64,000 nt of DNA. Origin: Microcoleus sp. FACHB-672. GTDB taxonomy: Bacteria; Cyanobacteriota; Cyanobacteriia; Cyanobacteriales; Oscillatoriaceae. Where the stretch lies: NCBI RefSeq assembly GCF_014695725.1, contig NZ_JACJOU010000017.1, positions 62,001 to 126,000 of the forward strand, written 5' to 3'. How positions within the stretch are numbered: the first letter of the stretch is position 1; the number at the start of each line of letters is the position of its first letter. Of this stretch, positions 1-64,000 are shown in pieces. The position numbers were made by a program, and so were the translations under genes. The notes beneath the pieces were generated by a model, which was not told the DNA's origin, made no database searches, and saw only the letters and a list, made by a program, of their open reading frames with translations.

Positions 1-327
1 TTTACAAATATAGCCAACCTATTTATGTTTAATTTTTAATAAGATAAATCCTCAATATCTAACTTCCTCATAGCTGCAAGTGAAAAAAGCTATCTTTGTT
101 CCTCCCTCTTGCTCAAAGCATTTTGAGAGGTTTTTGGCAGGTAACTTGACAGCAGACTTGCTTTTATATTTGAGTTGACTCTGCTTTACCTGCCATATTT
201 TCAAACTGTACTGCCCTTAAACCCTGATACGGCAAGTTGCTAATTTTTGTAAGTGTGAAAGGCGGGAAATAATAATTTTTTCCCGCCTTTCACATGACTG
301 TAAAAAATGAATAAAAAGAAGCCAACA
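1..327. other. Left-edge non-coding stretch
   Basis: No convincing gene is seen here. The stretch is AT-rich and lies downstream of the minus-strand kinase that ends at 328. Its only clear structure is the long inverted repeat at 254-294, listed separately. Any gene ending to the left of the window cannot be judged. Confidence 0.6.
254..294. terminator. Long perfect inverted repeat, possible terminator
   Basis: The arms 254-269 and 279-294 are perfectly complementary over 16 bases (core AAGGCGGGAAA / TTTCCCGCCTT) around a 9-base AT loop. It lies 34 bases beyond the stop codon of the minus-strand kinase, where a terminator would be expected. Neither side carries a long U-run beyond the stem, although the loop side is T-rich. 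It could instead stabilise an mRNA 3' end. Confidence 0.45.
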
Positions 328-2337
328 CTAAAGTGAGATGCTGGACTCTTCAGACACTCTTGCTGAAAGCTTTACCGGCTGCATGGGAATCTCAATTAAA
401 AACTCTGTTCCTTGCAGGGGAGTGGAAACACACCTTAATTGACCCCCATGTTTTTCAGTAATAATTTGAAAACTGATCGATAGCCCTAAGCCGGTTCCTT
501 TGCCGACCGGCTTCGTTGTAAAGAAAGGATCAAATAACCGTGTTTGCACTGAAGCTGGTATGCCTATTCCGTTGTCAGCAATTCTAATAATAATGCGCGA
601 ATTTTCTAGCAATTGCGTACAAATTTTAATGTATCCTGTATTTTTTGTCATAGATGCTTTATTATTTGATTTCGACAGATAACCCCCTGCGAATGACTCG
701 TCTAAAGCATCAATGGCATTGCTAAGAATGTTCAAAAATACTTGATTGAGCTGTCCTGCGTAGCATTCCATACACGGCAGGTTGCCATACTCTTTAATCA
801 CTTGAATCGCTGGACGATCTGGCTGTGCCTTTAGCCGATGTTCCAAAATCATGATAGTGCCATCAATGCCTTCGTGGATGTCTGCAACCTTTTTCTCAGC
901 TTCATCCAGACGCGAGAAGTTACGCAAACTGCGAACAATACTGTGAATACGCTCTGCACCGGCTTGCATCGAAGATAACAGCTTTGGCAAATCTTGAATC
1001 AAGAAATCCAGATCAATTTGCTTGATCGTTAATTGAATGTCTGACACCGGCTGGGGATAATGTTGTCGGTAAAGTTCCAGCAAATACAACATATCTTGGA
1101 AATACCGGCGGGCGTGAGGTAAGTTGCCTTGGATGAAATTAATGGGATTATTAATTTTATGAGCAATGCCGGCAACAAGATGCCCCAAACTTGACATTTT
1201 TTCACTGTGAACCAGTTGAGTTTGAGCCTGTTGCAATTCATGAAAAGTTTGCTCTAAATGTTGCGCCTGCTGTCTCAACTGTTGGGATGTGCACTGCAAT
1301 TGTGCATTTGTCTGATAAAGCCGCTCTTGAGCCTTTGCGCGTTCGATGCGAGCACCTAGAATGCGGCAAGCGGCTTGAACTAAGTCTTGTTGAGAGGCAT
1401 CTTGAATGCGCTGAAAATCAGGGGATTCAAGAGCGATAACCCCGATAACCGTACCATCTGTAGCAGGAATTGGAAAAATCCCAATCTGACCTGTTGGCGC
1501 TTGATGAAATTCCGCAACAGCATTCAGATGAGGGGGGCAGTCCTTGATGAAGGTCGGCTGAGCAGTTTCTACCACCTGCCAAAACAGTGCCTGACTTTTG
1601 GGGATGCCCCGATGTTGTACCGGCTGTGTTATGCCGGCAGTTTCACAATTGCTTGCCACAAATTCAGCAGCGATCAAATTGCTCAGCGGGCAAGCTTGAC
1701 AGTCTTCCCCGCCATCAATCACCTGCACGTTTCCCGAGGCGGAATTCGTTACTTTAGCGAGGTATTCTAGGGCAAACTCAGCAATTTCATTTAAATTGCT
1801 TGAGCTTTGCAATAATTCAGTCAAATTTAACAAAAAAGACAGCCGTTCAACTTCAGCTTGCAACTGCTGCTGACTGGTAACATCGACCAGCAACCCATTC
1901 CAAAAAATATTACCGTTCGCCTGCAATGAAGGCTGCGCGTCCCACTGAATCCATTTCATTTGCCCGGAGGGTAAGATAAACCGCCCAACCCACCGCCACA
2001 CTTCCAGACAGTCGCCGGCATTGGAAATCGAGTCATAGAATTCTGGCCGATCATCTGGATGAATCATGGAGATCAGGGTTTCAGTATCCGACTCCATTTC
2101 CCTACCGTCCACCTCAAAAAAGTCCTGAACGCTAGCACTCAAGAAAAGGAAACTGAGAGAACCATCTTGACGCTGCAAAAATTGATAAATCAGTCCCGGT
2201 ACACTTACGAACAGATACGGAGATTTTTGCTCACGCCGGCACAGGGGTTTCTCGGGGCGACAGCATTCGGTTTCTGTCCGTTCCGGAGGTGCTTGAACAG
2301 CCGAAAGGCCATGATTGTTGAGTATTTCACGAGTCAT
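328..2337 (-). CDS. PAS-GAF sensor histidine kinase with HKINNP H-box
   Basis: A 669-residue soluble sensor kinase. A PAS-like domain (about residues 45-160) is followed by a GAF domain (about 180-335), a glutamine-rich coiled coil (about 335-390), a HisKA dimerisation domain and a C-terminal HATPase. The ATPase boxes are clear: N box around NAIDALDES, G1 DNGIGIP, F box LFDPFFTTKP and G2 GTGLGLS. No transmembrane segment or receiver is seen, so the partner regulator is unknown. The kinase core closely resembles that of the receiver-kinase at 17823-19220, so the two are paralogues. Oddly, the H-box reads GIAHKINNP, with lysine where nearly all HisKA proteins have glutamate. The phosphate-accepting histidine is still present. 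Kinase identity is firm; signal and target are not known. Confidence 0.9.
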   Translation of the reverse strand: MTREILNNHGLSAVQAPPERTETECCRPEKPLCRREQKSPYLFVSVPGLIYQFLQRQDGSLSFLFLSASVQDFFEVDGREMESDTETLISMIHPDDRPEFYDSISNAGDCLEVWRWVGRFILPSGQMKWIQWDAQPSLQANGNIFWNGLLVDVTSQQQLQAEVERLSFLLNLTELLQSSSNLNEIAEFALEYLAKVTNSASGNVQVIDGGEDCQACPLSNLIAAEFVASNCETAGITQPVQHRGIPKSQALFWQVVETAQPTFIKDCPPHLNAVAEFHQAPTGQIGIFPIPATDGTVIGVIALESPDFQRIQDASQQDLVQAACRILGARIERAKAQERLYQTNAQLQCTSQQLRQQAQHLEQTFHELQQAQTQLVHSEKMSSLGHLVAGIAHKINNPINFIQGNLPHARRYFQDMLYLLELYRQHYPQPVSDIQLTIKQIDLDFLIQDLPKLLSSMQAGAERIHSIVRSLRNFSRLDEAEKKVADIHEGIDGTIMILEHRLKAQPDRPAIQVIKEYGNLPCMECYAGQLNQVFLNILSNAIDALDESFAGGYLSKSNNKASMTKNTGYIKICTQLLENSRIIIRIADNGIGIPASVQTRLFDPFFTTKPVGKGTGLGLSISFQIITEKHGGQLRCVSTPLQGTEFLIEIPMQPVKLSARVSEESSISL

Positions 2338-3008
2338 GGAGTTGTTTTGTTCCCTAACAGAGAAGGCTGTACTTTGTTGAACAATAGGCTGTCTTAGAAC
2401 TTACGCAGTGACCTAAAGCCACAGGATAGGTTCATCTCACTGAATGTCGCGCACTACAACGCTTGATTAAGTTAAAAGACGATTTATTTAAAACTCTCTG
2501 GAGAATGTTCTCTGACAAACAACCCCAATGAAGCGAGGCTCGTTAATTTATTTTACAGTGTAGCTTGCCTCAGACCTCAATTTCTACGTTTTAAGAGAAA
2601 ATTAGAGGGGTGTTTAAACTGGTGATCACTTTTTTTAGTTAATCCTGATGCCTCTAAGCGTACATCTATCTGTAGGGCTATTATTTCCTTGTGTCGATGG
2701 TTACATTAGCGAATAAAGTGAGCAATTATCTGGTGAAACTTTCAATACGCATCCCGACATATTTTTTTTTATTTTAACTCTCTTAGCCGGTTAAGTTCCC
2801 GAATAACTGTGTAAAAAGATACAACTAAGGAGTAGTGACTTACTCAAACAGGTGTACTATAATACCTTTAAGGTAACTGGAAGCCAGCTACTCTAATTTA
2901 TAACTTAATAAATTTTTAGTCGCTCAAGCCCTTCTTATTCCCCAAGCTTCAGAATTTAGGGCAGTCAAGGCTATTATAACCACATCAAACGGGAATGGGA
3001 CAATATTT
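2338..3008. other. Divergent intergenic region
   Basis: A 671-base gap between the divergent kinase (minus) and EAL gene (plus). No ORF here looks like a gene. It must hold both promoters. The best candidate is the one at 2835-2863 facing the EAL gene. The rest is AT-rich without repeats that I could recognise. Confidence 0.6.
2835..2863 (+). promoter_or_regulatory. Candidate sigma-70 promoter of the EAL gene
   Basis: A consensus -10 hexamer TATAAT lies at 2858-2863, and GTGACT, a partial match to TTGACA, lies at 2835-2840 with a 17-base spacer. It would start transcription about 140 bases before the EAL start codon, leaving a long leader. Assigned by inspection only. Confidence 0.45.
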
Positions 3009-4130
3009 ATGAATGCAAGTAACCAAGGTGTAGGACGCTGCAATCGGTGCGAGACGCTACCGGAAAAAATTGAAGGCAGTGGAAGACTATATCTCTGGTT
3101 TCCGATAGGGCACACTAATAAGAAGGTAATTTCAGCTTTCAATAAAGCTGAACTTGCTTATCAGATTGTAGAAGAAGGCAAATGTTTAAATATTAATCTT
3201 GACAAGAGTAATAGAGAACGTTACGCGGAGCTACTAACAACTAAGCTCACAAGTAAAGAGTTGAAAGAAACGCAAGTCCTGTGGATGCCGGAGCTTCAAG
3301 AACCACAGCTAGGGGATTTCTCCCGCATGATTTCCCTGGATAATTTTAACAGCCTCAGCGAATCAGAATGGTTACTGGATTTGCTAGCAAACGAGCGGAT
3401 TATCAGTTATTTTCAGCCGATCGTTTATACCGACAACACTTCGCAAATTTTCGCTCACGAGGCATTGCTGCGAGGTTTAGGTGAGGGGGGAAACTTAATT
3501 GCTCCAGGTCGAATTTTTGCCCAGGCAGAGAAAGCCGGCCTTTTATTCCAACTCGATGCTTTAGCCAGAACGAGTGCCATTCGCGAGGCAAGCCGGCAAG
3601 GCATTAAAGAGCTAGTATTTATCAATTTCTCGCCCACTTCAGTTTATGACCCCATGACCTGTTTACGCATGACCGTGCGGGCGATTGATGAAGCCGGAAT
3701 TCCTCATAATAATATTGTATTTGAAGTGGCGGAATCAGAGCAACCTCCAGATATTCATCACCTTGTCAAAATTTTAAAGTTTTACCAAGAAGCTGGGTTT
3801 CTGGTGGCACTCGATGATTTTGGCAGTGGATATTCCAACTTAAATTTAATTCACCAGTTACGTCCAGACTTTATTAAGTTGGATATGCAGTTGATTCGCA
3901 ATGTGCATCAAGATCCTTACAAAGCACTGATTACCGAAAAAATACTGGAAATTGCTCAGCAATTGGAGATTAGAACAATCGCTGAAGGCATTGAATCTTT
4001 AGAAGAACTGCACTGGGTGCAAGAGCGGGGAGCAACCTTTGTCCAGGGTTATCTGGTTGCCAAACCGGCATCACCGCCATTAACCACCACACCTTACTTA
4101 AACAGGGAACCCATATCACTGCCGGCATAA
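3009..4130 (+). CDS. EAL-domain cyclic-di-GMP phosphodiesterase
   Basis: A 373-residue cytosolic protein. The C-terminal two thirds (about residues 130-355) form an EAL domain, which hydrolyses cyclic di-GMP to pGpG. The catalytic signatures are present: HEALLRG with E151, NFSP near 206, FEVAESE near 238, DDFGSGYSN at 269-277, KLD near 290, AEGIES near 326 and QGYLVAKP near 346. This suggests an active enzyme. The N-terminal ~105 residues are not a domain I can name; they begin with a CNRCE pair of cysteines and may be sensory or metal-binding. There is no GGDEF domain. The gene stands alone, divergent from the sensor kinase to its left. Substrate activity is inferred from motifs. Confidence 0.88.
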   Translation: MNASNQGVGRCNRCETLPEKIEGSGRLYLWFPIGHTNKKVISAFNKAELAYQIVEEGKCLNINLDKSNRERYAELLTTKLTSKELKETQVLWMPELQEPQLGDFSRMISLDNFNSLSESEWLLDLLANERIISYFQPIVYTDNTSQIFAHEALLRGLGEGGNLIAPGRIFAQAEKAGLLFQLDALARTSAIREASRQGIKELVFINFSPTSVYDPMTCLRMTVRAIDEAGIPHNNIVFEVAESEQPPDIHHLVKILKFYQEAGFLVALDDFGSGYSNLNLIHQLRPDFIKLDMQLIRNVHQDPYKALITEKILEIAQQLEIRTIAEGIESLEELHWVQERGATFVQGYLVAKPASPPLTTTPYLNREPISLPA

Positions 4131-4538
4131 ACAGCGCCTCACACCCTAGCCCCCACAAAACTGATAGATACCACTCAATTGCCGGTCATGATTAAAAAAA
4201 AGTGTGACCCGTGCCGATTGTCCTGATAGGATGATTAATGCTTTGGAAATCCAGGTGGTGTGAGTTAGGCAGCCAGTTTCAGATTAATCTACCGTGTCAG
4301 GTCAGTTTACCCGACACAGAAGTTCATCTGTTGTTTGTCTGCCCCCAAGTGCGTGAACCATTCCAACTCAGCGATTCACTCGCATAGCAGCTTCGTGAAA
4401 CCCAAAGCTGCGCCCTTCTGTGCTGCCCTCAGCATTTTTAAGGAATTGGGCGCTGTAGCGGATTTGCGGCAAGCAAGCTTTAATGAGGAAATGGCTTAGC
4501 ACAGCATAAAAAACGTAACGCTCCTCACTCCAACCTGC
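4131..4538 (+). other. Structured leader region before the permease pair
   Basis: No gene is seen in this 408-base gap. Several hairpins can be drawn. One is GTGTC...GACAC with internal GGT/ACC pairing near 4292-4318. Another is GCAGCTT (4387-4393) with AAGCTGC (4405-4411). A small one is TCCT-gat-AGGA near 4220. Together they suggest a structured 5' leader for the permease gene, but I match it to no known riboswitch class. Confidence 0.4.
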
Positions 4539-5576
4539 ATGAATCAACTCAATCAGGCGTTTACCCTGTTTTTAAGTTTGTTAGTAGAGGCAATGCCCTT
4601 CCTGCTGTTGGGGGTTTTGTTCTCAGGCTTGCTGCTGCTATTTATCGATGAAGGCAAACTGATTAAAGCCATGCCTCGTAACCCGCTGCTGGGGGCTTTA
4701 GTCGGCAGTTCAATCGGCTTTTTGTTTCCTGTGTGCGAGTGTGGCAACGTGCCGGTGGCACGACGACTGCTGATGCAAGGTGTGCCGGCACCTGTAGCGG
4801 TTGGGTTTTTACTAGCAGCGCCCACCGTTAACCCCATCGTACTGTGGTCAACTTGGATCGCCTTTCGCGATCAGCCGGAAATTGTCGTGCTGCGCGTGCT
4901 GTTTAGCTTACTCATTGCCACCACAATTGGCTGTGTATTCAGCGCCCAAGCTGACTTGCGTCCCCTGTTGCAGCCGGCACTAGCCCGTGCCATGCCTCGC
5001 TATAACCCGCCCAAACCCCAACCCTCACCCCTGGGCGCATCTGAATTAACATCGCCCCTGTTGCAGTCTGGGACATTTTTACTCGGTGAGCCGGGAATGC
5101 CGGTGCGGATGGACCCCGTAGTTTTACAAGCCTCCTTAGCTGCCAGCGCAACCGCAAAGAAACCCCTCGTATACCAACTGCGACTGCTGTTAGAAAATAC
5201 AGTGCAAGAACTGCGGGAATTAGGTGCGGTGTTAGTCATCGGAAGTGCCATCGCCGCAATCATTCAAGTCGCCGCGCCTCGCGATCTCATCCTCAGTTTA
5301 GGGCAGGGGCCGGTTACTTCGATTCTGGCCATGCTAGTGCTTGCCGCTGTCGTGTCAATTTGCTCAACAGTAGACTCATTTTTTGCCCTCTCTTTTGCCT
5401 CAACCTTTACGAGTGGATCGTTGCTGGCTTTCTTAGTATTTGGGCCAATGATCGATTTGAAAGGCATCGGTCTAATGTTGTTGCTTTTCAAGAAAAAAGC
5501 TGTCATTTACTTATTCGTTCTCGCCGCTCAATTAACTTTCCTGCTGACCTTGCTTGTCAATTTACATTTTAGCTAG
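4539..5576 (+). CDS. ArsP_1/UPF0718-like permease
   Basis: A 345-residue integral membrane protein of the PF03773 (ArsP_1, formerly DUF318) type. There are two membrane blocks (about residues 8-135 and 225-343), separated by a hydrophilic, proline-rich loop of roughly 90 residues. The CECGN signature sits at residues 66-70 in a membrane segment, with PTVNPI following and STVDSFFALSF in the second half. Both cysteines of the CxC pair are kept; family members are linked to export or handling of metals or metalloids. The next gene, 40 bases downstream, is the usual TIGR03943-type partner, so the two probably act as one membrane system. The substrate cannot be read from the sequence. Confidence 0.8.
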   Translation: MNQLNQAFTLFLSLLVEAMPFLLLGVLFSGLLLLFIDEGKLIKAMPRNPLLGALVGSSIGFLFPVCECGNVPVARRLLMQGVPAPVAVGFLLAAPTVNPIVLWSTWIAFRDQPEIVVLRVLFSLLIATTIGCVFSAQADLRPLLQPALARAMPRYNPPKPQPSPLGASELTSPLLQSGTFLLGEPGMPVRMDPVVLQASLAASATAKKPLVYQLRLLLENTVQELRELGAVLVIGSAIAAIIQVAAPRDLILSLGQGPVTSILAMLVLAAVVSICSTVDSFFALSFASTFTSGSLLAFLVFGPMIDLKGIGLMLLLFKKKAVIYLFVLAAQLTFLLTLLVNLHFS

Positions 5577-5616
5577 CTGTAAGCAAGCGACGATGAGCTG
5601 ATAAAAACTGAGAATT

Positions 5617-6423
5617 ATGAGTGCAACTGAAAAGTTAAAACGCGATTCAGCGTTCAACAAAATTCAAAATATATTCCTGCCTTGGCTGGATATTTTGGCA
5701 ATTGCAGCTTGGGGCGTCATGATGCTGAAATATTGGAGAACGGACAAGCTTTACTTGCTGATTCATCCAGATTATTTTTGGCTAGTAATCGTCGCCGGGT
5801 TTGCGTTTTTAGGAATCAGTGGTTTCAAGGCATTGGAACTGATCGGGCAATTATTTAAACGTAAAAAAAATGCCGCGCCTCAGTTATCGACCGTCGCTCA
5901 TCTTAGTTTGTTTCCACCTGGTTTAGGCAGCGGCTTATTACTGCTATCGGCAATATTGGGTTTACTGATCACTCCGCAAGTATTTTCTAGTCAAACGGCA
6001 CTTGATCGCGGAATTACAGAGTCTTTAGCAACAACCAGGGCACAGCCTCAATCATTTAGTTCTGCTAGCAACCCGGAGGATAAAACGCTGATAGACTGGG
6101 TGCGGACGTTGAATGTTTATCCCGAACCCGATGCTTATACCGGCCAAAAAGTTAAAGTTCAAGGATTTGTCATTCATCCCCCAAACTTGCCCGATCAATA
6201 TTTCACGATCGCGCGTTTTATCCTCACCTGCTGCGCTGCGGATGCTTATCCAGTCGGGTTGCCCGTGAAGTTGCCTCAAAGCCGCACCGCTTATCCGCCT
6301 GATACTTGGCTAGAAATTGAAGGTCAGATGATTACTGAAAATCTCGAAGATAAGCGCCAGCTTACCATCGAAGCAACAGCCCTGAAAAAAATCCCAAAAC
6401 CCAAAAACCCCTACGACTATTAG
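5617..6423 (+). CDS. TIGR03943-like membrane subunit of permease system
   Basis: A 268-residue protein with two N-terminal hydrophobic segments (about residues 20-65), a third near 105-130 and a soluble C-terminal domain. The C-terminal part carries LTCCAADAYPVG near residue 205, a cysteine pair typical of the TIGR03943/DUF1980 family that is co-encoded with ArsP_1-like permeases. It lies 40 bases behind the permease on the same strand and is almost certainly co-transcribed. The family has been connected with metal (often zinc) homeostasis, but no Zur-like box was found upstream here, so that role is only a suggestion. Confidence 0.75.
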   Translation: MSATEKLKRDSAFNKIQNIFLPWLDILAIAAWGVMMLKYWRTDKLYLLIHPDYFWLVIVAGFAFLGISGFKALELIGQLFKRKKNAAPQLSTVAHLSLFPPGLGSGLLLLSAILGLLITPQVFSSQTALDRGITESLATTRAQPQSFSSASNPEDKTLIDWVRTLNVYPEPDAYTGQKVKVQGFVIHPPNLPDQYFTIARFILTCCAADAYPVGLPVKLPQSRTAYPPDTWLEIEGQMITENLEDKRQLTIEATALKKIPKPKNPYDY

Positions 6424-6481
6424 CTTTCATTTATTATTTGTCATTGGTGTGATTCAAGCGCAAATAATAGATGAAAATTTG

Positions 6482-7066
6482 CTAATGAAACAGCCAGGTG
6501 GTGAAAGAATATTTTTGTCCTTTCAACACCGGCAGTGATTGATGAGGGTGGGTGTAATAAGCTGGAAAAACCAGAACGCTTCCCATTTGAGGCTTCACTT
6601 TAATGTTTTGCCGGTCAAAAAATGTCTCCCCGCCTTCAAAATCTTCATTCAAATAGCCAATTACGCTAATATCCCGAATCGGAATTCCCTTGTCGGCTTC
6701 CTCTAGCCGGCTACTTAATAGCAAATTATCCACATGGCGTTTGTAAAATTGTCCTTCTTTATAGCGAAGAATCGAACAAGTTTCTGCATCAGGAAATTGG
6801 ATACCATAGTGCTGAAACAGCAATTTTTGAATCACAGCAACCTGATCTAGTAACAGCCAATTTGTAGAGTCTAAAAGTGAGTTATCTTCTAGCCGCAACA
6901 AGTCATTACTGCGAATTTGCGAATCAACTGTTTCCAGTTCAATCCCCGCTGGGCTAAATTGAGCTAATTCTGCAACCTGAATCAGATGAGCGCACATAGA
7001 TGGCTCGAGCAATCCCTCGACGATAAAAATTTCAGCACCTAATTCTGTTAAAGATGGAGCGACCAT
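6482..7066 (-). CDS. 2-oxoglutarate/Fe(II) dioxygenase, prolyl-4-hydroxylase type
   Basis: An oxygenase of about 195 residues. Counting from a possible TTG start at 7081, the iron-binding triad is H116 and D118 in KRHVDN plus the distal histidine H180 in HPHQSLPV. K190 in GQKYS takes the place of the usual arginine that binds 2-oxoglutarate. The order and spacing fit the P4Hc superfamily. I place the start at the ATG at 7066 because the longer reading needs a TTG codon. It faces the TIGR03943-like gene end to end. Bacterial members hydroxylate proline in proteins or small molecules; the substrate is unknown here. Confidence 0.8.
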   Translation of the reverse strand: MVAPSLTELGAEIFIVEGLLEPSMCAHLIQVAELAQFSPAGIELETVDSQIRSNDLLRLEDNSLLDSTNWLLLDQVAVIQKLLFQHYGIQFPDAETCSILRYKEGQFYKRHVDNLLLSSRLEEADKGIPIRDISVIGYLNEDFEGGETFFDRQNIKVKPQMGSVLVFPAYYTHPHQSLPVLKGQKYSFTTWLFH

Positions 7067-7357
7067 TGGATTGAAAATCAAAAATTTTAATTTTCAAGCA
7101 AAAAATTGATTGTAAAATCTATAATAAGATAGCCGTTAAGCAATTGGCAACTCACTGAATAATCAACTTGAGATTTTAGATGAAGGAGTGAGTGGTAAAG
7201 TTTATAAGAGCCAAGAAAATAAGCGACTAAATCATGAACCGAACTCAACAGCCGGTTAGAAAATATTAAAATTAATCGTAACGCCCAACTTGTGCCCAAT
7301 TAAAAAACTGCCTGACTTCGATTTGCTCAATCTAAAAAATGATAAGCCCTTAAGCAG

Positions 7358-8875
7358 ATGTCAAGCTCAGATGTAAAGTCTAAATCATTTCTCCAACCGA
7401 TTGACCGAGTGGCCATTCTCCTGATGTTGGTGCTGAGTGTGCTAATCGGGCTGTTGTTATGGCAGGGCGATCGGACTGTGCCTCGTGTGCGGGATTTTAG
7501 CTGGCAGGATAAACAAGTTGGGGCAGAAGAGAAATCTTTTATCGTTACCTTCACCCGCCCAATGGATCGCGCCAGCGTGGAAAAGAACCTGCGAATTGAG
7601 CCGCCTCTGGAAGGTAAAATAAGCTGGGCTGGAAGAAGAATGGCCTATACGCTGGAAAGACCGGCTCCCTATGGTAATTCCTATGAACTGCTGCTACAGG
7701 GGGCACAGGAACGCTACAGCCGTAATACTGGCAAAGGAGCGCAGATCCAGCCGTTTACGGGTAAGTTTCGCAGCCGAGATCGGGCGTTTGTCTATCTGGG
7801 TGTCACCGGCACAGAAGCCGGGAAATTAATATTAGTCAATCTTTCCCAGCAGCAGCAAGCAATTGCCCTCACCCCGCCCGATTTAGTGGTGATGGACTTT
7901 AAGCCCTATCCAGCCGGTGATCGCATTTTATTTTCTGCTCAAGAACGCTCAAAAACCCAGCAAAACGCGTTTGACGCCCAGCTTTACACAGTCACAACCG
8001 GCATTAATTCAAGCTTACCTGGAGAATCTTCTTCAAGTTCTCAAGAACCGGGAAAGATTGACCGAGTTTTAGATAGCAAAGATTACCAAAATCTTAAATT
8101 TGATCTGTCGCCCGATGGAAAAACCGTAGTAGTTCAGCGCGTGAGCCGGCGAAATCCAGGTAGCGATTTTGGATTGTGGGTTATTCAGCCGTCGGAAGAA
8201 GCAAGGCGTCTGGAAAGCCAACCTGGAGGCGAGTTTGTTATTCATCCAGATGGAAATTCTTTGGCAATTGCTCAAGGACAAGGCATCGCAATTTTACCGC
8301 TGCAACCGGAAGGGAAATCTCAGATAAAACCGCTAGATTTTCTACCTAAATTTGGCAGATTACTCAGCTTTTCGCAGGATGGTTCAGCAGCGGCAATGGT
8401 GCAATTTAATCAGGATTATACCCGTTCGCTATTCTTGGTAACAAACCAAGGGGTTCAGAAAGAACTGCTGCGGACAACCGGCTCAATTATCAGCGCTCAA
8501 TTCGATCCGCTGAAGCAAACACTTTACTGTCTGTTGACGCAGTTGGTAACGAATACGAAGGAATACCGAGAAGAACCTTATATTGCAGCAGTTGACCTAA
8601 AAACCGGGAAGCAGACCCCGCTAGTATTGCTACCAAAACAGCGGGATGTGCAAATAAGCGTAGCAACAGATGGATTGGCAATTTTGTTCGATCAAATCGT
8701 CATTGACCGGCAAAACCAGACTTTAGGGATTTCCCCCCGTACAGATGCCGGTGAAACCATTACAACCAGTAACCTGTGGTTGCTGCCGGTGCTGCCTTTG
8801 TCAGAAGATGCCGGCACTAAAATACAACCAGAACAACTACCTTTTGCTGGTTTACGTCCTCGTTGGTTGCCTTAA
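7358..8875 (+). CDS. Membrane-anchored Ig-like and beta-propeller protein
   Basis: A 505-residue protein with a signal anchor (about residues 17-36). An Ig-like domain of the Big_5/SbsA type follows (about 55-125, VTFTRPMDRASVEKNL). The remainder has repeated blades such as LSPDGKTVVVQR and FSQDGSAAAMVQF, typical of a WD40-like/PD40 beta-propeller. The propeller should lie outside the cytoplasmic membrane if the anchor is orientated as expected. No catalytic residues are recognised; the domain plan suggests binding or scaffolding. A strong bidirectional hairpin follows the stop codon. Confidence 0.75.
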   Translation: MSSSDVKSKSFLQPIDRVAILLMLVLSVLIGLLLWQGDRTVPRVRDFSWQDKQVGAEEKSFIVTFTRPMDRASVEKNLRIEPPLEGKISWAGRRMAYTLERPAPYGNSYELLLQGAQERYSRNTGKGAQIQPFTGKFRSRDRAFVYLGVTGTEAGKLILVNLSQQQQAIALTPPDLVVMDFKPYPAGDRILFSAQERSKTQQNAFDAQLYTVTTGINSSLPGESSSSSQEPGKIDRVLDSKDYQNLKFDLSPDGKTVVVQRVSRRNPGSDFGLWVIQPSEEARRLESQPGGEFVIHPDGNSLAIAQGQGIAILPLQPEGKSQIKPLDFLPKFGRLLSFSQDGSAAAMVQFNQDYTRSLFLVTNQGVQKELLRTTGSIISAQFDPLKQTLYCLLTQLVTNTKEYREEPYIAAVDLKTGKQTPLVLLPKQRDVQISVATDGLAILFDQIVIDRQNQTLGISPRTDAGETITTSNLWLLPVLPLSEDAGTKIQPEQLPFAGLRPRWLP

Positions 8876-8912
8876 TCTTGTTACCAAGCATCTTCAACTG
8901 TTAACTTTATTG

Positions 8913-8940
8913 GCGTTTATCTGCCTTTATCTGCGGTTAA
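8913..8940. repeat. Dispersed ATCTGCGGTTAA repeat, copy 1
   Basis: Two tandem TTTATCTGC units ending in GGTTAA. The reverse complement of this element appears at 39696-39726, and an inverted-repeat version lies at 60178-60244. All three are intergenic, so this is a small dispersed repeat family. Confidence 0.6.
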
Positions 8941-8987
8941 AAAAATTAACCTTTGCAGAAACTCTAATAAACCGTCCTCCCCTAAAA

Positions 8988-9032
8988 AAAAATAAGGATG
9001 AAGTTGAAACAAATAACTTCATCCTTATTTTT
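8988..9032. terminator. Bidirectional intrinsic terminator
   Basis: Perfect 18-base arms at 8988-9005 and 9015-9032, with core AATAAGGATGAAGTT and its complement, around a 9-base loop. The outer pairs are A-T, so each strand has a U-tract after the GC part. It sits between the convergent propeller gene and the EamA fusion gene and can serve both. Confidence 0.85.
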
Positions 9033-9054
9033 CAAAACCTCGATTCTTTGTCTG

Positions 9055-10896
9055 TTATTTTGTTGCGGTAGCCGGCTGAACTGCTGGCTTTTTCTGGCCC
9101 AGCAATCGCTCAACACTCATGGCAGCAACGCCCAACGTTACCAAAACCATGCCAGTAATTTGTTTGCTTTGCAAAGTCTCCTGAATAATCAAAAAGCCAA
9201 ACAAAGCCGTCAACGCCGGCCCGCTGGTGCCAATAATTGAAGCCAACGCCGCACCGGCATAACGGATCGCAAAATTATTTAACAGATAACTAGCCAGGGT
9301 AAACAACCCTAAAACAATCCCACACACGACTAACTGGGGCCACACCCCCGAATCAACCCGCACTGCCAAATTCCTCGGTAAAGGCACGAGCAAACTGATA
9401 CTGCAAAAGATCAAAATCGAGATAAATCCTACCAATGTAAAAGGAATGGGGTGCAGCTTTTTCTGCCCCAACTGCGCCATTAAAACGTAGCCGGCAAAAG
9501 TGAAACCGGCACCCGCTGCCGCAGCGACACCAAGCTGAAGATTTCCCTGGGCACCGCTTTGAAAACTAGGCAGCGCCAAGACGCCTCCGCCCGTAATCAC
9601 AAACATAGCCAAAATGCGAATAATGGTAGGCCGATCACCAAATAGCGCCCAAGAAGCGAACACCGTCACAATTGGGTAAATAAAGAAAATCGTGATCGCA
9701 ATGCCGGTGGGAATATTTCCGATGGCAATATAAATCAGAACTTGAGAGAGAAACAAAAAGAAACCACTGCCGATAACTTTTGCCCACTGAGCACTATCTC
9801 CAGACGAGACAAAACGTTTGATGTCTTGCCACACCTGCGGATAGAGGAACGTTGCCAAAATAGGCATCACAGCGATCACGACAATCGTTCGCAGCAACAG
9901 AATCAATAGCGAATTTCCAAATCCAGGGGTGATAACTCCCGCCAGATCGAAAAGCCCAAAGATTCTGCGACTCGGAAATGCCGGACTCTTGAGAATAATC
10001 TTCAAGCAAACATTAAATAACGACAGCACCATCGAAGATATCAGCGCTAGCACCAAACCCACCTGAATCAAAGATTTTGTCGGCGGGGTTGTTGCGGCTG
10101 CCGGTTGAGCGACAGGTGCCTCCGACACGGGCGGAACTGGTACAACGGACGGTGTTTTTTCGCCTAAGCGATCCAGCACGCCGGTGCTGCTAGAACCTTG
10201 CAGTTGGCCCAATTGAGCCGGCATCGCGCCTTGCAATAGACGCTGGATCTCTTCCTGTGTGAGGTGAGCCGTTGTGTGCAGCGGACTCGCTTCATTTTGG
10301 AGCTGTTCAATCAAACGATTGACCAGTGCCTCCAGAATCACCTCCCCTTGCTGCTGCAAGCTATTCAAGCGGTTGAGCTGTTCGTTCAAGGCGCTGTGAT
10401 TTTGGCCGATCTCCGCTTGCACCGCCTGATAATTCTCCATCAGGGTGCCGTCCATCGATGCCAGCAAGACTCTACTGCCCTTGCGATCATTGCGAGAAGC
10501 AGACGTATCCAAAGTCTGTGCGTTGACTGATGCCTCGCTCAAGGAGTGGCGAAGAGTATCTGCCATCTGGTCAAGCCGAGTTGTCAGGCGCTCTTGCAGT
10601 TGGCTGGCCACAATTTCGGCAAGTTGCTGAGCCAACTGTTGTTGCTGAGCGTTATTTTGCTGGGATATGCCTTCAATTTGCTGCAAACGCAACTGCTGCT
10701 GTTGAATTCGCAGCTTGTCAATATCTTCATTCAGGCGTGATTTTTCCCCCAGCAGCCGCGTGATATCCTGCGCTACCTGAAGAATTAAATCTTGCTGTAG
10801 ATGCTTCAGCTCCTGAGTCACTGCCCTCAGAGCGGTTTCTACTGCCCTAGGATCGCCTGCTGCAAAGTTTTCCGGTCGGTTGTCCAGTGGCCCCAT
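9055..10896 (-). CDS. EamA/DMT transporter fused to long N-terminal coiled coil
   Basis: A 613-residue protein of two very different halves. Residues 1 to about 265 are hydrophilic, rich in Gln, Leu and Glu, and have heptad character (runs such as QQLAQQLAEIVASQLQERL), ending in a Pro/Ala-rich linker. From about residue 275 on, ten or so hydrophobic segments form an EamA (drug/metabolite transporter) module, with features such as PTGIAITIFFIYPIVTVF and a C-terminal AGAALASIIGTSGPALTALFG. The start has an AGAGGT ribosome-binding site 10 bases upstream. Ordinary EamA permeases are about 300 residues, so the coiled-coil half is an addition that may drive oligomerisation or tether a partner. The substrate is unknown. 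Confidence 0.8.
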   Translation of the reverse strand: MGPLDNRPENFAAGDPRAVETALRAVTQELKHLQQDLILQVAQDITRLLGEKSRLNEDIDKLRIQQQQLRLQQIEGISQQNNAQQQQLAQQLAEIVASQLQERLTTRLDQMADTLRHSLSEASVNAQTLDTSASRNDRKGSRVLLASMDGTLMENYQAVQAEIGQNHSALNEQLNRLNSLQQQGEVILEALVNRLIEQLQNEASPLHTTAHLTQEEIQRLLQGAMPAQLGQLQGSSSTGVLDRLGEKTPSVVPVPPVSEAPVAQPAAATTPPTKSLIQVGLVLALISSMVLSLFNVCLKIILKSPAFPSRRIFGLFDLAGVITPGFGNSLLILLLRTIVVIAVMPILATFLYPQVWQDIKRFVSSGDSAQWAKVIGSGFFLFLSQVLIYIAIGNIPTGIAITIFFIYPIVTVFASWALFGDRPTIIRILAMFVITGGGVLALPSFQSGAQGNLQLGVAAAAGAGFTFAGYVLMAQLGQKKLHPIPFTLVGFISILIFCSISLLVPLPRNLAVRVDSGVWPQLVVCGIVLGLFTLASYLLNNFAIRYAGAALASIIGTSGPALTALFGFLIIQETLQSKQITGMVLVTLGVAAMSVERLLGQKKPAVQPATATK

Positions 10897-11337
10897 CAGT
10901 GTTTAACCTCTAGTCTATTGCCGTCAAAGGTTTTAAGTTGGAACTGAATCAGTTTTATCAATGTTGCTATGTATTTTGGCAAATCAAGTCCTAGTTTGGA
11001 CTCAGTACGCCTTAAAGAAATGTGTTTTTCTCTCTCAGACCTCATTTTTGCAGGTTGCTGGAATCATTTTGCCCAACTTTGTAAGAGATGGAACACAAAG
11101 AAAGGCAATTGTGTTACCGTACCAGGTTTGGAAGGTCTCTACTTCTTCAAAATTTATAAATTTTTGCTTGCATGAGGTGCTGGTTTCAAAAATACTTGGC
11201 ACGATTAATGCTATCTGCCACCGGCACTTGCTCAGCAACTGAAGTTGAGATGCTGGCAAGTGCGAACTGTTTGCAGTTGATAATTAAGGCTAAAGCGTGA
11301 TTTTTTTACCGTTTAGGTTTTATGAGGCGATGGCTAC
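10897..11337. other. Intergenic region, no gene recognised
   Basis: A 441-base gap between two minus-strand genes. Short ORFs on both strands overlap one another and have no recognisable composition or ribosome-binding sites. It should contain the promoter of the EamA fusion gene and the 3' end of the phosphate-transporter mRNA. I see no clear terminator or promoter. Confidence 0.55.
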
Positions 11338-12651
11338 CTACAAAATCTGCCGCGCAATGGCAAAAATGCCGGCACCTAAACCGGCGGCAATTGGCACGGT
11401 AATTACCCAGGCTAAGAAAATTCCCTGAATAGTTTGGAAGCGAATGGGAGTGTGAGAGCCGGTTTTGGACAAGCTTTGGACAAGCCCAATTCCTATAACC
11501 CCGCCGACAAGAGCGTGAGAAGTCGAAACCGGCATCCCTAACCGGGAGGCGATTAAAACTGTGGTGGCGGTGGCTAATTCAGCGCAGAAACCCCCACTTG
11601 GCTGTAGTGCAATGATGTCTTCCCCGACTGTGGTAATCACTTTTTTCCCCAACACAGCTAACCCGGCAACGATGCCGGCTCCCCCCAGCACTAAAATCCA
11701 CAAAGGGACGGTAAACCCGGCTGCGGGAACAGAGCCGGTGTTGCGAATGTAAGCAATTGCCGCTAAGGGTGCCACAGCATTACCCACATCATTCGATCCG
11801 TGGGCGAAGGCGACGAAGCAGGCGCTCAAGATTTGAAACCGTGCTAACTGTCGTTCAACAGTGAGTGCTGAGTTGGATGAGGCAAGAGGAGGTTCAGTCG
11901 TCGAAGGTGAGTTTAAAGTTTCTGCGGTTTTTGCTTTTGCCTTTTCTAGCTGTGCCCAACTATTTAATGTCAGCAAAACTGCCGCACCGGCACCGATCGC
12001 CAAAGGCAAATCATGGGCGGGAATATTTAAACCGAAACGGTTGACGATCCAAGCGTGGACAGGGGCGCTCAGTGTGGGCAGTACAAGGACCCCAAATACT
12101 CCCAGCAGTGCTGAACTCAGCCAGGGAATCCACTCGCGTAGCTGCTGCATCGGCTCACTGCCATCGAGAATCCAGCGTTTGACGGCGCTGTAGAAGCCGG
12201 CGGCAATGATGCCACTCACGAAGGGTGTTGCGATCCAGGTGAGGGAAATTATGCGAATATCTGACCAGTTAACCGCACCCACACCGGCTGCTACCCAGGT
12301 GAAGCCGGCAATTGCGCCAACCACGGCATGGGAGGAAGAAACTGGCCACCCCCGGCTGGTTGCAACTTGCACCCACAATCCGCAGGCGAGCATGACTGAA
12401 ACCATGCCGGTGAGAAGGACGGTTGGCTGGGCGGCAAATACTGCAGGATCAACGATTTGAGTGGCGATGGTGCTGGAGACGCTTTGGCCAAATAAGACAG
12501 CGCCGGTGAATTCTAAGATGCCGGCAACGACGAGCGCTTGCCGCAGGGTCAGTGCTTTTGACCCCACAGAGGTTCCCATCGAGTTGGCTACATCGTTTGC
12601 CCCCAGGTTCCAGGCAACATAAAAGGCGAGCAGTGGTAGCAAAACAGCCAT
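11338..12651 (-). CDS. pitA: PiT family inorganic phosphate transporter
   Basis: A 437-residue membrane protein with the duplicated PHO4 signature: GANDVANSMGTSVGSKALT near residue 18 and HGSNDVGNAVAPLAA near 285. Each copy sits in a membrane-rich half, with a hydrophilic loop between (about residues 235-275). PiT proteins move phosphate, often as a metal-phosphate, by proton or cation symport across the inner membrane. Further conserved patches are SSSHAVVGAIAGF and VSTSHALVGGVIGIG. The gene is divergent from rplS. No Pho box (direct-repeat CTTAACC type) was recognised upstream. Family assignment is secure; the ion coupled is not visible. Confidence 0.92.
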   Translation of the reverse strand: MAVLLPLLAFYVAWNLGANDVANSMGTSVGSKALTLRQALVVAGILEFTGAVLFGQSVSSTIATQIVDPAVFAAQPTVLLTGMVSVMLACGLWVQVATSRGWPVSSSHAVVGAIAGFTWVAAGVGAVNWSDIRIISLTWIATPFVSGIIAAGFYSAVKRWILDGSEPMQQLREWIPWLSSALLGVFGVLVLPTLSAPVHAWIVNRFGLNIPAHDLPLAIGAGAAVLLTLNSWAQLEKAKAKTAETLNSPSTTEPPLASSNSALTVERQLARFQILSACFVAFAHGSNDVGNAVAPLAAIAYIRNTGSVPAAGFTVPLWILVLGGAGIVAGLAVLGKKVITTVGEDIIALQPSGGFCAELATATTVLIASRLGMPVSTSHALVGGVIGIGLVQSLSKTGSHTPIRFQTIQGIFLAWVITVPIAAGLGAGIFAIARQIL

Positions 12652-12791
12652 ATCGATTTTAGGGGTTCAGATTGGGGATTAATGAATGAACTCTCTAAAT
12701 ATGATACGGTTTCAATTGCTGGCCTTTATTTGATCAATCCTTCTAATTCTTCGGATTGTATCTGTTCAGTCTTTCTCAAGTTCCTTAGGTC

Positions 12792-12834
12792 GGCCCATTG
12801 TCCAGCTCTTGTGTCTGGAGCGTCCTACCGGGCC
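12792..12834 (+). promoter_or_regulatory. Possible structured leader of rplS
   Basis: GGCCC (12792-12796) can pair with GGGCC (12830-12834), enclosing CCAG/CTGG pairing. This stem-loop lies about 90 bases before the rplS start codon. Ribosomal protein genes often use such leaders for feedback. No match to a named element is claimed. Confidence 0.3.
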
Positions 12835-12922
12835 ATTAACTCTTCTGAAATATTTCAGAAATCTTCTAGACTTCTTGGCAGCGCTCGATGTAATATAAGA
12901 AATTGTGAGTTTTTTAAGCGAT

Positions 12923-13285
12923 ATGAACGCTGAAGCGATTATCCGCTCGATAGAATCAGAGCATTTAAAATCGAATCTGCCAAACATTAACGTTGGCGAC
13001 ACCGTCAAAGTTGGCGTAAAAATTCGAGAAGGCGGAAAAGAAAGGGTTCAGCCCTACGAAGGAACCGTGATTGCCAGACGTAACGGTGGCATCAGCGAAA
13101 CCATCACGGTGCGGAAAGTTTTCCAAGGTGTTGGCGTTGAGCGTGTATTTCTCCTCCATTCCCCCAGAATTGAGAGCATACAAATTTTGCGTCGCAGTAA
13201 GGTACGTCGTGCTAAACTGTATTACCTTCGTGATCGCGTTGGTAAGGCAACCAGACTCAAGCAGCGGTTTGATCGGCCTTTTTAG
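12923..13285 (+). CDS. rplS: 50S ribosomal protein L19
   Basis: Encodes L19, about 120 residues, which helps form the 30S-50S interface. The sequence is the characteristic cyanobacterial L19, for example [27 protein letters not shown] and [15 protein letters not shown] longer reading from a GTG at 12905 adds six residues. I choose the ATG at 12923 because family members start MNA-(E/Q)-xIIRSIE. tRNA-Trp follows 87 bases downstream and the secE-nusG-rpl cluster comes after that, the common cyanobacterial arrangement. Confidence 0.95.
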
Positions 13286-13372
13286 TTTGAATTCAAGCTT
13301 GGCAGTCTGGCAATTAATGCCGGAATGCGTTAATATAAAAAACGCGAAGGGTAAATGCCAAGCTCAAGCTGT

Positions 13373-13445
13373 GCGCTCTTAGTTCAGTTGGTAGAACGCA
13401 GGTCTCCAAAACCTGATGTCGGGGGTTCAAGTCCTCCAGGGCGCG
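13373..13445 (+). tRNA. trnW: tRNA-Trp (CCA)
   Basis: A full cloverleaf of 73 bases. Acceptor stem GCGCTCT / AGGGCGC has a G discriminator. The D arm is GTTC-AGTTGGTA-GAAC. Anticodon stem CAGGT/ACCTG encloses loop CTCCAAA, giving anticodon CCA. T arm is GGGGG-TTCAAGT-CCTCC. The CCA end is not encoded. It lies between rplS and secE, as in many cyanobacteria. Confidence 0.97.
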
Positions 13446-13984
13446 CTGAACGATTCTCATAAAAGTTCTGCCCGAAAGTGTCTCGATAGCTGTTAAGTTA
13501 GCGTCAGAAGAGTAAGCTTTCGGGTAGCCTTATTGTGAGGGTGGTTCAAACGAGAGGGAAGGCATCCGTCTCTCAAGGTCGCAGGTGGGTGAAACTCGGA
13601 TCAACAGCCAGTCGCCATACCTGACAATAGAAGCAAAGAGAAGATAGTCGCGATCAAGCGTTGCGATATAATTCAAAAAGTAACTCCTGCCGGCTCACAG
13701 AGTACAAGGTGACAAGAAACTAGCATCCAAGAGTTGGCGCTAGCCGGCGTTAAACAAGGACTGTAGAAAACTCATTTGTACTCAGTGAAGTAAAAAACCG
13801 AAACCTGAGTCAAGTTAACTAGACTTTTCTTAGGCAGGGGCGAGCTTGTACAAAAAAAACAGGTTTCTAGGTTCCTGGCCTTAAGGCAGTTAAAAACCAA
13901 GCGATCAACCATTAACGGAGGGCGGCAATTTCCCTGAGTGCTAACCGTAATAGGTAGGAACGAAGGCTGCATTGCCGCAATGAG
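13446..13984 (+). other. Long structured gap between trnW and secE
   Basis: A 539-base stretch with no plausible gene on the plus strand. The minus-strand ORF through it runs antisense into secE and looks accidental. Several stems can be drawn: CCCGAAAG (13471-13478) with CTTTCGGG (13517-13524), and GAGAGGGA with the following TCTCTC near 13550-13580. A TATAAT lies at 13667-13672, with only a poor -35 before it. It is probably a long 5' leader and promoter region for the secE operon, or it may encode a small RNA. Confidence 0.45.
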
Positions 13985-14212
13985 ATGGCCAAGAAAAACG
14001 AAGCAGAAGTACAGCAAAATCCCCCCACAGGGTTTAATCTCAGAACCTTTTTTGAAGAAACAAAAGAGGAACTGGGAAAAGTCGTTTGGCCCTCCAGGCA
14101 GCAATTGATTAGTGAATCGCTTGCCGTTCTTTTGATGGTAACTCTTGCGGCAACTTTCATCTACCTGGTGGATAACTTGTTTAATTGGGCAGCTACACAG
14201 GTGTTTAGATGA
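13985..14212 (+). CDS. secE: Preprotein translocase subunit SecE
   Basis: A 75-residue protein with the SecE signature: a hydrophilic amphipathic stretch FFEETKEELGKVVWPSRQQ (about residues 22-40), then a single transmembrane helix (about 47-70). SecE clamps the SecY channel in the thylakoid and plasma membranes. Its stop codon overlaps the nusG start by four bases (ATGA), so the two are translationally coupled. Length and position before nusG are standard. Confidence 0.95.
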   Translation: MAKKNEAEVQQNPPTGFNLRTFFEETKEELGKVVWPSRQQLISESLAVLLMVTLAATFIYLVDNLFNWAATQVFR

Positions 14213-14847
14213 GTTTTGCATCAGACGAATCGGGTTATTCAACACAACAGGAAGAAACGACAGATTCAGCTGCGCCTTCTGAAACAGAGGCGCGTTGGTA
14301 TGCGGTTCAAGTCGCATCTGGCTGTGAAAAGCGGGTGAAGGCTAACCTGGAACAGCGCATTCAAACGCTGGATGTTGCTGACCGGATTTTTCAGATTGAA
14401 ATCCCGCAGGCACGAGCGATCAAAATCCGCAAGGATGGTTCGCGAGCAGATGGAGAAGAAAAAGTTTTCCCTGGCTATGTGCTCGTCAAGATGATGATGG
14501 ATGATGACAGCTGGCAGGTTGTCAAAAACACCCCAAATGTGATTAACTTTGTCGGGGCAGAGCAAAAACGTCGCTACGGGCGCGGACGCGGGCACGTAAA
14601 ACCGATGCCGCTAAGCTTCTCGGAAGTTCAACGCATTTTCAGACAAGCTGAAGAACAAATGCCGGTTGTGAAAATCAACATGGCAGTGGGCGACAAAGTT
14701 GTGGTGCTTTCCGGTCCCTTCAAAGAATTTGAAGGCGAGGTGATTGAAGTGAGTCCAGAACGCAGCAAACTGAAAGTGCTGCTGTCGATCTTTGGACGCG
14801 ACACGCCGGTAGAATTGGAGTTCAATCAGGTTCAGAAACAGAGCTGA
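14209..14847 (+). CDS. nusG: Transcription termination/antitermination factor NusG
   Basis: A 212-residue protein. The NGN domain (about residues 28-145) begins ARWYAVQVASGCEKRVK and includes VFPGYVLVKM and VKNTPNVINFVG. The C-terminal KOW domain (about 155-210) begins VGDKVVVLSGPFKEFEG. NusG binds RNA polymerase to control pausing and links it to Rho or ribosomal protein S10. A 25-residue acidic, Ser/Thr-rich N-terminal extension precedes the NGN domain. It overlaps secE by four bases and lies seven bases before rplK. Confidence 0.96.
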   Translation: MSFASDESGYSTQQEETTDSAAPSETEARWYAVQVASGCEKRVKANLEQRIQTLDVADRIFQIEIPQARAIKIRKDGSRADGEEKVFPGYVLVKMMMDDDSWQVVKNTPNVINFVGAEQKRRYGRGRGHVKPMPLSFSEVQRIFRQAEEQMPVVKINMAVGDKVVVLSGPFKEFEGEVIEVSPERSKLKVLLSIFGRDTPVELEFNQVQKQS

Positions 14848-14854
14848 TAGATAG

Positions 14855-15280
14855 ATGGCAAAGAAAGTTGTTGCGGTCATTAAGTTGGCCATCACGGCGG
14901 GGAAAGCCAATCCGGCTCCTCCGATTGGGCCAGCCCTGGGTCAGCACGGCGTTAATATTATGATGTTCTGCAAAGAATATAACGCCAGAACATCTGACCA
15001 AGTAGGTCTGGTCGTGCCGGTAGAAATTTCTGTCTATGAAGACCGCAGTTTCACCTTTATACTGAAGACCCCACCGGCTTCAGTGCTCATTCGTAAGGCA
15101 GCCGGCATCGAACGCGGTTCAGGCGAACCGAACCGTAAGAAAGTTGGGTCGATTACGCGAGCACAGCTACGCGAAATCGCCGAAACTAAAATGCCGGATC
15201 TTAACGCCAACGATGTTGAAGCTGCAATGAAAATTGTGGAAGGAACCGCTCGCAATATGGGCGTTGGGGTTGCTGATTAG
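14855..15280 (+). CDS. rplK: 50S ribosomal protein L11
   Basis: Encodes L11, 141 residues, part of the GTPase-associated centre at the stalk base. Signatures include [19 protein letters not shown] at the N-terminal domain and the RNA-binding C-terminal domain ending ARNMGVGV. It is seven bases from nusG and clearly in the same operon. Length is the family norm. Confidence 0.97.
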
Positions 15281-15398
15281 GCGATTTTCAATTTAGGTAG
15301 CGAATCAATCGGCGCACCCGCGCATCCTTGTATTGTTTCGCGAATTACCCACTATCGGGGGAGAGGCAAGACCTCGTGATTAACCCCAGGAGAGACAA

Positions 15399-16115
15399 AT
15401 GGCGAAAAAACTATCGCGTCGATTACAAGAACTCACAAGGAAGGTCGAAGATCGGCCTTATGAACCGTCAGAAGCAATCCGGCTGTTGAAGGAAACTGCT
15501 ACGGCCAAGTTTTCTGAATCTGCGGAAGCTCATATTCGGTTAGGTATTGACCCCAAGTATACAGACCAACAGCTACGGACAACAGTCGCGCTGCCCAAGG
15601 GAACAGGTCAAACGGTTCGGGTAGCTGTGATTGCCCGGGGGGAAAAAGTTACGGAAGCCTCCAGCGCCGGCGCAGATGTAGTTGGTTCTGAGGAACTGAT
15701 TGACGAAATCCAAAAAGGCCGGATGGACTTTGATAAACTGATTGCGACCCCGGATGTAATGCCGCAGGTGGCAAAACTCGGTAAGCTATTAGGGCCACGC
15801 GGTTTGATGCCATCCCCAAAAGGTGGTACAGTAACTTTCGATCTTGCCGGCGCAATTGCAGAGTTCAAAGCTGGTAAACTAGAGTTTCGTGCAGACCGCA
15901 CCGGCATTGTTCACATCTTGTTCGGTAAGGCTTCTTTTACCCCAGAAGACCTGCTGTTGAACTTGAAGGCCGTGCAAGAGTGCATAGACCGCAATCGCCC
16001 AGCAGGTGCGAAAGGTCGGTATTGGCGCACTGTGTATATATCCGCCACAATGGGTCCATCGATTCAAGTCGATATCAGCACCTTGCGCGATATAAAAATG
16101 AATGACGCAGCCTAG
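15399..16115 (+). CDS. rplA: 50S ribosomal protein L1
   Basis: Encodes L1, 238 residues, the protein of the mobile L1 stalk near the E site. Recognisable parts are [19 protein letters not shown] in the second domain and the N-terminal RIDPKY-type stretch (here [19 protein letters not shown]). A strong AGGAGAG ribosome-binding site lies six bases before the ATG. In other bacteria L1 represses its own operon by binding the mRNA; the 118-base gap to rplK could hold such a site, but I cannot define it. Confidence 0.96.
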
Positions 16116-16424
16116 GAAAAGTTTAAATTTTGGGTGTTGAATTGTGAATGAATTCAATATTCAAAATTGACAACTCAACACAAATTAAATAGGCGATCTC
16201 CAGAGACAGCAGGAGCCAATGGCTTAATTTCCTGCCGAGGTTTGCGCCCTAAACTCCTGAATGGCCAATGTTGTGGCTTTTACCAACATGGAATTAGGAG
16301 TGTGGGTAACCCCGGCAGAATGTCCGGGGTTTTTGATTGGTTGGTTTGAAAGACGAAGAATGAATTTTAATTTCTGACTTTTGACTTTCTGCCAACGTTA
16401 CCCAGTTAAGGAGGTGAAAGAACA
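16116..16424 (+). promoter_or_regulatory. L10-type leader of rplJ-rplL
   Basis: A 309-base non-coding leader between rplA and rplJ. It contains paired segments around 16200-16300 (for example AGGAGCCAATGG versus later AGGAG and TGGCC stretches) and ends in a strong hairpin with a U-run (16310-16334). L10 leaders elsewhere bind the L10(L7/L12)4 complex to control rplJ-rplL. Position and architecture support that class, but the exact L10-binding fold was not worked out. Confidence 0.6.
16310..16334 (+). terminator. Attenuator hairpin in the rplJ leader
   Basis: CCCCGG (16310-16315) pairs with CCGGGG (16324-16329) and is followed by TTTTT (16330-16334). It lies 90 bases before rplJ and well after rplA, as expected of an attenuator that lets L10 and L7/L12 adjust their own expression, or of a partial terminator for the upstream mRNA. 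Confidence 0.75.
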
Positions 16425-16973
16425 GTGGGTAGAACATACGCAGAAAAAAATGCGGCGATTGCTGAACTCAAAGAAAATTTGAGTCAGTCTCAAATCGCAA
16501 TTGTGATTGACTACAAAGGACTCTCTGTAGCTGAAATCACAGATTTGCGAAGACGGCTTCGCCCCACCGGCACGACTTGCAAAGTCACCAAAAACACGTT
16601 GATGGGACTTGCAGTTGACGGTGACGACAACTGGCAACCGATGCAGGAATTGCTCAAGGGTTCATCCGCTTTTCTGCTCGTTAAAGAAGATATCAGCGGG
16701 GCGATTAAAGCTTACCAAGACTTCCAAAAAGCGAGTAAGAAAACTGAACTTCGCGGTGGCGTCATGGATGGACGGCTTCTGAGTGAAGCCGATCTTAAAG
16801 CCATTTCGGATCTGCCATCTAAAGAACAGCTCATCGCCCAAATTGCCGGCGCTATCAATGGCTTGGCGACGAAACTTGCTGTGGGGATCAACGAAGTTCC
16901 ATCTTCCCTGGCCCGCGCTCTTCAAGCTGTGTCCGACAAGGAAAACAAGGAAGACAATCAAGAAGCCGCTTAG
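16425..16973 (+). CDS. rplJ: 50S ribosomal protein L10
   Basis: Encodes L10, 182 residues, the stalk base on which L7/L12 dimers sit. It starts with GTG at 16425, supported by AAGGAGG eleven bases upstream. The N-terminal RNA-binding domain contains VIDYKGLSVAEITDLRR and CKVTKNTLMGLA; the C-terminal helix (VGINEVPSSLARALQAV) binds L7/L12. rplL follows after 137 bases. Confidence 0.96.
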   Translation: MGRTYAEKNAAIAELKENLSQSQIAIVIDYKGLSVAEITDLRRRLRPTGTTCKVTKNTLMGLAVDGDDNWQPMQELLKGSSAFLLVKEDISGAIKAYQDFQKASKKTELRGGVMDGRLLSEADLKAISDLPSKEQLIAQIAGAINGLATKLAVGINEVPSSLARALQAVSDKENKEDNQEAA

Positions 16974-17110
16974 TTTTCAGCTATCCGGTTTCTGTCTAAA
17001 GCTTTGCTACTCGTTAATTGGGTGAACTAAGGCAATCCATTAGCACTCAACCCTTAGCGAATCGCAAAAAAAAATGACCACTGACTTACAAAAACTAAAG
17101 GAGTTAAGCA

Positions 17111-17506
17111 ATGTCTGCAACAACTGATGAAATTTTGGAGAAATTGAAATCTCTGACTCTGCTGGAAGCCTCTGAACTCGTCAAGCAAATTGAAGAAGCG
17201 TTCGGCGTTAGCGCCGCCGCACCGGCTGGCGGGATGATGATGATGGCACCTGGAGCTGCTGCTGCTGCTCCCGCCGAAGAAGTGGAAGAGCAAACCGAGT
17301 TCAGTGTCATCCTTGAAGAAGTCCCTGCCGATAAGAAGATTTCTGTACTAAAGGTTGTGCGGACACTCACCGGCTTAGGCTTGAAAGAAGCCAAAGACTT
17401 GGTGGAATCTACGCCCAAGCCGGTTAAGGAAGGCGTTGCCAAGGATGCCGCTGAAGACGCGAAGAAGCAGCTTGAAGAATCTGGCGCAAAAGTGTCCATC
17501 AAGTAA
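17111..17506 (+). CDS. rplL: 50S ribosomal protein L7/L12
   Basis: Encodes L7/L12, 131 residues, the flexible stalk protein that recruits translation GTPases. The N-terminal dimerisation domain ([19 protein letters not shown]) is followed by an Ala/Met-rich hinge with a run of four methionines (GGMMMMAPG) and the C-terminal domain ([26 protein letters not shown]). An AAAGGAG site precedes the ATG. A strong terminator lies 150 bases downstream. Confidence 0.97.
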
Positions 17507-17822
17507 TTTCAACCGCTTTGCCCTTTAAAATTTCCGTGCTTCCTTTCACTAGGGAAAGAAAGAGAAGATGTAGTGAAAACCTATCATCTTCTTTGAAGAA
17601 CAGTACGAGAAAAATTTGAAGTGGCGAATCAATACTCAGTTGGGTTTTAAATCAAGGAGTCTCTATGAGGCTCCTTTTTTTCTGATGAGTCGAAAGGATA
17701 AAGAAATATGAGTTGATTTAGTGCAGTTAACCGATGAAAACTTATAAAAACTTTTAAAACAGTTGTTTCAAATTGCTAGACCCTTAAAAGATCAGGATTA
17801 CCGGCATTCTTAACCCAGGAAC
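17507..17822 (+). other. 3' region of the ribosomal protein operon
   Basis: A 316-base non-coding stretch between convergent rplL and the receiver-kinase gene. It contains the rplL terminator (17654-17681). The rest is AT-rich without features. Confidence 0.6.
17654..17681 (+). terminator. Intrinsic terminator after rplL
   Basis: AAGGAGTCTC pairs with GAGGCTCCTT across a TAT loop (ten pairs including one G-U) and runs straight into seven T residues. It is a classical Rho-independent terminator for the rplJ-rplL transcript. Confidence 0.9.
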
Positions 17823-19220
17823 TCAGGCAACTGAGGTTTCAAGACATAGCCTTTTTTTTTGATGCTCGGATACGTTATTGGCAACTTGTTCGTTGCAAGG
17901 AATTTCGATCCAGAACTCTGCACCTTGTGCCGGCTCCGATACACACCGCAGCACTCCATTATGTTTCTTAACGACAATTTGATAGGTGAGGGCTAATCCC
18001 AGTCCTGTGCCTTCCCCTACGGGTTTGGTAGTGAAGAATGGATCGAAAAGTCTCGTCTTAACTGCTGATGTGATTCCCAGACCATTATCCTTAATACAGA
18101 TTGCCACGCGCTTGTTATCTTGAACTTGTGTGCGAATTGTGATGGTACTGGGGTTGCTTTGAAGTTCTTCTGGCAAACATTCGCGATCACGCTGTTGCAA
18201 GGCATCAATGGCATTGCTCAGAACATTCATGAACACCTGATTCATTTGGCCGGCATAACATTCAACTTTAGGTAAATCGCCATATTCTTTAATGATTTGA
18301 ATTGCAGGCCGCTCCGGTTTAGCTTTAAGCCGGTGTTGCAAAATTAGCAGCGTACTGTCAATTCCTTCGTGAATATTCACAGGCTTCATCTCGGCTTCAT
18401 CCAGTCGGGAGAAGTTCCGTAAAGTTAAAATAATTTGACGAATGCGGTTAGCCCCTATTTTCATTGAGGACAACACTTTTGGTAAATCCTCGATCAGAAA
18501 TTCTAAATCAATCTCTTTAATTAATTCTTCTATTTCGGCATTGGGGGTAGAAGTGTTCTGCTGGTAAAGATTAATTAGATTCAACAGGGATTCAACATAA
18601 TCACTGATGTGGTCAAGATTGCCATAAATAAAATTAACAGGATTATTAATTTCATGGGCGACCCCAGCTACCAATTGAGCCAAGCTGGACATTTTTTCAG
18701 CTTGAAATAATTGAGCTTGGGTTTGCTGCATTGCTTGATAAGCTTCATCTCGTTGTAGTAGGTTAATATATGCCTTGGAATGATAGCGAATACGCGCAAC
18801 TAGCTCAATTTTATCGGGAAGTTTTACCAGATAATCATTGGCACCAAAATTAAATGCTTCAGCTTTAACTTGCGGATCATCCTTATTTGACAGCACCATC
18901 ATCGGGATTTCGCGGGTTGCTGGATTCGCTCGAAAAAAACGTAATAATAACAACCCATCAATATCGGGCATTACTAAATCTTGTAAAATTACTGTTGGCC
19001 CAATTTCTGTCGCCATTTTAATGGCTTGGGCCGGCTCACTACAATAATGAAAAGTAATATCTTCTTCTGTGGCTAACATTCGGCGTATGGCTTCACCAAT
19101 CACCGCTTGATCGTCAACTAGCAAGACTATGATTGGGTGTTCTGACAAAGATAAAGCCGCCGTCTTGGAAGCAGTATCCTGTGCTTGTACAGTTGTTTCC
19201 TTAAAGAAGCTTGCGGCCAT
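17823..19220 (-). CDS. WspR-type receiver fused to histidine kinase
   Basis: A 465-residue soluble protein. Residues about 30-155 are a receiver domain with VDDQAVIGEAIRRML, phosphoacceptor Asp in ILQDLVMPDIDG, and GANDYLVKLPDKIELVARIRY. These stretches strongly resemble the receiver of WspR, the diguanylate cyclase output of the Wsp system. Where WspR continues into GGDEF, this protein instead has a short coiled coil, a HisKA domain (GVAHEINNPVNF) and a HATPase (NAIDAL, DNGLGI, FFTTKPVGEGTGLGL). The gene follows the Wsp-like chemosensory genes on the same strand, 617 bases beyond cheB, so it probably has its own promoter. I infer that CheA phosphorylates the receiver and so controls the kinase. 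Its target is not visible. The kinase half is a paralogue of the one at 328-2337. Confidence 0.88.
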   Translation of the reverse strand: MAASFFKETTVQAQDTASKTAALSLSEHPIIVLLVDDQAVIGEAIRRMLATEEDITFHYCSEPAQAIKMATEIGPTVILQDLVMPDIDGLLLLRFFRANPATREIPMMVLSNKDDPQVKAEAFNFGANDYLVKLPDKIELVARIRYHSKAYINLLQRDEAYQAMQQTQAQLFQAEKMSSLAQLVAGVAHEINNPVNFIYGNLDHISDYVESLLNLINLYQQNTSTPNAEIEELIKEIDLEFLIEDLPKVLSSMKIGANRIRQIILTLRNFSRLDEAEMKPVNIHEGIDSTLLILQHRLKAKPERPAIQIIKEYGDLPKVECYAGQMNQVFMNVLSNAIDALQQRDRECLPEELQSNPSTITIRTQVQDNKRVAICIKDNGLGITSAVKTRLFDPFFTTKPVGEGTGLGLALTYQIVVKKHNGVLRCVSEPAQGAEFWIEIPCNEQVANNVSEHQKKRLCLETSVA

Positions 19221-19837
19221 AGTTCGAGTTGTTTTGGTGAGAGTTTAAAAATTTTACTTCCCTAATTCCCAACTACCAAGGCTTCAAATCATTACTTAAT
19301 TAAATTTATAAAATTTATATTATCAGATATCTAGTATTTTAAATACCTTAAAAAATTAATTATTCTATAATGATTTATTCTCTAAATTTAAATGCAGTAT
19401 TAAAGTTTTATATAATATAAATTTTATCATCTTGCTCTATTATACCCACAAAAAGGCAAGGTTACCTATCCTATCTTTTAAAGAATATATAAACCTCATT
19501 TTATAGCTCCTTAAGTCTTTTTCTGGCGACTGTAATTTCACCTAAATTTGATTGTTTTTGCTCACCTATTACCCAAGTTAGCTCTAAAAAAATACATAAC
19601 ACCCTAGCGGACAGAGCCTTGAGAAATTTGCGAGATCAGCAACACGATAATTGCAGAGTTCGGTCACCAGTCAATCAGTTATTGCTCGACTAGGGCTGTA
19701 TATCAGACTAAACTCATCTCCATCGAGGGTTAAGCAGAGTTTAGCAAAATTTACCTAAACTCTCCATGAGTCGTGGTTCAACTTTTTGATGACTCCTCTG
19801 GAGAATCTATGCCGAGAAACATGAGTAATAATAAAAA
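19221..19837. other. AT-rich intergenic region
   Basis: A 617-base gap between the WspR-like kinase gene and cheB, both on the minus strand. The part near 19300-19460 is extremely AT-rich and includes the palindrome TTTATATAATATAAA. No ORF is convincing. It probably carries the kinase-gene promoter. Confidence 0.55.
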
Positions 19838-20866
19838 TTAAAAATAATTAACAAAAAGATTAACAAGGGCAGCAGAAATCCCATCTATCGGCAAAATCTT
19901 CGCTGCCGCGCCTAATTCCACGGCAGCTTTAGGCATTCCATAAACCACACAACTTGCTTGATTCTGGACAATAGTGTGCCAGCCGGCACACCGTAACTGA
20001 TAGAGACCTTGTGCACCGTCTTTACCCATACCAGTCAGCAGCACCCCGACACCGCTTCCCGGCCAGTATTTAGCAACACTGCTAAAAAAAACATCCACCG
20101 ATGGCCGGTAGAAACAATCCTGGGGTTCCTTGGTGTGGGTAAGCGTCAGATCCGAACGCAAAATTAAGTGGTCGTTTGTCCCAGCCAGCAGGGCTTTCCC
20201 GGCTTCAAACCGGCCACCATCCCTGGCTAACTCAACTTTCACCGGCGAACGATCATTCAACCACTGAACTAACCCAGGCGCAAACTGAACGTCGATATGC
20301 TGAACAATCGCAACAGCCGCCGAGAAATTTTTAGGTAAATTGGACAAAATTGCTTTCAAGGCGCGAGGGCCGCCGGTGGAAGCACCGATCACAATTAAAG
20401 GTAACACTGGCTTGGATGGCACAGGCCCTTTTTGAGCCGGCTGCATTTGATCTTGGCGGCGAGGTGATTTGCCAAGCAATTTGCCAATTATGGCAATTTT
20501 TGCTAGCAATTTTGCTCCATTATCAGCCTGTCCGCGAACGCCTAAAATGGGGAGGTTAACGGCATCCAGCGCTCCATAACCCATCGCTTCAAAAACTTTC
20601 GACGCTTGAGCGTTGACGCTAGCCGTGACTACCACAATCGCGCACGGAGATTGGCTCATAATCTGGTGGGTTGCCTCAACCCCATCCATCACCGGCATCA
20701 ATAGATCCATCAAAACCAAATCGGGGCAATCTCTAGCACATTGTCTGACTGCTTGTAGGCCATTATAGGCAACCCAAGCTATTTGGTAGTCTGCAACCGT
20801 TGCTAAGACCCGCCGTATTGCTTCGACTGCCATCAGTGTGTCATTAACGATGGCAATTCGTATCAT
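19838..20866 (-). CDS. cheB: CheB methylesterase, WspF-like
   Basis: A 342-residue response regulator with an N-terminal receiver (phosphoacceptor D54 in [13 protein letters not shown]) and a C-terminal methylesterase domain. The esterase triad is present: Ser in [10 protein letters not shown], His in VQHID and Asp in [10 protein letters not shown]. It removes methyl groups from the chemoreceptor to reset sensitivity. The receiver starts [11 protein letters not shown], with Asn in place of the first acidic residue; WspF proteins share this IVND start, so this supports Wsp-type membership rather than loss of function. Its ATG overlaps the cheA stop by one base (TAATG), showing translational coupling. 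Confidence 0.93.
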
Positions 20867-23250
20867 TATTCGCCAATCAAATCGATTACAGCATTTAAGA
20901 GCGTATCATCATGAAAACTGCTTTTTGTTAAATAGTAATTTGCTCCCGCTTCCAGCCCTCGAAGGCGGTCTTCTTCCCGGTCTTTATAGGAAACAATCAT
21001 TACCGGCAAAGATTTAAAATTAGAATGATTTTTAATTTGAGTCACCAGTTCGATTCCATTCATGCGAGGCATATCGACATCAGTGATAATCAAGTTATAT
21101 TGGCCGGTGCGAACTGCATTCCACCCATCGACTCCGTTAACAGCAACTTCAACTTCATAACCATTATTTTCCAGTAACTTTCGCTCAACTTCCCGCACAG
21201 TAATCGAATCATCAACCACTAAAATTCGTTTGCGGGGTGCGGATGGAGCGCTGTCGCCGGCACTACTAACCGGGTTTAATCGCCCGTTTGCGAGCAGCTT
21301 ATCGATAGAGCGTACCATATCCTCAACATCAATAATCAAAACAGGAGAACCGTCCTCTAGAATTGCTGCGGCGCTAATATCTTGGACTTTACCCAGTCGC
21401 GGATCTAACGGTCTGACAACTAAATCGCGTTCGCCTAAAAACCGATCAACAACTAACCCGTATCGGCTTGATCGATCACTGATAATAACCACCGGCAGAT
21501 CTTCTGAGTTGAGGGTGAATGGGTTCAATTCTAACACTTGATAAGCAGCCACTAGCCCAATTGTTTGATTGTCTGTCATAAAATACTGGCGATTTTCAAC
21601 AAGTGGAATTGTCTCTTTGGGAACTAGAACAATTCGCTCAATTCGCGTGAGTGGGAAAGCATACGGTTCTCCAGAAATTTCGACTAGCAAAGTGCGAATG
21701 ACTGACAAAGTCAGGGGCAATTGCAAGTGAAAACTCATGCCCTTACCCTGCTTAGACACAGCCCGTAGCACGCCGCCAAATTCCCGCACAACACTTTGAG
21801 CTACATCTAAACCGACGCCACGACCAGAAATTTGGCTAACTGTATTTCTGGTGGAAAACCCCGGCAAAAATAGAAAATCTATTAGCTCGGTTTCTGTTAA
21901 CTGAGCAACTATGTCTGAAGTAGATAAATTTTTCTCTACAATTTTTTCACGCAATCGATTGAAGTTGACTCCCTGGCCATCATCTGAAATGGTAATAGAT
22001 AACATACCGGCGCGATGTGTAGCTTCGAGGCGCACGGTTCCGTCTGCCGGCTTGCCCGCAGCTAACCGCTCTTCCGGAAACTCAATTCCGTGGGCGATAG
22101 CGTTTTGCAGGATATGAGTCAGGGGCGCTTCTAATTTCTCTAAAATGTCGCGATCAACTTGAGTGGATTTTCCAACAATTTCAAATTTGACTTGCTTGCC
22201 CAGGTGTCTCGCCAGATCGCGAACCATGCGAGGAAAGCCTTGCACCCCATCCGCAAAAGGACGCATATGACTGGCGATCACTTCACGATAAAGCCGGTCT
22301 GAAAGATTACCAAAGCGACGAGAAAAAAGTTCTAATTCGCTCAGTCGTTCGTTTAAAGTTTGGTTGCATTCGCTGGCTTTTTGTTGAGCGAAATTTAGGG
22401 TTTCTGTGGTGCCGGCTTTAAGCTGTTCGCCTTCAAAAGATTCTTGTAATTTCTCTAGAAGATTTGACAGTTCTCCCTGTTGCTTTCTCAGTTTGAACAA
22501 GGAATCTGCAAAAGGTTGTAGCCAATTCACTTCTACGAGAGATTCGCCGGCTAAGCCCATCAACCGATTTAAATTTTCTGCGCTTAATCGCACCACTCGC
22601 TCTGTGTTATTTTGAAATTTAAATTTTGAGTTTTGCGCCGAGAATTGTGCGTCTTCTTTTGAGGGAGATAAGGGTTGAATACTGAACGTTTGTTCTGTGC
22701 TATCGATAGCAGCCGGCACCAGCAGTGCAGGGGCATCTGATTGGGAGAGATTATCGGCTGGCTGGATCGCTAAATTTTCAGAGGGCGGCTCAATTTCAGC
22801 TTGAATTAAGACAGGGGGCAGGGGATGTGCTTCTGGTGCCGGTGATGCGATTGCGGCAATTGCCGCTATTAATGTGTCAATTTCGGCTTGATGTTCAATT
22901 TGCCAACTGTGGATATCGCTTTCACTAAGTTGGGCAAGGCGTATCAGTTCATCAACTCCGTGTAGCAGCACATCAATTGTGCCGGCTGAATCAACTCTAA
23001 TGGTTCCCTTTTGGGCTGCAACAAAGCAGTCTTCCATGACGTGAGCTATTTTGACAGCTCCCTCAACTTGAACAATCCGGGCAGCGCCTTTAATTGAATG
23101 GGCAGCACGCATTAAAGATTCTAATTCTGCGGCTATATTTGGGTTGGTTTCCAGCGCTAACAAGCTGTTGTTTAATAGGGCTGCCTGGTTTTCTACTTCC
23201 ATGCGGAATAAATCCATCATGGAAAAGTTGCTTAAATCCTCATACTTCAT
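20866..23250 (-). CDS. cheA: Hybrid chemotaxis kinase CheA-REC, WspE-like
   Basis: A 794-residue kinase of the WspE layout: Hpt domain with phosphorylated H51 in [11 protein letters not shown]; a variable linker; a dimerisation region and CheA-type HATPase ([25 protein letters not shown]); a CheW-like domain; and a C-terminal receiver (about residues 670-790) with [11 protein letters not shown] and Asp in [11 protein letters not shown]. It receives signals from the MCP through the CheW proteins and passes phosphate to CheB and, by inference, to the WspR-type receiver at 17823. No separate P2 domain is evident. It is 244 bases behind the Cys-rich CheW gene and overlaps cheB by one base. Confidence 0.94.
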
Positions 23251-23494
23251 TTGTCAATTGTCTGCTGGTAGAGGCGAGTGTGTTTTGTCTTGACAATCAC
23301 AGATGCACACAGAGCGGGCGTTTCAATGGGGTTAGAAATTGAGTTTTCAGAGAGTTGACTCAGTTCTGTTGTTTGCGCCGGCATAAAAGTTATGCGCTAA
23401 GGTGCGCCCCCCGAATAGGGCGATTCGATTGGATTTAAATTTGTTATTGATTCAGCGTTCGTTGAAAATTGTCAAGCCCTAAAAGCTAGCTTCT

Positions 23495-24169
23495 TCACAA
23501 GTTTTTTTTAGTTAGCGTGTAAAATATTAATTCCTCATCTAAATAATTAACATTTCTATCTTGCCATTTTATTAGATGTTTTGTATAGGTTGGTGAGGCT
23601 TTAGCGACAGTTGCCGGCACATGGGTCAATTCTTCTGGCCCGACGCGATGCACCCCATAAATTTCATCAACTGCAAATACCCAGCGATTTTCTTCTTTTT
23701 CTACAACAACCATTCGTTTATAAATGACATGAGTCATATTTTGAGCGAGAGCTGCCGATGCGGTTTCTAAACCTAATAGATGAGTCAGAGAAACGCACAG
23801 TTGGAGTTCACCTCGGATGTTTACCAATCCCAGGAGAGTATTGTTACTGCGGTGGGGCAACGTACGTATAGGACACGGGGGTGTAACTTCTTTGAATAAT
23901 TGAGCCGGCAGGGCTAGCCATTCTCTTCCCAGCCGAAAAATTGCCACTGATAGGGTGCCGGCATCTGTAAATTGACGGGTTATCGCGACTTTTTCTTGAG
24001 CCAGCACTTGAGTCCACTCACTCACATAGTCGGCATCAGTTTCTCGTTCCAGCAAATGACGACCGGCAGTAGAATAAACAGGACAATTACGGCAGTGTAT
24101 GTAGGTTTTCAGTTCTGAACAAGAGCGATCTCCTTGAACTCCGATTTGATTCCAGCAATTGTTTTTCAT
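23495..24169 (-). CDS. cheW: CheW-like coupling protein with Cys-rich N-terminus, WspD-like
   Basis: A 224-residue CheW protein. The CheW fold occupies about residues 65-215 (FRLGREWLALPAQLFKEV, LLGLVNIRGELQLCVSL). Ahead of it is a conserved segment with cysteines at 5, 17, 26 and 29 (CWNQIGVQGDRSC, HCRNCPVY), the hallmark of WspD. The four cysteines could bind a metal or Fe-S centre, but this is untested here. The protein should link the MCP to CheA. It sits between the MCP and cheA genes, as wspD does in the Wsp operon. Confidence 0.9.
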   Translation of the reverse strand: MKNNCWNQIGVQGDRSCSELKTYIHCRNCPVYSTAGRHLLERETDADYVSEWTQVLAQEKVAITRQFTDAGTLSVAIFRLGREWLALPAQLFKEVTPPCPIRTLPHRSNNTLLGLVNIRGELQLCVSLTHLLGLETASAALAQNMTHVIYKRMVVVEKEENRWVFAVDEIYGVHRVGPEELTHVPATVAKASPTYTKHLIKWQDRNVNYLDEELIFYTLTKKNL

Positions 24170-24341
24170 CGGCTGATTGCTCCATAGGGTTCGTTATTTT
24201 TGATGGGTTTAGGCCATAAACCCATTGGCAATTTTTAGAGTTATAACCGAGAACTTCATTATTTAAAATTCCTTTTTCTCTTTTTTATCTCTTGGAAAGA
24301 CTTAGAACACTATCCCTGAATAATGGCTTTTTTCCGAGTAA

Positions 24342-25934
24342 CTACTTTAAAGCAAGAACTTCTCGGCGTAAGCCATGCGCTGCTTCGTTCAACTGTGAAA
24401 GCGCACTGTTAATTTCTCGGAGAGAATCAGCCGTTTGTGTGGAAGATTCACTTAGCTGTACCATCGCCTCACTAATCTGGCCGGCACCTAATGACTGCGC
24501 TTCCATCCCCTGATTCACTGCTTCAAAACGGGGATTTAACGCTTGTACTTGCTCGATGATTTCTGCCAGTTGCACGCTGATATTTCGCACATCTTCCACT
24601 CCCCGTCCCACTTCTTTGGTAAATTTATCCATTTCCATCACGCCGGTTGCCACCGCTGATTGCATTTCTTTGACCATCTGTTCTATGTCGAGTGTGGCCA
24701 CTGCTGTGCGGTCTGCCAGACGACGAATTTCTCTGGCAACGACCGCAAATCCTAACCCATATTCTCCCGCTTTCTCTGCTTCTATTGCAGCATTTAATGA
24801 CAGTAAATTTGTCTGATCTGCTACTTTTGTAATTGTTGTAACGACGCTGTTAATATTATTGGCTTTTGCTGAAATCGTGCCTAACTTTGACGAAATAGTT
24901 GCAGTTGCTTCTGCCAGTTGCCGCATGGTTGCTTCCATCACTACTAAGTCTTTTTGACTGTTCCCGGCTGCTTTCGCTGTGGTTTCTGATAAAAGTGTCA
25001 CTTCATCCATTGTTTTAACTAATTGTCCCGATGTCGCGGCAATTTCTTTGGCTGTCGCTACTACTTCATTCGTGGAGGCCGCTTGTTCTGCGATCATCGC
25101 TTCTAATTGTTTCCCTGAAGCGGCGATTTGTGTGGCGGATGTAGTGACTTGTATTCCTGACTGCTGTACTTGAGTTTCCAGGGGTTTAGCAATTTTTTGA
25201 GTGAAATACATCCCAAAAAGTACAGCAGTCAGAGGGCCGAGTAGTATGCCTACAGCAACCCAAAAAGTTGATTGAGTGACATCTTGATCAGCTTCTACTT
25301 TCGTTGCTAAACCAGACACTTCGTCGTACTCAAGGATATCTAGAATCGATGCTGTTACGGCTTTAAAGGAATTCAGTTCTTCATTCGCTGCAAAATTACT
25401 AATTTTAGTAAGTCGTTCCATCGCTACTTGAGCGGTTGCTATTTGTGGTGATTTTTGTTTGCCCTGAACTGTCAACTCCAGCAGAACGGCTCGGGGTGCA
25501 AAGACACCCAATTCCGCAAACCTTTCGTAATTTCGCATAAACTCTTCATGATCTTGCTTCCATATTTTCCAATTTTCAAAGAATTTTTTATAAAGTTTTT
25601 TTTCTTCTTCCCCTTGAGGGGTTAATTCGTATTGCTTAAAACCTTGATTAATCTGTTCCCAAGCATTCTTAATTTGGACTAATTCGGCATCTCGATTTTC
25701 TTTACTTAATAGTGGATTTAACAAGGCTCGCTCCCCTGACTGCACTTGAGTTTGTCCTTCATTAATTTTCCACAGGCTCATGGCACTAGGCAAATGATTA
25801 TTACTGAGGGTATTGATGTGGCTACTTAGTCGAGAATTTCCACTCCAGCCCACTGCCGCCACAATTAATACAATGAACCCAATAAATAAAAATGCGCTAA
25901 ATAATCGGGTTTGCAATTTCATTTTATTAAACAT
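24342..25934 (-). CDS. Methyl-accepting chemoreceptor, WspA-like
   Basis: A 530-residue receptor. Transmembrane helix 1 is at about residues 11-30, a periplasmic four-helix-bundle sensor at about 35-215, and helix 2 at about 228-248. The rest is a long cytoplasmic signalling coiled coil whose tip reads KVADQTNLLSLNAAIEAEKA. A clear HAMP domain is not seen after helix 2; the chain passes quickly into the signalling helices, as I recall for WspA. There is no C-terminal pentapeptide for CheR/CheB docking. WspA responds to surface contact or envelope stress in pseudomonads; the signal here is unknown. Confidence 0.92.
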   Translation of the reverse strand: MFNKMKLQTRLFSAFLFIGFIVLIVAAVGWSGNSRLSSHINTLSNNHLPSAMSLWKINEGQTQVQSGERALLNPLLSKENRDAELVQIKNAWEQINQGFKQYELTPQGEEEKKLYKKFFENWKIWKQDHEEFMRNYERFAELGVFAPRAVLLELTVQGKQKSPQIATAQVAMERLTKISNFAANEELNSFKAVTASILDILEYDEVSGLATKVEADQDVTQSTFWVAVGILLGPLTAVLFGMYFTQKIAKPLETQVQQSGIQVTTSATQIAASGKQLEAMIAEQAASTNEVVATAKEIAATSGQLVKTMDEVTLLSETTAKAAGNSQKDLVVMEATMRQLAEATATISSKLGTISAKANNINSVVTTITKVADQTNLLSLNAAIEAEKAGEYGLGFAVVAREIRRLADRTAVATLDIEQMVKEMQSAVATGVMEMDKFTKEVGRGVEDVRNISVQLAEIIEQVQALNPRFEAVNQGMEAQSLGAGQISEAMVQLSESSTQTADSLREINSALSQLNEAAHGLRREVLALK

Positions 25935-26393
25935 GGTTTTTTTGAGGTATTGATTGATTTTTTCTAAAATATCTTTTTTGATTAATAAAATTGATATCTC
26001 AATAAATCGATTTAATTCTTTTGGATAAAGTGCTTATTTCCCTTCTATAATATTTTACTGTAATCACCTGAGACTTTTTGTCAACTTTTCGCATATTTTT
26101 CATTTCTTTCCCTACTTTTTTGTAAGTTTATCCATTTACATCACACCAGTTGCTATAGTCTATTGTGAAATTTTTATCCTTTGAAATATTTATGATACTT
26201 GACTTGCTGGATAATACAATAGATTGTTAAATATAATTAATCAAACAGTAGATATTAAATATCTTAAAAGTGTGTGACTTGGGAAGCTTGAGTTTTGAAA
26301 CATCATTATTTTATCCTAAACAAGGAAATTAAAGTATATATTGGTTTCTTTGTAGCAGCTAGCTGCTTAATCTAACCATTCGCGATTTGGCTG
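25935..26393. other. AT-rich gap inside the chemosensory cluster
   Basis: A 459-base gap between cheR and the receptor gene, both minus strand. It is very AT-rich and contains no gene. It likely holds a separate promoter for receptor-cheW-cheA-cheB. A sequence resembling part of the receptor coding region lies near 26100-26160 (TTTGTAAGTTTATCCATTTACATCAC), possibly a worn duplicate of the DNA at about 24617-24643. Confidence 0.5.
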
Positions 26394-27665
26394 TTACTTA
26401 TAAAGTCGTTGGATTCGCTGTCGTATGACTGCCGCACCGGCTCGATCTCCGCGCTGCTCTTTGAGTAGTGCCAAGTGCGTCAGTGCTTCATAATGATTAG
26501 GTTGTAGGTAGATGGCTTTGTAGAAGCATTCCTCAGCGCCTTCCTCCTTACCGGCAGCTTGGCGCACCTCTCCTAATAAAAAATAAGCTTCTGCACTGGC
26601 AGGATTTTGACTCAAGTAAGTTTCGCACAGGGTGATTGCTTCATTTAGATGTCCTAAATTTGCTAAATTTCGGGCAGTTTCTAACAAAGATTCTTGAGTG
26701 TGACGTGTTTCTCGATTGAGTCGCGAAGAGACTTCTTTGCTAGACAAATTGACTGCTAAGTTGGGGGCAGATTTTACAACTGGGGTAATGGCAGCAGGGG
26801 TTGTAAGACTTTTAAATTGGTATTTTTCTGCATTAAAAATATCTTTCGTTAAGTTAGGAGAAGGTTCAACCGCTTTTCGGTAGGCAAAAGCTAGGGGATG
26901 TTGAATAGAAATAAACTGCGAATTTTGAAGCTGCCCTGTTTCTGCAGAGCCAACAAATAGCAATCCTTTGGAAGATAGTAAACGCTCTATAACTTGAATT
27001 GCTCGCTCTCTAGCTAGATGATCACAGTAAATTAATAAATTGCGGCAAAAAATCGCATCATAATAAGCTTTACCTATCATAAAACTTGCATCGAACAAAT
27101 TGCCGTGAATAAAATTAACCAAACACTTGATCGATTCACATAATTGATAACTTTCCTTTAAAGGCTGAAAGTAAATATTTCTAAATTCGTTGTTATTTCC
27201 TCGGAAAGAATTTCTTTCATAAATAGCACGACGAGCTTTTAGTAGAGATTGATTACTGATATCAACAGCATCAATATGAATTTTTTTTGCACTTAACCCC
27301 GCCTCTAAAAGTGTGATGGCAATTGAGTACGGTTCCTCTCCTGTAGAACAGGGCACACTTAAGACACGAAACACGCTGTTTGGATGCGCCGGCAACCACT
27401 CTTTCATCACATAGCGGCTTAAAAAAACAAAAGGTTCTCTATCTCGAAAAAACCAAGTTTCCGGCACGATGATATTTTCAATGAGTGCTTCTAACTCTTG
27501 TGTAGAGGTTCGCAAGCGAAGCAAATAAGTTTGCATATCGGGCAACCCGCTCTCGATCATACGCTGGCGAATTGAGCGGGCAATTGTGCTAGAACCTAAC
27601 GAGTTTGCTTCTAAGCCAATTTTTTCTCTGAGCAAGGCTTCAATCGCTTCTTGTGTCATAATCAT
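26394..27665 (-). CDS. cheR: CheR methyltransferase with C-terminal TPR, WspC-like
   Basis: A 423-residue protein. The N-terminal CheR domain (about residues 1-275) has the helical subdomain with IVPETWFFRDREPF, the SAM-binding motif SVPCSTGEEPYSIA, VDISNQSLLKARR and FCRNLLIYCD. The C-terminal part (about 330-420) contains TPR repeats (AEAYFLLGEVRQAAGKEEGA, NHYEALTHLALLKEQRGD). The CheR-TPR fusion is typical of WspC and of CheR proteins in non-motility systems. It methylates receptor glutamates. It is 45 bases from the small CheW gene upstream. Confidence 0.93.
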   Translation of the reverse strand: MIMTQEAIEALLREKIGLEANSLGSSTIARSIRQRMIESGLPDMQTYLLRLRTSTQELEALIENIIVPETWFFRDREPFVFLSRYVMKEWLPAHPNSVFRVLSVPCSTGEEPYSIAITLLEAGLSAKKIHIDAVDISNQSLLKARRAIYERNSFRGNNNEFRNIYFQPLKESYQLCESIKCLVNFIHGNLFDASFMIGKAYYDAIFCRNLLIYCDHLARERAIQVIERLLSSKGLLFVGSAETGQLQNSQFISIQHPLAFAYRKAVEPSPNLTKDIFNAEKYQFKSLTTPAAITPVVKSAPNLAVNLSSKEVSSRLNRETRHTQESLLETARNLANLGHLNEAITLCETYLSQNPASAEAYFLLGEVRQAAGKEEGAEECFYKAIYLQPNHYEALTHLALLKEQRGDRAGAAVIRQRIQRLYK

Positions 27666-27709
27666 CCAAAATTAAAACAAATTTGTTAAGTTGACTATTT
27701 GAATTAACC

Positions 27710-28168
27710 TTAGTTAGCAAAGGTTGACATTAAAAAATTACTTTGTGACTCAGACACCAGGGATTCCACCCCTATACATTGAATGATTCCTTGCTCATCT
27801 ACAATTATTTTTCCCCGAGAACCAGATTGATTGATATTAATTACTGAATCCACAAATTTATTGTCTGAGTGATTAATAATTTCCGTGACTCGTTCTGCCA
27901 TGACTCCTAAAAAGCTTGAGGGGCGATCTCCAATTGAATAATGAACGATGATAATTCGCGTACTTAAATAAGGCCGGCAAGAATCCCCTTGAAGGATTTG
28001 GCACATATCAATCACCGGCACAATTTCACCGCGATAGTTAAACAATCCTGCAAAATATTCAGGGGTCTGGTGGAGCTTTGTTAAAGCAACAACCGGCAGC
28101 ACTTCTACAACTCGACTGATTTCTAAAGCATATCGCTCATTGCCGACATAGAAGATCAACATTAGCAT
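27710..28168 (-). CDS. cheW: CheW coupling protein, WspB-like
   Basis: A CheW protein of about 152 residues, with MLIFYVGNERYALEISRV at the start and GLFNYRGEIVPVIDM in the middle, both characteristic of the family. It would couple receptor and CheA. The ORF can be read six codons further from a TTG at 28186. I prefer the ATG at 28168, which brings the conserved beta strand close to the N-terminus. It is the first gene of the Wsp-like cluster in the direction of transcription. Confidence 0.88.
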   Translation of the reverse strand: MLMLIFYVGNERYALEISRVVEVLPVVALTKLHQTPEYFAGLFNYRGEIVPVIDMCQILQGDSCRPYLSTRIIIVHYSIGDRPSSFLGVMAERVTEIINHSDNKFVDSVININQSGSRGKIIVDEQGIIQCIGVESLVSESQSNFLMSTFAN

Positions 28169-28301
28169 AATTAGCCTGACCCTCAAACTTGATAGACTTA
28201 GTTAAGTATTCCCACTCACAGCCAGCAAGGCAACAAATAGCCATTATAATTGTTGCTAAACGCCCTCGTATTTATCATATAAAAAAATTTAGAAAATGAA
28301 G

Positions 28302-28330
28302 GTGGAAGCCGATTTATTGCCGGCTTCCAC
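28302..28330 (-). terminator. Hairpin terminator after the STAND-WD40 gene
   Basis: GTGGAAGCCG (28302-28311) pairs perfectly with CGGCTTCCAC (28321-28330). Read on the minus strand it lies 67 bases past the stop codon of the 28397-33448 gene and is followed by a T-rich tract. It separates that gene from the cheW start. Confidence 0.7.
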
Positions 28331-28396
28331 AAGCAAAAGGGCGAATGCGACTAAGGATCAGATCCGCGACTGTGCGTCATACAAAGCACTTAACAC

Positions 28397-31300
28397 TTAC
28401 GACTTCGTATCACACAGTAAACGTTCACTCTCCGTTACATTCGAGCTAGTCTGGAAATAATCATGCAGCAAGTCACAGGCACGCCTGACTAAATCATTGA
28501 GATCCAAATTCCATAAAATAACAGTTTTGTCCTCATGTGCCGAGGCAAGCACTTTGCCATCAGGACTGAAACTGATATCTAAAATGCCAGAATTTTGCTC
28601 TTTAAGCGCTTTGAGCAAGGTGCCATCAAGACTCCACAGTTTCACCCGACTGTCCCAACCGGCAGAGGCGACCGTTTGACCGTCGGGAGAGAACACGACA
28701 CTCGTTACACTATCGCTGTATCCTTTCAACAAGGTTTTGGGTGGACTGCCATTGATCGGCCACAGCTTAACCGTATTATCCCAACTGCCGGTAGCAATGA
28801 GCTGCCCATTGGGCGAGAAACTGACACTGGTGACATAGGATCGGTGGCCATGTTCCCCCCCCAAGGTTCTTAGCAGTTTTCCCTGCAAGTTCCAAAGTTT
28901 GACCGTTTTATCATCACTGGCAGAAGCAATAAGCCGGCCATCTGGGCTAAACCTGACACTATTGACACGCTCGCTGTGACCAGTGAAAATCTTTAGCAGT
29001 TCACCGCGTCGAGTCCAAAGTTTCACCGTTTGGTCGTGGCTGCCGGTGGCGAGTAGCTGACCATTGGGGCTAAAACTGACACTGTAGAACGCGTCGCGTC
29101 CAGAGAGGGTTTTTAAAAGTTCACCCTCGCGGTTCCAGAGTTTCACCGTATTATCTAAACTCGCTGAAGCGATCGTCTGGCCATCTGGGCTAAAACTGAC
29201 ACTGATGATGCGATTCGTGTGACCTGTCAGGGTTTTGTAGGGAGTCTTTTGAAGTTGCCCGATTGTATTGCGTAACCACAATTTCACGGTTTTGTCGCGG
29301 CTGCCGGTGGCAATTAACCGGCCATCTGGACTGAAACTAATGCTAGTCACTCGATCACTATGATCTTTGAGTGTTGCCGGCTTGGTGTCGTAAGTGGCCC
29401 AGAGTTTCACCGTTTTGTCTAAGCTTCCCGTCGCAATCAATTCCCCATCCGGGCTAAAACTAACGCCGGTGACACGACCACTGTGGCCCTCTAAAGTTTT
29501 CAGCAATGTACCATCCATTTGCCAGAGTTTCACCGTCTGGTCATCACTGGCCGTGGCAATTAATTTGCTATCCCGGCTAAAACTAAGGCTATAAACGGCT
29601 TTTTTATGGCCGATAAACGTATTGACTAAGGTGCCGTCTGGCTTCCAGAGTTTCACAGTGGTGTCTTTGCCGGCAGTCGCAAGGAGATTGCCTTGCGGAC
29701 TAAAACTCACCGCCATCACCCAGTCACTATGGCCCTTTAACGTTTTCACTGTCGTCCCGTCTAACTTCCAGAGCTTGACGGTTTTATCATCACTTGCGGA
29801 GGCAATTAACTGCCCATCCGGCGAGAAACACACCCACTCCACCGGCCCGCTATGGCCGGTTAAGGTGGTAATTAACGTGCCGTCTAGCTTCCAGATTTTC
29901 ACCGTTTTGTCGTGACTGCCGGTGACGACCCGCTGCCCATCTGGGCTGAAATTAACGCTATAAACGCGATCTCCATGACCGTTCATCGTTGTCACCAGTG
30001 TGCCGTCCAGTTTCCAAATTTTCACCGTTTTATCCCGGCTGGCAGAGGCAACTAGCTGGCCATCCGGACTAAAACTCACCCGCGTCACACTGTCGCTATG
30101 CCCAGAAAAAACATTGATTTCTCTGCCATCACGACTCCAAAGTTTCACCGTATGCTCATTTCCCCCAGACGCAAGCAACTGGCCATCTGGAGAAAAACTC
30201 ACACTCCAAATACTGTCCCGATGCCCCTGTAAGCGATTGCGTTCTCTGACCCCATAAACGGCCTGCTGCAAGGCTGTTACAACCCGAATTCGGTTATCTG
30301 GTTGGGGTTGGGCCACTGATTCCAGTGTTTTCCTTGCCCACAAACTTTCGATCAGCGCATCAAATTCTTGATGGGTATTAAACAGATATTCAGAATTGTT
30401 GACATGAGCTTTGAGATTTGCTTTGGTTTCAGCGATTTCTGCTTCTTGCTTCAGGGTTTCAGCTTTTTGTTTTAACGCTTCCGCACGTAGCCAAAAGCCG
30501 CAAGTAAAAAATGCCAGCAGTAAAAATAAGCCGCCGGCTCCTGCAAACAGCAGTTTTTGCGTTTCGCTTCTTTTTAGCTGTTCTCTTTGCTGCAATTGCT
30601 CTCGACTTTTGTACTCTTGATGGATAAAATCAACGAGATAATCATGAACCAGTTGATAGTGGTCTGCCGGCTCTTCCCGGTGGTGAAAGACCAGACCTGA
30701 ACCGACCAAAATCTCTAAAATTAAGTTTAATTTGTTCGCCTTAAATGTCAAGGCTGCCGCCAAGTCGTGTTTGGTCTTCAGGGGGCGTCTGCCTTCGGCA
30801 TCTGTGAGCGAAAATAAAACTGTCCAAGCCGCTTCTTCATTTTCTTGCCCGCAATCGCCGATGACTTGCTTGAGGGAGCGCTGAACTAATTTGGCTTTGG
30901 GATTATCATCATCTAGGCTGCGATATTGTTCTAGGGTGGTAATTTTATCTTCTTGCAGTTGGGCACCAACCACCTGCAACTCAATCGGGCGAACCGTTTC
31001 TCGCTCACTGAGAAGGTTTTTGACTAAGGCATCAATTAAGGCTTCTTCTAAGTAAAACTGGGAGCCTTCCGTTAAGCTTTTCAGAACTTCCTTGGCTTCA
31101 GGTTCAGAGAAGTTCTTAATGGGATAGCGAATTTCCCTATCTAAAATATTGTTGTCTATAGCATCTAAATTTAGATCGTTAAAGCATTCATACTCCAACA
31201 AATAATGCAGATAATCTTCTCGCAAAGATAGGATAACTTTTACAAAGGGACTGTTAAGACAGTCGCGCAAAAATTCAAAAAACGGTCGCCGATTGATAGG

Positions 31301-33448
31301 GAATTGATCAACAAAGAAAAATTCTTCAAATTGGTCAAAAATTAGCACAGTCAGCCGATTGCGGTCGGCATTTTCACGCAGTTGTTCAAGAATGGCGTCT
31401 TTTGAATTAAAAGGGGAGGAAATGCAAAAGGAGTCGCTGATCGCGCTTGTGTCTTCTCCGGTTGTTTGCTGAAGTGCCTTCGCTAGCTCTCTGCCTAGGG
31501 CAACCATCCAATCTGTGTAAACTCGCAGCACCACCGGCAAGGCGACGCGATCGCCGATTGCTCGCTGCTGCAACGCAGGTACTAAGCCGGCGTTGACTAA
31601 GGAGGATTTGCCGACGCCAGAGGTTCCGTAGATAACCGTCAGCTTATAATCATTGCGACCCATCCGTTCGATTAAGCGCTCAATATCCTGCCGGCGTGCC
31701 GCAACTGCCAATTCTGGAGCGACGCCAAGGCTGAGCGCTGCATCGTCTAAGCCTGGGTTAATTGCCTGTCGCTGGGGTTGCACTTGGCCGGCACCGATGA
31801 AAGCCCGCAACCCGTACTGATGCTCGATTTCCCGTTGCTGTTTTTTAATTAAGAAAGCATTTAAATACTGACCTTGCTTAAAATAAAGCGATCTCAGCTC
31901 CTCCATGATGCGAATGTAAAGCTGGGGATCGGGGCAGTGCTGCGCCAGTGCCACTCTCGCCTGTTCCAGGTAGGTAATGGCAACGCGTTCACCATTGACG
32001 TGAACCTTTTGCCGGGAAAGGGGCAGCCACTGTGTCGCCGCTTCCAGGCGTAGCGCCTGCGCTAGCAAAAACAGATATAAGGCTTGATGCTGGTGCTGTT
32101 TTACCGCTGCTGAGGCCAAAATCTCTAGGGCTTGCTGAGCCGCCCATTTGGCATCCCGTGCTTGTTTATTGGCATTGCGGACTTGCTGAGTCGCCCATTT
32201 GGCATCGATTTGGCCTTCAGTTACTTTGGACAGTTGTAAGGCTTCCTCGGCTTTTTTCACACACACTTCAGCCAGAAAGCCATAATCCTGCGCGAGCTGC
32301 ACCGGCTTGTCCTCGGTATAATGCAGGATTAGTGCTTTTTGGGCGAGTTTGTGCAACTGCTCCCATGCTTCCAAACGCCGCAGAACTTCACCGAGATGGT
32401 TGATAAATTTTGAGATTAAATCGGGCCGGTTCCCCCGCTCAAAGACATCTAAACATTGTTGTAAATAACGCCTTGCCTTATTCCAGTGCTGCCGGCTCTC
32501 GGCTCGTTCCCGTTCGGCTTTGCGGCAATAACACAAACCGATATGAAATAAGACAACGCCTTGCCGTTCTATGAAATATTGGATTAGCAGGAAATGCTGT
32601 TGCGCTCGCCGGCTTCGTTTGATATGTCTCCATCTACCTTGCTGCCAAAACCCTAAGCTTTGCTTGAAGTAGTTTAAGGCTAAATCGAAATTGTCATTGG
32701 CATAAGAATCCAAACCGAGAACAAATTGTACACCGGCATCAATTGCCGGTTCTAAGCGAACCCCGCGTGCTAGCAAATCCCGCTGGGCCAATTCGAGTTC
32801 ATGCCGATCTGGAGAACGTTCAGCCGGCATTCGTGTACTGCTACCGGCTAGAAGAATTCTCGTGAACTCTGCCTCTGCCGGTTTCCGCAAAATGTGGATT
32901 AACTCCTCACAAGCGATTTCAAATTTAATCGAGGTTGCAGCCCAGCTTTTAAAATCGGCAGCCAAGCGCACCAGCTTTTGCAAAAGAACATCATTAACCC
33001 ACAACACCAAAGGGAACGGAAAATTTTTGCGAAATTCCTCCCTTACTTGGTTGGTAGAAGCCAGCACTCGCTCGATTTCTGTGACTGACTCCAAGCCGAA
33101 AATCATTAATGCTTGCGGGTTTTCATTTGCAAGCAAATCCCGGATTGTTGTGTAAAGAGTTGTAACAAACTGAGGCAGGACAAGCTCTCGAACATTCAGC
33201 ACCGGCATTTGACAGCCTTGAGTCTGGCCGTACTCTTCGCTGTTAAGAAATTCCCGTAGCCGGTTTGCCATGCGCTCTTGCAGAACTGCATAGTTGCATC
33301 GGACAAAAATCAGCGTAAATTGGCCGGCAGAAAGAGTGAGCGCCCTCGCCAAAATTTTCACTGAACGCTCGTTGTACGCGTCCGTATATTCCAATGGGTG
33401 CGGGTCAGTCATCGTTAAATGTTTCGCTGCTGCCAAAGCTGATTGCAT
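28397..33448 (-). CDS. STAND NTPase with 14 WD40 repeats
   Basis: A 1683-residue multidomain protein. Residues 1-200 are a domain I cannot name. About 200-590 are helical with TPR-like character. Next is a STAND-type NTPase (nSTAND1-like) with Walker A GTSGVGKSS near 610 and Walker B LIFDQFEEF near 707, then a winged-helix-like stretch, a hydrophobic segment near 963-985 that may be a membrane anchor, and 14 WD40 repeats from about 1069 to 1651. Fourteen repeats would make two seven-bladed propellers. Such proteins act as signal-triggered switches; in cyanobacteria some act in stress or cell death and some relatives in phage defence. The role here is unknown. An alternative start is the ATG twelve codons in. 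A terminator separates it from the chemosensory genes. Confidence 0.9.
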   Translation of the reverse strand: MQSALAAAKHLTMTDPHPLEYTDAYNERSVKILARALTLSAGQFTLIFVRCNYAVLQERMANRLREFLNSEEYGQTQGCQMPVLNVRELVLPQFVTTLYTTIRDLLANENPQALMIFGLESVTEIERVLASTNQVREEFRKNFPFPLVLWVNDVLLQKLVRLAADFKSWAATSIKFEIACEELIHILRKPAEAEFTRILLAGSSTRMPAERSPDRHELELAQRDLLARGVRLEPAIDAGVQFVLGLDSYANDNFDLALNYFKQSLGFWQQGRWRHIKRSRRAQQHFLLIQYFIERQGVVLFHIGLCYCRKAERERAESRQHWNKARRYLQQCLDVFERGNRPDLISKFINHLGEVLRRLEAWEQLHKLAQKALILHYTEDKPVQLAQDYGFLAEVCVKKAEEALQLSKVTEGQIDAKWATQQVRNANKQARDAKWAAQQALEILASAAVKQHQHQALYLFLLAQALRLEAATQWLPLSRQKVHVNGERVAITYLEQARVALAQHCPDPQLYIRIMEELRSLYFKQGQYLNAFLIKKQQREIEHQYGLRAFIGAGQVQPQRQAINPGLDDAALSLGVAPELAVAARRQDIERLIERMGRNDYKLTVIYGTSGVGKSSLVNAGLVPALQQRAIGDRVALPVVLRVYTDWMVALGRELAKALQQTTGEDTSAISDSFCISSPFNSKDAILEQLRENADRNRLTVLIFDQFEEFFFVDQFPINRRPFFEFLRDCLNSPFVKVILSLREDYLHYLLEYECFNDLNLDAIDNNILDREIRYPIKNFSEPEAKEVLKSLTEGSQFYLEEALIDALVKNLLSERETVRPIELQVVGAQLQEDKITTLEQYRSLDDDNPKAKLVQRSLKQVIGDCGQENEEAAWTVLFSLTDAEGRRPLKTKHDLAAALTFKANKLNLILEILVGSGLVFHHREEPADHYQLVHDYLVDFIHQEYKSREQLQQREQLKRSETQKLLFAGAGGLFLLLAFFTCGFWLRAEALKQKAETLKQEAEIAETKANLKAHVNNSEYLFNTHQEFDALIESLWARKTLESVAQPQPDNRIRVVTALQQAVYGVRERNRLQGHRDSIWSVSFSPDGQLLASGGNEHTVKLWSRDGREINVFSGHSDSVTRVSFSPDGQLVASASRDKTVKIWKLDGTLVTTMNGHGDRVYSVNFSPDGQRVVTGSHDKTVKIWKLDGTLITTLTGHSGPVEWVCFSPDGQLIASASDDKTVKLWKLDGTTVKTLKGHSDWVMAVSFSPQGNLLATAGKDTTVKLWKPDGTLVNTFIGHKKAVYSLSFSRDSKLIATASDDQTVKLWQMDGTLLKTLEGHSGRVTGVSFSPDGELIATGSLDKTVKLWATYDTKPATLKDHSDRVTSISFSPDGRLIATGSRDKTVKLWLRNTIGQLQKTPYKTLTGHTNRIISVSFSPDGQTIASASLDNTVKLWNREGELLKTLSGRDAFYSVSFSPNGQLLATGSHDQTVKLWTRRGELLKIFTGHSERVNSVRFSPDGRLIASASDDKTVKLWNLQGKLLRTLGGEHGHRSYVTSVSFSPNGQLIATGSWDNTVKLWPINGSPPKTLLKGYSDSVTSVVFSPDGQTVASAGWDSRVKLWSLDGTLLKALKEQNSGILDISFSPDGKVLASAHEDKTVILWNLDLNDLVRRACDLLHDYFQTSSNVTESERLLCDTKS
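28490..30245 (-). repeat. Tandem WD40-coding repeats
   Basis: Fourteen tandem units of roughly 42 codons (about 125 bp) encode the WD40 blades, each with a form of SVSFSPDGQLIATGS and DKTVKLW. The DNA similarity is high enough to favour unequal recombination and assembly errors. Confidence 0.85.
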
Positions 33449-34352
33449 ACTTCAAACTGCACCCTATATATTCACGTAATGCTGTGGGCATACGTTGATG
33501 TTAAGAGCATAGGATTAACACTAAAACACGACTCTTCACGCCGGGGCGAATGTCTTTTATTTTAGAAGTTCGCGAACACGCTTTGCGCTTATGCTCGCAG
33601 CCTTGCGCGTGTCTTCTCAAAGCGTCGCGGTCTTTCAAAACTCAACCGCACTGCAAAGCACGTGTTTAACCTTCTAAGTGAATCTAACCTCACTCAATGG
33701 GCGCTCTCAGAAAAATCAGCCCTGCGCTAGATTTCACATTGAGTTTTTTCCGCATTTACATCATCCAATGGGGTGGGTATCTAAAGTGAATCCCCCTTAG
33801 GGAGGATTTTTAATAGATGAGGGGGATAATAAGTTGCTTGCCATACCTCCAAAGCTTTGCCGCTAAACACGTTGACGCCAAACATCGAATGAATGATGTT
33901 TTAATCCACACAGGAGATGAGCGCAAAATTATCTCCTCGAATCGGCTCACTGGCGATTGTAACCGGCATTAAATAAAATGCCACAGGGTGTAACATCCTA
34001 GGAGGCCGGCGGGTGCCATCCCATTTTTCTGACCGAGCGCAAAATCTCGATTCTGAAGATGGGGGGGGATAAATGGAGAGCATCCCATTTTTGTAAACTT
34101 GTCTTGTGGGCAAGATGGCCACTTGTCATCATCTGTGGCAGCAAGATGCTCCCACTCCAAGAGTTCGGCAAATCCCAGATGCACCCGATAAATGATTGGC
34201 CCCCATTCCCCAATTCCCCACCGGCCACTCATTTGTAGCGCCGGCCAACCAAAATAGGGAAATTATTGAGCGAGTTGTAAAATTATCCCGATTAACCCTC
34301 TACACCTTAGAAAAACCACATATATACCGAAAGACCTATACCGAACACTCTA

Positions 34353-34390
34353 AATTCCCCTGGCTGAGATCGGCCAGGGGAATTATATTT
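34353..34390 (+). terminator. Orphan intrinsic terminator
   Basis: AATTCCCCTGGC (34353-34364) pairs perfectly with GCCAGGGGAATT (34373-34384) around TGAGATCG, and is followed by ATATTTTTT. It looks like a Rho-independent terminator on the plus strand, yet no convincing plus-strand gene ends before it. Confidence 0.7.
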
Positions 34391-34578
34391 TTTAACGGAT
34401 CGATATTGATCGCAACGTTGTATCACGAAAGTCGAAAATAATCCCGCCTAGCCGCGCCGGCTTGCCTTGTTAGGCCACTTGGGCAAGTGTCACAAGCCCC
34501 CTCAACCGGCCAACCTATGAAGCCTGCGTAACTGTCACAAACTGGCAGAAACAAGGCAAAAAACTTATCCAGGATCAA

Positions 34579-34604
34579 AGTAACCCTTCATCGCTGAGGT
34601 TACT
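34579..34604 (+). promoter_or_regulatory. Hairpin over the ribosome-binding site
   Basis: AGTAACC (34579-34585) pairs with GGTTACT (34598-34604), ending three bases before the ATG at 34608. The best Shine-Dalgarno-like bases (GAGG, 34596-34599) lie within it. It could restrain translation or be a protein-binding palindrome. Confidence 0.4.
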
Positions 34605-34607
34605 GGA

Positions 34608-35381
34608 ATGTATTTAAGCTTTTTCACCAGTTTTAGTGCTGGATTCGCTGTTTTGCTACTGCTAGCCTTTGGGTTACTGCAATGGTTGCACATCCCCGCC
34701 GGCAGCATTCTCGACTGGGTGATTGGCGGGGCGAGTTTTTGGTGGTTGGTAGTGATTGTCACCGTGCCTTGGAATGTCCATTTTCAGGCTAAAGAAGTTT
34801 TAGCAGAAGCGGAGCGATCCATTGAAAAAGGAATAGTCGTAGATGAAAAGCAAGTGAAGTATGTCAACCGTTTAGCTTCGCGTTCGCTTCTCGTCGCCAT
34901 TGCACTGCATCTGCTTTCAGCCATCGGACTCTACACTTTGGCGATCACCGGCATCAGTGCGGTTGGCTATGTCAGTTCCGGTGCCGCCTTACTCCTAACC
35001 CTTCTCAGGCCGGCAGTCAGAGCTTATGAGTATTTAGCCGCACGTCTGCGTGCGATCGGTCAAGAAGTACAGTATCCCCGCGAAGACGTTATGAATTTGC
35101 GCCAGCGCGTCATAACTTTGGAGTCAACCGTCGAGCAACTGCAAGAGCAACTGAACCCCGAAAATCCTACGTCTTGGGTCTCCACCCAAGAGCGCCAATC
35201 CCAAGCGACTCGTAACGATCTAACTGGCGTTGCGGCCTCTTTAGAACAGCTCCGAGTCACAAATCAGGCTGAGCATGACCGGCTAGCCAGAGAATCGCAA
35301 AATGCGATCGCCCAGCTCAGCACAGACGGCCAATTTCTCGACCACGTTCGGGAAATTATTCGGTTTTTTAAGACAGCTTAG
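34608..35381 (+). CDS. Membrane protein with C-terminal coiled coil
   Basis: A 257-residue protein that I do not recognise. Two N-terminal transmembrane helices (about residues 8-30 and 36-58), a charged loop, two more helices (about 92-112 and 115-135), then a cytosolic coiled coil (about 150-255) with LRQRVITLESTVEQLQEQL. The likely form is a membrane-tethered oligomer. It stands alone between a gene-poor region and a murein hydrolase on the other strand. A CCCCATT-type repeat follows. Confidence 0.65.
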   Translation: MYLSFFTSFSAGFAVLLLLAFGLLQWLHIPAGSILDWVIGGASFWWLVVIVTVPWNVHFQAKEVLAEAERSIEKGIVVDEKQVKYVNRLASRSLLVAIALHLLSAIGLYTLAITGISAVGYVSSGAALLLTLLRPAVRAYEYLAARLRAIGQEVQYPREDVMNLRQRVITLESTVEQLQEQLNPENPTSWVSTQERQSQATRNDLTGVAASLEQLRVTNQAEHDRLARESQNAIAQLSTDGQFLDHVREIIRFFKTA

Positions 35382-35432
35382 GGGAGTGCTGAGTCCGGAG
35401 TGGGAAAGTGGGAGAAAAGTTTCTCCTCTAAT

Positions 35433-35458
35433 GCCCCATTCCCCATTCCCCATTCCCT
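35433..35458. repeat. Heptanucleotide repeat (CCCCATT)n
   Basis: Just over three tandem CCCCATT units between two convergent genes, touching the stop codon of the minus-strand amidase. Related short G/C-rich repeats occur at 34201, 45391, 54412 and 56019, like the STRR elements known from filamentous cyanobacteria. Confidence 0.75.
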
Positions 35459-36848
35459 ATAACAGCCCTGCTGACTCATACAAACGTCTGAGGAGAGCAG
35501 TGATCTTCGCACCATATTCTAAATTTGCTGCCCAGCGTCCGCTCAGCTGGTCTACCAAAGGGGCAACCCCTCGCGTGACAAAGCGAAACCTGGGATCGAC
35601 GATTTCCTGAACAATAGGCTCTGTAGAGGCATAAGCTTTTAGATGCTGGATCTGTGCTCTGACACCTATTCGGGCACTGGGGAAAGAAGCTCCTTCAGCG
35701 CCGGTGCCCACTCCCCCTAAACCGGCAAAGTTATTTTGAGAAGGTTTAACACCGCTGACAAAGCGCAGAAATGCGGTTTCTAAACACATCTGACAAAACG
35801 CAATATCATAATTGACGCCCTCAATACTAGCTTCCTCCCTATAAAGTTTGGGGATATCTGGAAACTGGTTAAGGGCAGCTTCATTGTTGGCTTTGAGAAA
35901 CATGATCAGCTGCACTTCGGTGGTGTTGCCATGCCCCATGATCTTATCGAGCTGGCCTGCACACACATTCAAAATTGAACGAAGACTGACGGTGCGAGTA
36001 GAAGAGTCCCAATTTAAAGAGATATTGAAATCTCGCAGTTCAACTGCTCTGAGATAAACAATATTTCTGTAGGTAACGCGGCGGACTTGGCTGGCTCTTG
36101 TCAGATCGATTCCCAAACTATCGATTAAATCAATTGGAACGTAGGCATTGCCGTTAATAAGGATGCCCTTCTCTCCGTATAGCTGGCCGTTAATATTGAT
36201 ATTGCAAAATGGATAAGTTTCTGCCGGCGTTGGGGTTGGAATTGGCACTGGAGTTGGAACTGGCGTTGGCGTTGGCGTTGGCAAGGTCGTTCCGCGCACC
36301 CACGCCGCCAGTCCGTCTGCAATTCCTAAAGCTATATCCCGGCGTCGATTTTGGATCAGATATCGGTCATCTGGATTGGTGAGAAAGCCAACTTGCATCA
36401 GCATTGACGGAATAATAATTCCCCGACAAAAAGCCGAACTCCCCAGCTCGGTGGTTGTATCCGGCCTAGCGCCGCGACCGGGCAATTGAGGCAGCCGCCG
36501 TAGCAGTCCCAACAGCAGCAGTTCTGCGTCTGCTTTGCGCTGTTCGTTATTGGCGATGTAAAAAACGCTCGCACCTCTAGTTACTGGATTGAAATAAGCA
36601 TCGGCATGAATTTCTATGGCAACATCACCCGGACGCTGACGAGCGTTGATCCATTCAATGGTCTGTTTCATACTCAGATCGTCCGGTACAGCCAGGGCTT
36701 CTAAATTGCGAGAGCGCAACTCTGTTATCACCAGATCGCGCAGCGAAATCATTTCTCTGGCTTCTGTTGTATTACCGGCTATTGCGCCCGGATCGAAAAT
36801 TTGCCCCTCATAACCCCCGTGGCCGGCTGAAATAAAAACTCGTCCCAT
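35457..36848 (-). CDS. Amidase and glucosaminidase-like murein hydrolase
   Basis: A protein of about 463 residues with two putative cell-wall enzymes. The N-terminal amidase_3 domain (about residues 1-190) has zinc-ligand motifs SAGHGG and IEIHADAYFN and cuts the MurNAc-L-alanine bond. A Pro/Thr linker (about 195-220) leads to a copper-amine-oxidase-like stalk fold (about 220-310, YVPIDLIDSLG). The C-terminal domain (about 315-463) resembles glucosaminidase/lysozyme-like enzymes (FCQMCLETAFLRF, QNNFAGLGG). No signal peptide is seen: the chain begins at once with the first strand, MGRVFISAGHGG. I use the ATG at 36848; a TTG two codons upstream has a better-spaced AGGA. It may leave the cell by another route or act after lysis. 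Confidence 0.82.
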   Translation of the reverse strand: MGRVFISAGHGGYEGQIFDPGAIAGNTTEAREMISLRDLVITELRSRNLEALAVPDDLSMKQTIEWINARQRPGDVAIEIHADAYFNPVTRGASVFYIANNEQRKADAELLLLGLLRRLPQLPGRGARPDTTTELGSSAFCRGIIIPSMLMQVGFLTNPDDRYLIQNRRRDIALGIADGLAAWVRGTTLPTPTPTPVPTPVPIPTPTPAETYPFCNININGQLYGEKGILINGNAYVPIDLIDSLGIDLTRASQVRRVTYRNIVYLRAVELRDFNISLNWDSSTRTVSLRSILNVCAGQLDKIMGHGNTTEVQLIMFLKANNEAALNQFPDIPKLYREEASIEGVNYDIAFCQMCLETAFLRFVSGVKPSQNNFAGLGGVGTGAEGASFPSARIGVRAQIQHLKAYASTEPIVQEIVDPRFRFVTRGVAPLVDQLSGRWAANLEYGAKITALLRRLYESAGLL

Positions 36849-37125
36849 GTGCAATTCTTGTCCTAAAGATAGAAGTATTTGATATCAAGCAATTACGATA
36901 ATGGATTCTGACGTTTCTAGGTTAACCGAGCTGTGACCTAGTTTTATACGAATACCCCGTTGCATTTACACTCACAGGCACTTTCGCAACTCTGGCTAGC
37001 TGATAAGCCTGTCTATATTCCCAATCCAGCCGACAAAATTTCGCCATCGATTTTGGTTTCTGAACATTTGTTAGCCTGTAACTGAACAAATTCGCAGAAT
37101 CACGTCCCATCAAACCGGACTATAT

Positions 37126-38547
37126 ATGCGTAAAACCAAAATTATCTGCACCCTTGGCCCCGCTAGTTCCGATTACGAGACGATTAAAGCAATGGTTGAG
37201 GCCGGCATGGATGTCGCCCGCCTCAACTTTTCTCATGGAGCATACGCAACCCACGAGAAAAACATTCACCTCTTGCAGGAAGTCTCTGCTGAACTCAATC
37301 GTCCTCTAGCCATTCTCCAAGATTTACAAGGCCCGAAAATACGGGTGGGAGACATGGAAGAAGGGTCCATTCTCAGAGCCGGTGAGAAAACTGTGATCAC
37401 CATGAATGAAGTCACCGGCACCGCAGAGCGATTTAGTTCCACCTATAAGGGACTCGCCTCCGATGTTAAGGAGGGAGAACCCTTGCTCATTAATGATGGA
37501 CTGCTTAGCCTTCGGGTGGACAAAGTGGCCGGCAGTGAAATTTATGCAACCGTGATTCATGGTGGACCCTTGGAAAGTCACAAGGGGATTAACCTGAGTC
37601 AATCTTCGATCTCGACTCCTGCTTTAACAGACAAAGACATCGAAGACTTAAATTTTGGCTTGAGCCAAAATGTTGATTATGTGGCGCTTTCCTTTGTTCG
37701 GGAAGCTTCGGATATCAAAGAAGTTAAAGGTGCCGTTAAGCGCAAGGACAAAGCAACGAATGTGGTTGCTAAGGTGGAACGTCACGAAGCGGTAGAAGAA
37801 CTCGAAGGCATTGTCGATGCTGCTGATGTGGTGATGGTAGCGCGAGGGGACTTGGGTGTGGAAATGCCCTTGGAACAGGTTCCTATTATCCAAAAGTCGA
37901 TTATTGAAATGTGCCACAGCCATCTGAAGCCGGTGATCACGGCGACTCAGATGTTAGAGTCAATGATTTACAACCCCCGGCCCACTCGTGCCGAGGTTTC
38001 TGACGTCGCAAATGCCATCATTGATGGGACAGATGCGATTATGCTTTCCGGAGAGACGGCAGTTGGGCGCTACCCAGTGGAAACAGTCAAAACAATGGCC
38101 CGAATTGCGGAAACGGTAGAGGCACGGTTAGTTCGCTCTACCAAGTACCTCAACGGAGTCAAGGATTTGGAGATGTCCAACTCTGTGGCCCATGCGGCTT
38201 GTCAGTTAGCAGAAGATTTAAAGGCAAAAGCGATTATCTGCTTTACAGAACATGGATTTACCGCTCGAATACTGTCTAAATACCGGCAGCCAATTCCTGT
38301 CATTGCCTTAACACCTTCAGAGTTGGTGCAGCGCCGGCTGGCTCTCTATTGGGGTGTGCGAGCGCTTCTCCTTGAGCAAGTTTCTGGTACCGATCAAATG
38401 ATTTGCTTAGCAGAAAACGCTGTGCTTGAAGCTGGATATGTCTCGAAGGGAGATATTGTTGTCATGACTGCCGGCTTGCCCTTGCCTTATACTGGCGTGA
38501 CAAATTTAATTAAGGTTCACCGCATTGGGGAAACTCAGTTGGTTTAG
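37126..38547 (+). CDS. pyk: Pyruvate kinase
   Basis: A 473-residue glycolytic enzyme making pyruvate and ATP from phosphoenolpyruvate and ADP. All signatures are present: TKIICTLGPAS, MDVARLNFSHG, the inserted B domain, KVERHEAVEEL, ARGDLGVEMP, ITATQMLESM and GTDAIMLSGETAVGRYP. The C-terminal allosteric domain is complete, without the extra PEP-utiliser domain some cyanobacterial isoforms carry. Its stop codon is directly followed by the stop codon of the minus-strand DUF1338 gene, with no bases between. Confidence 0.97.
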   Translation: MRKTKIICTLGPASSDYETIKAMVEAGMDVARLNFSHGAYATHEKNIHLLQEVSAELNRPLAILQDLQGPKIRVGDMEEGSILRAGEKTVITMNEVTGTAERFSSTYKGLASDVKEGEPLLINDGLLSLRVDKVAGSEIYATVIHGGPLESHKGINLSQSSISTPALTDKDIEDLNFGLSQNVDYVALSFVREASDIKEVKGAVKRKDKATNVVAKVERHEAVEELEGIVDAADVVMVARGDLGVEMPLEQVPIIQKSIIEMCHSHLKPVITATQMLESMIYNPRPTRAEVSDVANAIIDGTDAIMLSGETAVGRYPVETVKTMARIAETVEARLVRSTKYLNGVKDLEMSNSVAHAACQLAEDLKAKAIICFTEHGFTARILSKYRQPIPVIALTPSELVQRRLALYWGVRALLLEQVSGTDQMICLAENAVLEAGYVSKGDIVVMTAGLPLPYTGVTNLIKVHRIGETQLV

Positions 38548-39507
38548 TTATTGCTCCACTCCCTCGTCCGCAATGCGCGTCATTTCAAATAAATTTTGGG
38601 CGTTAGGGCCGAGAAATGCTTCAAATAGTGCGGTTTGTCCGGGCGCAATTTCTATGAGGTTGCGCTCGGCTATTTCGTAATAGGCGTATGTCCAGGGTAT
38701 ATAGATGATTTCTCTGCTGATATCATCTCGCACCGGCACGTTTTCTGTGATGGCTTGAGTTGCTGTCTGACGCAAACCTGTGCTTCGGTTACCTTCGATT
38801 TCGGCTTTCATGGGAACGCCTCGTTCGGTTAAGCCACGGGCTGTGGTTTCGATATTGGGGTATTGTTGGGTATTGTGGCGGTTGATGTAGCCGGTGAAGT
38901 GGTTCACGGCATAACCATGCAGCAGCACCCAAGCTCCATATTGAGTGATTTTATTAACAGTTTCGACGGTTGAGTGTAAGGGGCGTTGCCAAGGACGAGT
39001 AAAGATTTTTTGCAGTTGATTGGCAATATTTTCCGTCTCTGCTGTGTTCATTAGAGAGGCAATTGATTGGATTTCTATTGCGAGATCGGTGGTGACAGTT
39101 TGATAAATTAATTCCGCAATGTCTGCCGGCATTTCTTCCACAATCAGTTCACTGATAAAGAGTTTGGGTAAATCAAATTGCTCTTGCTGGGGGTGCCGGT
39201 AATGACGCGCATAAAGTTTTTGATCGGGAAAAGATAATTCTCCAGCAACGAAGTAACCCAAAGCTTCGGCAATCTGCCCGATATATTCAATCCCTAAGTT
39301 TTTCTTGCCTTCGGGAGTTTCCACATTTAGACGCAAGGAACGGAAAGCAATGTGGTCATTGGCGACTGTGCCGCCGGCTTGCAGAATCATTTGCTGGTAG
39401 ATGCCGGCATAGCTTACCCTGGCGCTGTAATCTTCCCAAAGTTTATTCCACAGCTTGCCGACTATTTCGATATTTTTTAAGTTGGTATCAGATGAGTTGG
39501 CTATCAT
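38548..39507 (-). CDS. DUF1338 protein, HglS-like 2-oxoadipate dioxygenase/decarboxylase
   Basis: A 319-residue protein of the DUF1338 family, whose characterised member HglS turns 2-oxoadipate into 2-hydroxyglutarate with Fe(II) and oxygen. Candidate metal ligands are H52 in NDHIAFRSL, the His in YAVNHFTGYINRH and the Glu in YAYYEIAERN. Family membership rests on these blocks and the length. The same region holds a class III aminotransferase and an aldehyde dehydrogenase, suggesting a role in lysine/2-aminoadipate breakdown, but this is inference. The gene abuts pyk end to end. Confidence 0.8.
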   Translation of the reverse strand: MIANSSDTNLKNIEIVGKLWNKLWEDYSARVSYAGIYQQMILQAGGTVANDHIAFRSLRLNVETPEGKKNLGIEYIGQIAEALGYFVAGELSFPDQKLYARHYRHPQQEQFDLPKLFISELIVEEMPADIAELIYQTVTTDLAIEIQSIASLMNTAETENIANQLQKIFTRPWQRPLHSTVETVNKITQYGAWVLLHGYAVNHFTGYINRHNTQQYPNIETTARGLTERGVPMKAEIEGNRSTGLRQTATQAITENVPVRDDISREIIYIPWTYAYYEIAERNLIEIAPGQTALFEAFLGPNAQNLFEMTRIADEGVEQ

Positions 39508-39695
39508 TGATGCTACACTCCTTAATCTGTTATTTTTTATTTTAAAATTAAATATTAAGTTTAAGTATATTTTTAATCAAGTTAAAAATATAAAAACTCA
39601 AATCTTAAGCAAAAAAAACAATATAATCAAGCAAATTGACTTATATGGTTTTAAATATTTGGAGTTTCTGTATCCAACTATCATCTTTGTATTAG

Positions 39696-39726
39696 CCGCA
39701 GATAAACGCAGATAAACGCAGATAAA
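39696..39726. repeat. Dispersed GCAGATAAAC repeat, copy 2
   Basis: Three tandem GCAGATAAA units led by CC. It is the reverse complement of the element at 8913-8940 and is related to the arms at 60178-60244. Confidence 0.65.
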
Positions 39727-39860
39727 TACAGGATGCCGTCAGGTATGGGCAGATGATACTAAATTCCGGTTGGCTAAACCTCCTTTTTTAGGAGCGAAAC
39801 TTTATTAACAATGGTTCATCAGTCGAAAAAGAAAACCGGCACTCTTGCGAACCGCCTTTT

Positions 39861-39885
39861 AGCCTGTGGTGAATGACCACAGGCT
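39861..39885 (-). terminator. Hairpin after the aminotransferase gene
   Basis: AGCCTGTGGT pairs perfectly with ACCACAGGCT around GAATG, 28 bases past the minus-strand aminotransferase stop. The U-run is weak on the minus strand, so it may be a processed 3' end rather than a pure intrinsic terminator. Confidence 0.55.
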
Positions 39886-39912
39886 GGCTTTATGCCGTTT
39901 TTATGTATTTAC

Positions 39913-41220
39913 TTAACAACCTAATTCTTCAAACAACTCTGTGAGAATCTGCAAAGCCGTTTCGATCTGGTCGCTTTCAATAACTAAAGGTGGGCAAAAC
40001 CGAATCGCAGATTTACCGCAACCCAGTAATAATAATCCTTTGTAAAAAGCCCGATCCACAATTTGATCACGTAACTCGGAATTTAAATGACCTTCGCCAT
40101 CAAGTAAATCGATTGCCACCATCAAACCTTTACCTCGTGGCAAAGAAACTCGACTAAACCGGCTTGCCAGCTTACTTAGCCCTGCTTGTAATAACTCGCC
40201 CATTTTATAAGCATTGTCAATCAAACCGGCTTCCAGCAATCGTAACGTCGCATTCGCAGCAGCACAGGCAACGGGATTGCCCCCGAAGGTTGTTGCATGA
40301 GAACCGGGCGGCCACGTCATTAACTCAGGTCGAGATAAAATAGCACCGAGAGGCAAACCGCTGGCAATGCCTTTCGCAAGGGTAATAATATCTGGCATCA
40401 CACCCCAATGTTCAGTGGCAAAAAGTTTGCCGCTGCGCCCCATGCCGGCTTGCACTTCATCAACAATCATAAGGATGCCGTGGCGAGAGCAAATGCTGCG
40501 AATACGCTCTAAAAAGCCATCTTCCGGCACAATATAACCGCCTTCTCCTTGAATCGGTTCAACAACAATCGCCGCAACTTCAGTGGGTGGCAATACTGTG
40601 GGGAAAAGCTTTTGTTCTAGGTAATCCAGGCTTTCATGGGTGCCGTAAGGGATATGGGTAACACCAGGTAATAATGGCCCAAATTGCTGGCGCTGGACGG
40701 TTTTAGAGCCGGTGAGAGACATTGCGCCATAGGTGCGCCCGTGAAAAGCGCCCAAGAAGGCGATGATCAGTGATCGCCCCGTATAGTAACGCGCCAGTTT
40801 TATCGCCCCTTCGTTCGACTCAGCCCCAGAATTGCTGAAAAATACCCGCGCACCATTGGGGAAGGGAGCACGTTTGGCTAAGTCTTCTGCCAGTTGCACC
40901 ATCGGTTCATAATAAAAATCAGTTCCCGACATATGCACTAGACGCGCAGACTGCTCTTGGATAGCTGCGACAACTTCAGGATGAGCATGGCCGGTTGCCG
41001 TGACTGCGATGCCGGCAGTTAAGTCTAAAAAAACGTTGCCATCCACATCTTCGAGCATACAGCCGGCACCACGAGCGGCAACTAATGGGTAGCCACGGGT
41101 GTAGGAAGGGGACGTTACCGCCTGATCTCGCTCCACAAGCGCACGGGCGCGAGGCCCAGGCAGGGAGGTTACGAGGTGGGGAGTACGAGGCAGAGTCCTG
41201 TTGTTGGGAAAGCTGAACAT
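39913..41220 (-). CDS. Class III PLP-dependent aminotransferase
   Basis: A 435-residue aminotransferase of the ornithine/4-aminobutyrate group. The cofactor-binding lysine is K283 in ITLAKGIASGLPLGA, the PLP-contacting aspartate is D254 in IVDEVQAGMGR, and SGAESNEGAIKLAR and GRTYGAMSLTGS are typical. The long N-terminus with PGPRARALVERD is shared by a subgroup often labelled acetylornithine or 4-aminobutyrate aminotransferase and that includes archaeal omega-aminotransferases and racemases. The substrate cannot be fixed from sequence. Its setting near an aldehyde dehydrogenase and a HglS-like enzyme makes lysine, 2-aminoadipate or GABA turnover plausible. Confidence 0.85.
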   Translation of the reverse strand: MFSFPNNRTLPRTPHLVTSLPGPRARALVERDQAVTSPSYTRGYPLVAARGAGCMLEDVDGNVFLDLTAGIAVTATGHAHPEVVAAIQEQSARLVHMSGTDFYYEPMVQLAEDLAKRAPFPNGARVFFSNSGAESNEGAIKLARYYTGRSLIIAFLGAFHGRTYGAMSLTGSKTVQRQQFGPLLPGVTHIPYGTHESLDYLEQKLFPTVLPPTEVAAIVVEPIQGEGGYIVPEDGFLERIRSICSRHGILMIVDEVQAGMGRSGKLFATEHWGVMPDIITLAKGIASGLPLGAILSRPELMTWPPGSHATTFGGNPVACAAANATLRLLEAGLIDNAYKMGELLQAGLSKLASRFSRVSLPRGKGLMVAIDLLDGEGHLNSELRDQIVDRAFYKGLLLLGCGKSAIRFCPPLVIESDQIETALQILTELFEELGC

Positions 41221-41551
41221 AGCAATTAAAGATAAGGGTAATACGATTTTAAATTTTAGATTTTAGATTTGAGAGGGGAAATTTGAGGGATTAAGCGGCT
41301 TTGGGGAATAATAAATATTGCAAACTTTATGCAAAAAATAAAAATTTCGCGCTATAAATCTTGATGAAAAATTGAAAAGAATCACCGCCTGAAAATTAAA
41401 TCATAAGCAGTCCAGGGGAAAAAAAGCAGTTTATGGGTTAAATACTCGCTTTTTAGGGCAAATTTAGTTCTCATAAAGCTAAATACAAGAGTTAAGCATT
41501 TGGCAGTTAGTTAAAATTAGGTGGGCACACAGAGCTGCTATCAAGCTGTTG
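41221..41551. other. Divergent promoter region
   Basis: A non-coding gap between the divergent aminotransferase and hybrid kinase genes, AT-rich near 41330-41400. It must carry both promoters, but no clear -10/-35 pair was picked out. No NtcA-type GTA-N8-TAC site was seen. Confidence 0.5.
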
Positions 41552-44500
41552 ATGAACACAATGCGTTGGCTGGGCTATCTCTTAGGCTGGAGTAACTCGA
41601 TGAAATTGAAGTTTCCGCATCTGCGGCGCTATGGCGTAGCTGTAGTGGCTGTGGCGCTAGCGCTGCTCCTGACACTCCTACTCGGACCATTGCTAAAAGC
41701 CACTCCCACTCCACTGTTTTTTGGCGCTGTGGCCCTCAGCTCTTGGTATGGTGGCTTCCCGTGTGGGTTACTGGCCACTATTTTATCTGCCCTGTCCCTC
41801 CAATACTTTTTTGTCGAACCGATCTATTCGTTTCAAGGTGCCGCATTACAGGACATCTTGCTGCTGGGCATATTTATAATGGTGGCGCTGCTGATCAGTT
41901 CGCTCAACGCCGCCCGCCTAAAGGCGGAAAAGCGTCTGAAAGTCAGTGAAGAGGGTTTCCGCTTGCTGGTGCAGAGTGTGAAAGATTACGCGATTTTCCG
42001 GCTCGATCCTCAGGGGTATGTGGTTACTTGGAATGAGGGAGCAGAACGCATTAAGGGTTATCAAGCCAAAGAGATTATTGGTGAGCATTTCTCCCGCTTT
42101 TACACTGCTGAAGACCTTGCACAAAGTAGGCCAGAACGCATCCTGCAGGTGACCGCTGCTGAAGGTCGGTTTGAAGATAAGGGTTGGCGCATTCGTAAGG
42201 ATGGTTCGCGGTTCTGGGCTGATGCGATCATCACAGCCTTACGAGACGAAGCCGGCAACCTCATAGGCTTCTCAAAAGTAACACGCGATATTACTGCTAC
42301 AAAGATCGCAGAGGAAGAAATCAAAATATCTCTGAAACAGCTATCAGATATAAAATTTGCTTTAGATGAATCTGTGATCGTAGCCCGAACCGATCATAGA
42401 GGAATTATTAATTTTGTTAATAATAAGTTTTGTGAGATTTCTAAGTTTTCTCAAGAAGAACTGGTAGGGCAAGACCACCGAATTCTTAATTCTGGATATC
42501 ATCCCAAAGAATTTTTTAGAACTTTGTGGGAAACGATTTCTAGCGGGAAAGTTTGGGAAGGAGAAATTAAGAACCGAGCGAAAGATGGAACGTATTACTG
42601 GGTAGATACAACCATTGTTCCTTTGGTCGATGAACAAGGAAAACCCTTTCAATATTTAGCCATTCGATCCGATATCACGGAACTAAAACGGGTAGAGGAA
42701 GAGTTGAGAATCCGAGCGCGACAGCAAGAAGCGATTGCTCAACTGGGTCAGCAAGCACTTTCGGGCACGGATCTTGGGGCGCTGATGGATGCAGCAGTAA
42801 GGCTGATTGCCCAAACTCTAGAAGTTGAGTATTGCAAAGTTTTAGAACTGCTACCGGGGGGTAACACCTTGCTGCTGAGAGCCGGCGTGGGGTGGCAGGA
42901 AGGATTGGTTGGTCACGGCACCGTAGGTACAGGAATGGATTCACAAGCCGGCTACACCTTAGCGTCTTCTGAGCCGGTAGTTGTTACGGATCTGCGAACT
43001 GAAACAAGATTCTCTGGCCCTCCTTTGCTGCACAACCACGGGGTTATTAGTGGTCTAAGCCTAATCATTTTGGGTTCAAGGTCGCTGTCGAATGAGGCCG
43101 GTCTGACATTGCAAAGCGACCTTCAAAACGCTCGACCTTGGGGGGTTTTGGGCACCCACACAACCAAGCACCGGAGGTTCAGCAAAGATGATATTCACTT
43201 TTTCCAAGCCGCTGCAAACATTCTGGCGCAAGCGATTCAACGCCAGGGTGTGGAAGAAGAACGTGCCCGAATTTTAGAGCGTGAGCAAGCAGCCCGCGCA
43301 GAAGCGGAGGCAAGCGAGCGGTACAATCGTTTCTTCGCCGAAGCCGTTCCCCACATCATTTGGACTGCGCGACCGGATGGTTGGCTGGATTATTATAACC
43401 AGCGCTGGGTTGACTACACCGGCATGACGGTCGAACAAACTCAGGGCTGGGGATGGCAGCCGGTGTTGCATCCTGACGATGTCCAGAAGTGTATTGACAC
43501 CTGGAGCCACAGCGTTCAGACGGGCGAGCCTTACGAAATCGAATACCGCTTTAAAAGGGCTTCTGACGGGCAATATCGCTGGCATTTAGGTCGGGCTTTG
43601 CCAATGCGCGATCACAATGGTGAAATCGTGAAGTGGTTCGGAACTGGCACAGACATTGATGAGCAGAAGCAGGCAGATGAAGAACGCGTTCAACTCTTGA
43701 AGCGCGAGCAAAGCGCACGGGCTATTGCTGAATCCGCCAGTGAAATGGTACAGCGTCTCCAAGCGGTCACGGATGCGGCGATCGCCCATCTATCGCTAGA
43801 TGAGCTGCTTAATGAGTTACTTGATCGCCTCTGTGAAGTTCTGTGGGTCGATACGGCGACAGTTTTGCTGCTGGAGGCTGAAAGTAATACGCTGGTGGTG
43901 CGGGCTGCTAGGGGAGTTGAGGGGGAAATTGAACAGCAAGTCCGCATACCTATGGGTCAGGGATTAGCCGGACGCATTGCTGTTGACCGTCAGCCGGTGT
44001 TGATTGACCAGGATGCTTATACTCTAGCCTACAGCCCAATCTTCCAAGACAAACAGATTCAATCGCTGATGGGTGTTCCGCTGCTCGTTGAAGATAGAGT
44101 GCTGGGAGTTGTCCAAGTCGGCACCCTGAATATCCGCAACTTCACTTCAGACGATTTACATCTGCTTCAGCTTGTGGCTGAGCGCGTTGCTTTGGCGATT
44201 GATCGTGCCAACCTGTACGAGGCAGAACAGCACGCACGTACTCAAGCAGAAGCGGCTAACCGCATTAAAGATGAGTTTCTGGCAATTGTCTCTCACGAAC
44301 TCCGCACGCCGCTCAACTCAATTTTGGGCTGGTCGCAAATGCTCCGCAGCCAGAAGTTAAATGATGCAATTAGGGCTAAAGCACTGGAAACGATTGAGCG
44401 TAATGCCAAGCAACAGGTGAGAGTGATCGACGATATTCTCGATATGTCCCGCATCCTGCGCGGCAAGATTCGCTTGAATGTGATTCCAGTTAACTTGGCA

Positions 44501-45391
44501 GGAATTGTTGAGGAGACATTAGAGACATTTAAACCGGCACTGGATGCCAAGAATATTCAAGTAGAGTCCATACTTGCCGGCTCAAACAGCACAGTTGCAG
44601 GCGATCCAGATCGCTTGCAACAAATTATTAACAATTTGCTTTCAAATGCCATCAAGTTTACCCCTGAAGGCGGACGGGTGGAAGTCAAACTGGAGCCGGC
44701 AGGTAAGCACGTCCAACTTACGGTAAGCGACACCGGCATTGGAATTGATGCTGAGTTTCTGCCTCATGTATTTGAAGGGTTCCGCCAAGCTGATAGTTCA
44801 ACAACACGAACACACGGTGGGCTAGGGTTAGGATTGACGATTGTTCGCTATCTTGCAGAACTGCATGGCGGGACGGTTAAGGTATTTAGTGAAGGCAAAG
44901 ACAAGGGAGCGACATTTAGGGTGAAGTTGCCACTAGCGACGAAAGCGCGAGTTTCGCAGCTAGAAGCAACAGAAGTTGGAAGTGAAGGAACCTCCCAAGA
45001 CTTGTGGGTACTGGATGGCTTGCAGGTGCTGGTTGTGGATGATGATCCCGATACCTGCGAATTAATTGCCACGGTGTTAACCCATTACGGGGTGAGCGTA
45101 ACGGCGGTTTCATCAGCCCGTGACGCGTTTACAGCGCTTGAACAGCTAACACCCGATGTGTTGGTGAGCGACATCGGAATGCCTGGAGAAAATGGCTACC
45201 AGCTGATCCGCAAGCTCAGGCAGCAAGAAGCAGCGCGGGGGGAACAGATTCCGGCTGTGGCGTTGACGGCATTTGCCAGAGACGAGGATCGCCGGCAAGC
45301 GATGCTGGCAGGATTTCAAATGCACGTCTCCAAGCCGGTTGAGCCGGCTGAGTTGGCGAAAGTGATTGCTAAGCTTGCTAGTTTAAGTTAG
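41552..45391 (+). CDS. Membrane hybrid sensor kinase (DUF4118-PAS-PAS-GAF-PAS-GAF-HK-REC)
   Basis: A protein of about 1279 residues. Order: DUF4118/KdpD-like membrane domain (about residues 28-118, four helices), PAS (about 130-250), PAS (about 265-385), GAF (about 400-565), PAS (about 580-705), GAF (about 740-895), HisKA with SHELRTPLNSILGWS, HATPase with NNLLSNAIKFTPEGG, DTGIGI and GGLGLGLTIV, and a C-terminal receiver with VDDDPDTCEL and Asp in VSDIGMPGENG. It probably integrates several signals; neither GAF shows an obvious chromophore-binding cysteine, so phytochrome function is not suggested. I use the ATG at 41552; a TTG lies one codon before it. No partner regulator is adjacent. Confidence 0.9.
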   Translation: MNTMRWLGYLLGWSNSMKLKFPHLRRYGVAVVAVALALLLTLLLGPLLKATPTPLFFGAVALSSWYGGFPCGLLATILSALSLQYFFVEPIYSFQGAALQDILLLGIFIMVALLISSLNAARLKAEKRLKVSEEGFRLLVQSVKDYAIFRLDPQGYVVTWNEGAERIKGYQAKEIIGEHFSRFYTAEDLAQSRPERILQVTAAEGRFEDKGWRIRKDGSRFWADAIITALRDEAGNLIGFSKVTRDITATKIAEEEIKISLKQLSDIKFALDESVIVARTDHRGIINFVNNKFCEISKFSQEELVGQDHRILNSGYHPKEFFRTLWETISSGKVWEGEIKNRAKDGTYYWVDTTIVPLVDEQGKPFQYLAIRSDITELKRVEEELRIRARQQEAIAQLGQQALSGTDLGALMDAAVRLIAQTLEVEYCKVLELLPGGNTLLLRAGVGWQEGLVGHGTVGTGMDSQAGYTLASSEPVVVTDLRTETRFSGPPLLHNHGVISGLSLIILGSRSLSNEAGLTLQSDLQNARPWGVLGTHTTKHRRFSKDDIHFFQAAANILAQAIQRQGVEEERARILEREQAARAEAEASERYNRFFAEAVPHIIWTARPDGWLDYYNQRWVDYTGMTVEQTQGWGWQPVLHPDDVQKCIDTWSHSVQTGEPYEIEYRFKRASDGQYRWHLGRALPMRDHNGEIVKWFGTGTDIDEQKQADEERVQLLKREQSARAIAESASEMVQRLQAVTDAAIAHLSLDELLNELLDRLCEVLWVDTATVLLLEAESNTLVVRAARGVEGEIEQQVRIPMGQGLAGRIAVDRQPVLIDQDAYTLAYSPIFQDKQIQSLMGVPLLVEDRVLGVVQVGTLNIRNFTSDDLHLLQLVAERVALAIDRANLYEAEQHARTQAEAANRIKDEFLAIVSHELRTPLNSILGWSQMLRSQKLNDAIRAKALETIERNAKQQVRVIDDILDMSRILRGKIRLNVIPVNLAGIVEETLETFKPALDAKNIQVESILAGSNSTVAGDPDRLQQIINNLLSNAIKFTPEGGRVEVKLEPAGKHVQLTVSDTGIGIDAEFLPHVFEGFRQADSSTTRTHGGLGLGLTIVRYLAELHGGTVKVFSEGKDKGATFRVKLPLATKARVSQLEATEVGSEGTSQDLWVLDGLQVLVVDDDPDTCELIATVLTHYGVSVTAVSSARDAFTALEQLTPDVLVSDIGMPGENGYQLIRKLRQQEAARGEQIPAVALTAFARDEDRRQAMLAGFQMHVSKPVEPAELAKVIAKLASLS

Positions 45392-45424
45392 GGGCATGGG
45401 GCATGGGGGATTGGGCATGGGGAA
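45391..45424. repeat. G-rich short repeat (GGGGCAT)n
   Basis: Tandem GGGGCAT/GGGGGAT units lying between the hybrid kinase and aldehyde dehydrogenase genes and overlapping the kinase stop codon by one base. It is the same family, in the other orientation, as the CCCCATT repeats elsewhere. Confidence 0.7.
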
Positions 45425-45477
45425 GATTAAGTATTCTCCCACTGTCGCGCTCTCCCACTGCCTCACTCAGCGCTCCC

Positions 45478-46962
45478 CTAATGATTGTCAATTTGGGCGC
45501 GTTGCAGACGACCTGAAAAATCTACATAAACACTTTTCCATTCTGTAAACACATCGAGGACAGCGCTGCCGGCTTCCCGGTGTCCATTGCCTGTTTGCTT
45601 AACTCCACCAAAAGGTAAATGCACTTCTGCGCCAATGGTTGGGCCATTAATGTAAGTGATGCCGGCTTCGATGTCGCGCATGGCTTGGAAGGCTCGGTTT
45701 ACATCGCGGGTATAGACGGATGAGGATAAACCGTAGGGTGTGTCGTTGAGAACTGCGATCGCTTCTTCAAATGAATTGATTTCGATGAGGGCGACAACCG
45801 GCCCAAAAATTTCTTCGCGGGCAACTCGCATATCGGGAGTGACCTGATCAAGAATCGTTGGCTGGAAGAAGAAACCTTTTTTAATTGGGCCTTCAGTTGC
45901 TCTCTCGCCGCCGGTTAATATTTTTGCGCCTTCACTGCGGGCGACTTCCATATAATCCATCACCCGCTGCAACTGCACGCCGTTGATAATTGGGCCGATT
46001 TGTGTGTCTGGATCAGTGCCGGCACCGATCCGCAATTTGCCGGTGCTTTCCAGCAGCATGGCGGTGAATTTGTCTTTGATATCGCGGTGCAGGATCAGCC
46101 GGCTGGTGGCGGTGCAGCGCTGGCCGGCTGTGCCAAAAGCGCCCCAAAGTGCGCCTTCGAGTGCTAGTTCTAAGTCGGCATCTTCCATCACGACTTGGGC
46201 ATTTTTACCGCCCATTTCCAGGCAAACGCGCTTGTGAGTGCGGCTGCAAATCTCGCCAACATGGGCACCTGTCTGGGATGAGCCGGTAAAGGAAACTAAA
46301 TCGACACCCGGATGCTCTACTAAAGCTTGACCGACTTCTTCTCCCAAACCATGAATTAAATTAACGACTCCCGGTGGTAAGCCGGCATCATGGAATATCT
46401 GGATCAAGAAGTTTGCACAAGCCGGCGTATCTTCGGCAGGTTTAAGGATGATGGTGTTGCCGCACACGAGGGCCGGTAATGCTTTCCAGCATGGTATGGC
46501 GACGGGAAAATTCCAGGGCGTGATCAGGGCGCACACTCCTATCGGCATTCGCACGGTCATCGCAAATTTATTCGGCATCTCTGAGGTCGTTGTTTGACCA
46601 AATAGCCGCCGGCCTTCTCCCGCATAGTAAAAAGCGCAATCAACGCCTTCTTGCACGTCTCCACGGGATTCGGTGATGGGTTTACCCATCTCTAGGCTCA
46701 TCAGGTGGGCGAGTTCTTCTTTGCGTTGAAGTAACAGTTCTCCAACGCGGTAGATAAATTCGGCACGGTTTGGGGCCGGCACTAAACGCCATTTCTGGTA
46801 GGCGCGGCGGGCTGCTTGAACGGCTTTGTCGGCATCGGTGCTGTCGGAATGGGGAAATGTGGCAACGAGTTCGTGCCAGTTGGCGGGGTTGCGGCTTTCT
46901 AGGGTGGCTTCTGATTGGGCCGGCATCCATTGGCCATCGATGTAGTTAAGGCAAGTATACAT
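45478..46962 (-). CDS. NAD(P)-dependent aldehyde dehydrogenase
   Basis: A 494-residue aldehyde dehydrogenase. Catalytic C283 lies in [12 protein letters not shown], general base E249 in [11 protein letters not shown], and the oxyanion Asn is N151 in [10 protein letters not shown]. The C-terminal [18 protein letters not shown] places it in a semialdehyde dehydrogenase-like subgroup. It turns an aldehyde into an acid using NAD or NADP. Candidate substrates are succinic, 2-oxoglutaric or 2-aminoadipic semialdehyde; the neighbouring aminotransferase and HglS-like genes favour amino-acid breakdown, but no direct evidence separates these. Confidence 0.88.
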
Positions 46963-47294
46963 TGCTGGTTGGGGGGTTGAGTTTTGGGTTGAGATAAGAG
47001 AATTCCGAAATTTTTTGTGTTTCTCCCTTTCCTACGTGCTTGGAAGATTAGGGGATTTGGGGATTGTGTTTATTTGTTAGGTTTTTTGAGTTTATGTGAG
47101 GGGATATTCGCGGTCTTTGCCGCCAATTTTTTAATTGTCATTGTCTATTTTTGTTGTAACTCACGAATTGGGAATTGTGGGGCAGCCAAATGGTAGACGC
47201 ATAAGGAAGTGGCTTAGAAAAAAGCGGTTTTTCCAGATGCTGCAAGGGATTTTCGGAATCAAGTAGCAGAAAGTTACTTGATGGATTATTTCTT
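46963..47294. other. Divergent region before the RGSGR gene
   Basis: A 332-base gap between aldehyde dehydrogenase (minus) and the RGSGR gene (plus). It holds a weak hairpin near 47218-47237 (GAAAAA/TTTTTC). No clear -10/-35 pair, NtcA box or published HetR-type inverted repeat was recognised. The ribosome-binding site of the RGSGR gene is weak. Confidence 0.5.
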
Positions 47295-47741
47295 ATGGGC
47301 ATCTACAAAATTGCTTTATCGGGTTTATTACTGCTTGGTGGTGCTGTTAATTTTCAGGGTGTTGAGTTTCGCCTGTCTGAAGGATATCAAGTTGATTCCA
47401 CTCAAAAAGTGGGTTTTTCTCAGGTGCAAACTGCGAAGGATCGCTGCGATGATCGTCCGGGTTGTGATGACCGGCGGGCTAATCGTGGCAGTGGGCGTGT
47501 TGATGTTGAAGGAAAAAATGCTAAGGATGATCAGGATCATCCCGGTGGTGGCAATCGGTTTGCCCATCGCGGCAGTGGGCGAACTGAGTCTGATCCGTTG
47601 CCGGTTCAAGCAAAAAGTGATCAAGATGATCAGGATCATCCCGGTGGTAGCAACCGTTTTGCCAATCGCGGCAGTGGGCGAACTGACTCCGATCCTTCAG
47701 ATTCTTTGCCAATCACGACTGGAGGTTTATTTGACTGTTAA
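47295..47741 (+). CDS. Secreted protein with three RGSGR motifs, PatX-like candidate
   Basis: A 148-residue protein. Residues 1-22 look like a signal peptide (MGIYKIALSGLLLLGGA). The remainder is Asp- and Gly-rich and holds RGSGR at residues 64-68, 92-96 and 125-129, each preceded by Ala-Asn or Ala-His. RGSGR is the active pentapeptide of PatS and HetN, and RG(S/T)GR marks PatX, small exported proteins found with the regulator HetR in filamentous cyanobacteria. Residues 78-101 and 111-134 are near-identical repeats; of seven base differences, four are silent and five fall at third positions in this frame, which argues that it is translated. A competing ORF in another frame (47278-47778) has no such support. 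Four cysteines (51, 57, 148 and none in the repeats apart from these) cannot be interpreted further; only three are in fact present. I infer a precursor of RGSGR peptides. Confidence 0.75.
   Translation: MGIYKIALSGLLLLGGAVNFQGVEFRLSEGYQVDSTQKVGFSQVQTAKDRCDDRPGCDDRRANRGSGRVDVEGKNAKDDQDHPGGGNRFAHRGSGRTESDPLPVQAKSDQDDQDHPGGSNRFANRGSGRTDSDPSDSLPITTGGLFDC
47526..47696 (+). repeat. Direct repeat of the RGSGR unit
   Basis: Two 72-base copies (47526-47597 and 47625-47696) differ at seven positions and each encodes one RGSGR motif. A third, shorter and more diverged unit with RGSGR lies just upstream at 47484-47498. This indicates internal duplication. Confidence 0.85.
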
Positions 47742-47906
47742 GGTTGTGTGCTTTTACTTATGTATGCCGGCGCTGTAGACTGGGCCTACATCTGCGAGTT
47801 TAAAACTCAAACAATTAACTTCTGCAAAACCTCAATGGTTGATGGTAAAATCAAGTAATAAGCATTGAACAATGTTGCATAAAAATATTCTTTGGATTTG
47901 GTGTTT

Positions 47907-49610
47907 CTAGAAAAGAAAGTAGCGTTGGGCTAATGGCAAGACGGTTGCCGGTTCGCAAGTTAGCAATTCGCCATCTGCCCTCACTTCATAGGTTTCTGGA
48001 TCAACTTCTATATGGGGAAGTGCGTCGTTGAGCTTCATATCTCGCTTAGTCAGCCGGCGCGTTCCTGAAACCGCTACTGTCTTTTTCTGCAAATTTAGCT
48101 GGCTGGGAATATTCAAGTCTAAGGCAGCTTGAGAAACAAAGGTTAGAGATGTGGATGTTCTCGCGCCGGCATAACTGCCAAACATCGGGCGCATCTGAAC
48201 CGGCTGCGGTGTGGGAATGCTAGCATTGGCATCTCCCATTTGCGACCAGGCAATCATGCCGCCTTTGATGACGATTTCTGGTTTGACGCCAAAAAAGGCC
48301 GGTTTCCACAGACACAAGTCTGCGAGTTTGCCGGCTTCAACGGAACCGACGTGTTCTGCAATGCCGTGGGCGATCGCAGGGTTAATCGTGTACTTGGCGA
48401 TGTAGCGTTTTGCCCGGAAGTTGTCTGCCGGTTCTGAGTTGAGGTTTCCGCGTTGCACTTTCATTTTGTGCGCTGTCTGCCAAGTGCGAATAATCACTTC
48501 TCCAACCCGTCCCATTGCTTGGGAATCTGAGGCAATCATGCTGAATGCGCCTAAGTCGTGCAAGATATCTTCAGCGGCGATCGTTTCGCGGCGAATGCGC
48601 GACTCGGCAAAGGCAACATCTTCGGGTATGCTGCGATCAAGGTGGTGGCATACCATGAGCATATCGAGATGTTCTTCTAATGTATTTACGGTGTAAGGAC
48701 GTGTAGGGTTTGTAGAAGAGGGGAGAACGTTAGCTTGGCCGCACACTTTGATAATATCGGGTGCGTGTCCACCACCGGCACCTTCGGTGTGATAGGTGTG
48801 GATGGTGCGGTTTTTGAAGGCGGCGATGGTGGTTTCAACAAAACCGGCTTCGTTGAGGGTGTCGGTGTGAATGGCAACTTGCACATCCTGTTCATCGGCA
48901 ACATTTAAGCAGGTGTCAATGGTTGCAGGAGTAGTTCCCCAGTCCTCATGCAGTTTCAGTCCCATTGCGCCGGCGGCGATTTGTTCGGTGAGTCCTGCCG
49001 GTTGGGAACTGTTGCCTTTGCCCAAAAACCCCAGGTTAACGGGGAAGGCGTCGGCGGCTTGTAGCATTCGGTAAATGTTCCAAGGACCGGGGGTGCAGGT
49101 GGTGGCATTTGTGCCGGTGGCAGGGCCGGTTCCGCCGCCGATCATGGTGGTGATGCCGGATGCAATGGCGACTTCGATTTGCTGAGGACAAATAAAGTGA
49201 ATGTGACTGTCAATGCCGCCGGCTGTCAGAATCATCCCTTCGCCGGCAACGGCTTCGGTTCCAGGGCCAATGATAATATCTACATTGTCTTGAATGTAGG
49301 GGTTGCCAGCTTTTCCAATTTTGAATATTTTTCCATCTTTAATGCCAATATCGGCTTTCACAATTCCCCACCAATCGAGGATTAAGGCATTGGTAATCAC
49401 GAGATCAACGGCACCATCAGCGTTAGATATGGGGGATTGTCCCATGCCATCTCGAATAACTTTACCGCCGCCAAATTTGACTTCATCGCCGTAGGTTGTA
49501 AAGTCTTGTTCGACTTCGATAAATAATTCTGTATCAGCTAAGCGGATGCGATCACCTACAGTTGGGCCGTAGGTTTCTGCGTAGGCGCGGCGATCCATGC
49601 GATAACTCAT
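47907..49610 (-). CDS. ureC: Urease subunit alpha
   Basis: The catalytic subunit, about 567 residues, which splits urea into ammonia and carbamate at a two-nickel site. Visible active-site parts are the HxH in [11 protein letters not shown], the lysine to be carbamylated in GLKLHEDWG, the mobile-flap cysteine in [12 protein letters not shown], and the Asp in [10 protein letters not shown] use the ATG at 49610, with AGGAG five bases upstream; a GTG two codons earlier overlaps that ribosome-binding site. ureB lies on the same strand 2.3 kb upstream, with three other genes between. Confidence 0.97.
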
Positions 49611-49726
49611 GCTCACTCCTATTCACACTTAAAATAATAATTTTTTCTAGGTATAATAAATTTAAATTTTGCTGTTTATTCTAGCATCCTTCTAATTTTT
49701 TACTAAAATTATTTTATTTCTGACAC

Positions 49727-50488
49727 TTATTTCGGTTTTTGAGCGGAAATCATTAATCGAGGGCCAGTAATTTTTTCATTCTTCCGTGCTTTGTAACTGG
49801 TGTAAGTTTTGATTTTTGTGAATCCTTGGTTTTTAATGAGATAGAGCAATTCTGAAAGGGACGTTATCGCAAACTGATGCGTTTCATTAATTCTAACTTG
49901 GCCTTCTTCAGGATCGTCCCAAAAAAACAATTCTTCAGCCGTAAAAATACAGTTATGAAAATCTGCGGAATGATGCACAACTAAATTAATGGTTTTTCCA
50001 TCTCTGGTTGCTGTTCTTGCTGTACGATCTTTAAAGTTATTCAGAATCCACAAGAAGTTAGCGAGATCGAGAAAAAGAATGCCACCCGGTTTCAATGCTT
50101 GAAACATTCGTCGCAGCGTTTCAATTCGGTCTTCTATTTTAATCAGATACGAAAAAGGGCCGTTGATGGCTGCAATTATATTAAATTCTTCGATTTCCTG
50201 AATGCCGACGAACCCTTTCGGCAAAACGCTAACATTTTCAAATTCTTCTGCGACGAGTAAGGCTTGTGTAATATAATCTGGATCAGGTTCCATTCCGACT
50301 GTTTCCCAACCAATTGTGCCAAACTCACGCAGCATTCGACCTGTGCCGCAGCCAATATCAAGAATCTTTACCGGCTCTGAAATCTCATAAGCACCGGCTA
50401 ACCATTGTACAAATTTAATCACTTCAGATGTATCAGTTTGATAGAATGCTGAATACAGATCACTTCGTAAGTTGCCTTGAGTGTTCAT
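49727..50488 (-). CDS. Class I SAM-dependent methyltransferase
   Basis: A protein of about 253 residues with the Rossmann-type SAM site KILDIGCGTGRML, followed by VGMEPDPDY and a later LKPGGILFLDLAN block. The C-terminal part resembles small-molecule methyltransferases, but I cannot name the substrate. The ATG at 50488 has an AGGAAGAAGGAA ribosome-binding tract. A longer reading to 50575 would overlap the DJ-1 gene and is unlikely. It is 13 bases behind the DJ-1 gene and 110 bases before ureC. Confidence 0.8.
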   Translation of the reverse strand: MNTQGNLRSDLYSAFYQTDTSEVIKFVQWLAGAYEISEPVKILDIGCGTGRMLREFGTIGWETVGMEPDPDYITQALLVAEEFENVSVLPKGFVGIQEIEEFNIIAAINGPFSYLIKIEDRIETLRRMFQALKPGGILFLDLANFLWILNNFKDRTARTATRDGKTINLVVHHSADFHNCIFTAEELFFWDDPEEGQVRINETHQFAITSLSELLYLIKNQGFTKIKTYTSYKARKNEKITGPRLMISAQKPK

Positions 50489-50501
50489 TTCCTTCTTCCT
50501 C

Positions 50502-51074
50502 TTATCCAATAACTTGTTGGTAGTCCATCTGCTGACGAATTTTGTCTTTGACTTCGCTGCCGGCCAACTTTTCACACAAATATAATCCTAAATCAATGGA
50601 TGAAGTTACACCTCTTGCTGTAATCACATCCCCTTCATCAACGATTCTGTCTGCAACAACAGATTCACAATATTTTTTAAGTTCATTGAAAGCACTGGGA
50701 TGAGTGGTTGCTTTCTTTCCTTTTAAAAAGCCGGCTTCACCTAATAAAAGAGAGCCGGTACAGACTGAAGCTTTTAGGGGGATGCTATGTGCCGTTCTCA
50801 ACCATTCAATAAAATGAGTGCTGCTAACTAATTTTTGTAAATGTGTTCTAACTCCACCCGGTACAATAATCATATCGTATTCTTGAATCGATTCATTGAT
50901 TTTTGTCGGCAAAAGTCGCAACCCATTTTCATCACTCACTTCTTGAAAAATCGCGCAAATATCCCAGGATAATTCAGGCATAAATCCCATTGTTTTTAGG
51001 CGAATTAGCGGGTCGTAAACGCCAACAAAATCTAAAACAGTCATGCCTTGATAAATAATAAATGCAATCTTCAT
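50502..51074 (-). CDS. DJ-1/PfpI family protein
   Basis: A 190-residue single-domain protein of the DJ-1/PfpI (GATase1-like) fold. The nucleophile-elbow cysteine is C105 in KASVCTGSLLLGEAG, with a following ATTHPSA that provides the usual histidine. These features resemble the isonitrile hydratase/ThiJ-like subgroup. The protein could be a hydratase, glyoxalase-like enzyme or redox chaperone; nothing decides this. It is probably co-transcribed with the methyltransferase downstream. Confidence 0.82.
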   Translation of the reverse strand: MKIAFIIYQGMTVLDFVGVYDPLIRLKTMGFMPELSWDICAIFQEVSDENGLRLLPTKINESIQEYDMIIVPGGVRTHLQKLVSSTHFIEWLRTAHSIPLKASVCTGSLLLGEAGFLKGKKATTHPSAFNELKKYCESVVADRIVDEGDVITARGVTSSIDLGLYLCEKLAGSEVKDKIRQQMDYQQVIG

Positions 51075-51202
51075 AACAGCTTACTCATTTTAAGGAAATG
51101 TTAAGAATTATGCCCCTAGATTTCTAGAGAAATTCGGGGCAAGAAAAGCTTTGCTGATGCCTAGTTTCCGGGTCATTGCCGTTAGGAAGCTTATCTAGAC
51201 GG

Positions 51203-51874
51203 CTAGGGAACATAAACTGACATCGGCTCAACACCTAATTCCTTCCTCCATTCTGATAGAGGTTTATCCCAATGTTCTTCCCACTTTTGGGCTAAGAAGG
51301 GTTTTGCTTTTGCTCCCATTCTATATCCCACTGCAATGCGATCTAGCAAACTATCTAATCCTTCTGGCGCTTTGAATAGGGTACTCAATAAACCACCCGC
51401 TAATAAGACGGCTGACATGGTTCTACGCGTTTGAGCAAGCTCAAAAGCTTTCAGTCCTAATTCTCCCACAACATCGACAGAGAAATCTGTCACGATATGC
51501 CAAATATCATGGGTTTGCCGGATGCGTAAAACAATGTAGCTGACGTCATCTTCAACTTTTAGTTTGCGATAAAAGTTGGGATCAAATCCCGCTTCTTTGA
51601 TATAAGATGCGTAGGCATATCCCAAGGAGTTTTCAGGATATTTTAGTAAAGCTTCGATATCTGGGGATGGGGCAAGATAACGTTCTTGAATAATCTGGGC
51701 AACTTCAGGCTTAGATTTGACATACTCAACTGCTAGTTGAGTAGCTTTGGTATGACGCAGTCCATCTTCTATATCGTAAACGGAATCTGTTTGAGAGGGA
51801 TCTCTTAATATAGAAACCACTCCTTTTAAGGTATTCAAAAAATCTAAATTAAAGGCTTGTAACTTAGGTAACAT
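51203..51874 (-). CDS. COQ4-like protein
   Basis: A 223-residue protein with the COQ4 zinc-type motif HDxxH-x11-E: H122, D123, H126 and E138 in THDIWHIVTDFSVDVVGE. In ubiquinone makers COQ4 acts on the ring of the quinone precursor. Cyanobacteria make plastoquinone and phylloquinone rather than ubiquinone, so its role here is open. A GAGGAAAC site precedes the ATG. It lies 38 bases behind ureB, an odd partner for a urease gene. Confidence 0.82.
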   Translation of the reverse strand: MLPKLQAFNLDFLNTLKGVVSILRDPSQTDSVYDIEDGLRHTKATQLAVEYVKSKPEVAQIIQERYLAPSPDIEALLKYPENSLGYAYASYIKEAGFDPNFYRKLKVEDDVSYIVLRIRQTHDIWHIVTDFSVDVVGELGLKAFELAQTRRTMSAVLLAGGLLSTLFKAPEGLDSLLDRIAVGYRMGAKAKPFLAQKWEEHWDKPLSEWRKELGVEPMSVYVP

Positions 51875-51912
51875 AAAGTTTCCTCAAAACAATTTTTGAT
51901 GAGATGGGAAAA

Positions 51913-52221
51913 TTATGACAAATATCCATTGATTTTGCTATTGAAGCCGTAGACTTGACGGCTGCCAGCAAAGGAGACTAATTCAACTTCTTTTTCATCC
52001 CCAGGCTCAAACCGGACTGCTGTGCCGGCAGGAATATTAAGGCGCATTCCTCGTGCGGTTTCACGTTCAAAATTTAAAGACTCATTCACTTCATAAAAGT
52101 GGAAGTGGGAACCCACTTGAATGGGGCGATCTCCGGTGTTAGCGACAGGCAACCGTACGGTGTTACGTCCTGAATTTAATTCAATTTCCCCGTCTTGGGC
52201 AATAATTTCCCCTGGAATCAT
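51913..52221 (-). CDS. ureB: Urease subunit beta
   Basis: A 102-residue structural subunit of urease. Typical stretches are [27 protein letters not shown] and [15 protein letters not shown], covering the usual length from first to last strand. It has an AGAGGA site before the ATG. In most bacteria ureB follows ureA and precedes ureC directly; here no ureA lies upstream and three unrelated genes separate it from ureC. Confidence 0.96.
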
Positions 52222-52404
52222 CGGTATCCTCTTATAGGTATTTGTGTGTCATCGGCGTTACGCTTATCATTCCCAATTATGGCCGGCATTAGAATTAATC
52301 GTACGGCTAACAGGGGCAGGTTTGTGAGTCTCGCCGACATGACACCAGTTTCTCACTTCCGGCGTGAAATCGCTACCTGCCGGCACCATTATTTCACTGG
52401 AAAT

Positions 52405-52433
52405 AAAAAACCCGTTCTTGATTAGAAAACGGG
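52405..52433 (-). terminator. Intrinsic terminator after the HD-domain gene
   Basis: Read on the minus strand, CCCGTT pairs with AACGGG over an 11-base loop and is followed by six T residues. It lies 45 bases past the HD-domain stop codon, separating that gene from ureB. Confidence 0.85.
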
Positions 52434-52477
52434 CGACTTTTATATGAAGTATCTAATTTTGATTTTTTCCAGTCTGT

Positions 52478-53341
52478 CTAGGCAGCAACTGCCACCTTTG
52501 CTGGCGACGGCGTTTCATGTTCCACCCGGAATACATTCGCATAGAGGTTAGCGAGAATTTGTTTTCCCTCTTGCGTAAGGTCTAAATAAAGAAGTGCGTC
52601 CTGAATGTAAGGATAAACAACGTTCCAGTAAAACTTCGGGTAGTTCTTTCGTAAATCTCCGGGATGGCGATATCCTAATATTTTATCCTGGCCGGTTTCT
52701 ACAAATTCGTAAAAGAGAGCGCTAATCTTTTGTAAGTAGCGCGGATCGCTTAACTGACCGATCAGATCGGCAGCGCGAACCAGTCCCGGATAGTTGATGG
52801 TATCTTGATGATCTTCATCTTTGGGTACAGGGAAACGCGTGAGTTCAATATTACCCTTGATCACCTCAGCATCTATTAGCAGGTGACCCCCAAACCTTTC
52901 GTTAATAAAAAGTTTGCCCCGATCCACATGATAAGGTGTAAGACTGGCATCGGTTGAGCCTACCGGCAAGTTCACTAATTTGCCATCAATGCCGGTGGCG
53001 TATAACCTTTCTGCGTCTTTGTCTTGCCGGCAAACACCTTTAACATATCCGATGTCATGGCATAACAAAGAAATAGTGAAGTGCAGCCAATCTTCGCAGG
53101 AAACCCCTCCTTCACGGATGTGCTTGCCTCGCAAAATTTCCTGCCCGACTAAGGTGACTAAGATTGTATGTTCGACGTTGTGATAAAGGGCGTCGCTGTT
53201 TGCGATATTTTCTAAGGCCATGTTGCCGGCCCAAGCAATAATATCTGCATAGTCTGGCTTGTACCCCCCGTAGGTGCGTTTGTAGCCAGTCTGCAATTTT
53301 TCAACAAAGGCGCTTATCAGGAGTTCTGTGCCATTAAACAT
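52478..53341 (-). CDS. HD-domain metal-dependent phosphohydrolase
   Basis: A protein of about 287 residues. HD-type metal ligands are H58 in LYHNVEHTIL, the HD pair H95-D96 in LLCHDIGYVKG, and probably a later Asp in RAADLIGQL. HD proteins of this kind hydrolyse phosphate esters such as nucleotides. The family is common in cyanobacteria without a known substrate. I set the start at the ATG at 53341 because GGAGG lies seven bases before it; the longer reading from 53380 has no such site. It is transcribed toward ureB but ends in its own terminator. Confidence 0.82.
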   Translation of the reverse strand: MFNGTELLISAFVEKLQTGYKRTYGGYKPDYADIIAWAGNMALENIANSDALYHNVEHTILVTLVGQEILRGKHIREGGVSCEDWLHFTISLLCHDIGYVKGVCRQDKDAERLYATGIDGKLVNLPVGSTDASLTPYHVDRGKLFINERFGGHLLIDAEVIKGNIELTRFPVPKDEDHQDTINYPGLVRAADLIGQLSDPRYLQKISALFYEFVETGQDKILGYRHPGDLRKNYPKFYWNVVYPYIQDALLYLDLTQEGKQILANLYANVFRVEHETPSPAKVAVAA

Positions 53342-53449
53342 TTGATTTCCTCCCCCCATCACAGGAGTGTTACCACTCATTCAAATTAGTATAAAGTTAA
53401 ATTCATAAATAGAAGTCTAGCACTCGTTCTTTAGGGAGGTTTTTTCGAT

Positions 53450-53650
53450 TTAATCTGCCAGACCCAGCCATCCCCGGCGCACTGCGTAGAGCAAGCGGTT
53501 GATCAGCCTATAGTCTTGGGTACTGATACGATCAGTCAATAAGAGCGCTCGGATCTCCTCTCTCTGACATACCTTTAATGTACCAGTTTCCCAAACCTCG
53601 AAAGAGATTTCCGTAAGGCTAAATTGTGGTAGGGGATTTAAAAACTGCAT
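53450..53650 (-). CDS. Small hypothetical protein
   Basis: A 66-residue protein with no named domain. Its C-terminal YRLINRLLYAVRRGWLGL looks like a family of short conserved cyanobacterial proteins, which is my main reason for accepting it. It is amphipathic, without signal peptide or membrane helix. It lies on the same strand as, and upstream of, the HD-domain gene. Confidence 0.55.
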   Translation of the reverse strand: MQFLNPLPQFSLTEISFEVWETGTLKVCQREEIRALLLTDRISTQDYRLINRLLYAVRRGWLGLAD

Positions 53651-53898
53651 GATGTTATATAAAACTCAACACCTCTATAATGCGTCATTTTTCTGCATAA
53701 TCCTGTGATTAAAATCTGTAAAACGCTGTGACACTTACCTGCAACATTTGTGAGGTAAATCTCTAGTAACTGGCGATCTAAATCTGGCAGGATTGGTGAT
53801 ACTTATCACTGGCTCAGCTTCTCAGGGTGTGTGATCGCTCTTGTCTTTTGTGCCGGCTTTTGCGAAATGATTGAGAAAATTGAGAGAATTATTGAGCC

Positions 53899-54363
53899 AT
53901 GTCAGATTATCCTACACCCGCACTCGTGATGTTAACGCTCACACAACGGTTGCCGGCAAACCCAGGGGCAATTGTGATGTTAACCCTTGCTCTCACAGCC
54001 GAGGAACGCTGTCGTAGCCGCTACCGGCTGGAAACGCCTGAGCTATCAGTATCGCTGCAACTGCCACGAGGAACGGTGTTACACGATGGCGATCTTTTGC
54101 AACCGGCAAATGGTGAGCAGTTCGTGCGAGTTGTGGCCAAACCAGAGCCGGTGTACACTGTGAGCGGTCAAACTCCCTTAGATTTGTTGCGTGCTGCCTA
54201 TCATTTGGGCAATCGTCATGTGCCTTTAGAAATCACATCCACTTATTTAAAATTAGCACCCGATCCGGTACTGCGGTCAATGCTAGAGCAACTGGGGATT
54301 GAGGTGCGGGAGGAAATATCGCCCTTTCAGCCGGAAGCCGGTGCTTATGGGCATAGTCATTGA
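53899..54363 (+). CDS. ureE: Urease accessory protein UreE
   Basis: A 154-residue nickel metallochaperone that delivers nickel to the UreDFG complex on apo-urease. The N-terminal domain (LTLTQRLPA to [16 protein letters not shown]) and the metal-binding C-terminal domain with [18 protein letters not shown] are clear. The C-terminal tail is short with only two histidines (GHSH), unlike the His-rich tails of some UreE proteins, so it probably stores little nickel. It leads the plus-strand ureE-ureF-GNAT-ureG group. Confidence 0.93.
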
Positions 54364-54411
54364 GTGCCGAGTGGGGGAGAGTTAGAGAGTATTGTTTATT
54401 ATTTGTTAACT

Positions 54412-54438
54412 ATGCCCAATGCCCCATTCCCCATTCAT
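54412..54438. repeat. CCCCATT-type repeat at the ureF start
   Basis: ATGCCCAATGCCCCATTCCCCATTC lies in the ureE-ureF gap and runs up to the ureF ATG. It provides a false upstream start at 54419. It belongs to the same dispersed family as 35433-35458. Confidence 0.7.
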
Positions 54439-55114
54439 GTTAAATAATTTAGCACTTTTAAATTTGTTACAGTTGGCGAGTCCGACGTTGCCAGTGGGAG
54501 CTTATAGCTATTCGGAAGGACTAGAAACGCTAGTTAGTAATGGTACGATTGACAGCCGGCAGAGTTTAGAAAACTGGATATTGCACTCTCTAAAATCTGG
54601 GGGAATTCGGCTGGAAGCAGCAATGATGGTACGTGCTTATCGGGCTGCTGAAGTTGGGGATCTGGATGGCTTAAAATATTGGAATGCTTGGGCAACAGCG
54701 GCAAGAGAAACGGAAGAGTTGCGGCAGCAAAGTTTGCAGATGGGAAGTGCTTTAAACCGGCTGCTTAGGGCAATGCAGCCGCAGTTGGATGTTTGCTTGA
54801 GTGCTTGCGGGAATCCTTGTAATTTTGCAATGGCTTTTGGGATCGCGGCTCAATTTTGGCAGATTGATTGTGAAGCGGCTGTGCTAGGTTATCTACACAG
54901 TTGGGCGTCCAATTTAATCGGTGCCGGTGTTAAACTGATTCCCCTCGGTCAAACTGCCGGCCAACAGTTATTACTGAGTTTATATCCAAATTTAATTGCA
55001 GCTACTCAAGAAATTTTATGCTGGGAAGATGACGATTTAAGCGTTTGTAGTTGGGGCTTGTCTCTGGCGAGTATGAACCATGAAACGCTTTACACTCGGC
55101 TATTTCGTAGTTAA
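54437..55114 (+). CDS. ureF: Urease accessory protein UreF
   Basis: A protein of about 225 residues that works with UreD and UreG as the nickel-insertion checkpoint. Typical UreF stretches are [21 protein letters not shown] near the start and the all-helical body ending [15 protein letters not shown] begin at the ATG at 54437: the earlier ATG at 54419 lies within a CCCCATT repeat and adds residues unlike UreF. Neither has a good ribosome-binding site. Confidence 0.93.
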
Positions 55115-55144
55115 AACTCTCTAATTTTTTAAAGGTGAAAACTC

Positions 55145-55954
55145 ATGGATGAATCCACACTTGCTCAATTAAAGCGAATCTCACAAAGTGTCAACTTAGT
55201 AGCAGCACAAGGACGGGAAGTGGTTACAGTTGGGCCTTTTCAAGCACTGCTCGATCCGTCTACAGATATGATTTGGCTCAACTATGCGGTTCCCATCGCC
55301 CCGTTAGGAAGCGCTAGAGAGGTTGCTGAAGCACTGACAGAACTGCGGCGTGTGTTTGCTGATCGCCACCGTACCATCCGCTTTGAGTTTATAGAGGCAC
55401 TTTGGCCGGCACTTCCTGGGGCATTAGAAGAGGCCGGTTTGCAGCTACAGGGACGTCAACCGCTGATGCTGTGTACACCTGCTGATTTCCAACCATTTAA
55501 CGCCCCTGATGTGCGGGTGCAACGGCTCACTAACACCGACAAAGATATTCTCACAGAGTATTTATCCATACAAAGCGAAAGTTTCAACTCTGGAGAGGCC
55601 AATGAATTTCCATCTACAGAGATGGTCGAGCAGTTGCGCGAACATTTGCAGCGTGGCAGTTGGCGATGCGCGATGGCAACTCTTGAGGGAATGCCGGCAG
55701 GCGGTGGCTGTATAACGCCCTTGGAAGGGCTTTGTGAGCTTGTCGGTGTCGGGACATTACCCTCGATGCGTCGGCGGGGTGTGGCGGCTACGCTGTGCAG
55801 CTTTCTGGTGCAAGATCATTTTGACTGTGGGGGCGATTTGGTTTGGCTTTCTGCCGGCGATGCTGTTTCTCAAGCACTTTACCAAAAGATTGGATTTAGC
55901 GTGGTCAATACGCAGTTAAACTATATTGATGCGGAGAAAAATCTTGCTACTTAA
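55145..55954 (+). CDS. GNAT family N-acetyltransferase
   Basis: A 269-residue protein with a C-terminal GNAT fold (about residues 120-260). The acetyl-CoA loop is LPSMRRRGVAATLCSFLV (Q/RxxGxG/A type), followed by LSAGDAVSQALYQKIGF, the usual strand-helix end. The N-terminal half may be a degenerate second GNAT domain. It has an AAGGTG site and lies 30 bases behind ureF and 125 before ureG, so it is probably in that operon. The substrate is unknown. Confidence 0.85.
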   Translation: MDESTLAQLKRISQSVNLVAAQGREVVTVGPFQALLDPSTDMIWLNYAVPIAPLGSAREVAEALTELRRVFADRHRTIRFEFIEALWPALPGALEEAGLQLQGRQPLMLCTPADFQPFNAPDVRVQRLTNTDKDILTEYLSIQSESFNSGEANEFPSTEMVEQLREHLQRGSWRCAMATLEGMPAGGGCITPLEGLCELVGVGTLPSMRRRGVAATLCSFLVQDHFDCGGDLVWLSAGDAVSQALYQKIGFSVVNTQLNYIDAEKNLAT

Positions 55955-56018
55955 AGCTTAAAATATCAAAGCTAATAATGGTCTAAACCGTAATTTTTTC
56001 CTTTATCATCTCACACCT

Positions 56019-56039
56019 ATGCCCCATGCCCCACGCCCA
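56019..56039. repeat. Short GCCCCAT repeat before ureG
   Basis: TATGCCCCATGCCCCACGCCC, about three units, in the leader of ureG; same dispersed family as the CCCCATT repeats. Confidence 0.6.
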
Positions 56040-56079
56040 AAGAACTTATGTCTTTAAAAGTAAATTAGTATAAATTCTT

Positions 56080-56676
56080 ATGAGTGCATTTCGTGTAGGA
56101 ATTGCCGGCCCTGTTGGATCGGGAAAAACTGCTTTAGTTGATGCTTTATGCAAGGCGATGCGGCAGCAGTACAAAATTGCGGTTGTTACGAATGATATTT
56201 ACACCCAAGAAGACGCTCAATTTTTGGTTCGCTCTCAAGCGTTAGAACAGGAACGCATTGTAGGAGTAGAAACCGGCGGCTGTCCCCATACTGCTATTCG
56301 CGAGGATGCTTCGATTAATTTGGTGGCGATTGAACAGTTGGAGGTGCGGTTTTCAGACTTAGATTTAGTATTTGTAGAAAGTGGGGGAGATAATCTCGCC
56401 TCAACGTTCAGTCCTGAGTTAGTTGATTTAACGATTTATGTGATTGATGTGGCTGCCGGCGACAAAATTCCTCGCAAAGGTGGCCCTGGAATTACCAAGT
56501 CAGATTTGCTAGTTATTAATAAGATTGACTTGGCTCCTTATGTTGGGGCCGACTTGGGTGTAATGGAACGCGATACTAAAAGAATGAGAGGAGAAAAACC
56601 GTTTGTTTTTGCTAATTTAAAAAGTCAGGAAGGACTAAAAATTGTGGTTAACTTTATCCGTTATCATCTAAGCTAA
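56080..56676 (+). CDS. ureG: Urease accessory GTPase UreG
   Basis: A 198-residue SIMIBI GTPase that powers nickel insertion. Signatures are the P-loop [31 protein letters not shown] with the nickel-binding Cys-Pro-His, [16 protein letters not shown] and the guanine-specificity INKIDLAP. Length is normal, with no N-terminal His-rich extension. A hairpin terminator follows eight bases after the stop. Confidence 0.97.
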
Positions 56677-56683
56677 TTTCTGT

Positions 56684-56716
56684 TTTGTAGGACGGGGAAA
56701 ATGCCCATCCTACAAA
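56684..56716. terminator. Bidirectional hairpin between ureG and porin
   Basis: TTTGTAGGACGGG (56684-56696) pairs with CCCATCCTACAAA (56704-56716) with one C-A mismatch. It lies just past ureG and 18 bases from the end of the convergent porin gene. The stem ends in A/T pairs, giving short U-tracts on both strands. Confidence 0.75.
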
Positions 56717-56734
56717 GGTGGCAGATTTAGCTTA

Positions 56735-58462
56735 TTAGAACGTAAATGTGGTGCGGAGTGTCCCGACATACATCGTTTTGTTTTCGTTGTTGTGTTCAGG
56801 ATCGAGAATGACCATTAAACCTGGGGTAATGCCGATATTGTCTGTAATTTGATAGCGATAAAACGCTTCTAAATGTAAAGAGGAATCTCTATCTTCAGCA
56901 ACATCACTATTGGTTATTTTTGGCGGCATTCCCACGACAATTCCCCCTAAGCTACCTTCTTTACCAAGGTCTGGAAAAGCTAAAGTAAGTGCCCAGTTTA
57001 AAATCGTGGCCTCGTCTCCCCGGTTTGCAACTCTCACTCCATTACTAAAAGCATTATTTTGAGCAGTTGCTTCTGTCCTACCAACCCAACCGCCTAAAAC
57101 AAATCTGGGACTGAGTCGCCAAGTCGCTTCTATGCCATAAGAATCTAATGAAGTGGCAACATCTCCAAAGGGTTTTTCTGCTAAGGCGCTGCCAACTCCA
57201 CCGGCAGTGCTGACATTATTATTTGCCACATCTTCTCCGGTAAAATAAGAGCGCACATAAGTCAAACCTAAACCTATACTTTCGGTGGGTTGCACAGTTA
57301 CTTGCGCGATCGCACCAAAAGTCCCATTAAAAAATCCGCGTTTAGGACTCGGATCGCCACCTGAAAGATAATTGCCGGCTAAATAACCTACAGATACACC
57401 TAATCTTTTGCTGAAATTATAGGTGGCTCCCGCACCTACACCGGCACCACTCAGCCGATAAATAGGGTTACGCTGTCCAAATTGAGAGATAGTTCCTAGG
57501 GCAGCGCCGCCATAATCTAGGGCGTTGAGTGATGGGGCAAAATCATCGAGTTTACCGCCGGCAAATTCGATTAAAACGTTGCCTTTGTCGCCGAGAGGAA
57601 AGTTATACCAACCTAAATCAATGTCGAAATTATTGCCATTACCTCTATCTGGGTGGAGTCGCGCCATATTTGTGCCGGCAGCAGCACCTAAATTAGGAGT
57701 ATTCGATGCGTATAAGCGAACTAATAAGCTATCTTTGCCCGTGAAACTTGTAATAAAATTGAGCCGCACTCGCTCAGATAAAGTGGGTACTGCGTTTCTG
57801 CCGGTGTCGATTTCTCCGATTATGTCGCTGGCAGCAAATACGACTTCTCCAACAAGTTTTGTGGTTGTAGAGAATTGATTGGCTTCTAATTCCGATGTAC
57901 GGGCTTCTAAAGCGTCAATCCGATTTCTTAGAGTAGCTAGCTCACCTTGAAATTCTTCAAGCAGCCGGTTAAGAATTGCTAAATCTTCTTGGGTGACGAA
58001 GTCTCCCCCTGGCTGAATAAGCTGGGTAATGGCTTCCAAACAGGCATTTAAACCGGCAGCAAATTCATATCGCGTGATGGCGCGGTTTCCTCGAAATGTT
58101 CCATCGGGATATCCAGCGATACAGCCATATCGTTCAACTAAATTTTGTAAAGCTTGAAATGCCCAATCAGTCGGTTGCACATCAGACAGTTGGGAAACAG
58201 ATGTTACTTGCTCCATTTCCTGATTTTCTACAGGAGTTTCGGCATTTTCTATTTGAGGGCTATCAAGATTTAATGGCTCATTTAGTGCGGGCATTTCTTC
58301 AACTGCTGCCGGCTCGATTGCGCTATCCTCAGATTTAATTGGCGACTCAAGAATTTGTAACTTTTTTGGAGATTCTTCAGCAATTGTCGCCATTGAAACA
58401 CCCAGCACAGAGATTAAAATTGCAGGGCTAATGAGCAACAATCGCCACAAAACTTTATGCAT
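56735..58462 (-). CDS. SLH-domain outer-membrane porin (OprB type)
   Basis: A protein of about 575 residues with a signal peptide (about residues 1-28), an acidic linker, one SLH domain (about 95-150, QLSDVQPTDWAFQALQNL and GYPDGTFRGNRAITRYEF) that binds the cell wall, a short coiled coil (about 165-200) and a C-terminal beta-barrel ending TMYVGTLRTTFTF with a terminal aromatic. This is the standard cyanobacterial porin plan and serves small-solute or ion diffusion through the outer membrane. I use the ATG at 58462; a GTG three codons earlier is possible. It is divergent from urtA, so it may help urea or other solutes enter, but that is only a guess from position. Confidence 0.9.
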   Translation of the reverse strand: MHKVLWRLLLISPAILISVLGVSMATIAEESPKKLQILESPIKSEDSAIEPAAVEEMPALNEPLNLDSPQIENAETPVENQEMEQVTSVSQLSDVQPTDWAFQALQNLVERYGCIAGYPDGTFRGNRAITRYEFAAGLNACLEAITQLIQPGGDFVTQEDLAILNRLLEEFQGELATLRNRIDALEARTSELEANQFSTTTKLVGEVVFAASDIIGEIDTGRNAVPTLSERVRLNFITSFTGKDSLLVRLYASNTPNLGAAAGTNMARLHPDRGNGNNFDIDLGWYNFPLGDKGNVLIEFAGGKLDDFAPSLNALDYGGAALGTISQFGQRNPIYRLSGAGVGAGATYNFSKRLGVSVGYLAGNYLSGGDPSPKRGFFNGTFGAIAQVTVQPTESIGLGLTYVRSYFTGEDVANNNVSTAGGVGSALAEKPFGDVATSLDSYGIEATWRLSPRFVLGGWVGRTEATAQNNAFSNGVRVANRGDEATILNWALTLAFPDLGKEGSLGGIVVGMPPKITNSDVAEDRDSSLHLEAFYRYQITDNIGITPGLMVILDPEHNNENKTMYVGTLRTTFTF

Positions 58463-58822
58463 TTTTCTCACACCCGGACACAGAGATGAATAGCGAAAAA
58501 AATAGCAAAAGCTGCTTTAGGATAATGTAGTCCAAGCTACAAGATCGCTTAACAGATCGAAGGCTGGGGAAGGCTGGTTGCGCTGGCAGTAGAATGATTA
58601 AAAATCCATAAACAGTGCAAAAGAAAGTGAAATTAGAACATCTAGACTGCTCACACTTCAGCGTTGGTAAGGCTTTGCCAATAGTAAAAATTAGTTTAAG
58701 TCTTGGGACACTTGTTAGAAAAATTAGAATTTTGTAGTAAAGATTACAATTTTTTGTAAGAAGCAAGGTTTATTATCACACGTTATATGTAGCGTCCATC
58801 TATCCTTTGGATTAATAAAGAT
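58463..58822. other. Divergent porin-urtA intergenic region
   Basis: About 360 non-coding bases between the porin and urtA. It contains the NtcA-type promoter of urtA (58734-58776). No other gene is seen. A minus-strand ORF starting at 58766 overlaps both the promoter and the porin start and looks accidental. Confidence 0.7.
58734..58776 (+). promoter_or_regulatory. NtcA-activated promoter of urtABCDE
   Basis: GTAGTAAAGATTAC at 58734-58747 is an exact GTA-N8-TAC NtcA box. A -10 box TATTAT (TAN3T) follows at 58771-58776 after 23 bases, the spacing of class II NtcA-activated promoters (about 22). Transcription would start near 58784, about 40 bases before urtA. NtcA is the cyanobacterial nitrogen regulator, so the urea transporter should be induced when ammonium is scarce. 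Confidence 0.85.
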
Positions 58823-60157
58823 ATGGTAAGGCGATTAGGCCGGCGTAAATTTTTGCTCTATGGTTCCGCAACTCTAGGAACCAGTATTTTCTTGAAAGCT
58901 TGTAGCGGATCGCCGACACAGAGTGGAACAAATGCCACGACGACAGGGACTTCTCCCTCTCCAAGCGCTACAACAGTTGCCGCTGCTAGTGGGGACACCA
59001 TCAAAGTAGGCATTCTTCACTCACTCACCGGCACGATGGGAATTAGTGAAAAAAGCGTCGTTGATGCTGAACAACTCGCTATAGAAGAGATTAACAAAGC
59101 CGGTGGTGTTCTGGGCAAACAGATCCAAGCAGTTGTAGAAGATGGGCAATCAGATTGGCCAACTTTTGCAGAGAAAGCGAGAAAGCTGATAGAACAGGAT
59201 AAAGTTGTTACTGTTTTTGGTTGCTGGACTTCTGCAAGTCGTAAAGCAGTGCTGCCGGTGTTTGAGCAGAAAAATCATATGCTCTGGTATCCCGTGCAGT
59301 ACGAAGGTCAAGAGTGCTCCAAAAATGTTTTTTACACAGGTGCCGCACCAAATCAGCAAATCGAGCCGGCGGTTGATTGGCTATTAGAAAATAAAGGCAA
59401 AAGGTTCTTTTTAGTTGGCTCTGACTACGTTTTTCCCCGCACAGCTAATACCATTATTAAAGCCCAGCTAGAAGCCAAAGGTGGCGAAACAGTTGGTGAA
59501 GATTACTTAACACTAGGAAGTACAGAAGTAACGCCGCTGATTACCAAGATTAAAGCAGCTTTGCCCGATGGCGGCGTAATTTTTAACACCCTAAATGGCG
59601 ATAGTAACGTTGCTTTCTTCAAACAATTGCAAGGTGCCGGTTTGAGTCCGGATAAGTATCCGACAATGTCGGTCAGTATTGCTGAAGAAGAAGTCAAAGC
59701 CATCGGTGTAGAGTATCTCAAAGGCCACTATGCCGCCTGGAATTACTTCCAAACTGTAGATACCCCTGCTAACAAGAAATTTGTGGAAGCGTTCAAGGCA
59801 AAATATGGGGCTGATCGGGTAACCAATGACCCAATGGAAGCAGCTTATATTATGGTTTACTTGTGGAAACAAGCCGTTGAGAAAGCGAAAACACCTGATG
59901 ATTTAGAATTAGTGAGAGCTGCGGCTTTAGGACAGACTTTTGATGCGCCTGGAGGATTAGTCACATTAGACAATAATCATCATTTAGCTAAAGTCGTGCG
60001 CTTAGGGCAAGTCAGGGATGATGGTTTGTTTGAGATTGTTTACTCTACAGCTAAAGCAGTTGAGCCTTTACCCTGGAATCAATTTGTGAAAGACACGAAG
60101 GGCTTCGCTTGTGATTGGTCAGATCCAGCAAAAGGTGGAAAATACAAGAAAGCCTAA
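58823..60157 (+). CDS. urtA: Urea ABC transporter substrate-binding protein
   Basis: A 444-residue urea-binding protein. It starts MVRRLGRRKFLLYGS, a twin-arginine-like signal, followed by a lipobox IFLKAC with the lipidated cysteine near residue 27, so it is probably a Tat-exported lipoprotein. After a Ser/Thr linker comes the Peripla_BP_5 fold (VGILHSLTGTMGISEKS, FGCWTSASRKAVLPVFE, YEGQECSKN), characteristic of UrtA. It leads urtABCDE behind an NtcA promoter and sits close to the urease genes. Confidence 0.95.
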   Translation: MVRRLGRRKFLLYGSATLGTSIFLKACSGSPTQSGTNATTTGTSPSPSATTVAAASGDTIKVGILHSLTGTMGISEKSVVDAEQLAIEEINKAGGVLGKQIQAVVEDGQSDWPTFAEKARKLIEQDKVVTVFGCWTSASRKAVLPVFEQKNHMLWYPVQYEGQECSKNVFYTGAAPNQQIEPAVDWLLENKGKRFFLVGSDYVFPRTANTIIKAQLEAKGGETVGEDYLTLGSTEVTPLITKIKAALPDGGVIFNTLNGDSNVAFFKQLQGAGLSPDKYPTMSVSIAEEEVKAIGVEYLKGHYAAWNYFQTVDTPANKKFVEAFKAKYGADRVTNDPMEAAYIMVYLWKQAVEKAKTPDDLELVRAAALGQTFDAPGGLVTLDNNHHLAKVVRLGQVRDDGLFEIVYSTAKAVEPLPWNQFVKDTKGFACDWSDPAKGGKYKKA

Positions 60158-60177
60158 AATCTAAAAATTTAGGTTCT

Positions 60178-60244
60178 TTAACCGCAGATTCACAAATAAA
60201 ACACAGAAAATTTTAATAAAATATCTGTGTTTATCTGCGGTTAA
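60178..60244. repeat. Inverted ATCTGCGGTTAA repeat between urtA and urtB
   Basis: TTTAACCGCAGAT at the left and ATCTGCGGTTAAA at the right form complementary arms, with further pairing of ACACAGA and TCTGTGT inside; the left arm carries an eight-base insertion. It relates to the repeats at 8913 and 39696. As an RNA hairpin it may protect the urtA mRNA 3' end and lower expression of downstream genes. Confidence 0.65.
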
Positions 60245-60356
60245 AAACTAAACTAGAATTTTTAATGTTAATTCAACTCCTACTTCCTCTTCAAACTAGG
60301 CTAAGTGGACTACAAACGAACCCCACAAGAAAAGATAAAACTCGGAGAAAAATTCC

Positions 60357-61529
60357 GTGAACAATTTAGCTCTGCAAGTCATTGATGGTTTATTTAATGG
60401 AATAAGTATTGGCGCAGTCTTATTAATTGCGGCTCTGGGGTTAGCAATTATCTTTGGCTTGATGGGCGTAATTAACATGGCTCACGGCGAGTTAATGATG
60501 CTGGGAGCTTATACAACTTTTGTGGTGCAAAATGCCTTCAAGATATTGGGTACACCTTGGTCGGAATTATATATTTTCTTTGCATTAATTTCTGCGTTCT
60601 TAGTAACGGCATTAGCAGGTTTAATCTTAGAAAAAGGGGTCATTCGCTACCTTTACGGTCGTCCTTTAGAAACACTGCTGGCGACTTGGGGAGTTAGCTT
60701 GATTTTACAACAATTTGTCCGCAGTGTTAACTGGGTACTTGTGGTTGGAATTGGGGTATTTTGCCTCCTATTTTTTGGGGCAATGTGGTTGCTAAACCGG
60801 CAAGGTATTATAAATCAAGTTCGCAACAGAGCAATTGCCGTCATATTACCTTTGTCATTAGGAATTAGCTGGGCGGCTGCTCAAGTTTTAGCTCAAACTT
60901 ATCAATTAGCCGTAATCAAGCCGTGGTTTGGTGCCCAAAACGTCAATGTCACAGCACCGGCTTGGCTGCGAGGTTGGTGGGAGCCGGCAACAAATTTGAG
61001 GTTGCCTTATGCACGGCTATTTATTATTGCGCTAACGGTTATTTGTGTAATAGGAATTTACCAGTTTTTAAACCGTTCGGCTTGGGGATTACGAATTCGC
61101 GCAGTGATGCAAAATCGCAACATGAGCGCGTGTTTGGGAATTCCCACAAAAAAGGTAGATGCCTTGACATTTGCACTCGGTTCTGGACTAGCTGGGGTTG
61201 CCGGTTGTGCAATTAGTTTATTAGGTTCTGTCGGGCCAAATACAGGTCAGAATTATGTAGTAGATACGTTTATGGTGGTCGTCGTGGGTGGGGTTGGTAA
61301 GTTAGTCGGCAGTATTGTAGCTGCACTTACGATTGGGACAGTTAGTTACTTAATGGGTTCAGGTACACTAGCAGCTTTGTTCAAGCCGGTGCCATATTTG
61401 GCTGATATTTTTGCCTTTTTTTCAACAACAAGTATGGCAAAAGTAATGGTTTTTGCACTAATTATTGCTTTCTTACAAGTGAAGCCGGCAGGAATTTTTC
61501 CGCAAAAAGGGCGTACCGTTGATGCTTAA
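60357..61529 (+). CDS. urtB: Urea ABC transporter permease UrtB
   Basis: A 390-residue inner-membrane permease of the branched-chain/urea type, with GTG start at 60357. It has about nine hydrophobic segments. Recognisable parts are IFGLMGVINMAHGELMMLGAY near the N-terminus, RAVMQNRNMSACLGIPTKKVD (the loop facing the ATPases) and DTFMVVVVGGVGKLVGS. A stretch near residues 118-180 is longer than in simple LivH proteins. It pairs with UrtC to form the channel. Confidence 0.94.
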   Translation: MNNLALQVIDGLFNGISIGAVLLIAALGLAIIFGLMGVINMAHGELMMLGAYTTFVVQNAFKILGTPWSELYIFFALISAFLVTALAGLILEKGVIRYLYGRPLETLLATWGVSLILQQFVRSVNWVLVVGIGVFCLLFFGAMWLLNRQGIINQVRNRAIAVILPLSLGISWAAAQVLAQTYQLAVIKPWFGAQNVNVTAPAWLRGWWEPATNLRLPYARLFIIALTVICVIGIYQFLNRSAWGLRIRAVMQNRNMSACLGIPTKKVDALTFALGSGLAGVAGCAISLLGSVGPNTGQNYVVDTFMVVVVGGVGKLVGSIVAALTIGTVSYLMGSGTLAALFKPVPYLADIFAFFSTTSMAKVMVFALIIAFLQVKPAGIFPQKGRTVDA

Positions 61530-61562
61530 GGATTCAAAATATTTAACAGGGAGAAAATAAAA

Positions 61563-62858
61563 ATGCAACAGGGGGAAAAAGGTACGAAAGTCGAAACTGA
61601 GAGTGACGACGATATAAAACCGGAAAATATAAAAGTTGAGCGTTTCTCCTTGAGAAGGAAGAAAGCGGAGGAGTGGGGAAGTAGGAGCGAGAATTCGTCA
61701 CTGTTGCACTCTCTAACATCCAAACAAAACTCGCTATGGATAGAAGCCGGTGCGGTTATTGTGATTGCTGCGATCCTGATCTTTATAATGCCGGCACTTC
61801 TTACAGAGTTTCGGCTCAATTTGCTGGGGCGATTTTTAGCCCTGGCAATTGCTGCCCTCGGCATTGATTTGATTTGGGGTTACACAGGAATGTTGAGCCT
61901 AGGGCATGGCGTTTTATTTGCTTTAGGCGGTTATGCTTTGGCAATGCACTTAAAGCTGCAAATTCCCCCTGATTCAAGTATTCAGCTTCCGGAATTTATG
62001 TCGCTTTATGGTGTAACTGAACTGCCTTGGGTTTGGCAACCTTTTTACTCTTTTGGTTTCTCCGTGGCTGCCCTGATTCTGATTCCGTCAGTGGTGGCAG
62101 CATTACTCGGCTATTTAGTGTTTCGCAACCGCATCCGAGGCGTTTACTTTTCGATTCTAACGCAGGCGGCAACGATTGTATTTTTCAACTTTTTTAATGG
62201 ACAGCAACAACTGATTAATGGAACCAACGGGCTAACAGATTTTAAAACTTTATTTGGGGCAGAAGTGAATGCACCTAAGACGCAGCTCGTTTTCTATTCA
62301 ATTACAGTGCTGTTACTAGGAGGTGCCTATGCCTTGTGCCGATGGCTGACAAGCGGACGATTTGGACGGTTGCTGATGGCAATTCGGGATGATGAAAGTC
62401 GGGTGCGTTTTTCCGGCTACAATCCCACCGGCTTTAAAGTTTTAGTATTTGCTATCTCCGCTGCACTAGCCGGCATTTCAGGAGCAATATTTACGCTACA
62501 AACCGGCATCATTTCGCCCAAAGCAATGGATATTGCTTTTTCTATTGAAATGGTAATTTGGGTAGCAGTAGGGGGACGCGCAAGTTTAGTGGGTGCTATT
62601 GTCGGAGCAGTTGTTGTTAACTATGCAAAAAGTTTGTTAAGTGAACAATTACCCGAAGTTTGGCTATTTTTTCAAGGCGCACTGTTTTTAATTGTGGTAA
62701 TGGTACTTCCGAATGGTTTAGTGGGTTGGCTTCGTTACCAAGCTATCGAGCAAATCCGGGAGTTCTTTGGATTCCGCAAACAAGTCGCCACCTATCCTAG
62801 GCTAGAAGAAGATCCAGAAGTGCGGCAGGAACGAGAAAAGATAGGGACTGGGGAATAA
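61563..62858 (+). CDS. urtC: Urea ABC transporter permease UrtC
   Basis: A 431-residue permease of the LivM type. Membrane helices start near residue 60; DLIWGYTGMLSLGHGVLFALGGY and AIRDDESRVRFSGYNP are typical UrtC parts. The first 55 residues are hydrophilic and charged and look unlike family members of about 375 residues. The start at 61563 may therefore be too far upstream, although no good internal start codon lies just before the first helix. The C-terminal tail is also charged. It is 33 bases behind urtB. Confidence 0.93.
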   Translation: MQQGEKGTKVETESDDDIKPENIKVERFSLRRKKAEEWGSRSENSSLLHSLTSKQNSLWIEAGAVIVIAAILIFIMPALLTEFRLNLLGRFLALAIAALGIDLIWGYTGMLSLGHGVLFALGGYALAMHLKLQIPPDSSIQLPEFMSLYGVTELPWVWQPFYSFGFSVAALILIPSVVAALLGYLVFRNRIRGVYFSILTQAATIVFFNFFNGQQQLINGTNGLTDFKTLFGAEVNAPKTQLVFYSITVLLLGGAYALCRWLTSGRFGRLLMAIRDDESRVRFSGYNPTGFKVLVFAISAALAGISGAIFTLQTGIISPKAMDIAFSIEMVIWVAVGGRASLVGAIVGAVVVNYAKSLLSEQLPEVWLFFQGALFLIVVMVLPNGLVGWLRYQAIEQIREFFGFRKQVATYPRLEEDPEVRQEREKIGTGE

Positions 62859-62884
62859 AAAATAAAAGCCGACTGAGGTACAGT

Positions 62885-63646
62885 GTGAACGAAAAAATTC
62901 TGGAAATTGAAAATTTAACCGTTAGTTTTGATGGATTTAAAGCGCTTAACCAGCTCAATTTTAGTATGGATGCTGGGGAGTTGCGCGTTGTTATTGGCCC
63001 AAATGGGGCGGGAAAAACCACGTTTTTAGATGTCATCACCGGCAAAGTAAAACCTACTATTGGAAGAGTTTTATTTAAAGGTAAAAACTTACGCTCCCTC
63101 TCTGAAGATAAAATCGCTCGATTCGGCATCGGCAGAAAGTTTCAAACGCCACGCGTTTACCTAAATTTAACGCCTCGTGAAAATTTAGAGTTAGCCGGCA
63201 ACCGCAATAAAAATGTCTTGACGACTTTGTTTAAAAAGCCCCCAATATCTGAACGGAGAAATGTTAATCAGTTATTAGAAACAATTGGGTTAGTCGCCAA
63301 AGCAGATATTCATGCCGGCTTACTGTCTCACGGGGAAAAACAGTGGTTAGAAATTGGAATGCTCGTTGCTCAAGCCCCAGATTTACTGTTAGTCGATGAG
63401 CCGGTTGCCGGTTTGACGGATGAAGAAACAGAATTAACCGGCAATTTACTTCTCTCCCTCGCAGAAAGTCACTCGATTATTGTCATTGAGCATGATATGG
63501 AGTTTGTGCGGCAAATTGCTCGTAAAGTAACCGTTTTACATGAAGGTTCGCTCTTGTGTGAGGGCACGATTGAAGAAGTGCAAAATAACCCGCGTGTGAT
63601 AGAAGTGTATTTAGGAAAACCAATGACCGATTACGAGGTAGCTTGA
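62885..63646 (+). CDS. urtD: Urea ABC transporter ATP-binding protein UrtD
   Basis: A 253-residue ATPase with GTG start at 62885 and a GAGG site upstream. Walker A is GPNGAGKTT, the signature motif reads LSHGEKQWLEIGMLV, Walker B is DLLLVDEPVAGLT and the H-loop is VIEHDMEFV. LSHGEKQ in place of LSGGQ is usual for UrtD/LivG-like proteins. It energises urea uptake together with UrtE. It is 26 bases behind urtC and 12 bases before urtE. Confidence 0.95.
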   Translation: MNEKILEIENLTVSFDGFKALNQLNFSMDAGELRVVIGPNGAGKTTFLDVITGKVKPTIGRVLFKGKNLRSLSEDKIARFGIGRKFQTPRVYLNLTPRENLELAGNRNKNVLTTLFKKPPISERRNVNQLLETIGLVAKADIHAGLLSHGEKQWLEIGMLVAQAPDLLLVDEPVAGLTDEETELTGNLLLSLAESHSIIVIEHDMEFVRQIARKVTVLHEGSLLCEGTIEEVQNNPRVIEVYLGKPMTDYEVA

Positions 63647-63658
63647 GGCTAAATTAAT

Positions 63659-64000
63659 ATGATGCTGCAAGTGGCTGGATTGAATGTCTATTACGGCGAG
63701 AGTCATATTCTTCGGGATGTAGATTTAAGCGTGCCGGCGGGCAAAATGGTGTGTCTAATTGGACGCAATGGCGTAGGCAAAACGACGCTTTTAAAAACCG
63801 TGATGGGGTTGCTCAAACCTCGCAGTGGCACGATAACTTTTGACGGCGATTTAATCAATTCCAAATCTCCAGATAAACGCGCCCGTTCAGGCATTGGATA
63901 TGTACCCCAAGGACGAGAAATTATCCCGCGTTTGACGGTAAAAGAAAATTTGCTCTTGGGTTTAGAAGCAAGAAGCCGGCAAGAGAAACGGCTCACTCAC
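63659..64000 (+). CDS. urtE: Urea ABC transporter ATP-binding protein UrtE (partial)
   Basis: The first 114 codons of the second ATPase, cut by the right edge of the window. Visible are the start MMLQVAGLNVYYGESHILR, Walker A GRNGVGKTTLLKT and the Q-loop region GYVPQGREIIPRLTV. Two ATG codons in a row (63659 and 63662) could each start it. The signature and Walker B motifs lie beyond the window. Position after urtD settles the identity. Confidence 0.94.
   Translation, partial: MMLQVAGLNVYYGESHILRDVDLSVPAGKMVCLIGRNGVGKTTLLKTVMGLLKPRSGTITFDGDLINSKSPDKRARSGIGYVPQGREIIPRLTVKENLLLGLEARSRQEKRLTH

Follow-up and report, generated by a model that had tools for sequence, protein, structure and literature searches.

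The open reading frame at positions 47295 to 47741 of the window, by which we mean the whole 64,000-nucleotide stretch of Microcoleus sp. FACHB-672 DNA that was analyzed, is, on comparative sequence evidence, a real gene, and its product is best described as a divergent, multi-copy homologue of PatX. This assignment is based on a match to the NCBIfam profile NF047413 (heterocyst-inhibiting PatX), on orthologues scoring above the profile cut-off, and on the promoter layout. We consider it fairly probable (roughly 70%) that the gene encodes a PatX-type secreted precursor with a duplicated signal part, from which HetR-binding XRGSGR peptides would be released. The homology, the conserved frame and motif copies, the presence of hetR with an intact binding pocket, and the promoter layout are established. 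The following features were located in the window.

47232–47237, plus strand: DIF1-like box TCCAGA, 63 nt 5' of the ATG and one base off TCCGGA
47258–47282, no strand: inverted repeat ATCAAGTA-N9-TACTTGAT, 3' of the DIF1-like box and 5' of the ATG
47295–47741, plus strand: multi-copy PatX-like precursor gene with an ATG start, 148 amino acids (aa) and three RGSGR; NF047413 match below cut-off; under purifying selection
47295–47357, plus strand: signal-peptide-like N-terminus (MGIYKIALSGLLLLGGAVNFQ), recognized by inspection and alignable with the PatX profile and with relatives
47484–47498, plus strand: RGSGR copy 1, context NRGSGR, residues 64–68, codons CGT GGC AGT GGG CGT
47505–47695, plus strand: 99-nt tandem repeat (Tandem Repeats Finder), 1.9 copies, spanning RGSGR copies 2 and 3 together with an acidic spacer
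47568–47582, plus strand: RGSGR copy 2, context HRGSGR, residues 92–96, codons CGC GGC AGT GGG CGA
47667–47681, plus strand: RGSGR copy 3, context NRGSGR, residues 125–129, codons CGC GGC AGT GGG CGA

On visual inspection, the 148-aa protein begins with a short n-region followed by a hydrophobic segment (MGIYK-IALSGLLLLGGAV), which agrees with the signal-peptide-like start described in the initial annotation. The three RGSGR pentapeptides reported there were likewise found at the positions given above, with 19 residues between the end of copy 3 and the C-terminus. The tandem repeat has a period of 99 nt with 86% match, and RGSGR copy 1 lies outside the array. A chance origin of the three pentapeptides was excluded by 300,000 shuffles of the protein, among which one RGSGR occurred in 623 and two occurred in none. 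The differences between the repeat units had been described as mainly silent, but this did not hold, as 4 synonymous and 8 nonsynonymous changes were counted over 30 codons.

Comparison with two congeners indicated purifying selection on the RGSGR frame. The dN/dS ratio was 0.19 relative to G004 (142 codons; 12 synonymous and 8 nonsynonymous changes) and 0.47 relative to G003 (143 codons; 19 synonymous and 31 nonsynonymous changes). The frame and all three copies were retained in both congeners searched; across G003, G004, and the genome analyzed here (G000), the RGSGR codons differed by silent changes only and all three pentapeptides were exact. It is extremely improbable that the RGSGR frame is untranslated and that the competing ORF at 47278 to 47778 is the actual gene. 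The competing ORF is longer (166 aa) and remains free of stops over the aligned part of G003 and G004, but its dN/dS ratios in the G004 and G003 comparisons (0.99 and 1.27) do not point to purifying selection. It was rejected as a gene on these values, which also answer the question, raised in the initial annotation, of whether it might be the more strongly conserved of the two. Its single NCBIfam match was weak (14.6 bits, with a cut-off of 278), and a Pfam search with both the RGSGR frame and the competing ORF matched no family. Among the remaining frames, a low ratio was observed in only one minus-strand frame (0.31, in the G004 comparison only), yet this frame has stops in 11 of 141 codon pairs.

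The NF047413 profile aligned with residues 6 to 69 of the protein (profile positions 7 to 67 of 69; E value, 3.2e-4). Both the score of the protein (21.4 bits) and that obtained in the genome search (25.4 bits) are lower than the 30-bit equivalog cut-off, and the window protein is therefore classed as a PatX-like variant and not as a PatX equivalog. Orthologues in G005, G006, and G007 scored above the cut-off. With E values up to 0.05 allowed, one of the 14 control genomes also gave a match to the profile, with a score under the cut-off; weak matches were therefore excluded from the evidence. The window protein shares with PatX the hydrophobic N-terminus, the RGSGR pentapeptide, a DIF1-type box near position -60, and a hetR gene in the same genome. 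It differs in having three RGSGR instead of one, approximately twice the length, linkers between the copies, a TCCAGA box, and a score below the cut-off. One RG(S/T)GR per protein is the usual PatX layout, a regularity and not a stated definition, and was found in all 33 loci read from family f33, which probably represents the heterocyst-forming Nostocaceae. No multi-copy form occurred among these 33 loci read (the 30 best scoring and three chosen for their long frames).

In Anabaena, the DIF1 motif TCCGGA has been reported to drive transcription of patS and patX in a HetZ-dependent manner (PMC7377430). The same motif was located 63 nt before the ATG in 30 of 30 f33 patX loci and at position -61 of the hetR-adjacent paralogue on contig C10 of the Microcoleus genome. 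Orthologues of the window gene in G003 to G007 carry TCCAGA at -62 or -63, while those in G001 and G002 carry TCCTGA. No TCCNGA was found between -80 and -45 of the C16 paralogue or of the multi-copy genes of G015, G099, and G117. The inverted repeat downstream of the DIF1-like box could serve as an operator or form a hairpin. Inverted repeats with a score of at least 8 were detected upstream of 16 of 124 PatX-like genes and in 0.5% of shuffled sequences, a comparison to which no probability can be attached, since the genes are related. In the upstream regions of relatives (L054, L089, L095, and L008), an inverted repeat with co-varying arms was also observed between the DIF1-like box and the ATG, as exemplified by TCCGTATCAGG...CCTGACACGGA and TGAATCACT...AGTGATTCA.

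The gene was present in all eight family genomes searched, including G000. Repeat number varied among them, with two (G002), three (G000, G001, G003, and G004), five (G005), or six (G006 and G007) RGSGR per gene. The genomic location is conserved within the genus, where the gene is flanked by ureC and by an aldehyde dehydrogenase gene, one on each side (L001, L002, L003, and L079). In the family outside the genus, an aldehyde dehydrogenase match was located near the gene in L008 and was fragmented in L081. Matches in L080 and L082 were limited to short pieces; in L007, part of ureC was seen and no aldehyde dehydrogenase.

A hetR gene, which the initial annotation had proposed to look for, was found on contig C10 of the same genome (E value, 1.0e-42). 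The HetR residues reported to bind or affect PatS6 are R223, E253, E254, D256, D270, and D278 (PMC4649674), and all six are conserved in the Microcoleus protein when aligned to Anabaena HetR. Among 16 HetR proteins aligned in this way, the only exceptions at these six residues were N278 (G099) and T254 (G162). Co-occurrence was surveyed in the order with a sample of 388 genomes taken from a larger group. PatX matches with E values up to 0.05 were obtained in 220 of these genomes and HetR_C matches in 238; 170 of the PatX matches were considered strong (E value under 1e-4), and 236 of the HetR_C matches exceeded the cut-off and were counted. HetR_C over the cut-off was present in 168 of the 170 genomes with strong PatX matches (exceptions, G015 and G144), and 68 genomes encoded HetR_C with no strong PatX match. 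Among the 50 weak PatX matches, 17 were in HetR-bearing genomes.

No nifH match above the curated cut-off of 394.35 bits was found in the Microcoleus genome. The best match there, at 220.5 bits, is presumably bchL, a related gene. The process controlled by the precursor is thus expected not to be nitrogen-fixing heterocyst formation, which supports the earlier proposal of a role outside it. Matches to nifH above the cut-off were obtained in one of the eight family genomes (G006) and in 3 of 11 other multi-copy genomes (G010, G151, and G357). This leaves 15 of 19 multi-copy genomes with no nifH above the cut-off; the 19 include G010, whose gene carries RASGR, and the 15 include G007, which is only 66% complete.

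Multi-copy precursors were not restricted to the family. After L135, a truncated duplicate of L153, and a spurious frame from each of L005, L103, L110, and L161 had been removed, 124 of the 129 PatX-like frames obtained remained. Two or more RG(S/T)GR (range, 2 to 17) were present in 18 of the 124 frames, which is not a prevalence because sampling favored the best scores and long frames; these 18 belong to six families (f1, f2, f9, f12, f28, and f32). Beyond the eight family genomes, two copies were found in G162 and G357, three in G038, G078, and G110, four in G151, G060, and G117, 11 in G015, and 17 in G099. A tree was calculated from the promoter and signal-peptide regions of 99 DNA rows, with the f33 loci thinned to 7 of 33 (L009, L010, L012, L019, L022, L126, and L127); it has few columns and many weak forks, and 33 of its 95 inner branches are open. 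On this tree, the multi-copy state (19 rows, including variants such as RASGR) requires 6 changes, of which at least 3 are forced by starred branches. A single clade of multi-copy genes was thus not supported.

The export, the cleavage into several peptides, and the HetR binding suggested below are modeled on PatX of Nostoc and PatS of Anabaena; the HetR inhibition and the controlled process are likewise proposals. In Nostoc, export of PatX was reported to be required, and PatP processes the protein around the hexapeptide HRGTGR, which binds HetR (PMC12756182). The PatP cleavage data come from Nostoc genetics and an Escherichia coli reporter, and according to the authors the in vivo sites await confirmation (PMC12756182). 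By analogy, the signal-bearing part of a PatX-type precursor would have been duplicated in Microcoleus, and the N-terminus would direct the precursor to the periplasm. Proteases, possibly a PatP-type peptidase, would cut the acidic linkers. Up to three XRGSGR peptides (NRGSGR, HRGSGR, and NRGSGR) might be released from each precursor. PatS6 has been described to bind HetR as XRGSGR, with X being any residue (PMC4649674); NRGSGR and HRGSGR should therefore fit HetR. The released peptides would spread through the filament and enter its cells, where binding to the HetR hood domain would dislodge HetR from DNA, and several copies per precursor would yield more signal per molecule made. Filament breakage through necridia has been proposed for Oscillatoriales (PMC12756182), and this process would be a plausible target, as would, in our view, hormogonium formation.

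Several observations count against HetR-binding peptides released from a multi-copy PatX-type precursor. These are the NF047413 score below the cut-off, the one-mismatch DIF1-like box, the failure to find a TCCNGA box from -80 to -45 in the C16 paralogue and in three multi-copy genes (G015, G099, and G117), the effects of PatX on expression in the non-heterocystous Leptolyngbya BL0902, which were reported to be basically HetR independent (PMC11298460), and G015, in which a gene with 11 copies occurs and no HetR was found. In particular, the last two could indicate that the gene encodes a secreted multi-peptide signal precursor whose receptor is not HetR, or for which HetR is one of several receptors. 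The existence of PatX-like proteins with other pentapeptides (RGEGR, RGGGR, RGNGR, and RGCGR) would fit this explanation as well. We nevertheless regard it as unlikely, as the Microcoleus genome itself encodes a HetR with an intact pocket and nearly all genomes with strong PatX matches (168/170) encode HetR. Furthermore, the result for G015 (L107), in which searches with HetR_C, Peptidase_S48, and full-length HetR yielded no match, was obtained with a 99% complete draft genome in 320 contigs.

Alternatively, the protein could be a PatX homologue whose copy number is without function, the repeats being products of slippage and only one RGSGR being released or important. Copies 2 and 3 do sit within a tandem repeat, and the repeats appear homogenized when compared to G003, whose two units differ from each other at 4 of 60 nt and from the G000 units at 11 to 14 of 60. 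Homogenization is not seen between G000 and G004, however, where like copies differ at 2 to 3 of 60 nt and unlike copies at 6 to 8, which indicates that each copy has been maintained as a distinct unit. In G000, G003, and G004, every RGSGR is also exact even though the spacers vary, and the 17 exact RGSGR of G099 have been retained with three codon sets. Together with the occurrence of multi-copy forms in six families and the repeated changes on the tree, these patterns make functionless copies quite improbable. A multi-copy PatX-type precursor that releases HetR-binding peptides therefore remains the preferred reading.

PatS and HetN contain one RGSGR each. The pentapeptide of the window protein is exactly that of PatS and HetN of Anabaena PCC 7120 (PMC7761841), whose precursors are likely cleaved in the cytoplasm (PMC12756182). 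Their role is in heterocyst patterning, in contrast to the situation in the Microcoleus genome, in which nifH above the cut-off was lacking. Multi-copy signal precursors occur elsewhere. The yeast alpha-factor is released as several identical peptide signals per secreted precursor, but it is eukaryotic, with other processing and another receptor, and serves as an analogy only. Another example is provided by the tandem Phr propeptides of Bacillota, in which one exported propeptide likewise contains several copies of the mature signal (PMC11343458). They belong to an unrelated family, act on a Rap receptor, and contain 1 to 4 repetitions (PMC11343458), compared to up to 17 in the proteins described here. 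With 17 signal copies, the G099 precursor would extend the bacterial range far beyond the 1 to 4 quoted for Bacillota.

The role of HetR and PatX in non-heterocystous filamentous cyanobacteria has been called a mystery (PMC11298460). The three-copy precursor and its 17-copy relative suggest that filaments may use multi-signal precursors for signaling outside the patterning of nitrogen-fixing cells. A multi-signal precursor in a genome with no nifH above the cut-off also offers a natural test case, in which copy number is the variable and output is measurable. More tentatively, and at slightly less than even odds, these genes may represent an overlooked class of PatX-type poly-signal pro-proteins with 2 to 17 exact RGSGR, expanded repeatedly and independently beside single-copy patX and paralogues with altered pentapeptides. 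Together, these would form a peptide system in which copy number acts as dosage control. Such a system would occur mostly in nitrogenase-less organisms, would hence predate or be separate from heterocyst patterning, and could possibly have a second receptor besides HetR. Among the matches listed in the literature searched, no description of a multi-copy PatX was found; the founding PatX paper, reportedly that of Elhai and Khudyakov from 2018, was outside this scope. Tandem signal propeptides are already known in Bacillota, and priority for a multi-copy PatX is subject to the 2018 paper.

The Microcoleus genome encodes four PatX-like genes, located on contigs C10, C16, C17 (the window gene), and C22. 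The C10 paralogue is a single-copy patX approximately 0.6 kb upstream of hetR on the same strand, and the C16 paralogue is a second single-copy PatX-like gene. A hetR-adjacent gene of another kind was observed in G010 (L148, family f4), where a PatX-like frame approximately 0.3 kb upstream of hetR contains four RASGR in place of RGSGR. No matching change was found in the HetR pocket of G010, in which all six residues are conserved in the alignment. The altered pentapeptides RGEGR, RGGGR, RGCGR, and RGNGR were observed in family f2 (L116, L119, L122, L125, L124, L169, and L170), family f15 (L103 and L110), and family f21 (L138 and L145). The C22 paralogue (L073) contains no RGSGR and ends in DRPKSGGRRA. 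L074, L077, and L076 are, like L073, PatX-like and free of RGSGR, with a C-terminal SGGRRA or SGGRKN, and proteins with these endings possibly constitute a further class of peptides.
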